From positions 1 to 40,891 of the IMG/VR virus record IMGVR_UViG_3300021952_000483: a DNA stretch of 40,891 nucleotides. The stretch is one strand, 5' to 3'. A program made the position numbers and the translations under genes. Below, one piece after another: positions 1 to 40,891 of the stretch. The notes under the pieces were generated by a model. The model was not told the DNA's origin, made no database searches, and saw only the letters and a program-made list of their open reading frames with translations. The stretch comes from a virus. The first letter of the stretch is position 1, and each line of letters opens with the position of its first letter.

Positions 1-1344
1 TCATGCGGGCATCTCCAGTTCCAGCATCTCTGCCCCCGTTGTTTTGGGCTTCATGGTTTCCAGCAGGGGGATCCAGTTATCTGTGCGCCAACTGACCTCA
101 ACCGTATCGTCCTCATGGAGCGTGATCCGTTCCACCAAGCTTCGGATGATGTGGCTTTTCACCTGATCAAAGTAGTTATCCCAAATCTTCGCAGTGCGCT
201 GCAAGATGAGCACGACCGCCTGCGGTTCTGGAATGCCAGGGTTGATGGACTGGATACGGTGCCAGTATTGGTTGAGCATCGTGCCCGAGCGCAGGAAATC
301 AAGCACCTGTTTCGTCACCTCCTGCTCGAGGGGTTCAGCCGGTTGGTTCGGGATGCTGCTCTGGCTGGCGCCTTCGTGCATCTTCTTGTTGTGCACGTAG
401 TATCGATAGACCTTGCCTGATTTTTTTTGTGTCGCCATTGGCAAGTACAGGTCACCGCCGGGGCTGTAAATCAGACCACGCAACAGGAACTCGGTGCGCG
501 CCTTCATGCCCCAGGTGGCTTGGCTCTTGGCCTCGCTGGTGCGTGCCATCATCTCTTGCACGCAGTCCCATTTGGCCTGGTCAATCAAGGGCTGGTGGGC
601 CCCAGCGTAGAACTGCCCCTTGTGCGAAATCATGCCCAGGTACAGCCGGTTTTTCAGGATCTTGTGGAGTGATTGCTTGCAGAAATGCCGACCTGATTTC
701 GTCAAGCGGTTCTGCTCCTTCATTTGCTGGACCATGAATGTGGTGGAGCCCGTGCTCACATAGGTGTCAAAGATCCAGTTCACGGTTTCCGACTCTTGCG
801 GATCAATCAGCAGTTGACGGTCCTCAACCCGATAGCCAAGCGGCACAACACCTCCCATCCACATGCCTTTGCGCTTGGAGGCGGCAATCTTGTCGCGGAT
901 GCGCTCGCCGGTTACTTCACGTTCGAACTGAGCAAATGACAGGAGCATGTTGAGCATCAGGCGCCCGGTTGATGTGGCCGAGTTGATCTGCTGGGTCACC
1001 GAGCTGAAGCTGACCTGGTGCTTGTCAAACACTTCAACCATCTTGGCGAAGTCAGCCAGGGAGCGTGAGAGACGGTCGATCTTGTAGACCACCACCATGT
1101 CCACCTTGCCAGCCTTGATATCAGCCATCAAACGCTTGAGACCCGGGCGCTCCATGTTCCCGCCCGAGTAGCCCGGGTCCTCGTAGGTGTCTTGCACAGG
1201 GACCCAGCCCTCGTTGCGCTGACTGAGGACATAGGACAAGCCTGATTCGCGTTGTGCATCGATGGAGTTGAACGATTGGTCCAGTCGCTCGTCAGAGGAA
1301 ACGCGGCAGTAAACCGCGCATCTTTTGGGCGTCAGCATGCTCAT
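1..1344 (-). CDS. Large serine recombinase (phage integrase)
   Basis: Site-specific recombinase of the large serine family, probably the integrase. The N-terminal resolvase domain carries the catalytic serine in YCRVSSDE (Ser16), followed by the DRLSRSLADF segment and by RFEREVTGERIRDKI. A Recombinase domain (G-V-V-P-L-G-Y, then a region ending GMISHKGQFYAGAHQPLI) and a C-terminal coiled region follow. The reading frame stays open for about 375 bases upstream, but that part is antisense-like overlap with the next gene. I chose ATG 1344 because an AGGGGGAA ribosome site precedes it and it overlaps the upstream stop as ATGA. Length is 447 residues. The usual zinc-ribbon cysteines after LLRGLIY are replaced (SPGGDLY). 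The stop codon is the first base of the window, so an attachment site downstream would lie outside it. Confidence 0.93.
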   Translation of the reverse strand: MSMLTPKRCAVYCRVSSDERLDQSFNSIDAQRESGLSYVLSQRNEGWVPVQDTYEDPGYSGGNMERPGLKRLMADIKAGKVDMVVVYKIDRLSRSLADFAKMVEVFDKHQVSFSSVTQQINSATSTGRLMLNMLLSFAQFEREVTGERIRDKIAASKRKGMWMGGVVPLGYRVEDRQLLIDPQESETVNWIFDTYVSTGSTTFMVQQMKEQNRLTKSGRHFCKQSLHKILKNRLYLGMISHKGQFYAGAHQPLIDQAKWDCVQEMMARTSEAKSQATWGMKARTEFLLRGLIYSPGGDLYLPMATQKKSGKVYRYYVHNKKMHEGASQSSIPNQPAEPLEQEVTKQVLDFLRSGTMLNQYWHRIQSINPGIPEPQAVVLILQRTAKIWDNYFDQVKSHIIRSLVERITLHEDDTVEVSWRTDNWIPLLETMKPKTTGAEMLELEMPA

Positions 1345-1823
1345 GCTTCCCCCTTGGCTTTCAAGCCGAAGAAGGCAGGTCCGGACCACTGTGTGCCTGT
1401 GATGGTCTTGGCGATCGCCGATAAGCTGCCGTAAATCTGCCGGTTGTATTCGTAGCGACCGTCGGCCAGCACTTGAACCCGGTATTCCTTGCCGTCGAAT
1501 TCCCGCACCAGTGTTGCGCCGGGCATGGCCACCGCTTTGAGTGGGGTTTTGCTTTTGATCTTGGAGAGTTGCTGGCCATAGTCGGCCAGCCTTTCGCGGG
1601 TGGACTGGGGAAGGGTGCCAAAAGCCAGTTCTTGAAATCGGTGAGACAGACGAGATGTCAAGAACTTGCGGTTGGGGTGAACCGGGCGGCGCGGAAAGTG
1701 CACATCCCAGACCTTCCAAAGCTCGGGCATCTTCAAGTCGTCAAGGGCTGCGACCTTGCGCTGGATGGCATTGAGTTGGTCGAGGCTGCGCTGTTCGCGT
1801 GGGGTGATGGATCGTTGCTTCAT
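1341..1823 (-). CDS. DUF2924 family protein
   Basis: A 160-residue protein of the DUF2924 family, commonly found next to serine recombinases in mobile elements; its biochemical role is not established. The C-terminal half shows the family pattern: PGATLVREFDGKEYRVQVL, then YEYNRQIYGSLSAIAKTITG and WSGPAFFGL. The N-terminal half is helical and charged. Its stop overlaps the recombinase start (ATGA), and its own start overlaps the stop of the small gene upstream (ATGA), so the three genes look translationally coupled. An accessory or control role for the recombinase is plausible from context only. Confidence 0.88.
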   Translation of the reverse strand: MKQRSITPREQRSLDQLNAIQRKVAALDDLKMPELWKVWDVHFPRRPVHPNRKFLTSRLSHRFQELAFGTLPQSTRERLADYGQQLSKIKSKTPLKAVAMPGATLVREFDGKEYRVQVLADGRYEYNRQIYGSLSAIAKTITGTQWSGPAFFGLKAKGEA

Positions 1824-2059
1824 GCGTGAACTCCTTGTTGTGTAGACGGGTTCACATTCACGCTCTGCCAGGCATGGAAGTCCACGAACTCGTCGAGATC
1901 AGTGGCGTAAAGCTGACTGCTGTGGCTTTCACTCAACATTTGATGTTGACTGACAGCGCCTTGCGCCATCAGTTCGGAGATCTGAGAAAGAGAGAGAAAA
2001 CCGCTCTTTTCAGAGCGTTTGCCGAGGTGGCTTGTGGAGGGGTTCAGGGTGGCTGTCAT
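1820..2059 (-). CDS. Small hypothetical protein upstream of DUF2924
   Basis: A 79-residue protein that I do not recognise, first gene of the minus-strand recombinase operon. I chose ATG 2059 (MTATLNPSTSHLGKR); a TTG at 2092 would add 11 residues with no better ribosome site. The middle part (FLSLSQISELMAQGAVSQ) could be a short helical or HTH-like element, which would suit a small regulator of the recombinase, but this is a guess. The ATGA overlap with the DUF2924 start supports that it is translated. Confidence 0.6.
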   Translation of the reverse strand: MTATLNPSTSHLGKRSEKSGFLSLSQISELMAQGAVSQHQMLSESHSSQLYATDLDEFVDFHAWQSVNVNPSTQQGVHA

Positions 2060-2221
2060 GGGTATGGAGGTGTGTGAAAAAACCGTCCACAAATCCTATG
2101 AGCGAGCCCCTCCAGAGGTAACGTGTTTTGGCGGGCCATTGGGGGACACGAGCTGGAAACCCGCATAAATCCTGGATCTTTTGAGCCAAGGCCAGGAGCC
2201 AAGCGGCTTGGATATGCACTT

Positions 2222-2249
2222 TTGACAAACCTGTAAAAAGCTGTATATT
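2222..2249 (+). promoter_or_regulatory. Sigma70-type promoter for the 2351-4568 gene pair
   Basis: Perfect -35 TTGACA at 2222-2227, 16-base spacer, -10 TATATT at 2244-2249 (5 of 6 consensus). Transcription would start near 2256, leaving a leader of about 95 bases before ATG 2351, which has a strong AAAGGAGA ribosome site at 2337-2344. The -10 lies inside a LexA-like box. The rest of the 291-base gap (2060-2350) shows no gene; it holds a 12-base word, CGTGTTTTGGCG (2122-2133), that recurs at 12058. Confidence 0.75.
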
Positions 2250-2256
2250 TATCCAG
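2241..2256. promoter_or_regulatory. LexA (SOS) box overlapping the -10
   Basis: CTGTATATTTATCCAG fits the CTG-N10-CAG LexA consensus and matches 14 of 16 positions of CTGTATATATATACAG. It covers the -10 of the promoter at 2222-2249, the classical place for LexA repression. The sequence match is direct; control by the host LexA is inferred. Confidence 0.72.
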
Positions 2257-2350
2257 CAATCCGGCAAAACTCATCCCAAGCCCCAGGTCTTCAGATCAGG
2301 GGGTTGAGACGCCTCATTGCCAAAACAAACAACAACAAAGGAGACAACTA

Positions 2351-3592
2351 ATGAGCCGCACTCAGACCTACGCCGACATCTTGCTGAACCTGCCTGTCGA
2401 CGACACCCTCAAAACCTTCATCGAGCGCCACGCCATGCCTTTACCCGAGGGCTGGATCTGGCATGACTCGATCCAAGCCTCCAAGAGCCTGGTTGGGTTG
2501 ATTCAGCTGCATCCGAATGCCGCCATGCGTGATCGCATCGTGGCCGGAATGCACGCCAGCACGCTGCTGGCCCACCCCTTGGGTAAGCAGGCCATGTTTC
2601 AGGCTGCGCATGACCGGCCGACGGAATTGATGGGGTTGATCGCTTGCAAGAGCGACTTGCACCGGGCATTCTGGTTGTATGTCCATCACCCGGCGCTGTT
2701 TGAGGCGGCAGCCGAGATCGAATACCTGGACCACCACGGTCAACAAGCCCAGCAGCACGACTTGGGGCTCAAGGGCACCATCAAGCGTGACGAGGAGTCG
2801 ATCGCTGCATTCGGTGATGCCATCAAAGGTTTCTACCAGCGGGAGTTGGGATGTGGCGAGGTGTGCGTGGTCAATGTGCTGGATCGAGCGCGCGGTACGC
2901 AGCTGGTCTCCATCCACGCCAAGGACCTGGCCACGGCCAAGCTGGAATTCGAGGGCAGTCAGCTGCAACGTAGGGTAGGCAGTCCGAACATCCACATGGT
3001 GCTGGAATACGCCCAAGCCACCGGTGTGGCCCGCACCATCATTCGTGGCGGCGCCAAGTACCACGCCATGTTGTGTGAGGCCTTCGCCAAGCACCTGCTT
3101 GGTGTGGATGCCGATGCACAGCGGATCCAGACACCGCGCCTGAACCTGTCCACGTTGCGCTTGGGGTTGAACATTCCGCAGGCGATTGATGACGGATTCG
3201 TCGGATTGCAGGTCAAGAGCGTGACCGTGGTCAGTGGATGCGGACGACTCAAGATGGAATGCACGGCCAGTGCGTCCAGCGATCAACGTTGCGTGACGGA
3301 GCTGCTGCAGGATTACTTCGGCGCAGAAAACCCGCTTGCACGCGGCTGGACGATTCAGGCTGCCGTTCTTAACTTCTATCTGGCACCGATGCGGGGCAAA
3401 AGCCGCTGCCAAGTGGTCAGTGTGGAGATCACCAGCAAGGGGCGACTGAACCTGCACAAGTTCGATGAGAAGCTGCGTACCCAACTTGAGGGCTATCTTG
3501 TCCAGTTGGGCATCTTGAAGGCGCAGCAGGTCCTAAAGACCGGACGGGAGCAGGAGGAGCCTGCGACCATGGACGGCAGCTTGTTCGAGTGA
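2351..3592 (+). CDS. Hypothetical protein, 413 residues, predicted SOS-controlled
   Basis: I do not recognise this protein. It is 413 residues, soluble, with no signal peptide or membrane segment. The N-terminal half is mostly helical (ADILLNLPVDDTLKTFIERH, then several helices up to about residue 165). The C-terminal half looks mixed alpha/beta with scattered cysteines (GCGEVC, VVSGCGRLKMEC). The start ATG 2351 has a strong AAAGGAGA six bases upstream. It is the first gene after the LexA-boxed promoter and is followed after seven bases by the 3600-4568 gene, so the two form an operon. Its place beside the integrase suggests accessory cargo, for example damage-induced, defence or counter-defence. 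No function can be assigned. Confidence 0.8.
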   Translation: MSRTQTYADILLNLPVDDTLKTFIERHAMPLPEGWIWHDSIQASKSLVGLIQLHPNAAMRDRIVAGMHASTLLAHPLGKQAMFQAAHDRPTELMGLIACKSDLHRAFWLYVHHPALFEAAAEIEYLDHHGQQAQQHDLGLKGTIKRDEESIAAFGDAIKGFYQRELGCGEVCVVNVLDRARGTQLVSIHAKDLATAKLEFEGSQLQRRVGSPNIHMVLEYAQATGVARTIIRGGAKYHAMLCEAFAKHLLGVDADAQRIQTPRLNLSTLRLGLNIPQAIDDGFVGLQVKSVTVVSGCGRLKMECTASASSDQRCVTELLQDYFGAENPLARGWTIQAAVLNFYLAPMRGKSRCQVVSVEITSKGRLNLHKFDEKLRTQLEGYLVQLGILKAQQVLKTGREQEEPATMDGSLFE

Positions 3593-3599
3593 GGTGTGA

Positions 3600-4568
3600 A
3601 TGGAGTTGACCCTCAATCAGCAAGCCATCAGCTTGGCTGCCTTGATGTTCGTGCGAGGCAGCGCTTCTTTTGAGAGTAGCCTGCACGATGAAGAAATTGC
3701 GGCCCTACAGGTCCTCAAACAGGTGAAGGCCGTTGTACCCGGCGTGGTCAACAGCCAGGATGCCCTTTGCGCTTTCTGCGGCCTGTACCGTGGACCGATC
3801 TTCAGAACGGACGATGGGCTCATGGTGCAGTGTCCGGACTGTGGACCGTTTGCGCTGGATCCGGCTAGTCAGCGCAGTTGGAGGTTGGACGATGAATGGC
3901 TGATCCGAAAGCTGCGCGGCGCATTGGACATTTCGCCGCACGCCACCGCCACTCAAATCGTTGATGGCGTGTGGGACATTGGTCGGTATAAGAAGCGGCC
4001 GGTGTTGCTGGCTCGCCGTATCGATCTGGTCGAGCGGCACGGGCTACGGATATTCCATGGACCCGAGCCACGCAGCCAAAGCTGGGTGATCACGCCACGG
4101 CCTTTGGTACGGCAACCATTGGATCCGCTGGCGGGGATGGCTACGTGGTGGCAGCTGGAAGACCGGTTTGCTCTGCACGGCATGGCGTTACGGTTGCTCG
4201 GTGACGATCCTGATGTCATGGTTGACTCTAAAGAGATGATCATTCCGGTGGCAATCCATGGTCCGTTCAGTCACGACTTCGCTTGGGTGCATTTGGCGGA
4301 CTGGCCGCACGGCCCCATTCGTCTGACTGAGGCTCAGGCGAGGTTGTTTGCCACGCTTTGGAATCACCGGCATCAAGCCCAGTCAGCCGAAGTACTTATG
4401 CGGCAAGCGGGATTGGCCAGCGATAAACCGATGGATGTTTTCAAGGTCAAGGCCGCAAATCGTGGTGATCCCCTGTACGAGGGGCCGATTCATGCCTATG
4501 AACAACTGGTCAGCAGACAGCGCCGTTTGGGTTTGTATCAGCTGACCTGGGTGCAAAGTAATGCCTGA
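3600..4568 (+). CDS. Hypothetical zinc-ribbon protein, 322 residues
   Basis: Second gene of the SOS-promoter operon. A probable zinc ribbon is visible: CAFC (Cys57, Cys60) and CPDC (Cys78, Cys81), with 17 residues between the pairs, followed by GPFALDP. The remainder (about 90-322) is alpha/beta without a motif I recognise; it contains several Trp-rich segments and ends in a helical part (TEAQARLFATLWNHRHQ onward). The ribosome site is GAGG at the end of the previous gene. The pair is probably co-inherited. A nucleic-acid-binding role is suggested by the zinc ribbon only. Confidence 0.8.
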   Translation: MELTLNQQAISLAALMFVRGSASFESSLHDEEIAALQVLKQVKAVVPGVVNSQDALCAFCGLYRGPIFRTDDGLMVQCPDCGPFALDPASQRSWRLDDEWLIRKLRGALDISPHATATQIVDGVWDIGRYKKRPVLLARRIDLVERHGLRIFHGPEPRSQSWVITPRPLVRQPLDPLAGMATWWQLEDRFALHGMALRLLGDDPDVMVDSKEMIIPVAIHGPFSHDFAWVHLADWPHGPIRLTEAQARLFATLWNHRHQAQSAEVLMRQAGLASDKPMDVFKVKAANRGDPLYEGPIHAYEQLVSRQRRLGLYQLTWVQSNA

Positions 4569-4597
4569 GAGGTTTTGATCTAACAAATAATGTGACT

Positions 4598-4618
4598 TCT
4601 AACATCGGCGATGTTAGA
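4598..4618. repeat. Perfect 9-base inverted repeat between convergent genes
   Basis: TCTAACATC and GATGTTAGA flank a three-base loop (GGC). It sits in the 103-base gap between the stop of the zinc-ribbon gene and the stop of hipA. There is no T-tract on either side, so it is a weak candidate for a bidirectional terminator; a protein-binding palindrome is also possible. Confidence 0.55.
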
Positions 4619-4671
4619 TGGCGGTATTTCCGTGCAGTTTTCCAGCTTCTAGGCAGGAAGTGGGTGGCTGC

Positions 4672-5964
4672 TCATTTGATGTGACTCTCAAACGCAGGCT
4701 TGAAGTCATTGAGCTCATGCGGCTGCAGTCCAACCTCTGTTGAGATAGCCACATCTTTCCAGCGCTTGACCGCTGTGGTCACTTCTTCAAGGATGGATTG
4801 CGCATGTGGCTTGGACAATTCAAAGCGGGCGGCTTGATCCAGCAGTTGTTGGATCGAGGTGATCGGACCGCTGTCTTCACTGAGCCAGGTTTTGGATTCC
4901 GGATCCTTGTCGGGAAAAGGGTTCAGATCAAACGCAGGGGCTAGCCGCCACTGGTTGTTGCCGCTGTACAGGAACCCGATGTTCTGCAGGTGATCATCCA
5001 CGTTCGTGATCAGGTGGTTGAACACCAATCGTCTCCACAATTGCCTGGCGTCATCGATGAAGTTCTCGCACTTGGAACGCATTACATCGATGATCTCCGT
5101 GTACGAATGTTCATCGTCGCGGTTGGCTTGCAACAGCGTTGCACCTGAGATATAGGGGATACGGTTTTGTTCAGGCGTGCGGTCAAAGCGGCGAATCATG
5201 GCAACCGGCTGGTCCTGAACCATCACGATGCGTGCTTGCGCGGTATCAATGCCTGCCAGTTGGGCTAGCCTTAATGCCAGCACCTCACCACGTGTGACAG
5301 CACGCTCATCGTTCACGCTGGGAAACTTGCCCAGTGACAAAGCGCCATTTGAATCCAGGATGGTGCATTTGGGGCGCATACCTCCAAGGGATGTTCCTTT
5401 GCCCTGAAGGTAGGCCAAGTCTTCGGCCGTTTCTTTGCTGACTTCCACCGCACGTGATGCAAGGAGGATTTTTTCCAGCTCCAGAAACGCAGGTGTTGAC
5501 CGAGCGCCATCGGCCACGCTGCGCAGATAGTGCCCGCTTTCATCTCGCAGTCGCAGTGCGCCCACCCGGCTGAAATCATCCACGCAAGCGAGGTAGTCCG
5601 CTTCGGTCAGTGGCGCCAGCGATGCATCTTTGGCACGAGCCTTGGCATGTGCGCGTGCGATCACCCGCCGTCCCCACGCGTCAGGTTCGGTATCGGCCAA
5701 GGCCAAGAAGAAGCACGTGTCGTTCTTGGTGGGGGGCTTGCGAAGTTGGTAGCCGCTTTGGCGGATGAGGTCGGGTGAGACATCAAAGAACTGCGCATCT
5801 GCCAGCCATTCGTCGCTGTAGGCGAATTGAGAAAACTCCCGTTGACCGTCCTTGACGAAGATGAGCCGCCCCAGCGGCTTTTCTGCCTTGCCCAGAAAGA
5901 CATCCATCTGGGTGCGCGTTGGAGCCGGTCTGGCGGTGGGTTTGGCAGCAGGTTTTGTGGCCAT
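4672..5964 (-). CDS. hipA: HipA-family Ser/Thr kinase toxin
   Basis: Kinase toxin of the HipBA toxin-antitoxin family. In Escherichia coli, HipA phosphorylates glutamyl-tRNA synthetase and causes growth arrest; other family members have other targets. The 430 residues include an Ala/Pro-rich N-terminal lead, the HipA N1 domain (DVFLGKAEKPLGRLIFV), the glycine-rich ATP loop GTSLGGMRPK (190-199), the catalytic segment NVDDHLQN (321-328, with Asp323 as base) and the metal-binding AFDLNP (344-349). All key residues are present, so an active kinase is expected. It overlaps the hipB stop (TGATG), so the two are coupled. The genes sit where a temperate phage usually keeps its repressor. Confidence 0.93.
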   Translation of the reverse strand: MATKPAAKPTARPAPTRTQMDVFLGKAEKPLGRLIFVKDGQREFSQFAYSDEWLADAQFFDVSPDLIRQSGYQLRKPPTKNDTCFFLALADTEPDAWGRRVIARAHAKARAKDASLAPLTEADYLACVDDFSRVGALRLRDESGHYLRSVADGARSTPAFLELEKILLASRAVEVSKETAEDLAYLQGKGTSLGGMRPKCTILDSNGALSLGKFPSVNDERAVTRGEVLALRLAQLAGIDTAQARIVMVQDQPVAMIRRFDRTPEQNRIPYISGATLLQANRDDEHSYTEIIDVMRSKCENFIDDARQLWRRLVFNHLITNVDDHLQNIGFLYSGNNQWRLAPAFDLNPFPDKDPESKTWLSEDSGPITSIQQLLDQAARFELSKPHAQSILEEVTTAVKRWKDVAISTEVGLQPHELNDFKPAFESHIK

Positions 5965-6299
5965 CAGAACGCTCCAGATTCGGGTGATTTGCGGGACTTG
6001 CGCACCCGCTGGGGCAATTTTTCATCCATCAGCGTCAGGCCGATGGTGTCTTGAGGCGTGTCGAGCAACTGATTGAGCTTGTCCAGCTCCCCGAACACCT
6101 GCAAGGCCCTGGCAAGGTGAACCATGGCGGTCCCTGGGTGGCCAGCTTCCATTCGCCGCACGGTATGGGCAGACGCGCCGATCCGTTCAGCAAGATCTTC
6201 CTGTGTCAGGTGTCTGCGCCGACGGGCAAGCGAAATTGCCTGACCGAGTCGGGTCAGGCTGCGTGCAACTGGCAATGGTGGTGGGGATATAGATTTCAT
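5964..6299 (-). CDS. hipB: HipB-like antitoxin, Xre-family HTH regulator
   Basis: A 111-residue DNA-binding protein with a Cro/C1-type HTH: LGQAISLARRRRHLTQEDLAERIG then ASAHTVRRMEAG (about residues 18-55). It should neutralise HipA and repress its own operon. It is the only Xre-type HTH in the window, and no CI/Cro pair is seen. ATG 6299 has no Shine-Dalgarno, and the predicted promoter would start transcription only about three bases before it, so translation may be leaderless. No other in-frame ATG lies upstream of the HTH. An inverted repeat overlaps the start codon and -10, consistent with autoregulation. Confidence 0.88.
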   Translation of the reverse strand: MKSISPPPLPVARSLTRLGQAISLARRRRHLTQEDLAERIGASAHTVRRMEAGHPGTAMVHLARALQVFGELDKLNQLLDTPQDTIGLTLMDEKLPQRVRKSRKSPESGAF

Positions 6300-6326
6300 T
6301 TAAGGCGCATTTTATGGCGCTTTAAA
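6299..6326. promoter_or_regulatory. Predicted HipB operator
   Basis: Inverted repeat TTTAAGGCGC (6299-6308) and GCGCTTTAAA (6317-6326), matching at 9 of 10 positions, with an 8-base spacer. The E. coli HipB operator is also two short arms around an 8-base spacer. Here the spacer contains the predicted -10 of hipB and the left arm touches its start codon. The repeat is seen; HipB binding is inferred. Confidence 0.6.
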
Positions 6327-6337
6327 AATTTTAGCAA
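6309..6337 (-). promoter_or_regulatory. Predicted hipBA promoter (leaderless)
   Basis: On the minus strand: -35 TTGCTA (6337-6332), 17-base spacer, -10 TAAAAT (6314-6309). The start point would fall near 6302, about three bases from ATG 6299, which predicts a leaderless transcript and explains the missing ribosome site. Confidence 0.5.
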
Positions 6338-6369
6338 CGCATATATGAGTGTTTATTTCCGTGAATGCA

Positions 6370-6411
6370 GAAATTTACTTTGGTATTGGTCGGAAATTTA
6401 CTTTGCTATTG
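6370..6411. repeat. Two 19-base direct repeats, 23 bases apart
   Basis: GAAATTTACTTTGGTATTG (6370-6388) and GAAATTTACTTTGCTATTG (6393-6411) differ at one base. The period of 23 bases is about two helical turns. They lie between the divergent hipBA and early operons in the gap 6300-6567, which holds no gene. They may be binding sites for a phage regulator such as the AlpA-like protein encoded next to them, or iterons. The function is unknown. Confidence 0.6.
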
Positions 6412-6462
6412 CAGGTGCTCCAAGCAAAGCGCCAAGCTCATCAGACACCAGGCCAGGATCAA

Positions 6463-6511
6463 GGAACTGGAGATATCGCCAAAGTTCCTTGTTCAGTTCC
6501 TTATCAGTTCC
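6463..6511. repeat. AGTTCC/GGAACT repeat cluster upstream of the early operon
   Basis: AGTTCC occurs at 6483-6488, 6495-6500 and 6506-6511, with periods of 12 and 11 bases (one helical turn). The inverted form GGAACT is at 6463-6468. The same-face spacing suggests cooperative binding of a regulator close to the early operon start at 6568. The repeats are short, so the evidence is modest. Confidence 0.4.
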
Positions 6512-6567
6512 CCATTGATTTTCTGAAATAGCAGCGTTGTCCCTCAACTCTCTGAAAGGAGTGACCC

Positions 6568-6837
6568 ATGCTGCTAGCAACACCAGCGCTTTCAACGCTC
6601 AACCCCCTGAGCGTCATGGCCCCAGAGCCACACATACCCCCAAGGCAAGTCCTGAGCGAAGCCGATTTGGCCTCGCGATGGGGCATGAGCCCCAAGACCC
6701 TCCAACGTTGGCGAATGGAGGGGCGTGGCCCCCATTACTTGAAGCTGGGCAAGCGGGTGAACTACCCACTCAATGCTGTGATCGCCTTCGAGAACTGCGT
6801 CCAGCACGTCTCCACCTCGCAACGAGCAACTGCTTAA
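6568..6837 (+). CDS. AlpA/MerR-like helix-turn-helix protein
   Basis: An 89-residue DNA-binding protein with a helix_turn_helix_17/AlpA-type domain: LSEADLASRWGMSPKTLQRWR, then GPHYLKLGKRVNYPLNAVIAFE (about residues 29-75). Proteins of this type act as excisionases or as activators of early or excision genes. It has an AAAGGAGTGACCC ribosome site and is the first gene of the long plus-strand early operon. It may bind the repeats just upstream. Which of the two roles it has cannot be told from the sequence. Confidence 0.82.
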   Translation: MLLATPALSTLNPLSVMAPEPHIPPRQVLSEADLASRWGMSPKTLQRWRMEGRGPHYLKLGKRVNYPLNAVIAFENCVQHVSTSQRATA

Positions 6838-6848
6838 GGAGCCACCCG

Positions 6849-7334
6849 ATGAATCACCTCCAATTGCAACAGGCGGCCTTGCCTGACCTCTCCGAGAGCC
6901 AGATCAGCCGTCTGCCCAAAGACCAACTGGCTCATTTCAGCAACGCGGTGCAGCAACTCCATGACTGGACGCTGCAGATGCGCGGCCGAATCAACCGGGG
7001 CATGGAAATCCGCTATGCCGACCAGATTCGACAGGTCGAGAGCCTTGGCCAGGACGAAGCGGCCAGATTCCGAATCGACGACGGTGACCTGCAGATCGAT
7101 GTCTCTCAGCCCAAAGAAATCGTGTGGGACCAGCAGCACTTGTCCGAGATCGCCGAGCGGATGGTCGTTGCCGGTGACCGCGTACAGGACTTCATGCAGG
7201 TCCAGTTCTCGGTGGCCGAGCAGGACTACGCCCGCTGGCACCCACTGCTGCGCGCGGCATTTCAGCCCGCCCGCAAGGAACTCATCACCGAGCCCACCTT
7301 CCAGATCCGCTGGGTAGGCGATGTCCAGCTCTGA
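6849..7334 (+). CDS. Hypothetical early phage protein, 161 residues
   Basis: I do not recognise this protein. It is 161 residues, mostly helical and charged (SESQISRLPKDQLAHFSNAV, QQLHDWTLQMRGRINRG), with no cysteine. The start is ATG 6849, placed by AAGGAG overlapping the end of the preceding gene; a longer open frame upstream is overlap with the HTH gene in another frame. Its place between the regulator and a possible ssDNA-binding protein suggests a role in replication or recombination, but no motif supports it. Confidence 0.75.
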   Translation: MNHLQLQQAALPDLSESQISRLPKDQLAHFSNAVQQLHDWTLQMRGRINRGMEIRYADQIRQVESLGQDEAARFRIDDGDLQIDVSQPKEIVWDQQHLSEIAERMVVAGDRVQDFMQVQFSVAEQDYARWHPLLRAAFQPARKELITEPTFQIRWVGDVQL

Positions 7335-7388
7335 GCGCCCAAAGCCTTCATCTTCACCCAAACACCACCAATCAAAGGAAATTTCTCA

Positions 7389-8066
7389 ATGAACCACGAC
7401 AACCACCACCAGGCTGCATGGTCTGATTTCAATGACGCCGATGCCCAGCAAGGCGAGTTCAACCTGATCCCCAAAGGCACCCAGGCCCTGGTGCGCATGG
7501 CCATCAAACCCGGCGGCCATGACGACGCCAGCAAGGGCTGGACGGGTGGCTATGCCACGGCATCGGATGAAACGGGGGCAGTGTTCCTGTCCTGCGAATT
7601 CGTGCTCCTCACGGGACCATTTGCCAAGCGCAAGATCTGGAGCAATGTGGGCCTGCACTCCAATAAGGGGCCAACCTGGGCGCAGATGGGGCGCAGCTTC
7701 ATCAAGGCGGTGCTCAATAGCGCGCGCAACATCCACCCCGATGACAACTCACCCGAGGCACAACGCGCTCGCCAGATTCGCAGCTTCGGAGATCTCGATG
7801 GTGCTGAATTTGCCGCGCGCATCGGTATTGAAAAAGATGGCCAAGGCGAGTACCGCAACATCATCCGGCTGGTGATCGAGCCCGATCACAAAGAGTACGC
7901 AGACCTGATGCAGGCCAAGCTGCAACGTGATGGCGGTATGGGTGGAGGCTCTGGCGGGGCCCCAGCGACGGCCGTGCCCACAGCCGCCGCGCAAGCCCCC
8001 CAGTCGGGGGCCAGCTACACCCCCCGTCCCGGCAACGTGCAGGGCCGACCTGCGTGGGCGCAGTGA
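7389..8066 (+). CDS. Putative single-stranded-DNA-binding-like protein
   Basis: A 225-residue protein. The first 175 residues look like an OB-type phage protein (FNDADAQQGEFNLIPKGTQA, GWTGGYATASDETGAVFLSC, RKIWSNVGLHSNKGPTWAQM). The tail is flexible and Gly/Ala/Pro-rich (GGMGGGSGGAPATAV onward), the layout seen in SSB proteins, though without the acidic tip of bacterial SSB. I recall similar proteins in other prophages beside replication genes, usually annotated as hypothetical. It has an AAAGGAAA ribosome site. An SSB role is inference from architecture and from its place before the primase-helicase. Confidence 0.65.
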   Translation: MNHDNHHQAAWSDFNDADAQQGEFNLIPKGTQALVRMAIKPGGHDDASKGWTGGYATASDETGAVFLSCEFVLLTGPFAKRKIWSNVGLHSNKGPTWAQMGRSFIKAVLNSARNIHPDDNSPEAQRARQIRSFGDLDGAEFAARIGIEKDGQGEYRNIIRLVIEPDHKEYADLMQAKLQRDGGMGGGSGGAPATAVPTAAAQAPQSGASYTPRPGNVQGRPAWAQ

Positions 8067-8078
8067 TGGCGAGGCTGC

Positions 8079-8507
8079 ATGAAGTGCTGGGTGTGTTCCC
8101 GTCAGGCCAGAGGATTTGGTCATGTGGATCTGCGCTTCAAGGTGGGGCATCCCAAGCGGTACCCCATCGACTGGATCTTCTGTTCAAGGCGTTGCCAAGA
8201 TTGTTTCCATCGGCTTTACGCGGCCGGTGTGCGCTATCTCGAACGCGAGGGCGCATTGCCGACGGGAGTGGGCGTGATAGATCCGACTGAAGCAGAAATC
8301 GCCGCCATGCAGCAGTGCCTCAAACCTTTGGGCGAAGCCGCCAGTGAGATCGGAATGGATCGCCCGCTGTCGAGCTACACCCAGCAAGAAGCTCTGCAGC
8401 TGATCAATGCCGTGGTCACGACCTATGTCGAGGCCATGGTTCAAGAACACGAACGCAGCAAGTACCCCAGCGTTCGCATGCAACTGGATGCCCAGCCAAC
8501 CTATTGA
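8079..8507 (+). CDS. Small zinc-binding phage protein (DUF6511-like)
   Basis: A 142-residue protein with a cysteine-rich N-terminus: CWVC (Cys3, Cys6), then CSRRCQDC (Cys35, Cys39, Cys42), probably a zinc site. The remainder is helical, including TQQEALQLINAVVTTYVEAM. The pattern resembles DUF6511 proteins of prophages; that family name is from memory and only moderately certain. It starts 12 bases after the previous stop with GAGG ahead of ATG 8079. No enzymatic motif is seen. Confidence 0.7.
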   Translation: MKCWVCSRQARGFGHVDLRFKVGHPKRYPIDWIFCSRRCQDCFHRLYAAGVRYLEREGALPTGVGVIDPTEAEIAAMQQCLKPLGEAASEIGMDRPLSSYTQQEALQLINAVVTTYVEAMVQEHERSKYPSVRMQLDAQPTY

Positions 8508-8542
8508 GCTGAGCGTTCTTTCAACTTTCAAAAACCAAATGA

Positions 8543-8580
8543 TGCAGACGGCGAAAGTCGTCTGCAGGGACGACTGTTTT
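8543..8580 (+). promoter_or_regulatory. Possible attenuator: two mutually exclusive hairpins
   Basis: Hairpin 1 is 8543-8566, a 10-pair stem (one G-U) closed by a GAAA tetraloop. Hairpin 2 is 8556-8575, AGTCGTC pairing with GACGACT across a six-base loop, followed by GTTTT. The left arm of hairpin 2 is part of the right arm of hairpin 1, so only one can form. The layout matches an antiterminator/terminator or ribosome-site switch just before ATG 8582. The pairing is read directly; the regulation is inferred. Confidence 0.45.
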
Positions 8581-8581
8581 C

Positions 8582-8869
8582 ATGAAAAAAACCAAGCCAA
8601 TGATTTCTCCAAAGAGGCAGCCAGCACATATGGCGGCTGACTTCGCGGAGGACTTTCTCGTCACGGCCGAGCAGGCTTCGGCAGCGCTGAATTTGCCGCT
8701 GTACTACTTCATCGATGCTCGCAAGCGCACTGATCTGGGAATCCCGTACTACTCCATCAATCGCATGGTGCGCTATCGAATCCGGGAACTTCACAAATGG
8801 CAAGTGAGGTACGCAGCAGAGCAGGTCAAGCACCCAGATGCATCTCCAGCGGGAGGTGCGCATGCTTGA
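8582..8869 (+). CDS. Small putative DNA-binding protein
   Basis: A 95-residue basic protein. The segment FLVTAEQASAALNLPLYYFIDARKR resembles a helix-turn-helix, followed by an Arg-rich stretch (RMVRYRIRELHKWQ) like the wing/recognition part of MerR/AlpA-type folds. It ends inside the start of the primase-helicase gene (8862), so the two are translationally coupled. It could help load the helicase or regulate the operon; neither is shown. The ribosome site is weak and lies in the hairpin region described at 8543-8580. Confidence 0.68.
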   Translation: MKKTKPMISPKRQPAHMAADFAEDFLVTAEQASAALNLPLYYFIDARKRTDLGIPYYSINRMVRYRIRELHKWQVRYAAEQVKHPDASPAGGAHA

Positions 8870-11180
8870 CTTCAACGATGTCCCCAGCGGCCATATGCGC
8901 AAGGCAGCTGAGGGCAGTACGGAAACGGCGCGTGAGAAAGATGAAATCCGCTCAGCCCTCAACGAACAACTGGGCGTGTTGGTACTGGATATCTGGCCTT
9001 CGGGCAAACGTCGCCAGAACAAGTACCTGGTCGGCGATGTGATGGGTGGCCCTGGTGACAGCCTGGAACTCTTGCTTTCTGGCCCTAAGGCTGGCTTGTG
9101 GACCGACCGCGCCACGGGTGAAGGCGGTGACATTCTCGACCTCATCGCCCGTTACTACAGCCTCGATGTGCAGGCCCAATTTCCGCAAGTTCTCGAGCGG
9201 GCCAAGGGTTGGCTTGGCCGAGTCTCAGCCATGCCCGCAAGCAGCGTGGCAGCCAGTAAAGCCAAAGCACCTGCCGTGGACGAGCTCGGCCCTGCAACGG
9301 CCAAGTGGGATTACCAGGACGCCAGCGGAAAACTCATTGCTGTGGTTTACCGCTACGACCCCGAACCCGGGCGCAAGGAGTTCAGGCCCTGGGATGTGCG
9401 CCGCCGCAAGATGGCACCTCCCGAGCCGCGTCCTCTGTACAACCAGCCAGGCATGCTCAAGTCTGAGCAGGTTGTGATGGTGGAGGGCGAGAAGTGCGCA
9501 CAGGCATTGATTGACCTGGGGGTGTGCGCCACCACGGCCATGCATGGAGCCAACGCTCCCGTCGAAAAAACCGACTGGTCTCCCTTGTCTGGCAAGCACG
9601 TCTTGATCTGGCCGGATCGGGATAAGCCCGGCTGGCAATACGCAGACCATGCCTCACAGGCCATCATGCAGGCGGGGGCCAAATCGTGCGTGATCTTGCA
9701 GCCACCGGCAGAGAAGCCCGAGGGTTGGGATGTGGCCGATGCCGTGCAGGGCGGCTTTGACATTACGGGCTTTCTGGCCGTAGGCGAGAGGGTTCCTGTA
9801 GTGCATCAGATCGATGTGCATGCGCCCATGCAGCTGGTCGATGGTATCGACTACACGAACGAGGATGGCCTGGCCATGGCCTTTTCTCACCAGTTTGCCG
9901 AGGACTGGCGCTACTGCGCGCCGTGGAGCAAGTGGCTCGTATGGAATGGTGTGCGCTGGAACATCGACAAAGCCTTGTATGTGATGCACCTTTGTCGCTT
10001 GATCTGCAGGGCGGCTTCGGTACAAGCGGATGGCACCAAGCTCAAAGGTCGCTTGGCCAGCTCTGGAACGATCTCGGCGATCGAGCGCATTGTGCGTTCG
10101 GAGCCGCGTCACAGCGCTACGGTCGAACAGTGGGATTCCAGCGTCTGGCTCCTGAACACGCCCGGTGGCATCGTGGACTTGCGCACTGGTGCACGTGGCC
10201 CACACGATCGGGATCGCCGCATGACCAAGGTGACCACGGCCACGCCGCAAGGCGATTGCCCGGTCTGGCGCAATTTTCTGGTGAACGTCACAGGGGGTGA
10301 TGAAGAGCTTCAGGACTATCTGCAACGCGTGGTGGGTTACTGCCTGACGGGCGACATCAGCACTCACGCGCTGTTCTTCCTGTACGGCACGGGAGCCAAT
10401 GGCAAGTCGGTCTTCGTGAACGTGATCTCCACGGTTCTTGGCGACTATGCCGCCAACGCTCCCATGGACACCTTCATGGAATCGCGCTCGGACCGGCACC
10501 CCACCGATCTGGCAGGACTGCGTGGTGCCCGTTTTGTTTCGGCAACTGAGACAGAGCAAGGCAGGCGCTGGAACGAATCCAAGATCAAGGCGATCACAGG
10601 GGGTGACGACATCACGGCGCGCCTGATGCATCAAGATTTCTTCACCTACAGACCGCAGTTCAAGCTCTTGATTGCCGGTAACCACAAGCCTGCGATTCGC
10701 AACATTGATGAGGCCATGCGCCGCCGCATGCACCTGATCCCTTTCACGATCACGGTCCCTCCAGAAAAGCGCGATCCGCTCCTGACCGAAAAGCTGCTGG
10801 CTGAGCGAGACGGAATCATGGCCTGGGCGGTGCAGGGCTGCCTGCTTTGGCAAAGCCAGGGCCTGGTCCAACCCAAGTCCGTGGTGAGTGCGACCGAAGA
10901 GTACTTCGAGGCCGAGGACGCCATGGGGCGGTGGATGAGTGAGCGCTGCAACCTAGGCGTCAACCACAAGGCATTGACGGCCACGCTCTTCAACGACTGG
11001 AAGCAGTGGGCCGAACTCAGTGGTGAGTACATAGGCACGCAACGCCGGTTCTCCGACGCCTTGTTGGCCAGACGGTTCGAGAAGTGGCGCAACTCCATGG
11101 GCGTGCGTGGCTATCAGGGGATCGACCTCAAACAGCCCACTTCCTTGCCTGCCCGGTCTTATCCGTACAACGATGATTGA
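8862..11180 (+). CDS. Phage primase-helicase (TOPRIM plus D5/P4-type SF3 helicase)
   Basis: Replication protein of 772 residues. The N-terminal part binds or synthesises primers: a TOPRIM domain is visible at VVMVEGEKCAQALIDLG (about 205-220), with the acidic pair in WPDRDKPG (about 250-256). The C-terminal part is a D5_N/SF3 helicase of the P4-alpha type: Walker A GTGANGKS (about 508-515), then SATETEQGRRWNESKIKAI and KLLIAGNHKP (sensor region), with the conserved RRRMHLIPF. I chose ATG 8862 for the GGGAGG site and the overlap with the previous stop; an ATG at 8838 lacks one. No separate initiator is recognised, so this protein may also recognise the origin, as P4 alpha does. Confidence 0.92.
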   Translation: MLDFNDVPSGHMRKAAEGSTETAREKDEIRSALNEQLGVLVLDIWPSGKRRQNKYLVGDVMGGPGDSLELLLSGPKAGLWTDRATGEGGDILDLIARYYSLDVQAQFPQVLERAKGWLGRVSAMPASSVAASKAKAPAVDELGPATAKWDYQDASGKLIAVVYRYDPEPGRKEFRPWDVRRRKMAPPEPRPLYNQPGMLKSEQVVMVEGEKCAQALIDLGVCATTAMHGANAPVEKTDWSPLSGKHVLIWPDRDKPGWQYADHASQAIMQAGAKSCVILQPPAEKPEGWDVADAVQGGFDITGFLAVGERVPVVHQIDVHAPMQLVDGIDYTNEDGLAMAFSHQFAEDWRYCAPWSKWLVWNGVRWNIDKALYVMHLCRLICRAASVQADGTKLKGRLASSGTISAIERIVRSEPRHSATVEQWDSSVWLLNTPGGIVDLRTGARGPHDRDRRMTKVTTATPQGDCPVWRNFLVNVTGGDEELQDYLQRVVGYCLTGDISTHALFFLYGTGANGKSVFVNVISTVLGDYAANAPMDTFMESRSDRHPTDLAGLRGARFVSATETEQGRRWNESKIKAITGGDDITARLMHQDFFTYRPQFKLLIAGNHKPAIRNIDEAMRRRMHLIPFTITVPPEKRDPLLTEKLLAERDGIMAWAVQGCLLWQSQGLVQPKSVVSATEEYFEAEDAMGRWMSERCNLGVNHKALTATLFNDWKQWAELSGEYIGTQRRFSDALLARRFEKWRNSMGVRGYQGIDLKQPTSLPARSYPYNDD

Positions 11181-11192
11181 GAGGAAATTTCA

Positions 11193-11393
11193 ATGAAAAA
11201 GGTTTCACATATCGGCTGTTTGACGCAACTGACGAGTCATTACATTGGTTCTTTACGCGGGCGCGTAGACGCGCATAAAGAGAAGGAGTGTTTTGTACCG
11301 TCAAAAGCGTCAGACCCATTGTCAAAACCGGACAAGTCCGTTTTTGACTTTCCAGCGGCGCATAGGAATATTTCGTTTGGAGGGCAGGTATGA
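11193..11393 (+). CDS. Small hypothetical protein, 66 residues
   Basis: I do not recognise it. It is basic, 66 residues, with two cysteines. Support for translation is an AGAGGAAATTTCA ribosome site, its position 12 bases after the helicase stop, and an ATGA overlap with the following gene. Confidence 0.55.
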   Translation: MKKVSHIGCLTQLTSHYIGSLRGRVDAHKEKECFVPSKASDPLSKPDKSVFDFPAAHRNISFGGQV

Positions 11394-11644
11394 AGATCCC
11401 TCCAGCACGTTACCCATCACCCCTTGGGCGCATACAGGTCACTCCAATGGATGTCGAGGCTGCAAAGCGCCAGGGGTGGCGCGAGCAGCACATCCTGGTC
11501 GTCTCGGATGAGGACGAGCGGCTTGACTTCTTGGAGCGCCAGCTCATTCGCAGCATTGGCGAGAGGCTCTATGGTCAGGGCCATGGTCCGAGTCATGGTC
11601 ATGCCAATAGTCACTCCCAACCCAAGGGAGGTGGCCATGGATGA
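11390..11644 (+). CDS. Small hypothetical protein with His/Gly-rich tail
   Basis: An 84-residue protein I cannot name. The body (GRIQVTPMDVEAAKRQGWRE, ILVVSDEDERLDFLERQLI) looks folded and acidic. The last 23 residues are rich in His and Gly (GQGHGPSHGHANSHSQ), a possible metal-binding tail. It has a GGAGGGCAGGT ribosome site. It overlaps both neighbours (ATGA before, eight bases after), so it belongs to the early operon. Confidence 0.7.
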   Translation: MKIPPARYPSPLGRIQVTPMDVEAAKRQGWREQHILVVSDEDERLDFLERQLIRSIGERLYGQGHGPSHGHANSHSQPKGGGHG

Positions 11645-12032
11645 GGTCTGGACAGTCGAAGCGGTGGCCGAGCGCTTTGTCGATGCGGCGAGAACTGCCA
11701 GGCGATTGCCACGTGTGGCGGTGCAAAGCTACGCCAGCACTTGGCCCATCGTGATCTTGCCAAACGACACGTACCCGGATCCGCACAGGGTGTATCGCAT
11801 GGCACCTCCATCTCCACAGGATGTGGAGCAGATGCTCGAAGTCATGCGCTGGGTACAGATGCTTGAACTCGACGAGCGGCACCTGGTGTGGATGCGTGCC
11901 AAGCGTTTTGACTGGGTGGAGATCAGCAAGCGCTTTGCCTGTGACCGCACTACGGCGTGGAGACGCTGGAAGCGGGACATGCAAGTGGTGGCTGACCTGC
12001 TCAACAGGAAGGCAGCACAACCGAAACGGTGA
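11637..12032 (+). CDS. DUF6362-like HTH protein
   Basis: A 131-residue protein resembling the DUF6362 phage family: WTVEAVAERFVDAARTARRL at the start, STWPIV in the middle, then WMRAKRFDWVEISKRFACDR and TTAWRRWKRDMQVVADLLN, which read as a C-terminal helix-turn-helix. I chose ATG 11637 for its GGGAGGTGGCC site and overlap with the previous gene. Proteins of this type often precede packaging genes and may act as late regulators; that role is inferred. It is the last gene of the early operon before the terminator at 12080. Confidence 0.75.
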   Translation: MDEVWTVEAVAERFVDAARTARRLPRVAVQSYASTWPIVILPNDTYPDPHRVYRMAPPSPQDVEQMLEVMRWVQMLELDERHLVWMRAKRFDWVEISKRFACDRTTAWRRWKRDMQVVADLLNRKAAQPKR

Positions 12033-12055
12033 GGATTCGAACCAGAGAGGAAATT

Positions 12056-12131
12056 AGCGTGTTTTGGCGTGCATGCGCGGCGCAATTCAAATTCAAAAGG
12101 GAATGCGCGGTTTTTTGGGCCAAAACACGCT
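12056..12131. repeat. 13-base inverted repeat with 50-base spacer
   Basis: AGCGTGTTTTGGC (12056-12068) and its exact reverse complement GCCAAAACACGCT (12119-12131) flank a terminator-like hairpin. The core CGTGTTTTGGCG also occurs at 2122-2133. The region 12033-12205 has no gene. It could be a protein-binding site pair or part of an origin; the sequence does not decide. Confidence 0.55.
12080..12116 (+). terminator. Probable Rho-independent terminator of the early operon
   Basis: Stem GCGC-ATTC (12080-12088, one bulged A) pairs with GAATGCGC (12101-12108) over a 12-base loop, followed by GG and six T residues (12111-12116). It lies 48 bases after the last early gene and ahead of a gene in the other direction. 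Confidence 0.5.
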
Positions 12132-12205
12132 GCAACATTTCGGCGATTTGCAGCTACATTTTCATCTACGGTCGACAAAGGTGCGTGAGCAGCAATTACT
12201 TTGCA

Positions 12206-12460
12206 TCAGGCCTGTCGAATGATTTCGATTTCTCCTGCGGCCTCGTACTCCGCCAACTTTTCAAGCGGCAGGTACACAGTTGGTTTTTCTCCGCGAAAAA
12301 CCTCGAGCCGACCCTCAACCTCCGACCCCACTCGGTATACCCCAGCAGTTAACGGCACAAAGCCGGTTTCTGCACTGGTCGTTTCATTTGAACTTTTGCG
12401 GGCCAGAACCCCGCGAACTACTTTGATTTGCACTGCAAGACATTCTCGTTTTGCGGTCAA
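12206..12460 (-). CDS. Small hypothetical protein on the minus strand
   Basis: An 84-residue protein that I do not recognise, but whose composition looks genuine (TAGVYRVGSEVEGRLEVFRG, then EKPTVYLPLEKLAEYEAAGE). Plus-strand frames across the same stretch look like noise. The only available start is TTG 12460, directly after an in-frame stop; GGGGGTGACC lies upstream. It is divergent from the methyltransferase, whose start is 18 bases away, so their start regions overlap. The function is unknown. Confidence 0.58.
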   Translation of the reverse strand: MTAKRECLAVQIKVVRGVLARKSSNETTSAETGFVPLTAGVYRVGSEVEGRLEVFRGEKPTVYLPLEKLAEYEAAGEIEIIRQA

Positions 12461-12477
12461 TTTTACCGGTCACCCCC

Positions 12478-13737
12478 ATGAATCATCCTGAGATCCGAAT
12501 GGTCCCAGTGGACGTGCTCGTCCCGTATGCACGCAATGCCCGCACCCACAGCGATGCCCAGGTGGCGCAAATTGCGGCCTCCATTACCGAGTTCGGCTGG
12601 ACCAACCCGATCCTCACGGACGGTGCCAAGGGCCTGATCGCGGGTCACGGCCGTTTGATGGCAGCGCGCAAGCTGGGACTCAAGGAAGTTCCCGTCATCG
12701 AGTTGGGGCACCTCACGCCCGAGCAGAAGAAGGCCTACATCCTGGCCGATAACCGTCTGGCCGAGAACGCGGGCTGGGACGAAGAACTTCTGAAACTTGA
12801 ATTGGCCGAACTCAAAGCGGCCGACTTTGATCTTGACCTGATGGGCTTCACCGACAAGGAGCTCGAAGAGCTTCTGAATGGGGACGAATCAGGCGGTGGT
12901 TTGACTGAAGATGATGCAATCCCAGAAGCACCAGTAGACCCGGTATCCAGACCTGGGGATTTGTGGATTCTTGGCAACCACCGCCTCCTTTGTGGTGACT
13001 CCACCGTCTTGTCGGATGTGGAGCGCCTCATGGGCGGTCAATTGGCTGACATGGCCTTCACCGATCCGCCCTACAACGTGGACTACGGCAACAGCGCCAA
13101 AGACAAGATGCGCGGCAAAGACCGGCGCATCATGAACGACGATCTGGGTGAGGGGTTCTTCCAGTTTCTCTACGACGCCTGCCTGAACCTGCTCGTGGTC
13201 ACCAAGGGTGCCTGCTACGTGTGCATGAGCTCATCTGAGCTGCATACCCTGCAAAAGGCTTGGCTCAAGGCAGGCGGTAAGTGGTCCACGTTCATCATCT
13301 GGTCCAAGAACACTTTCACGCTCGGTCGCGCGGATTACCAGCGCCAGTACGAGCCCATCCTGTATGGGTGGAAGCAGGGCTCTGATCACTTCTGGTGCGG
13401 GGACCGTGACCAGTCGGACATCTGGAACTACAACAAGCCCCGGGTCAATGACTTGCACCCGACCATGAAACCGGTCGAGTTGGTCGAGCGGGCCATCAAG
13501 AATTCATCGAAGAGCCGAGACATTGTGCTGGACCTGTTTGGTGGCTCCGGCACCACGTTGATCGCCAGTGAAAAGACCGGACGTCAGGCTCGGCTCATTG
13601 AACTCGATCCCAAGTTCGTGGATGTGATCATCAAGCGCTGGGAGGACTACACCGGCCAGCAGGCGGTGCGCGAGGACGATGGCTTGAAGTTTTCTGAGGC
13701 AAGCGAAAAGGCTATTCCCGATCCAGCAGTCCAATGA
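12478..13737 (+). CDS. ParB-domain DNA methyltransferase
   Basis: A 419-residue fusion. The N-terminal ParB/Srx-like domain (about 1-110) shows MVPVDVLVPYARNARTHS, ASITEFGWTNPIL, GLIAGHGRLMAARKLG and KKAYILADNRLAENAGWDEE. The C-terminal methyltransferase has DPPYN (about 196-200) before FGGSGTTL (about 354-361), the beta-class order, pointing to N6-adenine or N4-cytosine methylation. I chose ATG 12478; ATG 12499 is possible. No partner restriction enzyme is seen, so it is an orphan enzyme that could protect phage DNA or mark it for regulation. Such ParB-methylase fusions are common in prophages just before packaging genes. Confidence 0.9.
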   Translation: MNHPEIRMVPVDVLVPYARNARTHSDAQVAQIAASITEFGWTNPILTDGAKGLIAGHGRLMAARKLGLKEVPVIELGHLTPEQKKAYILADNRLAENAGWDEELLKLELAELKAADFDLDLMGFTDKELEELLNGDESGGGLTEDDAIPEAPVDPVSRPGDLWILGNHRLLCGDSTVLSDVERLMGGQLADMAFTDPPYNVDYGNSAKDKMRGKDRRIMNDDLGEGFFQFLYDACLNLLVVTKGACYVCMSSSELHTLQKAWLKAGGKWSTFIIWSKNTFTLGRADYQRQYEPILYGWKQGSDHFWCGDRDQSDIWNYNKPRVNDLHPTMKPVELVERAIKNSSKSRDIVLDLFGGSGTTLIASEKTGRQARLIELDPKFVDVIIKRWEDYTGQQAVREDDGLKFSEASEKAIPDPAVQ

Positions 13738-13817
13738 CGGTGGTCCAGTTCTGCTTGCGTCAAAATCATGGGAAAGTCCAAGCCATGGGCTTTCTCAAAC
13801 CATGAACTCAGACTGGC

Positions 13818-14315
13818 ATGTTCAATCTTCACTGCACAAAGAAGCTTCTCGACCGCATAAAGCCAGAGCTTGAAGTTCCCCGGACTGGTTCAACGCGCCT
13901 TGGCAACTGGTATGCCACTGTGCTGTTCTGGAAGCCGCAGATGGCGCTTGTGGTCAATGAGAGAACGCTTTTGCCTGTGTTGTTGCCATTGGCACCGGCT
14001 GCAACGCTTGCTGAGCGATTTCCGATTGCGCTGCGAGAAGTGCTGCAAGCACTGCATACACCAGCCGAATTCATTGAGTCAGAAATCAGTGGCATGAGTG
14101 AGGTGGTCTATGCCAAGACCGCCAACCGCAGCGTTTTAGGCGTGATGAACGAGTTTGTGTTTCTGGCTGAGGGCTACCGTGACCAGGATGGATCTATCGA
14201 TCCGGTTGGGTTGTCACTCAGGTTGGCAGGAACACCCTGTGGCCCTCTCTACAAAGGCGCGGTCTTTCCGGACAAGGCTGTGCGTGAGTTGGTTCATGGT
14301 GGAGTGATTCACTGA
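13818..14315 (+). CDS. DUF6933-like protein
   Basis: A 165-residue protein that matches my memory of DUF6933: MFNLHCTKKLLDRIKPE at the start, GNWYATVLFWKPQMALVVN, RTLLPVLLPLAPAATLAERF. The role is unknown. No clear ribosome site precedes ATG 13818. The 80-base gap to the methyltransferase holds nothing I can identify. It converges with the minus-strand block that follows. Confidence 0.72.
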   Translation: MFNLHCTKKLLDRIKPELEVPRTGSTRLGNWYATVLFWKPQMALVVNERTLLPVLLPLAPAATLAERFPIALREVLQALHTPAEFIESEISGMSEVVYAKTANRSVLGVMNEFVFLAEGYRDQDGSIDPVGLSLRLAGTPCGPLYKGAVFPDKAVRELVHGGVIH

Positions 14316-14348
14316 CTTTTCCCTGCAGAAAATCGGTTCGGCTTCTTC

Positions 14349-14555
14349 TTAGTTGTCCGAGAAATTCGGGTACAGATCGCCACTCGTGATGTCAGCCGTG
14401 TAGGTGAGTTTGTCAAATTCACCACTCTCATCGGCCAGGTAAACGCCTCCGACCGACTGGATCGCCACCCCGTATTTGCGGGTGAGGGTGGTCAGTTCGA
14501 TGATGAAGCGGTCGTAGTTGTTTTCGGTTTGCGTTGTGGTGTTGATGGCAGCCAT
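14349..14555 (-). CDS. Small hypothetical protein, 68 residues
   Basis: I do not recognise it. Acidic, 68 residues (NNYDRFIIELTTLTRKYGVA, then SVGGVYLADESGEFDKLTYT). An AAGGAGACCCAA ribosome site supports translation. It is the last gene of the minus-strand block 15677-14349. Genes of this type often sit with DUF3489 and DUF6900 in mobile elements, which fits the block here. Confidence 0.75.
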   Translation of the reverse strand: MAAINTTTQTENNYDRFIIELTTLTRKYGVAIQSVGGVYLADESGEFDKLTYTADITSGDLYPNFSDN

Positions 14556-14628
14556 TTGGGTCTCCTTGTTGCGATGACTGTATGAACGCTCTACCTGCGT
14601 GAGAAGTAAAGCAATTCATCCAATCTTT

Positions 14629-14658
14629 CTGATCAGTTGCTTATTTGTGACTGATCAG
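14629..14658. repeat. Inverted repeat of two CTGATCAG palindromes
   Basis: CTGATCAGT (14629-14637) and ACTGATCAG (14650-14658) form a nine-pair hairpin with a 12-base loop; each arm is itself palindromic. It covers the stop codon of the gene at 14655-15014. There is no T-tract. It could stabilise or separate transcripts, or bind a protein. Confidence 0.5.
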
Positions 14659-15014
14659 CCCAGACGCGCGAGGTAGCGAACGCTGTCTCCTCCGGATGGA
14701 TCAATGAACAAGTAGGGGCGACCAGGTGCGTGCACCATCACGCACAACCGGCCATCCCAGTAATCGCCTCCCTTGCCTTTGAGCCAGTCACGAGACTTTC
14801 CCAGGTTCAATTTGAAGCCATCAAATTCTTCGGGGTCCATCTCCCGGACCTCGGTCACGTAGACCGCCTCGACGCCGCAAGCGGCAATGTCAGAGATGTC
14901 TGTAGGCTTGCGGCCAAAGGGCAGCGGGATGCTGAGCTTTTGAACATGCAATTCGCGGCCATCGAAGTTGATGGTTGTGGGCTTGGATTCGATGGTGATA
15001 GTGATCGGGTTCAT
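14655..15014 (-). CDS. Hypothetical protein, 119 residues
   Basis: I do not recognise this 119-residue protein. It has a beta-rich start (NPITITIESKPTTINFDGRE) and a C-terminal part with GDYWDGRLCVMVHAPGRPYL and IDPSGGDSVRYLARLG. GAGGACCTC precedes its ATG. It lies seven bases after the DUF3489 stop in the same operon. Confidence 0.75.
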   Translation of the reverse strand: MNPITITIESKPTTINFDGRELHVQKLSIPLPFGRKPTDISDIAACGVEAVYVTEVREMDPEEFDGFKLNLGKSRDWLKGKGGDYWDGRLCVMVHAPGRPYLFIDPSGGDSVRYLARLG

Positions 15015-15021
15015 GAGGTCC

Positions 15022-15474
15022 TCAAACGGTTGTAGTGGTGATGCGATAGATGCGATCTGTTCCGGTCTGCTTTTCTGAGGTGATATCCAGCCCCAGCTTC
15101 TTTTTGAGCGCGCCTGCCATCGCCCCGCGCACCGTGTGAACCTGCCAACCCGTGGCCTCGGTCATCTGCGGCAACGTGGCCCCTTCTGCGCGCCTGAGCA
15201 GCTCGATCAGCACGGCTTGCTTGGTGCCATCGCGTGTTGTGCGTGTTGTGCGTGGTGGCTGCGTAGTGAAGCCGATCGCCTGCAACCCTGTGGCTGTGGC
15301 CACATACACCTCGGGCTCTGCCGCGCTGGCCTCAATCAGCTGTGCGTTGAGCATGGCCGTGAGCACCTTGATGCGTGCACCACCCTTGAGGGTGTCGGGG
15401 AAGTTGGTCAGTTTCTTTTGAGGATGCTTGGCAGCTGCTTCGAGCAGCGCGCGTTGGGTGTCCGTGAGTTTCAT
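15022..15474 (-). CDS. DUF3489 family protein
   Basis: A 150-residue protein of the DUF3489 type. The N-terminal part (LTDTQRALLEAAAKHPQKKL, TLKGGARIKVLTAMLNAQLI) and the C-terminal winged-helix-like part (KQAVLIELLRRAEGATLPQM, GWQVHTVRGAMAGALKKKLG) match the family. It is likely DNA-binding, with a linker rich in Thr and Arg. I chose ATG 15474 because it overlaps the previous stop (ATGA) and has AAAGGCG upstream; the longer open frame belongs to overlap with the upstream gene. The family is frequent in phages and plasmids, and its role is unknown. Confidence 0.82.
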   Translation of the reverse strand: MKLTDTQRALLEAAAKHPQKKLTNFPDTLKGGARIKVLTAMLNAQLIEASAAEPEVYVATATGLQAIGFTTQPPRTTRTTRDGTKQAVLIELLRRAEGATLPQMTEATGWQVHTVRGAMAGALKKKLGLDITSEKQTGTDRIYRITTTTV

Positions 15475-15677
15475 TGTTCGCCTTTCAATGTTGTTGATGT
15501 GTTTTTTCCTGCTTCGATCCCTGCGGCGTAAGCAGCCTCCAGCGCGCTCTTGATGCACCAGACTGCGACGTCGTGGAAATCCGAGCGATCGCTGTTTTGT
15601 GTCTCCAGCGTTTCGATGAACAAGTGCTCTTTGGCGATCTGCTCGAGCAGCTTGTTCAGGTCCTTTTTTTGTTTCAT
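15471..15677 (-). CDS. DUF6900-like small protein
   Basis: A 68-residue protein: NKLLEQIAKEHLFIETLETQ followed by SDRSDFHDVAVWCIKSALEA and AYAAGIEAG. This resembles DUF6900, which often accompanies DUF3489; the name is from memory. It is the first gene of the minus-strand block, with GAAAGGAACC upstream. It is divergent from the HNH gene across a 107-base gap (15678-15784) in which I see no convincing promoter. Confidence 0.75.
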   Translation of the reverse strand: MKQKKDLNKLLEQIAKEHLFIETLETQNSDRSDFHDVAVWCIKSALEAAYAAGIEAGKNTSTTLKGEQ

Positions 15678-15784
15678 TGGCTTGGTTCCTTTCGTTTATC
15701 CAATGTGATGGATTGACGCTCTGAATCAAGGTGAAGCCAAGTCAATTTTTGAAGCTGTCGCTTATTCCTTGAAAGACGATTGAG

Positions 15785-16153
15785 ATGCCGCGAAGTGCGC
15801 CTACTCCATGCCGATACCCGGGTTGCGCACAGGTGCTCAACGTGCCTGGGTACTGCGCCAATCACCAGTCGAAAGTGCACCGTGAGTACGGCCGCGCGCG
15901 CAGAGGGTTTGATACGGAGCTCGGGTTTTATCAATCGGTCAGGTGGCGCAACACGCGTGCAGCGGTGTTACGGGATAACCCGCTTTGCTGCAGGTGCCAG
16001 GCCAAGGGGTTGTTGCAACCGGCCAAGGTCGTTGACCACATCGTTCCAGTCAAAGAAGGCGGTGGGCGCTTTGAGCGAGCGAACCTGCAGAGCCTGTGCG
16101 TGCCCTGTCACAACGCCAAGACCGCCTCAGAGAGCGCGTCCTCGCGCCAGTGA
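15785..16153 (+). CDS. HNH endonuclease
   Basis: A 122-residue HNH nuclease of the type encoded directly before terminase genes in HK97-like phages, where it works with TerL in cutting concatemers. The motif is VVDHIVPVKEGG (Asp84, His85), Asn100 in ERANLQSLC and the closing CVPCHN (Cys105, Cys108, His109), with zinc ligands CCRC at 68-71. An extra N-terminal zinc site is possible (Cys9, Cys14, Cys24, His27). ATG 15785 has only a weak GAG upstream. Confidence 0.88.
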   Translation: MPRSAPTPCRYPGCAQVLNVPGYCANHQSKVHREYGRARRGFDTELGFYQSVRWRNTRAAVLRDNPLCCRCQAKGLLQPAKVVDHIVPVKEGGGRFERANLQSLCVPCHNAKTASESASSRQ

Positions 16154-16317
16154 CCCCGTCCTGAGGGGGTAGGGGGGATGAATCTCTACAGACTGCCTTC
16201 GAAGATGCGTTGGCCTGCGCAAATTTTTGTGCGTGCAAATTGAACAAGGGGGGGTATCCCCCAAAGCCTGCAGCAAAGGCAGTGCATCAGATGAACATCA
16301 AACCAAGCGGGTGATTT

Positions 16318-16779
16318 ATGGGTGGACGCAAGCCACTGCCGACTCAAGTCAAGCAGATCAAAGGCACCTTGCAACCATGCCGGACCAACTACCACGAGCC
16401 CATCCCAGAGGGTTTGCTGGTCGAGCCTCCGGACTACATGCCAGAAGGTGCCAAAGCCGCCTGGCGCTACGCGCTTGAATGCGCCCCGCCCACGCTGATC
16501 CGCAAGCTGGACATGTCCGTGCTGGAGATCTGGGCCTGTGCGGCAGATCTCTACCGGCAGGCCCAGGCGGGCATCGGCAAGACCGGGCTCCTGGTGAAGG
16601 CGCCCCACAGCGGCGTGCCCATGCAGTCGCCTTACCTGGCCATTGCGAACAAGCAAGCCCAGATCATGACCAAAGCTGCGATCGAGATGGGATTCACCCC
16701 GGCATCTCGCTCGCGCATCTCCATTCCAAATGAACGCCCGGGCGAGGAGCTCGATCTCTGGGAGGACATCGTGGGCTGA
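16318..16779 (+). CDS. terS: Terminase small subunit, P27 family
   Basis: A 153-residue DNA-recognition subunit of the packaging motor. The start GGRKPLPTQVKQIKGTLQPC and the middle MPEGAKAAWRYALECAP are typical of the P27/phage terminase_4 family; the last part (YLAIANKQAQIMTKAAIEMG, FTPASRSRISI) also fits. It is followed after 16 bases by TerL. The 164-base gap before it (16154-16317) holds no gene; a G-rich tract near 16163-16179 lies where cos sites are often found. Confidence 0.9.
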   Translation: MGGRKPLPTQVKQIKGTLQPCRTNYHEPIPEGLLVEPPDYMPEGAKAAWRYALECAPPTLIRKLDMSVLEIWACAADLYRQAQAGIGKTGLLVKAPHSGVPMQSPYLAIANKQAQIMTKAAIEMGFTPASRSRISIPNERPGEELDLWEDIVG

Positions 16780-16795
16780 CCCAAAGGGATACAGG

Positions 16796-18502
16796 ATGAG
16801 CACATACGCCGCGAGCTCCAGGCAATATGCTGAGCGCGTTGTCTCCCATGAGATTCTGACCTGCGAGTGGGTCCAAAAAGCCTGCAAACGCCAGCTCGAT
16901 GACCTGATCCGTTTCAAACGCAAGAGCAGTCTCTACCAGTTCAACCCGGAACTGCTTGACCGCTATGGCAGGCCCTACCGGCCAGCGGACAACCTGTGCG
17001 CCTTCATTGAGCGACTGCCCCACGTCAAAGGCCCACTGGCCAGCAAGATGATCGTTCTGGAGCCCTGGCAGGTGTTCATCCTGTCCACGGTCTTCGGGTG
17101 GGTCAAATCGGACGGCAAGCGCCGCTTCAGGCGCTCCTACATCGAGGTGCCTCGGGGCAACGCCAAGTCGACCCTGTCCTCGGCAGTAGGTCTTTACATG
17201 CTGGCAGCCGACCGCGAGGGCGGCGCTGAGGTGTATTCGCTGGCTACCACCCGTGATCAGGCCCGCATCGTCTTTGGCGATGCCCAGACCATGGCGCGCC
17301 TGAGTCCGGGATTTCGGAAACGGTTTGCGGTGAACGTCGGGGCGCACAACATGCATGTGCTCCAAACCGGTTCCAAGTTTGAGGCCCTCTCGGCAGAAGG
17401 CTCCACGCTCGACGGCTTGAACATCCACTTCGGATGCATCGACGAGCTGCACGCCCACAAGACCCGAACGGTCTATGACGTGGTGGAGACCGGTACCGGC
17501 AAGCGGGACAACTCACTGTTGTGGGTGATCACCACGGCTGGCAGCAACCGATCGGGCATCTGCTACGAGGTCCGAAGCTTTGTCACCAAGCTGCTCAACC
17601 GGGTGTTCGAAGACGACTCCCAGTTCGGAATCATCTACGGCCTCGATGAAGGGGATGACTGGGCCGCCAAGGACTCGCTCATCAAAGCCAACCCCAACTG
17701 GGGCATCTCGGTTCGCGAAGAGATCCTGGTTCCATTGCAGGCCAAGGCCATGCAGTTGCCGAGCGCGGTCAACAACTTCAAGACCAAGCACCTCAATGAG
17801 TGGGTGAGTGCAGACACGGCCTGGATGGACATGCGGTCCTGGGATGCCAGTGCCAACCCCGATCTCGAGCTCGATCAGTTCCTGGGCCAGCCTTGCTGGC
17901 TCGGTCTGGATCTGGCCAGCAAGACGGACATCGCGGCGCTCGTCATGGTGTTCGAGCACCCTGACACACCAGACGCATACGCGGTGTTTGGCAAGTACTA
18001 CCTGCCTGAGGACACGGTCCAGGCGGCAGGCAACAGCCAATACGAGGGCTGGGCCCATACAGGACGCCTCTCGGTGACGCCGGGCAACGTGATCGATTTC
18101 AGCTGGATCGAAGCCGATTTGCTGGACATCTCATCGCGGTTTTCGGTGCAAGCCGTGGCCTTTGACCCGTTCCAGGCCACGCAACTGTCCACGCGCATGT
18201 TGTCTGAGGGCCTGCCCATGATCGAAGTGCGCCCCACGGTGCTGAACTTCAGCGAGCCGATGAAGACCCTCGAGGCCTTGGTCCTGCAAAAGAAGCTCGT
18301 TCATGACGGTGACCCGGTGCTCGCCTGGATGGCCAGCAACGTGGTTGCCCACACGGACGTCAAAGACAACATCTATCCAAGGAAGGAAAGACCAGAAAAC
18401 AAGATAGACGGCATCGTTGCACTGATCATGGCCCTGTCTCGGGCGATCAAACCGGGTGAATCGGTGGTGCTGGGGTCCGACTACGAGTTGATGGTGCTCT
18501 GA
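16796..18502 (+). CDS. terL: Terminase large subunit
   Basis: ATPase and nuclease of DNA packaging, 568 residues. The Walker A region is VPRGNAKST (about 118-126), Walker B is FGCIDELHAH (about 211-220), and the RNase H-like nuclease domain starts at GLDLASKTDIAALV (about 371) and continues with AFDPFQATQL. The late segment NKIDGIVALIMALSRAIKP is also typical. I chose ATG 16796 (AAAGGG upstream); the frame is open further upstream but overlaps TerS. It fits HK97-type, probably cos-type, packaging given the adjacent HNH gene. Confidence 0.95.
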   Translation: MSTYAASSRQYAERVVSHEILTCEWVQKACKRQLDDLIRFKRKSSLYQFNPELLDRYGRPYRPADNLCAFIERLPHVKGPLASKMIVLEPWQVFILSTVFGWVKSDGKRRFRRSYIEVPRGNAKSTLSSAVGLYMLAADREGGAEVYSLATTRDQARIVFGDAQTMARLSPGFRKRFAVNVGAHNMHVLQTGSKFEALSAEGSTLDGLNIHFGCIDELHAHKTRTVYDVVETGTGKRDNSLLWVITTAGSNRSGICYEVRSFVTKLLNRVFEDDSQFGIIYGLDEGDDWAAKDSLIKANPNWGISVREEILVPLQAKAMQLPSAVNNFKTKHLNEWVSADTAWMDMRSWDASANPDLELDQFLGQPCWLGLDLASKTDIAALVMVFEHPDTPDAYAVFGKYYLPEDTVQAAGNSQYEGWAHTGRLSVTPGNVIDFSWIEADLLDISSRFSVQAVAFDPFQATQLSTRMLSEGLPMIEVRPTVLNFSEPMKTLEALVLQKKLVHDGDPVLAWMASNVVAHTDVKDNIYPRKERPENKIDGIVALIMALSRAIKPGESVVLGSDYELMVL

Positions 18503-18506
18503 CGTC

Positions 18507-19991
18507 ATGGGTCTTTTCAATTTCTTTGACCGATTCAGAGCTTCCAGGATTGGCGTCCAAAGTGATCGATCACCCTGGGGGGACTTCTATTTCGAACCGG
18601 TCTCGGCGCGAAGCATCTCGGGCATGCGTGTCTCGGCCGATTCGGCCATGCGCCTGGCGGCGGTGTACGCTTGCGTGCGCATCCTCTCTGAGACCATGGC
18701 GTCGCTGCCTCTCGTGGTCTACCGACCCCGCAAGGACGGCGGCAAGGACCGGGTGACAGACCACTGGCTCTACCAGTTGCTGGGAAAACGGCCCAACCGG
18801 TACCAGAACCCATTCGAGTGGCGCGAAATGCTGCAGGGGCATCTGGCCTTGAGGGGTAACGCCTTCTGCCAGATCCTGGCCAACAGCCGGGGAGAGATCA
18901 CCGAGCTGATCCCGATTCACCCTGACCGGGTGCGGATGGAGCTTCTGCCCTCTGGCGACTACCGATACCGCATCCGGGATCAAGCAGGCTCCGAGATCGT
19001 CCTGCCCCGGGGTGAGGTCTGGCATCTGAGGGGCCTGTCCTCGGATGGCCTGATTGGCCTGAGCCCGATTGATCTCTCACGAGAAAGCCTGGGCATGGCC
19101 CTGGCTGCGCAGGACTACGGGGCTCGGTTCTTCTCCAACGATGCCAAACCCACGGGAGGCTGGATAGAGTTCCCAGGCACTTTTAAGGACCCGGAGTCCA
19201 AGCGGGTTTTTCGGGAGTCCTACCAGGCGGCGCAGTCTGGCTCGAATCGGGGCAAGGTCCTGGTGCTCGAGAACGGTATGAAGTTCCATGAGGTGGGCGT
19301 CACGAACAAGGACGCCCAGTTCCTGGAGCTGCGCAAATTCCAGATCACGGACATCGCCCGATTGTTCAGAGTGCCGCCACACATGATTGCGGATCTGGAC
19401 CGGGCAACGTTTTCCAACATCGAGCAGCAAAGCCTGGAATTCGTCATGCACACCATGACGCCTTGGGCAGAGCGCTGGGAGGCATCCATCGAAGCTGACC
19501 TGCTCCCAGATGGTGATGCGCTGGAGATCGAGTTTGATTTTGCCAACCTCATGCGAGGGGATGCGGCCAGCCGCTCTGCTTACTACCAAAGCGGCATCCA
19601 GAACGGCTGGCTCACCCGCAACGAGGCCCGCATTTCAGAAAACCTCAACCCGATCGCAGGACTCGATCAACCATTGCGGCCGCTGAACATGGTCGAAGAG
19701 GATGACGCTGAGGAAGCGGAAAAAGAGTCCGACGCATCTGATCTTGATACGAGTCCCGAGTCGGACCAGCAATTGCGCTTGCGCTTGCAGAAGCTGGTCG
19801 AGTCCAACGCCCAGCGACTGGCTCGTCGCATCTGCAAAAAAGGGGCCCTGGGCTCCAACGAAATCAACCTGATCGCCCAGACCTTCAGCCTGCCTCCGTC
19901 GGTCGTGCAGGGCTGGGCGCAGGGGGCTCCATCACTCGAGGATGAACCGGCGCTGGCCCGGTCCCTCATTCAATTGGGAATACACAAATGA
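18507..19991 (+). CDS. Portal protein, HK97 family
   Basis: A 494-residue dodecameric portal through which DNA enters the head. Recognised from VYACVRILSETMASLPLVVY, NPFEWREMLQGHLALRGNAF, WHLRGLSSDGLIGLSPI, and the helical part around FRVPPHMIADLDRATFSN and ANLMRGDAASRSAYYQSG. An acidic insert (EEDDAEEAEKESDASDLD) precedes a C-terminal extension of about 90 residues. It starts four bases after TerL with little ribosome site, suggesting coupling, and overlaps the protease gene by ATGA. Confidence 0.95.
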   Translation: MGLFNFFDRFRASRIGVQSDRSPWGDFYFEPVSARSISGMRVSADSAMRLAAVYACVRILSETMASLPLVVYRPRKDGGKDRVTDHWLYQLLGKRPNRYQNPFEWREMLQGHLALRGNAFCQILANSRGEITELIPIHPDRVRMELLPSGDYRYRIRDQAGSEIVLPRGEVWHLRGLSSDGLIGLSPIDLSRESLGMALAAQDYGARFFSNDAKPTGGWIEFPGTFKDPESKRVFRESYQAAQSGSNRGKVLVLENGMKFHEVGVTNKDAQFLELRKFQITDIARLFRVPPHMIADLDRATFSNIEQQSLEFVMHTMTPWAERWEASIEADLLPDGDALEIEFDFANLMRGDAASRSAYYQSGIQNGWLTRNEARISENLNPIAGLDQPLRPLNMVEEDDAEEAEKESDASDLDTSPESDQQLRLRLQKLVESNAQRLARRICKKGALGSNEINLIAQTFSLPPSVVQGWAQGAPSLEDEPALARSLIQLGIHK

Positions 19992-20929
19992 ACAGACAAC
20001 TTCTGCTCTCCGAATTTTTGACAACCCCGTGGGCCCTGATGCCCGAGCGGCTCCAGGCCATGGCCGGTGTCTTGACCCGCTGGTCAGCTGGCGAGCCGCC
20101 AACTGATGAGGCCATGTTCCAGATCCAGTCGGAGCGGGTGCTGCGCGATACCCGTAAACAGATGGCTGCTGCCAATGCGGGCTCGGGCATTGCCGTGTTG
20201 CCTCTGTACGGCGTGGTCACCCAGCGGGGCAACATGGTCGATGACATCTCCGGCCCCGGCAGCACCAGTACCCAGCAATTCACTTCGGCCTTGCGTCAGG
20301 TCCTGGCCGACGACACGGTGGGCCAGATCCTCATCGACATCGACAGCCCTGGCGGCAGCGTTTATGGCGTGGCCGAACTGGCCTCGCAGATCGTCAAGGC
20401 CCGGGCCCAAAAACCCGTGGTGGCCGTGGCCAACAGCCTGGCTGCCTCGGCGGCTTACTGGATCGGCTGCTCTGCCAGTGAGTTCTACGTGACCCCTGGT
20501 GGTGAGGTGGGCTCCATTGGCGTGTGGCAGGCGCACTTTGACTATTCGAAAGCGCTGGAAGAAGAAGGCGTCAAACCCACCCTGATTTCGGCTGGCAAGT
20601 TCAAGGTCGAAGGCAACCCCTATGTGCCGCTGAATCCTGAAGCGCAGGCCTTCATGCAGTCTCGTGTGGACGACTACTACAACGCCTTCATCCAGGCTGT
20701 GGCCGTGGGCAGAGGTGTCACGGTCGACGATGTCCGAAACGGCATGGGCGAAGGCCGGGTGCTGGGCGCTGATGCTGCCCTGGCGCAGCGCATGGTCGAT
20801 GGCATTGCGTCCTTCGATGATGTTCTGGCACGCATGCAGGCCAAGGTCACAGGCAACGCCGTTCGCAGCCAGCCCCAGAAAAGCCATTCCCGCCTGAAAC
20901 AGGCGCGAGACGCTCTCGCACTGGTTTGA
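19988..20929 (+). CDS. Head maturation protease, S49 (SppA/ClpP-like)
   Basis: Capsid maturation protease, 313 residues. IDIDSPGGSVYG (117-127) forms the oxyanion region, NSLAASAAYW holds the nucleophile (Ser154) and SAGKFKVEGNPY the catalytic lysine (Lys204 or Lys206). It should cut the N-terminal delta domain from the capsid protein encoded next, and digest itself. It overlaps the portal stop (ATGA). After it come a hairpin and a terminator before the capsid gene. Confidence 0.92.
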   Translation: MNRQLLLSEFLTTPWALMPERLQAMAGVLTRWSAGEPPTDEAMFQIQSERVLRDTRKQMAAANAGSGIAVLPLYGVVTQRGNMVDDISGPGSTSTQQFTSALRQVLADDTVGQILIDIDSPGGSVYGVAELASQIVKARAQKPVVAVANSLAASAAYWIGCSASEFYVTPGGEVGSIGVWQAHFDYSKALEEEGVKPTLISAGKFKVEGNPYVPLNPEAQAFMQSRVDDYYNAFIQAVAVGRGVTVDDVRNGMGEGRVLGADAALAQRMVDGIASFDDVLARMQAKVTGNAVRSQPQKSHSRLKQARDALALV

Positions 20930-20957
20930 TGCGGGTCTGATTCAACCCTTTACCTTT

Positions 20958-20977
20958 CAGCCCTCCTTTGAGGGCTG
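20958..20977. repeat. Perfect 8-base hairpin after the protease gene
   Basis: CAGCCCTC and GAGGGCTG pair over a CTTT loop. No T-tract follows, so it is not a typical terminator by itself. It may protect the 3' end of the upstream message or pause polymerase ahead of the terminator at 21014. Confidence 0.55.
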
Positions 20978-21013
20978 CGCCCCCCTGCGACCCGTTGGTC
21001 GTGATCCCTGTCG

Positions 21014-21046
21014 CCGCCTTGAGTCATTTCGACCAGGCGGTTTTTT
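21014..21046 (+). terminator. Rho-independent terminator between protease and capsid genes
   Basis: CCGCCT (21014-21019) pairs with AGGCGG (21035-21040), with an inner GTC/GAC pair, followed by six T residues. It lies within the late operon, 20 bases before the capsid start. Partial readthrough would set the dose of head genes relative to packaging genes, or the capsid gene has its own promoter, which I do not see. Confidence 0.68.
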
Positions 21047-21065
21047 CATTTCTGGAGATAAACCA

Positions 21066-22382
21066 ATGAGCAAGCAATTGCGTGAGCTTCAAGCTCGCAA
21101 AGCCACCCTGGTCAAGGACGCACGTGCCCTGACCGACATCGCTGCCGCTGAGCAGCGCGACATGAACGACGAAGAGGTCGCTGCCTTCGAAGCCCTCAAG
21201 GCCAAGATCGAAGCAACTTCAGCCGCCATTGACCGTGAAGCTGCCCTGATTGCCGAAGAGGCGCAGATGAACCATTCCTCTCAACTGACCACGGCCTCCG
21301 TGATCACGGTGGTGGACAACGCCGCCTCTGACCCCAAACATGGCTTCAAGAGTGTGGGCGACTTCCTCAAGACCGTGCGTCAGGCGCAAAACCCTGGTGC
21401 CTCCATCGATGAGCGCCTGTTGATCGGCTCGGGCCGAAACGCAGTGGCGCCTGCCACCTTCGGTAATGAAGGCTCGGCACAGGATGGCGGCTTTCTGGTG
21501 CCGCCTCAGTTCGCCCAGGAAATCTTCCAGTTGTCTTTGGGCGAGGACTCCCTGCTGCCCATGACCGACAACGTGGAGATCACGGGCAACACCATGGCCT
21601 TCCCCAAGGATGAGACCACGCCCTGGGGCACCAACGGCATCCGTGCCTACTGGCAAGGTGAAGCGGCTTCTGCCATCGGTACCAAGCCGGTGCTTGGCCT
21701 GTCGACCCTGCGCCTCAAAAAGCTCATGGCCCTGGTGCCGGTGACCGACGAGTTGCTGGACGACACCAATGCCCTGTCGACCTACCTGCCCGACAAGATC
21801 GCCACCTCCATTCGCTGGAAGACCAACGAGTCGATCCTTTTTGGCTCGGGCACTGGTCTGCCGGTGGGCTGCATGAGCAACGCCACCACGGTGACCGTGG
21901 CCAAGGAATCTGGTCAGGCCACGCAGACGCTCTTGGCCCAGAACTTGGCCAAGATGATCTCGCGCTTGCCCCCTGGCTCGTTTGGGAAGTCCGTCTGGAT
22001 CGTCAACAACGACGTGCTCCCAGCGCTCTTCACGCTGACCTTGGGCAACTACCCGATCTACCTGCCCACCGGTATGAACCCGGGTGGCATTCAAGTCTCG
22101 CCCTACGGAACGCTGCTCGGCCGCCCGGTGATCGTCTCCCAGCACGCCAACACCTTCTCCTCTGCAGGGGATGTGCTCCTGGCGGACCTGTCGTACTACC
22201 AGACCATCACCAAGGCGGGTGGCATGCAGACGGCCACTTCCATGCACCTGTACTTCGATGCGGACCTCACGGCTTTCCGCACCACGTTCCGCATGGACGG
22301 CCAATCCAAGATCGCCGCGCCGATCACTCCCGCCAAGGGCAACACGACCATGTCGCCCTTTGTCCAACTGGGCGCTCGCTGA
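21066..22382 (+). CDS. Major capsid protein, HK97 fold
   Basis: A 438-residue capsid subunit. Residues 1-70 are a charged coiled coil (LRELQARKATLVKDARALTD), the scaffolding-like delta domain that the protease would remove. The fold begins near residue 95. Recognisable parts are QDGGFLVPPQFAQEIFQLS, RLKKLMALVPVTDELLDDTN, GSGTGLPVGCM and the C-terminal DADLTAFRTTFRMDGQSKI. It has a CTGGAGATAAACC ribosome site. Confidence 0.95.
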   Translation: MSKQLRELQARKATLVKDARALTDIAAAEQRDMNDEEVAAFEALKAKIEATSAAIDREAALIAEEAQMNHSSQLTTASVITVVDNAASDPKHGFKSVGDFLKTVRQAQNPGASIDERLLIGSGRNAVAPATFGNEGSAQDGGFLVPPQFAQEIFQLSLGEDSLLPMTDNVEITGNTMAFPKDETTPWGTNGIRAYWQGEAASAIGTKPVLGLSTLRLKKLMALVPVTDELLDDTNALSTYLPDKIATSIRWKTNESILFGSGTGLPVGCMSNATTVTVAKESGQATQTLLAQNLAKMISRLPPGSFGKSVWIVNNDVLPALFTLTLGNYPIYLPTGMNPGGIQVSPYGTLLGRPVIVSQHANTFSSAGDVLLADLSYYQTITKAGGMQTATSMHLYFDADLTAFRTTFRMDGQSKIAAPITPAKGNTTMSPFVQLGAR

Positions 22383-22412
22383 TCAGGCGCCTGACCATCA
22401 AGGAGAAATCAC

Positions 22413-22862
22413 ATGTTTCCCAATGCAAAAGGCAGCGAGCTGTTCTCGGTTCTGGCCACCATCGATCCGGCCAGCCAGGCCGTCGGCACCACCTCTACCG
22501 GCTGGATCTCGGCCGGTAACCACCACAACCTGCTGGCGCTGGTCCAAACCGGCGCTCTTGGCACCAACGCCACGCTGGACGCCAAGCTCCAGCAAGCCCA
22601 GGATGCCTCTGGTACCGGTGCCAAGGACTTGACTGGCAAGGCCATCACGCAGCTTACCCAGGCTGCCAATGGCTCAGCCAAGCAAGCGTTGATCAATCTG
22701 CGCCCTGAGGACCTGGATGTGACCAACGGCTATGCCTATGTGCGCCTGTCGGTGACCGTGGGTGTAGCCGCAAGTCTGACGGCAGCCCAGGTGCTTGGCG
22801 TCAATCCCCGGTTTGCGCCGGGCGACGCCAATAACCAGACCGCTGTGGTCCAGGTGGTCTAA
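22413..22862 (+). CDS. Probable head-associated structural protein
   Basis: A 149-residue Ala/Thr/Gly-rich protein (SVLATIDPASQAVGTTSTGW, AKLQQAQDASGTGAKDLTGK) with a beta-rich end (NGYAYVRLSVTVGVAAS). It has AAGGAGAAATCAC before its start and sits between the capsid and connector genes, the usual place of decoration or head-fibre proteins. I cannot assign a family, so the role is from position. Confidence 0.65.
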   Translation: MFPNAKGSELFSVLATIDPASQAVGTTSTGWISAGNHHNLLALVQTGALGTNATLDAKLQQAQDASGTGAKDLTGKAITQLTQAANGSAKQALINLRPEDLDVTNGYAYVRLSVTVGVAASLTAAQVLGVNPRFAPGDANNQTAVVQVV

Positions 22863-22882
22863 GAAATCGGGGGGAGCAATGC

Positions 22883-23506
22883 ATGCCTATGCAGTTGATC
22901 ACCCCGCCTGCAGGAGAGCCGGTTTCGCTTGCCGAAGCCAAGCTCCACCTGCGGGTGGATTTCGATGACGACGACAGCCTGATTCAGGTCCTGATCTCCG
23001 CCGCCCGACAGGCGGCCGAAACGTTGACCAATCGGCAACTTGTCACGGCGCGCTGGCGGATGGTGCTCGACAGCTTTCCTGGACCGAGCCTCATGGGCGT
23101 GCCCGCAGGGCAGGTGTTCACGTTGCCCGGGCACGCTGTGTTGCTGCCCAAATCGCCCGTGCAGTCGGTGGTGGAAATCCGCTATCTGGACATGGCGGCT
23201 GCCTGGCAGGTCATGCCAGCAGCGAACTACACCGTTGACAGCGCCTGCGAGCCTGCCCGCATCACTCCGGTGTTCGGGCAGATCTGGCCGATTGCCTTGC
23301 CTCAGATTGGGGCTGTGAGCGTGATCTTTGATGCAGGGTATGGCGACGCTTCGGCGGTGCCCGAGGGCATCAAGGCCTGGATCAAGCTGCGCCTGGGCTC
23401 TCTGTACGTCCACCGCGAGGAGGTGGCATCGATGACGCGAGGGCGCATTGACCCCTTGCCCTTCATTGATGGCCTGCTCGATCCCTACAAGGTACCTTTG
23501 ATATGA
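22883..23506 (+). CDS. Head-tail connector protein (HK97 gp6-like)
   Basis: A 207-residue connector that would form a ring under the portal. SLAEAKLHLRVDFDDDDSLI followed by VLISAARQAAETLTNRQLV is the classic start of gp6-like adaptors. The C-terminal part (PEGIKAWIKLRLGSLYVHRE) forms the usual last helix. The ribosome site is GGGGGAG. ATG 22889 is an alternative start two codons in. Seven bases separate it from the head closure gene. Confidence 0.88.
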   Translation: MPMQLITPPAGEPVSLAEAKLHLRVDFDDDDSLIQVLISAARQAAETLTNRQLVTARWRMVLDSFPGPSLMGVPAGQVFTLPGHAVLLPKSPVQSVVEIRYLDMAAAWQVMPAANYTVDSACEPARITPVFGQIWPIALPQIGAVSVIFDAGYGDASAVPEGIKAWIKLRLGSLYVHREEVASMTRGRIDPLPFIDGLLDPYKVPLI

Positions 23507-23513
23507 GGCCTCT

Positions 23514-23864
23514 ATGAACCCGATCGGAGCCGGAACGTTGGGCCGCCGCATCAAGATTCAGCGCCCCAGCACCGTTAAAGACAGCCTGGGCGCGCCCAGC
23601 CGCACTTGGATCGATGTGGCCACCGTGTGGGCAGACATCCAGCCTTTGTCCGGACGAGAGGCTGTGATCGCCAGCCGCATCTCGGCCGAACTCACGCACC
23701 AGATCACGGTGCGCTACCAGAGCATTTTTGACAACCCTCAGCTGGTGGCCCAGTACAGGGGGCTCTACAGGTCGCGGATTTTCAACATCCATTCGGCCCT
23801 GAACGAGGACGAAAAACGCGTCCTGGTCATCCTGCTGGCCAGCGAAGGTCTGGACGATGGCTAA
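23514..23864 (+). CDS. Head closure / head-tail adaptor protein (SPP1 gp16-like)
   Basis: A 116-residue adaptor that stops DNA leaking and joins the tail. NPIGAGTLGRRIKIQRPST, VATVWADIQPLSGREAV, ELTHQITVRYQSIF and FNIHSALNEDEKRVLVILLA match the head-tail adaptor family. It overlaps the next gene by eight bases. Confidence 0.88.
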   Translation: MNPIGAGTLGRRIKIQRPSTVKDSLGAPSRTWIDVATVWADIQPLSGREAVIASRISAELTHQITVRYQSIFDNPQLVAQYRGLYRSRIFNIHSALNEDEKRVLVILLASEGLDDG

Positions 23865-24357
23865 GCATGAACGCTTCAAGGTGGAGGGCTTGGCTGAATT
23901 GGCCAAAGCCCTGCGCGAATTGCCTGACCGGGTAGCCAAAAACGGCCTGCGCGTCTCTGTTTATGCCGGAGCCAAGGTCATCCGCGATGAAGCCCGCATG
24001 CGTGCGCCAAAAGCGGCCGAGGTCCTGGGACCCAATCAGCCGCCACCGGGTACGCTCAAGCGCTCGGTGATCATGAAACAGATCCCTGAGCTCTCCAGCC
24101 TCACGCGCCAGACCTTTTTTGTGACGGTGCGCCACGGCAAGAAGTACCGCAAGCAGGGCAAGAAAGGCAACCTCTCGCAGGATGCCTGGTACTGGCGTTT
24201 CGTGGAATTTGGCACCCGAAAAATGCGTGCGCGGCCATTCCTGCGGCCAGCCCTGGAAGCCAAGCGGCGCGAAGCAGTGCAGGCCATGAAGGACCGGTTG
24301 AGTGAGCGCATCGAGCTGGAAGCCAAGAACCTTTACAGAGGTCAGCAAAGGAAGTAG
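23857..24357 (+). CDS. HK97 gp10-like tail component
   Basis: A 166-residue protein of the HK97-gp10/putative tail-component family, part of the neck or tail completion: FKVEGLAELAKALRELPDRV, then AGAKVIRDEARMRAPK and WYWRFVEFGTRKMRARPFLR. The last motif is diagnostic. It overlaps the adaptor before it and is followed after two bases by a GTG-started gene. Confidence 0.9.
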   Translation: MAKHERFKVEGLAELAKALRELPDRVAKNGLRVSVYAGAKVIRDEARMRAPKAAEVLGPNQPPPGTLKRSVIMKQIPELSSLTRQTFFVTVRHGKKYRKQGKKGNLSQDAWYWRFVEFGTRKMRARPFLRPALEAKRREAVQAMKDRLSERIELEAKNLYRGQQRK

Positions 24358-24359
24358 CC

Positions 24360-24710
24360 GTGCAGGATTTTTTTGACGCCATCAAGGATCTGGCCGGGGG
24401 TGAGGTCTACGCGCTTGTCGCAGCAGAAAACACCCAGTACCCGGCCATCGTCTACACGCCCATCGTGCAGGAGCACATCTTTGGCATCGATGGACCGCAT
24501 GGCCTGCAGCGCGTGCGCGTGCAGGTCGACACCTACGCGAGAACGTACCAGGAGGCCTTGCACCTGCAAGACCAGGTCCTGGCTGCGCTTTTGGCTGACA
24601 AGAGCACCGTCGCCGATGTGCGCATGGGGCTCAGTGAATTTGAAGATCAGGCCCGGCTGTACCGGGTGAGCGTGGACTACACCTACCACCGGCCGGTGGG
24701 TTCACCGTGA
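24360..24710 (+). CDS. Tail terminator / completion protein (DUF3168-like)
   Basis: A 116-residue protein, GTG start with AAGGAAG upstream. The sequence (DAIKDLAGGEVYALVAAEN, YPAIVYTPIVQ, RVRVQVDTYARTYQEALHLQ) fits the DUF3168/gpU-like tail terminators that cap the tail tube. Its place between the gp10-like and major tail genes agrees. Confidence 0.85.
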   Translation: MQDFFDAIKDLAGGEVYALVAAENTQYPAIVYTPIVQEHIFGIDGPHGLQRVRVQVDTYARTYQEALHLQDQVLAALLADKSTVADVRMGLSEFEDQARLYRVSVDYTYHRPVGSP

Positions 24711-24726
24711 AACAAGGAGCATCTGC

Positions 24727-25137
24727 ATGAGCAGCACCGCAATCACCGCGCAAGGTATCGCCATTGCCCGGTTTGGGACCACCGCCTTTGAAACCATCCC
24801 TAACGTGGTCTCGTTTCAAGGCCCTGGCGGGCAGGCCGCCGTGATCGACGTCACCAACCTGGCATCCACCGCCAAGGAAAAGCGCGTGGGCCTGCGCGAC
24901 GAGGGGCAGTTGTCCCTGACCCTGCACTACAACCCCGACGATCTGGTGCACCAGGGCCTGAGAACCGACCGAGCCAACCGGGTGCGCCGCCAGTTCAAGA
25001 TCACTTTTACCGACACCAACCCTGCCACTTGGACCTTCTACGGCTATGTCACGCACTTCAGCGTGCAAGGCGGTGTGGATGCGGTCGTGCAGGCCTCCGT
25101 GACCATCGAAATCGATGGCGACATCACCGAAGCTTAA
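24727..25137 (+). CDS. Major tail (tube) protein
   Basis: A 136-residue tube subunit. The beta-rich pattern (AITAQGIAIARFGTTAFET, VIDVTNLASTAKEKRVGLRD, GQLSLTLHYNPDD, TWTFYGYVTHFSVQGGVDAV, ASVTIEIDGDI) matches tail tube proteins of lambda-like siphophages. It has an AAGGAGC ribosome site and sits directly before the tail chaperone gene. Confidence 0.9.
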   Translation: MSSTAITAQGIAIARFGTTAFETIPNVVSFQGPGGQAAVIDVTNLASTAKEKRVGLRDEGQLSLTLHYNPDDLVHQGLRTDRANRVRRQFKITFTDTNPATWTFYGYVTHFSVQGGVDAVVQASVTIEIDGDITEA

Positions 25138-25150
25138 AGAGAGGCACCCC

Positions 25151-25489
25151 ATGTTGACCCGTGAACAAATCCTGCAGAGCGACGATCTGCCCCGTGAAAC
25201 TGTCCAAGTCCCGGAGTGGGGCGGTGAGGTGCAGGTGCGCACCATGACCGGTACCGACCGTGATGCCTTTGAGGCCAGCTTGATTGGTAAGGAAGGCCGC
25301 CTTGAGAACGTGCGTGCCCGCCTGGTCTCGCTCACCTTGTGCGACGAGACGGGGAGCCGACTTTTCAGCGATGGTGACATCACGTCGCTCGGTGGCAAGA
25401 GCGCTAAGGCACTCGACCGTGTGTTTGCCGTGTCCCAGCGTCTGAACGGCATTGGCGCTGATCAGGTGGACGCCGCAAAAAACGCCTGA
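25151..25489 (+). CDS. Tail assembly chaperone, short form (gpG-like)
   Basis: A 112-residue chaperone that coats the tape measure protein during tail assembly. The sequence is LTREQILQSDDLPRETVQVP, MTGTDRDAFEASLIGKEGRL, ARLVSLTLCDETGSRLFSDG. I chose ATG 25151 (AGAGGCACCCC ahead); the frame is open further up into the tail gene. The last codons contain a slippery A AAA AAC, so a fraction of ribosomes make the longer GT form. Confidence 0.9.
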   Translation: MLTREQILQSDDLPRETVQVPEWGGEVQVRTMTGTDRDAFEASLIGKEGRLENVRARLVSLTLCDETGSRLFSDGDITSLGGKSAKALDRVFAVSQRLNGIGADQVDAAKNA

Positions 25490-25827
25490 TCGCCCATCCT
25501 TCGAGACGCTTTGTGTTCCGGCTGGCGCTGGCTTTGGGCCTGCCGGTACGCGAGATGCTCGCATCGATGGGCTCGGACGAGCTGACCGAGTGGATGGCGT
25601 ACTACCAGCTCGAGCCCTTCGGGGACTACCGGGCCGACTACAGGTCCGGCGTGGTGGCCTCCACCTTTGCCAATGCCCACCGGGCCAAGGATGCGGGGCC
25701 GTTTCGGCCAGAGGACTTCATGCCCTTCCTTGAAAAACCGCAACCCACCCAACCTCAAGACGAAACACAGCTCAATGTGGCCCGGTTCAAGGCCATGTTC
25801 GCGCACAAGGTGATGAAGCATGGCTGA
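25151..25827 (+). CDS. Tail assembly chaperone, frameshifted long form (gpGT-like)
   Basis: A -1 shift at 25477-25483 joins the gpG frame to the downstream frame, giving about 225 residues. The added T part reads RLIAHPSRRFVFRLALALGL directly after the shift, then EWMAYYQLEPFGDYRADYRS and ends near the tape measure start, overlapping it by eight bases. The T frame has no convincing start of its own (a GTG at 25513 without ribosome site), which supports expression by frameshift only, as in lambda gpG/GT. Confidence 0.85.
25477..25483 (+). other. Programmed -1 frameshift site A AAA AAC
   Basis: The heptamer is A AAA AAC with AAA and AAC in the zero frame, a canonical X XXY YYZ slip site. The gpG stop (TGA 25487-25489) follows one codon later. 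The -1 frame is then open to 25827. Confidence 0.87.
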
Positions 25828-28264
25828 TATCGGCTCCCTCGTGGTCAAACTCGCAGCGGAAACGGCCGATTTCCGCGAAGACCTGGGCAAGAGTGCATTG
25901 CTTTTGGAACGCCACGCCGAATCCATGCGTGGTTCCCTCGAAAAAGTGGCCGAAGTCGCCAAGACCACTTTTGCCATCGCCATCGGCGTGGAATCGGTGG
26001 GCGCGCTCAAGGAATTGGTGGCCCACACACTGGAAACGGTAGCCGCCCTGCAGGATCTGGCCGAACAGACCGGGGCAAGCGCCACGGCCCTGTCCGGCTT
26101 TGCACCGGTAGCCACCATTTCTGGCGTAGCGATGGAGCAGATCGGCGTAGGCCTGACCAAACTCTCCAAAGGGCTGGCTGGGGTGGACGATGAGACCAAG
26201 GGGGCTTCTCAAGCTCTGCAGTTTCTGGGCATCAAGGCCAAGGATGCAGGGGGTAACCTGCGCGATCCGGCTGAGGTCATGAACGACATTGCCCTGAAAC
26301 TGTCCAATTTCGAGGACGGGGCAGGCAAGACGGCCATTGCGCTTGAACTGTTCGGCAAGTCTGGAGCTGGGCTGCTGCCCTTCCTCAAGGACCTGGCTGC
26401 CAACCAGGATCTGAACATCCGGCTCACTGAAGCAGAGATCGAATCTGCCGAGAAGGCCTCGAAGGCGCTGGGCCGCATGCGGGCCGAGCACAACTTTGTC
26501 GCCCAGACCATCGTCACGGCCGCGCTTCCTGCCCTCGAAGAGCTGGTGGGTGAGCTCAAGGCCGTGATGCTGGGCACGCACAACACGGCTGAGGCCATGG
26601 TCAAGCTGCGAGACGACGGCACGCTCAAGACCTGGGCGCAGGACACAGCGTATGGCATTGCCATCGTCATCGATGCGCTGCGCGGTGTGATCCAGATGGC
26701 CAAGGCCGTCATGGGCAGCTTTGAGGCGGTTTGGGCCGATATTGAGTTGCTTGGCACTTTCCTCTCTGGTGGCAAGGGACTGAACCCGTTTTCCGAGGAG
26801 AACCAGGCCACCCTCAAGACCGCATTGGAAAAGCGCAATGCGATCGTTGAGAAGGCTAATCAGACCTATGTTGACCTTTGGAAGATGCCTTTGCTCGCTG
26901 ATGCGGTCAAGGAGCGTTTCGATGCGATCAACAAGGGGGAAGCCGAGGCTGCGTCCGAAGCCAAAAAGCCCAAGCTGAACTACAACTCGGCCACTGGCGC
27001 GCTCACCGCAGCGGCCATGGCCAAGATCGAAAGCGACATCAAGCAGCTGCAGGGGTTGACCGATGTGGAAACGGGCCTCCTGAAGGACCGGCAAAAGATC
27101 ATCGACCTCTACGAGGGGCAGGGATACATCAGCTACAAGGAGGCCAGTGAGGCCCGGCTGAACGCACAGCAGGAATTCACGGACCGCCTGGGCGAGTTGT
27201 ATGCGCAGGAAGAGTCCATTTTGAAGCGTGGCCTTGCCACCATTGCCAAGACAGCCCAGGACAAATTGAAGCTGCAAGACAAGCTCTCGGAAATCACCCT
27301 GCGCCGTGAAAAACTCGAGCGTGAAGCCCAGCAGTCCAATCTGGAGCGCGAGATCAAGCTGCCCGGTGAAACACTCAAAGACCTGCAGGAGCAGGTGGCC
27401 AGGAGCCAGGGGCAGCTTCGATCGACCGAAGAGCAGATCAAGGTCCTTCGGGAGACCGGTTCGATCAGCGAGATCGATGCGCTCAAACGACTGTCGGCTG
27501 CCAGGCGCTCCAGCGCCGATGAGCTGGCGGATTTCGCGGCCAAGGCCAGAGAGCTGGTGGAAGCCACGCCTGGCAATGACAAGTTGGCCGAATCGTTTCG
27601 GCGCATCGAGGAGGCTGCCCGTCAGGCAGCCGATGGGGCGACCTTGCTGGGTCAACGGGCCCTTGAGTTGTCAGATCCCGGTGCTGGGTTCTCCAAGGCG
27701 CTTCGCACCCTGGGTGAAGAAACCGAGCAGGTGGGCAAGCAGATGGAGGCGGTGACCACCAAGGCCTTCAATGGAATGACGGATGCGCTCACCAACTTCG
27801 TGATGACGGGCAAGCTCGACTTCAAGTCGCTGGCCACCTCCATCATTTCGGACCTGATCCGCATTCAGATCCAGCGTGCCATCACGCTGCCCTTGGCCAA
27901 GGCGCTGGGCAGTATGTTTGGTTTTGCCGATGGCGGGATCATGACCTCGGCAGGCCCTTTGCCCTTGCGGGCCTATGCCAGTGGCGGTGTGGCCACCACG
28001 CCTCAGCTGGCGGTCTTTGGCGAGGGTTCCATGGCCGAGGCCTATGTGCCGCTGCCCGATGGTCGCTCGATCCCCGTCACGATGAACCAGCCCTCGTCCG
28101 GGGGCGGCGATGTGTTCAACATCTCGGTCAATGTGGCCGAGGGTGGGGTGACCAGCAGTGCAGGGCAGGGCAAAGACCTGGGGCGGGCGATTTCCAGCGC
28201 GGTGCGGCAGGAACTGCTCAATCAGAAGCGAGCCGGTGGTCTGCTGGATCCGCGTCGGCAGTGA
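25820..28264 (+). CDS. Tail tape measure protein
   Basis: An 814-residue protein that sets tail length and is ejected with the DNA. It begins ADIGSLVVKLAAETADFRED, continues in long helical stretches (LERHAESMRGSLEKVAEVAK; a charged coiled-coil part about 470-600) and ends with a glycine-rich and aromatic C-terminal domain of the lambda tape-measure type (LTNFVMTGKLDFKSLATSII, FGFADGGIMTSAGP, GEGSMAEAYVPLPDG). At about 0.15 nm per residue, the tail would be near 120 nm. It overlaps the frameshifted chaperone by eight bases. Confidence 0.93.
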   Translation: MADIGSLVVKLAAETADFREDLGKSALLLERHAESMRGSLEKVAEVAKTTFAIAIGVESVGALKELVAHTLETVAALQDLAEQTGASATALSGFAPVATISGVAMEQIGVGLTKLSKGLAGVDDETKGASQALQFLGIKAKDAGGNLRDPAEVMNDIALKLSNFEDGAGKTAIALELFGKSGAGLLPFLKDLAANQDLNIRLTEAEIESAEKASKALGRMRAEHNFVAQTIVTAALPALEELVGELKAVMLGTHNTAEAMVKLRDDGTLKTWAQDTAYGIAIVIDALRGVIQMAKAVMGSFEAVWADIELLGTFLSGGKGLNPFSEENQATLKTALEKRNAIVEKANQTYVDLWKMPLLADAVKERFDAINKGEAEAASEAKKPKLNYNSATGALTAAAMAKIESDIKQLQGLTDVETGLLKDRQKIIDLYEGQGYISYKEASEARLNAQQEFTDRLGELYAQEESILKRGLATIAKTAQDKLKLQDKLSEITLRREKLEREAQQSNLEREIKLPGETLKDLQEQVARSQGQLRSTEEQIKVLRETGSISEIDALKRLSAARRSSADELADFAAKARELVEATPGNDKLAESFRRIEEAARQAADGATLLGQRALELSDPGAGFSKALRTLGEETEQVGKQMEAVTTKAFNGMTDALTNFVMTGKLDFKSLATSIISDLIRIQIQRAITLPLAKALGSMFGFADGGIMTSAGPLPLRAYASGGVATTPQLAVFGEGSMAEAYVPLPDGRSIPVTMNQPSSGGGDVFNISVNVAEGGVTSSAGQGKDLGRAISSAVRQELLNQKRAGGLLDPRRQ

Positions 28265-28281
28265 TGTATTGAAGGATTTTC

Positions 28282-28620
28282 ATGGCGACATTCACATGGA
28301 TCGCTTCGATTGGCGCTTCGCTCAACCTCAAACCCAATGTCCGAAAGGTCTCCTTCGGCGACGGGTACGAGCAGCGTCTGGCCTTTGGCATCAACACCCA
28401 GCCTGAGGTCTGGTCTCTGGAATTCAGGGGCAAATCAACGGCCGAGGCTGCTGCCATCGACAACTTCCTGCGTGCTCGTGGAGCGGTTCAGTCTTTCGAC
28501 TGGACCACTCCAAGCGGCATTGCGGGCAAATTTCTGTGTGAAGAGTGGAGCCGCACCGTGGAAGAACCCAATCTGGAAAACATCCGAGCCACGTTCAGGC
28601 AGGTGTTTGATCTCTCATGA
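28282..28620 (+). CDS. Minor tail protein, gpM-like
   Basis: A 112-residue tail tip protein of the phage_min_tail family: NLKPNVRKVSFGDGYEQRL, WSLEFRGKSTAEAAAIDNFL, SFDWTTPSGIAGKFLCEEW. It overlaps the gpL-like gene (ATGA), as in lambda-like tails. Confidence 0.92.
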   Translation: MATFTWIASIGASLNLKPNVRKVSFGDGYEQRLAFGINTQPEVWSLEFRGKSTAEAAAIDNFLRARGAVQSFDWTTPSGIAGKFLCEEWSRTVEEPNLENIRATFRQVFDLS

Positions 28621-29336
28621 CGGCCCAAACCATGACGACATTAGCCATCACCACAGAAATCCAGAAGCTCTCCCCGAGTGCAGTCATCGAGCTCTTCGTG
28701 ATGGACCTGACCCTCTTCAATGAGGGTGTAGTCCGTTTTCATGCAGGCACCAACGAGCTGCGCCGTCAGGTGGTCTGGCAAGGCAATACCTATGAGCCGT
28801 TTCCCATTCAGGCTGAAGGCTTTGAGTTCAACGGCAACGGGCAGGTGCCGCGTCCTAAACTCAAGGTGGCCAACGTCACGGGCAGCATCACTGCGCTGAT
28901 CCTCTCCTACCAGGACCTGGTGGGTGCTCGGGTCACGCGAAAGCGCACGCTGCTCAAGTACCTTGATGCCGTGAATTTCGGGACCGGTACCAACCCGACT
29001 GCAGACCCGACTGCCGAGTTTGCCGACGATGTGTATTGCATTGATCGCAAGTCACGGGAGACCCGGGATGTGGTTGAGTTTGAGTTGGCTGCCTCTTTCG
29101 ATCTCGAAGGAGTGTCCTTGCCCAGACGGCAGATTGTTCAAAACGTCTGCCCCTGGAGCTACCGGGGCTCGGAGTGCGGCTACACCGGGACGGCCTATTT
29201 CAATGCTAACGACGAGACGGTAACTGGCCGAACGCAGGATGTCTGCGGCAAACGGCTGGTGTCCTGTCAGAAGCGCTTTGGCTCGAATGCCGAGTTGCCC
29301 TTTGGCGGGTTCCCGGCGGCGGGGTTGATCCGATGA
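28617..29336 (+). CDS. Minor tail protein L, iron-sulfur type
   Basis: A 239-residue tail tip protein. VIELFVMDLTLFNEGVVRFH and VVWQGNTYEPFPIQAEGFEF are gpL signatures. Four C-terminal cysteines (178, 187, 210, 217), in NVCPWSYRGSECGY and DVCGKRLVSCQKRFG, correspond to the [4Fe-4S] ligands known in lambda gpL; Cys141 is extra. An alternative start is ATG 28632. It overlaps both neighbours. Confidence 0.92.
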   Translation: MTAQTMTTLAITTEIQKLSPSAVIELFVMDLTLFNEGVVRFHAGTNELRRQVVWQGNTYEPFPIQAEGFEFNGNGQVPRPKLKVANVTGSITALILSYQDLVGARVTRKRTLLKYLDAVNFGTGTNPTADPTAEFADDVYCIDRKSRETRDVVEFELAASFDLEGVSLPRRQIVQNVCPWSYRGSECGYTGTAYFNANDETVTGRTQDVCGKRLVSCQKRFGSNAELPFGGFPAAGLIR

Positions 29337-30064
29337 TGAATCTCGCAAATCAAGCGCTGGCGCTGGCCCACGCTGCAGATGAATTTCCACGGGAAGCCTG
29401 CGGGCTGTTGATCGTGCAAAAGGGCCGTGAGACCTATATCCCATGCCGCAACATCGGCGTGGGTACCGACCAATTCGTGATCCACCCCGAGGACTATGTC
29501 CGGGCCGATCGGCTTGGAGAGATCGTGGGAGTGTTCCATTCCCATCCGCATTTGCCCGCTGACCCGAGCCAGGCCGACAAAGTGGCCTGCGAAGCTTCCG
29601 GCTTGCCCTGGTTCATCGTGTCCTACCCCTCTGGGCAGTGGCATGAGACGCAGCCATCTGGTTACATGGCTCCCCTGGTCGGTCGGGCATGGGCCCACGG
29701 AGTGCTTGATTGCTACTCGGTGATCCGTGACTGGTATCGGGCAGAGCGTGGCATTGACCTGCCGAACTTTGACCGCTTTGACGAATGGTGGAAGCGCGGC
29801 CAGAACTTGTACCTCGATAACTTCGGCTCGGCGGGCTTTGAGGCGCTGGGAGCCGTTCAATCCCAGGACATGGAAGTTGGCGATGTGCTCCTGATGCAGG
29901 TGGCATCACCTGTTCCCAACCATGCTGCCATCTACCTGGGCGATGGCCTGATCCTTCATCATCTGCAGGGCAGGCTCTCCAGCAGGGACGTATATGGCGG
30001 CTACTGGCAAAAGATCACGACGCACATCTTGAGACATCGCACAGAAATAACCCAACCTCCATGA
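29333..30064 (+). CDS. Tail assembly protein gpK-like (JAMM plus NlpC/P60)
   Basis: A 243-residue two-domain protein. The N-terminal JAMM/MPN metallopeptidase has Glu21, then HSHPHLPADPSQAD with His69, His71, Ser79 and Asp82. The C-terminal NlpC/P60 domain has Cys127 in GVLDCYSVIRDWY and His197 in NHAAIYLGDGLILH. All catalytic residues are present, so it may act in tail maturation and in peptidoglycan cleavage during entry. It overlaps gpL and gpI by ATGA. Confidence 0.93.
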   Translation: MMNLANQALALAHAADEFPREACGLLIVQKGRETYIPCRNIGVGTDQFVIHPEDYVRADRLGEIVGVFHSHPHLPADPSQADKVACEASGLPWFIVSYPSGQWHETQPSGYMAPLVGRAWAHGVLDCYSVIRDWYRAERGIDLPNFDRFDEWWKRGQNLYLDNFGSAGFEALGAVQSQDMEVGDVLLMQVASPVPNHAAIYLGDGLILHHLQGRLSSRDVYGGYWQKITTHILRHRTEITQPP

Positions 30065-30654
30065 CCACCATCATCCTTCTCGGCGAGCTGGGTAAGCGCT
30101 TCGGGCGCAGGCACAAGATGGCTGTGGCCACTGCTGCGGAAGCGGTGCGTGCCCTGTGCGCGAACTTTCCCACTTTCGAGCGAGAGCTTGTCGCCTCAGG
30201 TGAGAGAGGTGTGGGCTACCGGGTGCTGGCCGGACGGGACGCCTTGAATCTTGAGCGGCTGCATGAGCCCACAGGGCAGCAGCACATCACGATCACACCC
30301 GTGATCTCGGGTGCTGGGGGCAATGGCCTGGGCCAGATCCTTTTGGGGGCGGCTCTGATCGCTGTGTCCTGGTGGAACCCGATGGGCTGGGCTGCAACGG
30401 GTTCGTTTCTTTCGCAGGCCACGCTCTATTCGGTGGGTACTTCCATGATTTTGGGAGGCGTGGCCCAGATGATTGCTCCGACAGCCAAGTCTTCTGACCC
30501 TTCCGAGCGACCAGAAAACCAGCCGAGCTATGTTTTCAACGGCGCTGTGAACACCACGGCCCAAGGGCATCCCGTGCCTGTGGGTTACGGGCGGCTGATT
30601 GTGGGTTCGGCCGTGATCAGCGCTGGCATTGATGTGGATGAGATCGCTGTATGA
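30061..30654 (+). CDS. Tail assembly protein gpI-like
   Basis: A 197-residue tail tip assembly protein. The N-terminal ubiquitin-like part is TIILLGELGKRFGRRHKMA, AAEAVRALCANFPTFERELV, with TITPVISGAGG linking to a hydrophobic Gly-rich stretch (LGQILLGAALIAVSWWNP, TSMILGGVAQMIAP) and the end NTTAQGHPVPVGYGRLIVGS. This matches lambda gpI homologues, normally needed for assembly with gpJ. The overlap with gpJ is ATGA. Confidence 0.92.
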   Translation: MTTIILLGELGKRFGRRHKMAVATAAEAVRALCANFPTFERELVASGERGVGYRVLAGRDALNLERLHEPTGQQHITITPVISGAGGNGLGQILLGAALIAVSWWNPMGWAATGSFLSQATLYSVGTSMILGGVAQMIAPTAKSSDPSERPENQPSYVFNGAVNTTAQGHPVPVGYGRLIVGSAVISAGIDVDEIAV

Positions 30655-33600
30655 GCGCCCAGAGCACTTCTCTGATCATTGGCGCAGGTGGTGGCAAAGG
30701 TGGGGGCGGCAGTGCTCGCGTGGCCCAGGAAGCGCCCGACAGCCTGCGCTCCAAGGCTTATGCCCGGGTCGTTGACCTCGTCTGCGAGGGCGAGATCGAG
30801 GGCCTGGTCGCTGGCCTGCAATCCGTCTACCTGGACGACACACCTATCCAGAATTCGGATGGTTCGTACAACTTCACCGGGGTGACGCTGGAAACCCGGA
30901 CAGGCACCCAGCAGCAAAGCTACATCCCTGGCTTTTCCTCTGTGGAAAACGAGGTCTCGGTTGGGGTGGAGTGCAAATACGGCCAGCCCGTGGTGCGCTC
31001 CATCACCGACCCGGACGTGGACGCTGTGCGCATCAAGGTCAGCATCCCGACGCTGACGCTGCAGGACACCACCAACGGGGACCTGAACGGTACCTCGGTC
31101 ACCTATGCGATCGACCTGCAGTCCCGGGGAGCCGGGTATGTGCAGATCCTGCAGGACACGGTTTCAGGCAAGACCTCATCGCGCTACCAGCGCAGTTACT
31201 ACGTTCCTTTGTCCGGGACTGGTCCTTGGGATGTGCGCTTGCGTCGCATCACGGCAGACTCGACGCAAACCAGCCTGCAAAACAAGACCTTCCTCGAGTC
31301 CTATACAGAGGTGATCGAGAGCAAGCTGCGCTATCCCAACAGCGCGCTGATGGCCTTGCGGGTCGACGCCTCGCAATTTACCTCGATTCCCAGGCGCAGC
31401 TACGACCTCAAGCTCCTTCGGGTTCGTATCCCGTCAAACTACTTCCCCGAGACCCGCTCTTATGCCGGCGTCTGGGATGGCGGCTTCAAGATCGCCTGGA
31501 CGGACAACCCGGCATGGTGCTTCTATGACCTGGTGACCAATACCCGCTACGGTCTTGGCAACTACATGCCTGAGTCGCAGGTCGACAAGTGGGCGCTGTA
31601 CCGGGTGGCCAAGTACTGTGACGAGTTCGTGCCCAACGGGCTGGGTGGCTATGAGCCACGCTTTACCTGCAACCTGTACCTGCAGACCCGGGAGCAAGCC
31701 TACAAGGTGGTGCAGGACATGGCCTCGGTGTTCCGGGGCATGGCTTATTGGTCGGGTGGCGCCATCACGGTCACGCAGGATTCACCTCAGGATCCGGTCT
31801 ACCAGTTCACCGCTGCCAACGTTGTCGATGGTGAGTTCGCCTACCAGGGGTCCTCTGCCAAGGCTCGGCACACGGTGGCGCTGGTCAGCTGGGTGGATCC
31901 GGATGATTTCTATCGCCAGAAGGTGGAATACGTCGAGGACCTCGCAGGCATTGCCCGGTACGGTGTGGTGCAGGCCGATGTGGTGGCCATGGGGTGCACC
32001 TCTCGTGGTCAGGCCAACCGGGTGGGCAAGTGGCTGCTGTACTCCGAGCAGTCCGAGTCGGAGATCATCACTTTCCGTACCGGACTTGAGGGTGCTGTGG
32101 TTCGGCCGGGCGATGTGGTCAAGGTGGCCGATGCCAGCAGAGGTGGCATGCGACTGGGTGGGCGGATTGCTGCGGCCACAACCGTGGGCGTCACGCTTGA
32201 TCAGGATTTGCCTGCAGGATCCTGGCGGATCTCCGTGGTGCTGCCCACCGGCGTCGTGGAAGAGCGGCAGGTGGGATCGCTGTCTGGCCAGACTGTGGGC
32301 GTGACCAGCGCGTTTTCGATGGCCCCACAGGTGGGGGCGATCTGGGTGCTGTCTTCCACGCTGGTGGAGGCGCAGCTCTTTCGGGTGGTGCAAGTCGCTG
32401 AAAGCGAACCTGGTGTCCATGAAATCACGGCGCTGGCGCACAACCCCAGCAAGTACGGAGCCATCGAGCAGGGCTTGGCCTTGCAGCCTCGTGCCATCAC
32501 GGTGCTCTCGACAACGCCTGCAGCCCCCACGGGTCTGACCGTGACCGAGAGCCTTTACCGTGTCAAGGATCAGGCGCTGGTGCTGATCCAGCTCGGCTGG
32601 GAGCAGGTCTTTGGGGCTCTGGAGTACCAGATCACCTACCGCGTCAACGGTGGCAACACGGTCACGCTGCCCAAAGTCTCCAGCACCTATCTGGAGATCC
32701 GAAACGCTGAGGCCGGTCACTACGTCTTCACGGTTCGGGCTGTGGGGGTGTCGGGCAAGCTGGGCAACTCCGCAAGCCTGAGCCAAAGCATTCTGGGCAA
32801 GCTCCAGCCGCCAGATGATGTGCAGGACTTTGTGGTGCTGCGCCGAACGACCGATTTGCTCCTGAGCTGGAGTGCCAACACCGATGCCGACCTCTCGGGG
32901 TATGAGGTGAGGGTGGGGACAGGGTGGGATTCGGGTGTGATGGTCGGGCAGACAGCGGGCACGCAGCTGGTGCATGACCAGAGCGAGTCGGGTCAGTACA
33001 ACTATCACATCCGAGCCTTTGACACCTCCGGCAAGTTCAGTCAGCACGTCACCACCTTCCAGCTCACCTTGCTCGCGCCCTCATCGGTGCGGCAATTTGA
33101 TGTGGTGCAGTCAGCCAACCGGCTGGAGTTTCGTTGGCTGCCCAATCCCGAGCCGGAGGTCGTGGCCTATGAGTTACGGGAAGGGGGCGCCTGGGACACC
33201 TCGATCTTCATCGCCGAGGTCAAGTCCAGCAGTTTCACGCTGCCCTCAGGCTTTGATGGTGAGCGCAAATTCTGGATCAAGGCGATCGCATCGCCCGGCA
33301 TTTACTCGGAAGAAGCCACCTTTGTCTCCACAGTGGTGGCGCAGCCTCAGAACGCGAACCTGCTGGTGACAGTGGATGCGCAGGCGACCCGGTTCCCCGG
33401 CGTGAAGCATTTCGCTTCGGTCGAATCGGTCAACAGCCTGGATGTGCTGCGCATGGACAGCGGGGTGACCCAGTCCGAGTACCTGTTTGAGGTAAATCTG
33501 CCCACCAGCTATCGGGCGCAGAACACCTTGCTGGCCAGCATTGGGGCGACGCTGGATGACCGCGAGACCTGGACCTCAGCCAATTACGCCTGGATCAGCT

Positions 33601-34157
33601 CGGCGGCCAAGCGGCAGTGGACCTATGACGGAGCGCTCAAAAGCATTGAGGCAAGGTTTCAGATGGCCCGTGAGGATGCGCTGCAAGCGGGAGAACTCTA
33701 CGGCTGGCGACTCAATGGGGTGCTCAGCGGCTATGGCAACCCCGTGGGCGCTGAAGCCATTGGCGTGGGTTATGGCGATGGACGTTACGGCAGTGGTGTG
33801 CTGGTCAAGGACACGACCAAGGTGTCCTGGGGGGTGAGTATTCCGGGTGTCTTTCATGTGAGCTTCTGGTTCATCCCGAACCAGATCACCACATCGGTTA
33901 TTTGGACGGCCTCGGGTACAGGGGTAAGCCTCCTGGTCGGTTATGACTCGGTGGCCGGAACCTTCTTTCTGGAGGACCAGCTCTTTAACCGGGTGGTGGT
34001 GCCTTACCCCGTGAACGTGGCTGATCGCATCTGCATCGGTGTGTGCCAGACGGCAACAGAGCGCAGGCTTTTCATCGGAAAGATGGGAGGTGATGTTCAA
34101 AGTGCCAGCAAGCCACTGGCTCCAACGGCGGGTTATTCCGTTCTCAAGCTGTACTGA
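30651..34157 (+). CDS. Tail tip / host specificity protein J
   Basis: A 1168-residue central tail fibre. The N-terminal part (GGGKGGGGSARVAQEAPDSL, SKAYARVVDLVCEGEIEGLV) and the tip domain (WDGGFKIAWTDNPAWCFYDL, GLGNYMPESQVDKWALYRVA) are gpJ signatures. Fibronectin type III-like repeats follow from about residue 620 (TPAAPTGLTVTESLYRVKDQ, LLLSWSANTDADLSGYEVRV, EFRWLPNPEPEVVAYELREG). The C-terminal part is probably the receptor-contacting end or the platform for the side fibres encoded next. A strong terminator closes the gene. Confidence 0.94.
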   Translation: MSAQSTSLIIGAGGGKGGGGSARVAQEAPDSLRSKAYARVVDLVCEGEIEGLVAGLQSVYLDDTPIQNSDGSYNFTGVTLETRTGTQQQSYIPGFSSVENEVSVGVECKYGQPVVRSITDPDVDAVRIKVSIPTLTLQDTTNGDLNGTSVTYAIDLQSRGAGYVQILQDTVSGKTSSRYQRSYYVPLSGTGPWDVRLRRITADSTQTSLQNKTFLESYTEVIESKLRYPNSALMALRVDASQFTSIPRRSYDLKLLRVRIPSNYFPETRSYAGVWDGGFKIAWTDNPAWCFYDLVTNTRYGLGNYMPESQVDKWALYRVAKYCDEFVPNGLGGYEPRFTCNLYLQTREQAYKVVQDMASVFRGMAYWSGGAITVTQDSPQDPVYQFTAANVVDGEFAYQGSSAKARHTVALVSWVDPDDFYRQKVEYVEDLAGIARYGVVQADVVAMGCTSRGQANRVGKWLLYSEQSESEIITFRTGLEGAVVRPGDVVKVADASRGGMRLGGRIAAATTVGVTLDQDLPAGSWRISVVLPTGVVEERQVGSLSGQTVGVTSAFSMAPQVGAIWVLSSTLVEAQLFRVVQVAESEPGVHEITALAHNPSKYGAIEQGLALQPRAITVLSTTPAAPTGLTVTESLYRVKDQALVLIQLGWEQVFGALEYQITYRVNGGNTVTLPKVSSTYLEIRNAEAGHYVFTVRAVGVSGKLGNSASLSQSILGKLQPPDDVQDFVVLRRTTDLLLSWSANTDADLSGYEVRVGTGWDSGVMVGQTAGTQLVHDQSESGQYNYHIRAFDTSGKFSQHVTTFQLTLLAPSSVRQFDVVQSANRLEFRWLPNPEPEVVAYELREGGAWDTSIFIAEVKSSSFTLPSGFDGERKFWIKAIASPGIYSEEATFVSTVVAQPQNANLLVTVDAQATRFPGVKHFASVESVNSLDVLRMDSGVTQSEYLFEVNLPTSYRAQNTLLASIGATLDDRETWTSANYAWISSAAKRQWTYDGALKSIEARFQMAREDALQAGELYGWRLNGVLSGYGNPVGAEAIGVGYGDGRYGSGVLVKDTTKVSWGVSIPGVFHVSFWFIPNQITTSVIWTASGTGVSLLVGYDSVAGTFFLEDQLFNRVVVPYPVNVADRICIGVCQTATERRLFIGKMGGDVQSASKPLAPTAGYSVLKLY

Positions 34158-34192
34158 CAGATCAGTTCAGACAAATCAATCAACCTGAGTAC

Positions 34193-34228
34193 AGGCGGTG
34201 CCCCCTATGGGGCAGCGCCTATTTTTTT
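34193..34228 (+). terminator. Strong Rho-independent terminator after gpJ
   Basis: A 12-pair stem with one mismatch: AGGCGGTGCCCC (34193-34204) against GGGGCAGCGCCT (34209-34220), four-base loop, followed by A and seven T residues. It ends 11 bases before the next start. The fibre genes downstream therefore depend on readthrough, antitermination or an unseen promoter. Confidence 0.85.
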
Positions 34229-34239
34229 GGAGAAATCCC

Positions 34240-34686
34240 ATGATGGATGAAGGCATGCAAATCAAGGGCTCGCTCACGCTGGTGCTGGCCAAGCCCAGTG
34301 GCGAAGTTGAGGTGGTCCACAAAGACAACATCATCGTCAACGGCGGTTTTGACTTCGTGGCCGATGCGATTGGTAACTCTGGCAGTCGCCCCGGGGTGAT
34401 GGGCTGGATTGCGGTGGGAACCGGCACAACAGCCGCAGCATCGACCCAGACCGCCCTGGTCACCGAGATCAAACGCAACGCCTCGACCTACGCCCACACG
34501 GCAGGCACCAAGGTGTTCACCTTTACGGCCAGTTATGCGGCGGGTGACGCCACAGGTGCATTGACCGAAGCGGGTGTGTTCAACGCAGCCTCGGCCGGAA
34601 CCATGTTCGATCGTGTGGTGTTCCCGGTGGTCAACAAGGGTGTGGACGACAGCCTGACCGCAGTTTTTACCTTCACGATGAGCTGA
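34240..34686 (+). CDS. Phage tail fibre-associated protein
   Basis: A 148-residue protein, first of the fibre module. DEGMQIKGSLTLVLAKPSGE, DNIIVNGGFDFVADAIGN, GWIAVGTGTTAAASTQTALV and GALTEAGVFNAASAGTMFDR resemble small tail or fibre-base proteins common in prophages. I chose the first of two tandem ATGs (34240), with GGAGA ahead; the frame upstream runs into the terminator. The family name is uncertain. Confidence 0.75.
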   Translation: MMDEGMQIKGSLTLVLAKPSGEVEVVHKDNIIVNGGFDFVADAIGNSGSRPGVMGWIAVGTGTTAAASTQTALVTEIKRNASTYAHTAGTKVFTFTASYAAGDATGALTEAGVFNAASAGTMFDRVVFPVVNKGVDDSLTAVFTFTMS

Positions 34687-34699
34687 TCGGGCGAATGAC

Positions 34700-35890
34700 A
34701 TGGCCGAGACCGTCAATGTCTCAAGCTCGCCGGGGGCTAATTACACCTGGACCTCTGGCAAGTTTGCATGGAGCAGCGCCACAGCCGGTAAGAACTGGAC
34801 GAGTGCCTATCCGGCGGTCTACAGCCTCAGTGTGGCCACGGACATCGCTTTCACGGAGTTGATCCAGAAGCTGGGGATCAAGCAAAGCTCTGAAACCATT
34901 GCCTTTGCTGAGAAGCAAGGCAAAGGGCTGGTACTGAACAAGTTTGAGGTCATGAGTTTCGCGGAGACCTACACGGACCTCATTGCCTTCGTTCTGAGGT
35001 TTGTCGAGTCCTTTGCGTTGGCAGAAAAGAACGGGCTTTCCAACACCAAACGGGTGTTCGAGTTGTTTCAGGTGGCCGAGGGGTTGGCGCGGCAGATTGC
35101 GCTGAGAAAGTACGAGACGCTGGCGCTGGCTGAGACCTACACCGACCTCATTGCGTTCATCTTGCGCGTGGGCGAGAGCTTCAGCTTTACCGAGACACCA
35201 TCCAAGTCGCTCACCAAGCCACAGGCTGAGAGTTTCAGGTTCAATGAAGGCTTGTCCAAGTCGCAGGTCAAACGGATCTCCGAGACATTTGTGTTCGCTG
35301 AAGTCTTTGGAAGAACCGTTGCGTATCGCAAGGCGATCAGCGAAGGTTTTGCGATCGGGGAGGCGCTGCGTCGTGCGCAGACTTTGAAGCTGGCCGAGGC
35401 CTTGAACCTGGCTGAGCAATACCGAAGGCGAGCCAACGGGGTCATTAGCGACATGATCGTCGCCAGCACCGAGATCACAGAGCAGGACTTCATGGACATC
35501 CTGGAGTCAGGCCATCCACCGGGATACACCAACTTCCGGGATTTCATTCAGGGCGACTACACCTACCAGCGGGCGCTGTTCAGGGCGATTCTGACCTCCA
35601 GCAATGCTGATCGGGGCTACATCGATGGCTTGCGCGTCACGGTCGATGTGCCCGATGTCTTTGATCGCGGAACTGCCCAGGTGAGCAATGCGGCCAATGG
35701 CGTGACGGTTGTTTTTGCCCGGCAGTTTCGTGTCTCGCCAGAGGTCACGCTCACCTTCAAGGGGGGCACCACGGTGGCCGTCCCCCGAATCCTGGGCGCG
35801 GTTTCAACCACCGGCTTCACCGCAGTTCTTGAAAACACGTCCGGCACGCGGGTGACCGGAGCCATTTCTTGGGTTGCCCAAGGGTATTGA
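34700..35890 (+). CDS. Tail protein with about ten tandem 18-20-residue repeats
   Basis: A 396-residue tail protein. Residues 1-45 are an N-terminal cap. Residues about 46-240 carry roughly ten repeats with the pattern E-[ST]-F-x-[FL]-[AT]-E plus 11-13 residues, e.g. ESFALAEKNGLSNTKRVF, ESFSFTETPSKSLTKPQA, ESFRFNEGLSKSQVKRIS. Two repeats share ETYTDLIAF, a sign of internal duplication. A hinge region (250-310) is followed by a beta-rich C-terminal domain (VTVVFARQFRVSPEVTLTFK) resembling receptor-binding or H-type-lectin-like domains of fibres. It is probably a shaft plus tip, or an adaptor between gpJ and the fibre that follows. Confidence 0.8.
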   Translation: MAETVNVSSSPGANYTWTSGKFAWSSATAGKNWTSAYPAVYSLSVATDIAFTELIQKLGIKQSSETIAFAEKQGKGLVLNKFEVMSFAETYTDLIAFVLRFVESFALAEKNGLSNTKRVFELFQVAEGLARQIALRKYETLALAETYTDLIAFILRVGESFSFTETPSKSLTKPQAESFRFNEGLSKSQVKRISETFVFAEVFGRTVAYRKAISEGFAIGEALRRAQTLKLAEALNLAEQYRRRANGVISDMIVASTEITEQDFMDILESGHPPGYTNFRDFIQGDYTYQRALFRAILTSSNADRGYIDGLRVTVDVPDVFDRGTAQVSNAANGVTVVFARQFRVSPEVTLTFKGGTTVAVPRILGAVSTTGFTAVLENTSGTRVTGAISWVAQGY

Positions 35891-35901
35891 TAGGGCATTA
35901 A

Positions 35902-36825
35902 ATGCAGAACTACACCGAAATTCCATCCTCAACGACGCTGTCTGACTCGTTGTCTCAGATCCTGAACAACGACAAGACGGCGCTTTCGCTCTCAAGCGGA
36001 ACGTCTTTCCCGACGGTCAACCTGCAACTGGGTATGCCGTGTTTCAGGACCGACGAGCAAAAGCTCTACATCCTCACGGTGGTTAGCCCCGCTTCTTGGA
36101 AGATGGTCATTGACCTCTCCGCCACAGTCGGCAAGGTGGCCAATGCGGATTTGCTTGATGGCATCGATTCCACCGGCTTTGCCTTGTCGGGTCACAACCA
36201 TGACGCGGCTTATGCGGCGCTTGGCCATAACCACAATGCCGCCTACCTGGGCATCACGGCCAAGGCTGCCGATGCGGACAAGCTCGATGGCTATGACTCG
36301 ACAGCCTTTGTGCGATCGGTCAACGGGTACGGGCCGGATGCCAATGGCAATTCCAGTGTGCCAATTGATCTTTCGAGCCGTGTGGCCAAGTCCGGCGACA
36401 CGATGACCGGCACCCTGACCGTTCCCAGACTTCAGATAGCCAGCACGGCGAACTATCTGGACATGGTGGATCAGGACTGGGGCACCCGGTATCTGCACCA
36501 CAACCAGGGCCTCATGGGATTTTTGAAATCCGATGGCAACTGGGACATGTACATGAACAACAGCGGTCAGATGTGGACAGCCAACTACGGATGGCTGCAC
36601 GACTACTTCTTCAGCACCATCGCCAACTGTTTCATTGGCAACTGCCCTGGCAACACGGGCAATTGCAGCCCAGTGGGCAACAACGCGACTTCTGTGGTTT
36701 CGAACTGCGGTAGCGCATCTTTTGTCCGCGATGAGCTGGTGGACAACGGCAGCCAGATTTCTGTCCGAAGAACCCAATACAACTTCAACTGCAATTGCAA
36801 TTGCAACTGCGATTGCTACTGCTGA
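35902..36825 (+). CDS. Tail fibre protein with Cys-rich C-terminus (putative modification substrate)
   Basis: A 307-residue fibre. The N-terminal part (SFPTVNLQLGMPCFRTDEQK) is typical of side fibres. Two repeats of the form ADxLDGxDSTxF occur at about 81-93 and 124-136. HNHDAAY (98-104) and HNHNAAY (109-115) are His motifs that bind metal in some trimeric fibres. The C-terminal 65 residues are unusual: Asn-Cys pairs at Cys243, 248, 255 and 269, then the last 13 residues FNCNCNCNCDCYC with Cys at 297, 299, 301, 303, 305 and 307. The next three genes encode a 2OG oxygenase, an unknown protein and a radical SAM/SPASM enzyme in a tight operon, so this tail is the obvious candidate substrate. Simple metal or disulfide binding is the alternative. 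Confidence 0.85.
   Translation: MQNYTEIPSSTTLSDSLSQILNNDKTALSLSSGTSFPTVNLQLGMPCFRTDEQKLYILTVVSPASWKMVIDLSATVGKVANADLLDGIDSTGFALSGHNHDAAYAALGHNHNAAYLGITAKAADADKLDGYDSTAFVRSVNGYGPDANGNSSVPIDLSSRVAKSGDTMTGTLTVPRLQIASTANYLDMVDQDWGTRYLHHNQGLMGFLKSDGNWDMYMNNSGQMWTANYGWLHDYFFSTIANCFIGNCPGNTGNCSPVGNNATSVVSNCGSASFVRDELVDNGSQISVRRTQYNFNCNCNCNCDCYC
36787..36822 (+). repeat. Hexanucleotide coding repeat (AAY TGC) at the fibre 3' end
   Basis: Six consecutive NNY TGC codon pairs, four of them AAY TGC, encode the Asn-Cys run. It is short, in frame and ends at the stop codon. Slippage here would change the number of Asn-Cys units by whole steps without shifting the frame. Confidence 0.85.
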
Positions 36826-36838
36826 TCCGGGGAGACAC

Positions 36839-37417
36839 ATGAGCGATTTGACAAAAATCTTCCCCGCTCCGGTGCTTCGCATCCAGGAGCTGTTGAGCCC
36901 CTCCGAGGTTGAGCAAGCGACCGAGATGGCTATCAAAGCCAACGAGCGCCTCAATGACCATCAGGTCCCGTACTCCCGCACCTACCGTGACAGCCTGGAC
37001 TTCATGTTCCCAGAGTTCTTCAAGCCCATCTTCCGACGCCTGCGCCGCAGCATCGAGGACGAGTTCAATTGCAGCGTCAGCAACATGGTGGGGCGCGAAT
37101 CCATATTTCGCTACGGCCAGCACCTGCCTTTCCACACCGAGCCGCACGCTGATATTTCTTGCGTGCTGTGGCTGGACTTCCCCGCAAAGCCCGACCCATC
37201 CAAGCGCGATTACTCGGGGATGTTCTGCCTGCACAACCCGCATCTCCTGTTTGGTGGCCGCGCAACAGGGGTGTTTGGAAACATCAACCACATGGAAATG
37301 CCATCGCCTGGTGATGCCTTCGTTTTTCCTTCCCACATGCCGCATTTCGTGTTCCCGTACAACGGCGAGCGCCCTGGCGTGGAACTTCACTTTGAAATGC
37401 TTGCGGAGGCTGCATGA
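36839..37417 (+). CDS. 2OG-Fe(II) oxygenase
   Basis: A 192-residue 2-oxoglutarate/Fe(II)-dependent dioxygenase, prolyl-hydroxylase-like. The iron ligands are His103 and Asp105 in HTEPHADISC and His169 in FPSHMPHFVFP; Arg178 in NGERPGVELHFE is the probable 2OG anchor. GDAFVFPSHMPH is the usual strand before the distal His. It has a GGGGAGA ribosome site 13 bases after the fibre stop, and overlaps the next gene (ATGA). Such enzymes hydroxylate or cross-link amino acids in proteins and peptides. The fibre C-terminus is the nearest candidate substrate; host surface molecules are an alternative. Confidence 0.85.
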   Translation: MSDLTKIFPAPVLRIQELLSPSEVEQATEMAIKANERLNDHQVPYSRTYRDSLDFMFPEFFKPIFRRLRRSIEDEFNCSVSNMVGRESIFRYGQHLPFHTEPHADISCVLWLDFPAKPDPSKRDYSGMFCLHNPHLLFGGRATGVFGNINHMEMPSPGDAFVFPSHMPHFVFPYNGERPGVELHFEMLAEAA

Positions 37418-38112
37418 AGCTCGTTACCTTCAATGCCAGCGTCGATGAAGAAAAGGCGGTGCGTGTAGAGCAAACCGCTGACGGCTACACCGTTTCCTTT
37501 GCTGGCGCATCCATCAACATTGGCGTGCAACTTTTCAAGCAGGGCGAGCTGCAGTTCCTGATGTATGGCAAGCAGTATCAGAGCGAGGTCATTGGCATCG
37601 TTTCTCAGCGCGAATATGTCGACAGCCGAGATGGTCTGACGATCCTGGCCCAGCACGGCCTGACCGATGGCCTGGGCTGGTTCTACTTCGGCGATACCGC
37701 CGAAGAGGCCTGTCTATGCATCACCAAGGCCATGACGGCGCAATGTCCATTCGACATCGTGCAGCCGGGAAAGCCCCGTGATGTTCTGCCAGGCATCTTT
37801 CCTGACAGCGAGAAGCTTGGCGTGCGCAACCTGGCCAAGATCGCGCTGCTGCGCAAGCTCAACCCGCTCGACAGCCTCGCCGCTCTGGAAAAGCAGGTCG
37901 ATTTGCTCAGCGTACTGGTCATCCAACTGGCCAACCTGGTCCCTGGCCAAGAGGACATCGCCCTTGTCGATCACCTCCAGCACATCATCACTGATGCCAG
38001 CGCCAACGCAGGCAAGAGCGACGATCAAACCGTCGCCAGCGTTCTGTCTTTCAAGAAGGCGCTGCGCCAAGCGCAGGCCGATTACTTCGCTGCACGCGAC
38101 GGAGCCACATGA
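37414..38112 (+). CDS. Unknown protein between oxygenase and radical SAM enzyme
   Basis: I do not recognise this 232-residue protein. The first half looks beta-rich (KLVTFNASVDEEKAVRVEQT, YTVSFAGASINIGVQLFKQG), the middle has SQREYVDSRDGLTILAQHGL and EEACLCITKAMTAQC, and the last third is helical (SLAALEKQVDLLSVLVIQLA, VASVLSFKKALRQAQADYFA). It overlaps both enzyme genes by ATGA, which implies a shared job. By analogy with RiPP operons it could be a substrate-recognition partner, or it could be a fibre chaperone. I see no motif that decides this. Confidence 0.78.
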   Translation: MKLVTFNASVDEEKAVRVEQTADGYTVSFAGASINIGVQLFKQGELQFLMYGKQYQSEVIGIVSQREYVDSRDGLTILAQHGLTDGLGWFYFGDTAEEACLCITKAMTAQCPFDIVQPGKPRDVLPGIFPDSEKLGVRNLAKIALLRKLNPLDSLAALEKQVDLLSVLVIQLANLVPGQEDIALVDHLQHIITDASANAGKSDDQTVASVLSFKKALRQAQADYFAARDGAT

Positions 38113-39485
38113 TGACCAAATTCATCGTCACTACGATCAACCCCGACAATGGCCAACTTACACGTTTGCACTATGACAATGCAACCAGCGAGTTGACCCG
38201 CGAAACTGGCGAGTCCTTGGTGCAGGCGGTCGAAGTCACCGAGCGTGCACATGTCCCAGCAGTCTCCAGGCAGACGCCACTGGGCAAGACCAGTCCCCGC
38301 ACCCTAAAGATCAGCCTTGGCCTGTCTTGCAACTACGAGTGCGAATACTGCTCGCAGCGCTTCGTTCCTCGCACAGTCGAAACCAACCCCGGCGATGTGC
38401 AGGCCTTCATCGATGGCCTCGACGCCTGGGTGACGAGCCCGCCCGAGAAGGTCGAATTCTGGGGTGGCGAGCCTCTGGTCTACATCAAGACCATGCGCCC
38501 CCTGGCCGAGGCCATCAAGGCCAAGTTCCCCAAAGCAGAGCTGTCGGTCATCACCAACGGCTCGCTGCTGAGCGACGACATCAACGAATGGCTTGACCGC
38601 ATGGGTTTCAGTGTCGGTATCTCGCACGATGGCCCTGGCCAGCATGTGCGCGGTCCTGATCCCCTACAGGACCCCCAGCAGCGGGCCGCCATCATGGCGC
38701 TGTACGCCCGCCTGGCCCCGCAGCGGCGTATCAGCTTCAACGCGATGGTCAATCGTAAAAACGCCTCGCGCGCCGCCATCCAGCGCTTTTTCATCGAGTT
38801 GACAGGCGATCCCATGGTCCCCATTGGCGAGGGCAGCTTTGTTGACGCCTATGACGAGGGCGGCATTGCCCACTCGCTTCAGCCGTATGAGTTGCACCCC
38901 TACCGCAGTCTGGCCTTCCACGAAATCCGTACTGGCCAGGCCGCCAACGTCCAGGCCGTGAATAGCAAGACGGCCAGTTTCATCAATTCCATCCGAAGCC
39001 GCCGCCCGGCATCCAGCCTTGGCCAAAAGTGCGGCATGGATAAGTCCGACAGCATCGCTGTCGACCTACGCGGCAACGTCCTGACCTGCCAGAACGTGAG
39101 CGCAGCCAGCACCGCGCCCAATGGCCAGGCCCACCGCATTGGTCATGTCTCCGACCTTGCGGCCGTCAAGCTCGACACTGCCACGCACTGGAGTAAGAGG
39201 GCGGATTGCCCGAGCTGTCCGATGCTACAGATTTGCCAAGGCTCCTGTATGTTTCTGGAAGGCCCCCTGTGGGACCGATCATGCGACAACGCTTTCTCTG
39301 ATGCAGTGCCCATCTTCGCCGCTGGCATCGAATTCCTGACCGGACAGGTACCTGTGCACATTGAGGGCATGTTTCGGGAGGACCGCAAAGATATCTTCGG
39401 TATCTCTGGTCAAAGGCTCAATAACCAGGGAGCTACCCCGAAACCAGCAAGAAAACCTTTCCCGATCCCGGTCGTCTCCGTTTAA
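38109..39485 (+). CDS. Radical SAM/SPASM protein (putative fibre maturase)
   Basis: A 458-residue radical SAM enzyme. The [4Fe-4S]-SAM motif is CNYECEYC (Cys74, 78, 81), and the SAM-binding GGEP is at 119-122. A full SPASM domain follows: Cys308 with GNVLTC (Cys327), then CPSCPMLQICQGSC (Cys367, 370, 376, 380) and Cys392, ligands for two more clusters, the arrangement of peptide maturases and anaerobic sulfatase-maturing enzymes. Residues 1-65 before the core could hold a recognition part. It ends a tight operon behind the Cys-rich fibre gene and is closed by a terminator at 39508. Cys-centred chemistry such as thioether cross-links is plausible; the substrate is not proven. Confidence 0.92.
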   Translation: MMTKFIVTTINPDNGQLTRLHYDNATSELTRETGESLVQAVEVTERAHVPAVSRQTPLGKTSPRTLKISLGLSCNYECEYCSQRFVPRTVETNPGDVQAFIDGLDAWVTSPPEKVEFWGGEPLVYIKTMRPLAEAIKAKFPKAELSVITNGSLLSDDINEWLDRMGFSVGISHDGPGQHVRGPDPLQDPQQRAAIMALYARLAPQRRISFNAMVNRKNASRAAIQRFFIELTGDPMVPIGEGSFVDAYDEGGIAHSLQPYELHPYRSLAFHEIRTGQAANVQAVNSKTASFINSIRSRRPASSLGQKCGMDKSDSIAVDLRGNVLTCQNVSAASTAPNGQAHRIGHVSDLAAVKLDTATHWSKRADCPSCPMLQICQGSCMFLEGPLWDRSCDNAFSDAVPIFAAGIEFLTGQVPVHIEGMFREDRKDIFGISGQRLNNQGATPKPARKPFPIPVVSV

Positions 39486-39507
39486 CCACCTCAACTTTCC
39501 CTTTCAC

Positions 39508-39541
39508 GGCCGCCATGGTTTGCCCTGGCGGCCTTTTCATT
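39508..39541 (+). terminator. Rho-independent terminator after the radical SAM gene
   Basis: Perfect 8-pair stem GGCCGCCA (39508-39515) with TGGCGGCC (39526-39533), 10-base loop, then TTTTCATTT. It lies 22 bases after the radical SAM stop and separates the fibre module from the lysis genes. Confidence 0.8.
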
Positions 39542-39552
39542 TGGAGTAATCA

Positions 39553-39936
39553 ATGCCTGAACCTACAAGCTCTGGAGTCGCAGGAGCGGCTGCCGCCTAC
39601 AAAGCCATTGGTGGTGCTGCTGGTGCAGCTGCCGGTGGTGCCACCCTAGCGGCGGTTGTCGTGATGCTCATGACGCCCCCCAGAACCGTTCGCGAGTGGA
39701 CGGTGGGGTTGATCAGCACCGTCGTTTCGAGCATCTGTGGTGGCGCTGTCACCGTCGAGTACTTCCAGTTGCATCACTGGGCGTTTTCAACGATCGGTCT
39801 GTATGCCATGGGCGGGGTGATCTTTGCTTGTGGCTTGCCTGGCTGGGCAATGGTGCGCTGGTTGTTCAACTTCATCGACGAGCGACGTGATGCTTCGATC
39901 GACCAGGTCGCCAAAGATGTGAAGGAGCTGCTGTGA
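39553..39936 (+). CDS. Putative holin
   Basis: A 127-residue membrane protein with three hydrophobic segments (about 20-42, 49-71 and 77-105) and a charged C-terminal tail (DERRDASIDQVAKDVKELL). It lies directly before the endolysin, overlapping by GTGA. The size, topology and position fit a class I holin that opens the inner membrane. The start has GGAG ahead. Confidence 0.78.
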   Translation: MPEPTSSGVAGAAAAYKAIGGAAGAAAGGATLAAVVVMLMTPPRTVREWTVGLISTVVSSICGGAVTVEYFQLHHWAFSTIGLYAMGGVIFACGLPGWAMVRWLFNFIDERRDASIDQVAKDVKELL

Positions 39937-40397
39937 TACCTGTGGAGTTCATCACGCGGCTATCTAACCCCGCGATTGAGTCCCAGCAAAAGTCTGGGGT
40001 TCCTGCCAGCATCACGATCGCTCAGGCGGCACTTGAGTCCGCTTGGGGAGAGTCTGGACTGGCAAAGACGGGGAACAACCTATTTGGGATCAAGGCAGAC
40101 AGCCGATGGCGAGGCGATACCCTTACCTTAAACACGCGTGAGTTCATCAAGGGGCAATGGCTGGTTGTTCCAGCCAAATGGCGGAAGTACGCCAGTTGGC
40201 AGGCCAGCATTGATGACCATGCTGCATTCCTCAAAGGTAACTCTCGCTATCAGCCGTGTTTCTTGTGCCAGACAACTGAAGCTTTTGCGCGTGCGCTGCT
40301 CAAGGCGGGTTACGCGACCGATCCTTCCTATGCCGACAAGTTGCTCGGTTTGATTGCCCAGCACAAGCTCTTGGCCTTGGATTGCGAGTCGAAATGA
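39933..40397 (+). CDS. Endolysin, glucosaminidase (GH73-like)
   Basis: A 154-residue peptidoglycan hydrolase of the FlgJ/GH73 type: IAQAALESAWGESGLAKTGN with the probable catalytic Glu35, NNLFGIKAD, and the Tyr/Trp-rich WRKYASWQASIDDHAAFLKG. There is no signal peptide, so release should depend on the holin. It has a GTG start overlapping the holin stop, and its stop overlaps the Rz start (ATGA). Confidence 0.9.
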   Translation: MIPVEFITRLSNPAIESQQKSGVPASITIAQAALESAWGESGLAKTGNNLFGIKADSRWRGDTLTLNTREFIKGQWLVVPAKWRKYASWQASIDDHAAFLKGNSRYQPCFLCQTTEAFARALLKAGYATDPSYADKLLGLIAQHKLLALDCESK

Positions 40398-40891
40398 ATT
40401 GGCTCACTCGTCTAGTGATATCCAACTGGACCCTAGTCCTAACGCCCATTGTGTTGCTTGGCGTCTGGCTTAGCGGCGTGTGGGTAGGGGAGGGCCGCAC
40501 TCAACGGGCGTGGGATGCCGAACGTCATCAGGTGGAGCTTGCTCAAGCCCGCGAGGAACAAAAGTCTGCTGACATCAAACGCTCACAGGAGCAAATCAAC
40601 CATGAAATTTCAAATGAACTCAATCAACGATCTGCGCAGTTGGCTGCTGATTTGCAGTCTGGCCGCTTTGTCAGGGTGCGCAGCAGCCCCGAAGACAGTG
40701 GCGGTCGAGTGTCCGCCGTTTCCGCAACTCCCCGCTCCATTGCTGAAGCCTCCTCCGACCCTGTACCTGTTACCTCCGGAGATGAGGGGACGGTGAGCTG
40801 TGAGCAGTTGAGCAAGGATGCAGCCCAGACAACGTTGATGATTCTCGAAATTCAGCGGTGGTACGAGTTTCAGTTAAAAAATCTTCAATGA
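40394..40891 (+). CDS. Rz-like inner-membrane spanin
   Basis: A 165-residue inner-membrane spanin with an N-terminal membrane anchor (about 8-32: NWTLVLTPIVLLGVWLSGVW), a long charged helix (ERHQVELAQAREEQKSADIK and on) and a C-terminal Cys/Trp-containing end. Together with Rz1 it would fuse the two membranes at lysis. The start is ATG 40394; a TTG 12 bases upstream is weaker. The stop is the last base of the window. Confidence 0.85.
   Translation: MNWLTRLVISNWTLVLTPIVLLGVWLSGVWVGEGRTQRAWDAERHQVELAQAREEQKSADIKRSQEQINHEISNELNQRSAQLAADLQSGRFVRVRSSPEDSGGRVSAVSATPRSIAEASSDPVPVTSGDEGTVSCEQLSKDAAQTTLMILEIQRWYEFQLKNLQ
40602..40796 (+). CDS. Rz1-like outer-membrane lipoprotein spanin (nested in Rz)
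   Basis: A 64-residue lipoprotein wholly inside Rz in the +1 frame. The start ATG 40602 has CAGGAG upstream. The signal peptide ends in the lipobox LSGC (Cys26), and the mature part is Pro-rich (FPQLPAPLLKPPPTLYLLPP), typical of Rz1. The pair forms the two-component spanin. Confidence 0.87.
   Translation: MKFQMNSINDLRSWLLICSLAALSGCAAAPKTVAVECPPFPQLPAPLLKPPPTLYLLPPEMRGR

Follow-up and report, generated by a model that had tools for sequence, protein, structure and literature searches.

Asn-Cys tails at the ends of phage fibres almost always stand beside one particular radical SAM enzyme, so viruses probably modify their own fibre tips chemically. The window examined here (the whole 40,891-nucleotide stretch of viral DNA, IMG/VR record IMGVR_UViG_3300021952_000483) carries, with reasonable probability, an example of a fibre-maturation module that is widespread in phages and prophages and in which a radical SAM enzyme would cross-link the cysteine tail. 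The bacteria that a phage can infect are determined by its tail fibres. If many phages modify fibre ends in this manner, sequence-based and recombinant fibre studies would miss the working form of the protein. The module would also represent a new protein-modifying enzyme family with a short, portable substrate tag.

The original prediction knew of no system that treats a tail fibre this way. In the open-access literature (preprints and subscription papers lay outside this scope), we likewise found no earlier description of a radical enzyme modifying a fibre tip. Only PMC7029224 mentions radical SAM cassettes, which it places in the gene cluster for host recognition of SAR11 phages.

The cassette and the fibre end

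All genes of the cassette are encoded on the forward strand. The tip attachment protein J (central tail fibre; 30651..34157, + strand; PF24801 and PF13550) stands on one side and an endolysin (glucosaminidase; 39933..40397, + strand; PF01832, E 7e-39) on the other, so that the cassette separates the tail-tip genes from those for lysis. The first gene (35902..36825) encodes a tail fibre of 307 residues, the presumed substrate, which matches phrog_8443 (tail fiber protein, E 7e-7) and has homologous fibre proteins in 36 loci. A 2OG-Fe(II) oxygenase gene (36839..37417, 192 residues) starts 13 bases after it. ATGA overlaps then join the oxygenase gene to that of a 232-residue protein (37414..38112, family c4/unk4) and the latter to the radical SAM/SPASM gene (38109..39485, 458 residues), the presumed maturase. 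Coordinates and gaps thus reproduce the spacing from which a four-gene maturation operon had been proposed.

The fibre terminates in FNCNCNCNCDCYC. Its tail, NCNCNCNCDCYC plus the stop codon, occupies 36787..36825. Cysteines are located at positions 47, 243, 248, 255, 269, 297, 299, 301, 303, 305 and 307; Asn precedes those at 243–269 and 297–303, Asp precedes 305 and Tyr precedes 307. The cysteine-rich end and the four further Asn-Cys pairs upstream (C243, C248, C255 and C269, within residues 242–269 at 36625..36708) are as first described. The upstream pairs possibly belong to the modified region, and scattered Asn-Cys pairs upstream of the tail also occur in many relatives.

The tail is strongly conserved. 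In ten compared relatives its amino acids are the same, AAC/AAT and TGC/TGT exchange freely and silent changes are present at many codons. The fibre bodies vary and the tail is kept. Among the 128 unique tails, 108 lie no more than six residues from the C-terminus and 17 stand immediately before the start of a Hint domain; the other three are internal or close to the end. Achromobacter phages JWF and 2-1 are among those in which the Hint start follows the cysteine tail directly; for JWF, Pfam confirms the domain at residues 308–344 (E 3e-12). Such Hint/Hedgehog-type self-processing domains (PF05203, PF01079) are candidates for C-terminal self-cleavage in these relatives. In the window, by contrast, no such domain is present and a stop codon ends the tail.

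Linkage of the tail and the radical SAM gene

Relatives of the radical SAM enzyme were collected from viral contigs and bacterial genomes and grouped into 125 distinct clusters at 90% identity. An Asn-Cys tail lies within 7 kb of the gene in at least 110 of them, which bears out the proposal that fibres next to homologous enzymes would share cysteine-repeat ends. Seven clusters have too little upstream DNA and eight are left over; three of these eight have shorter tails (L017, L048, L055) and one has its tail at the contig edge (L020). Counting these cases, about 114 of the 118 evaluable clusters are tailed. Homologous operons whose fibre lacks the cysteine end had been named as the finding that would refute the idea. 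They amount to only about four of 118 evaluable clusters, at least one of them in a locus with broken genes (relatives without a tail include L047, L357 and L372). RiPP systems are recognised by a precursor encoded beside its modifying enzyme; here a Cys-tailed reading frame next to the radical SAM gene takes that place in 110 of 125 clusters, and it usually encodes a fibre, not a small peptide.

The reverse search, blind to the enzyme, gave 120 matches to NCNCNC followed by a stop, 31 of them in frames of at least 80 codons with at least 4 kb of downstream DNA. The radical SAM gene adjoins 28 of these 31 long frames. It is found beside none of 30 chance short NCNCNC-stop frames and none of 78 frames ending in the control pattern CNCNCN-stop. 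The control pattern and the codon evidence place the tail and its linkage far beyond chance.

This linkage in both search directions also bears on the reading that the enzyme is an auxiliary metabolic or anti-defence protein, for example viperin-like, which merely lies near fibre genes. The PADLOC pVip model does match it (9e-15) and the NCBIfam viperin model NF038283 gives 50.6 bits. This score is nevertheless far below the cut-off of 180, which places the enzyme outside the family, and viperins are not known to carry a SPASM domain. Contradicted by the tail linkage both ways, the metabolic or defence reading is extremely improbable and was rejected.

Tail and enzyme travel together. Fibres about 95% identical over their first 80 residues bear different tails with different radical SAM enzymes (L019, L025, L028 and L041), indicating module exchange. 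Distances of enzyme and tail correlate with an r of 0.81 (0.79 as a partial r that controls for the fibre N-terminus), a correlation partly expected because the two lie close together.

The proposed four-gene operon is only partly borne out. The radical SAM enzyme and the cysteine tail form one unit well beyond this phage. The four genes together do not, and this grouping was rejected: oxygenase and 232-residue protein are optional and occur in 58 and 19, respectively, of 111 evaluable clusters.

The radical SAM/SPASM enzyme and its presumed chemistry

The enzyme is a radical SAM/SPASM protein by both its cysteine motifs and its matches to PF04055 and TIGR04085, each over the cut-off. The radical SAM cluster motif CX3CX2C is formed by C74, C78 and C81 (38328..38351). 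The SPASM region (C308 to C392, 39030..39284) reads C308-X13-G-X4-C327, C367X2C370X5C376X3C380 and C392. The SPASM domain, already judged complete from its CX2CX5CX3C core, therefore has the full seven-cysteine motif, with no eighth cysteine, and all ten cluster cysteines are invariant in 47 of 47 aligned relatives. The dN/dS ratio is 0.09–0.13. The enzyme belongs to phrog_1802 (E 2e-62), which is catalogued merely as radical SAM domain-containing, the link to the tail not being stated there.

Sequence similarity is a poor guide to function in this subfamily (PMC6231123), and all maturase model scores of the window enzyme are far below the curated cut-offs. It falls outside the families of PapB (NF047865, 55.9 bits, cut-off 340), QhpD (TIGR03906, 52.4 bits, cut-off 453; the neighbours here are fibre genes) and anSME (TIGR03942, 37.9 bits, cut-off 349; seven SPASM cysteines, not eight). 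Of the NCBIfam models, nevertheless, that of the PapB ranthipeptide maturase is alone in matching every one of the 47 members (best E among them 3e-21), and PapB makes thioethers from cysteine to side chains (PMC9413430). Its precursor, however, is a peptide with Cys/Asp or Cys/Glu pairs; Asn precedes 71% of the tail cysteines and Asp 8%, so the PapB pairing does not apply. CteB (5wgg), which forms thioethers, is among the nearest relatives of solved structure. A SPASM motif of seven cysteines is consistent with an open Aux I site; CteB has such a site, and one has been argued for AlbA, which also has only seven (PMC6231123). The substrates of CteB (SCIFF) and of sactipeptide synthases such as AlbA are small Cys-rich peptides, whereas no such precursor gene was seen beside the radical SAM gene of the window. 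The nearest characterised relatives of the enzyme thus make thioether bonds.

An anSME-like enzyme would instead convert tail cysteines to formylglycine and leave an aldehyde-bearing fibre tip free of cross-links. It is true that the nearest solved structures include those of anSME (4k37), that TIGR03942 matches 20 of the 47 members (E up to 1e-10) and that one JWF record labels its copy anSME. Yet CX(P/A)XR, the sulfatase-type target motif, is not seen in the listed tails. Furthermore, the two clusters of anSME are both fully ligated, and its Aux I is bound by four cysteines (PMC6231123), a pattern at odds with the seven conserved SPASM cysteines of the present family. We regard formylglycine formation as quite improbable.

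Weak matches to the cyclophane maturases YhhB and AmcB and to YydG structures raise another option, namely a different change of the tail in which the cysteines serve only as ligands or for recognition. SPASM and related enzymes carry out epimerisation, C–C or cyclophane cross-linking and desaturation. No residue other than cysteine repeats strictly in the tails, however, and thioethers are the products of the closest characterised relatives, which makes such a change rather unlikely.

We return to thioether cross-linking of the tail. That the fibre tail is the enzyme's substrate is very probable. This part of the original prediction, the fibre C-terminus as precursor, is well supported: the conservation and linkage of the tail, its position and the cluster cysteines are observed, and the substrate role is inferred from them. 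The enzyme would bind the newly synthesised fibre at its Cys-X-Cys tail and introduce several post-translational bonds there before assembly. By analogy with PapB, CteB and QhpD, thioethers are a fairly probable product, most likely joining the cysteine sulphur to a carbon atom in Asn, in Asp or in a residue nearby. A close parallel is the maturation of quinohemoprotein amine dehydrogenase in the QhpC/QhpD/QhpG system (PMC7876137): a radical SAM enzyme makes several cysteine thioethers in a protein subunit whose gene shares its operon, and this subunit is also the target of an oxygenase. The Qhp substrate is however an enzyme subunit with Asp/Glu acceptors and a leader cut by a protease, and its oxygenase belongs to the flavoproteins; here the presumed substrate is a phage fibre end, and no protease gene for leader removal was recognised in the window cassette.

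Oxygenase, partner proteins and the proposed fibre cap

The oxygenase, present in about half of the evaluable clusters, is an optional accessory. The window protein matches phrog_81 (E 1e-10) and, below the cut-off of 27 bits, PF13759 (23.1 bits, E 1e-4); a relative in locus L015 reaches 27.6. The candidate ligands H99 and H169 are invariant in 28 of 28 sequences. The ligands, originally described as intact, are so in the window protein. Across the superfamily alignment, however, the motif differs between members, with variation at R178 and at the acidic position (E101 or D105). The dN/dS ratio is about 0.07–0.10.

The 232-residue protein has no family match; its alignment displays a variable N-terminal and a conserved helical C-terminal part, and its AF2 model (pLDDT 62) is of low confidence and too weak for a fold search. 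An Ig-domain protein, c0, takes its place in 81 of 111 clusters. The two never occur together, and profile comparison detected no homology between them. The c0 model (pLDDT 89) has only partial PDB matches, to its Ig-like domain (the top matches include the invasin/intimin type), and its near-full-length matches are uncharacterised phage proteins only.

Either partner lies near the radical SAM gene in 100 of 111 clusters. Together with the resemblance of Cys-X-Cys runs to metal-binding tails, this could mean that the tail makes a tip which binds metal or forms disulphides, and that the enzyme modifies another neighbour, be it c0, the 232-residue protein or the fibre body. We give this little credence: c0 and the 232-residue protein are unrelated in sequence, 11 clusters have neither, and tail and enzyme stay paired across unrelated fibres and partners, at some loci with no gene in between.

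For the module as we picture it, with the tail cross-linked, the oxygenase, where present, would hydroxylate the same tail (probably at Asn or Asp) and the partner would hold or cap the fibre end; both roles are proposed tentatively. We infer the cross-link chemistry, the hydroxylation, the originally imagined hardened tip and the biological role. The tail would have to end the chain, either at a stop codon or because a Hint domain directly after it cleaves itself off. As a somewhat speculative extension, this may be a general kind of virion maturation in which phages across several bacterial classes rebuild the free fibre C-terminus by radical chemistry into a multiply cross-linked cysteine cap, exposed where needed by Hint self-cleavage. 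This cap could be the receptor-binding tip or a dock for a swappable adhesin (c0 or the 232-residue protein).

In the phage record collection, close homologues occur only in JWF (two records) and 2-1. Cultured carriers comprise these two Achromobacter phages and isolates of Limnohabitans and Thalassobacter, in which the genes are chromosomal.

The tailed fibre and its radical SAM enzyme

The association between the Asn-Cys fibre tail and the radical SAM/SPASM enzyme is real, widespread and strongly conserved. Gene order in the window, a virus record of 40,891 bases, is lambda-like: the tip attachment protein J (30651-34157) is followed by two more tail genes, the fibre (35902-36825), three small genes and the lysis genes. 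The fibre ends in FNCNCNCNCDCYC and carries four additional Asn-Cys pairs at residues 243-269, while the enzyme (38109-39485) has a CX3CX2C motif and a full seven-cysteine SPASM domain. All coordinates, spacings and motifs of the original prediction for this cassette proved correct when the sequence was re-checked.

Viral contigs scanned with the window enzyme yielded 80 loci (46-94% identity), and bacterial and archaeal genomes scanned with the family alignment yielded 182 relatives, of which 80 were retained. The stronger genome matches belong to Burkholderiales (Limnohabitans, Polynucleobacter, Burkholderia paludis, Paraburkholderia), Rhodobacterales (Thalassobacter, Thalassovita, Nereida), Rhodospirillales, Magnetospirillum and Halomonas, and their neighbourhoods, where read, resemble prophage tail regions. 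Fibres of mutually unrelated sequence occur upstream of the enzyme, with the Asn-Cys end as their sole common feature. In the isolate genome of Parasutterella muris NM82_D38 (L382), the Cys-tailed fibre has the same N-terminal start as the window fibre.

Clustering of 215 enzyme loci at 90% identity gave 125 clusters. An Asn-Cys tail lies within 7 kb of the enzyme in 110; upstream DNA is too short in seven, and in four of the eight left (L017, L048, L055, L020) the tail is either shorter or truncated by the contig edge. With these four counted and the seven set aside, the tail is present in about 114 of 118 evaluable clusters. The clusters lacking it are L047, L316, whose fibre and oxygenase frames appear broken, L357, which appears non-phage, and L372.

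A reverse search of viral contigs for NCNCNC followed by a stop, in which the enzyme was not used as query, returned at least 120 matches. Frames of at least 80 codons account for 66 of the 120 matches listed versus 3 of 78 CNCNCN-stop controls (Fisher p 2e-15). Among the matches listed, 31 long frames are followed by 4 kb or more of sequence, and the enzyme family lies near 28 of them, or near 23 of 26 distinct tails after allowing for near-identical members; it was found near none of 30 chance short NCNCNC frames and none of the 78 controls. The three exceptions (L145, L156, L164) are ends of other kinds of protein. Some contigs occur in both the tail-side and enzyme-side sets, the former having been found independently. 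That the fibre tail is the substrate of the enzyme is well supported.

Three other kinds of protein end in NCNCNC (L145; L097, L156 and L177; L100, L138, L164 and L188), and this enzyme was not found near them.

Selection, exchange and module variants

The tail is under selection: its last 15 residues are unchanged in 10 relatives compared, although the codons used for Asn and Cys vary freely. The dN/dS values are 0.07-0.15 for the enzyme, the oxygenase and the unknown gene alike. In L019, L025, L028 and L041 the first 80 fibre residues are nearly alike, yet the tails differ together with the enzymes. Enzyme distance correlates more closely with tail distance (r 0.81; partial 0.79 given the fibre N-terminus) than with fibre N-terminus distance (0.58), but part of the former is explained by physical closeness, since the region immediately ahead of the tail tracks the enzyme nearly as well (0.80).

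The shortest form of the module comprises a Cys-tailed frame of 134-176 codons, directly followed by the enzyme and then by c0, an Ig-domain protein (L096, L098, L105, L116, L136, L139). Three tandem Cys-tailed ORFs precede one enzyme in L053/L054 (5627-6558) and L072 (6011-7090), which suggests interchangeable tips. A second, divergent radical SAM gene adjoins the first or a Cys-tailed fibre (L019:6546-7979, L021:3322-4329, L382:14932-15975; also L345 and L356) and corresponds to phrog_1802 in those scanned. Extended cassettes (L018, L020, L022, L030, L033, L038) hold several unclassified proteins (clusters c7, c8, c12, c13) between the tailed fibre and the enzyme, upstream of the latter.

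Partner genes

The 2OG-Fe(II) oxygenase (window 36839-37417) and the unknown gene c4 (37414-38112) are optional companions of the enzyme: oxygenase families are present in 58 of 111 evaluable clusters, c4 in 19. The c0 family is present in 81, and never together with c4 (hypergeometric p 5e-14, kinship of clusters ignored). Found in 51 loci (e.g. L016:6540-7397), c0 occupies the same slot beside the enzyme as c4 in the window; profile comparison detected no homology between the two. The predicted structure of c0 is confident (pLDDT 89, pTM 0.85): its N-terminal part varies, and its conserved C-terminal part is an Ig-like domain similar to those of invasin and intimin. The model of c4 is too weak for interpretation. 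The two proteins may be alternatives for holding or capping the end of the fibre.

Probable chemistry and the free C-terminus

The entry phrog_1802 names the enzyme family and gives no function. No paper linking radical SAM enzymes to fibre maturation was found in the open-access literature; in pelagimyophages, radical SAM cassettes occur in the host-recognition cluster (PMC7029224). The closest curated families are PapB, the one model matching all 47 members, and QhpD, both far below cut-off, and the nearest solved structures include CteB (5wgg) and anSME (4k37). The seven SPASM cysteines are invariant in the family alignment, with no conserved eighth. The clusters of anSME are reported to be fully ligated and the Aux I site of CteB to be open, a state also proposed for AlbA on the strength of its seven cysteines (PMC6231123). 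This favours thioether formation over formylglycine formation as the probable reaction. The best functional parallel is QhpC/QhpD/QhpG, where a radical SAM enzyme and an oxygenase jointly act on one protein subunit (PMC7876137). The proposed chemistry of the module is probable.

A free C-terminus seems to matter for the tail. Among 128 unique tails, 108 stop no more than six residues short of the C-terminus, 17 run straight into the start of a Hint domain (NCNC...TCFPAGT) and three precede other residues. In Achromobacter phage JWF, Pfam Hom_end_hint matches residues 308-344, immediately after the tail (E 3e-12). Both the Hint Cys and a His resembling that of block B can be recognised, and the domain may cleave itself from the tail. 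The oxygenase is absent from 14 of 15 Hint-type clusters. Loci with a Hint start directly after the Cys tail are L082 and L083 (Achromobacter phages 2-1 and JWF), L029, L300-L304, L306-L310, L338, L347, L374, L376-L378 and L389.
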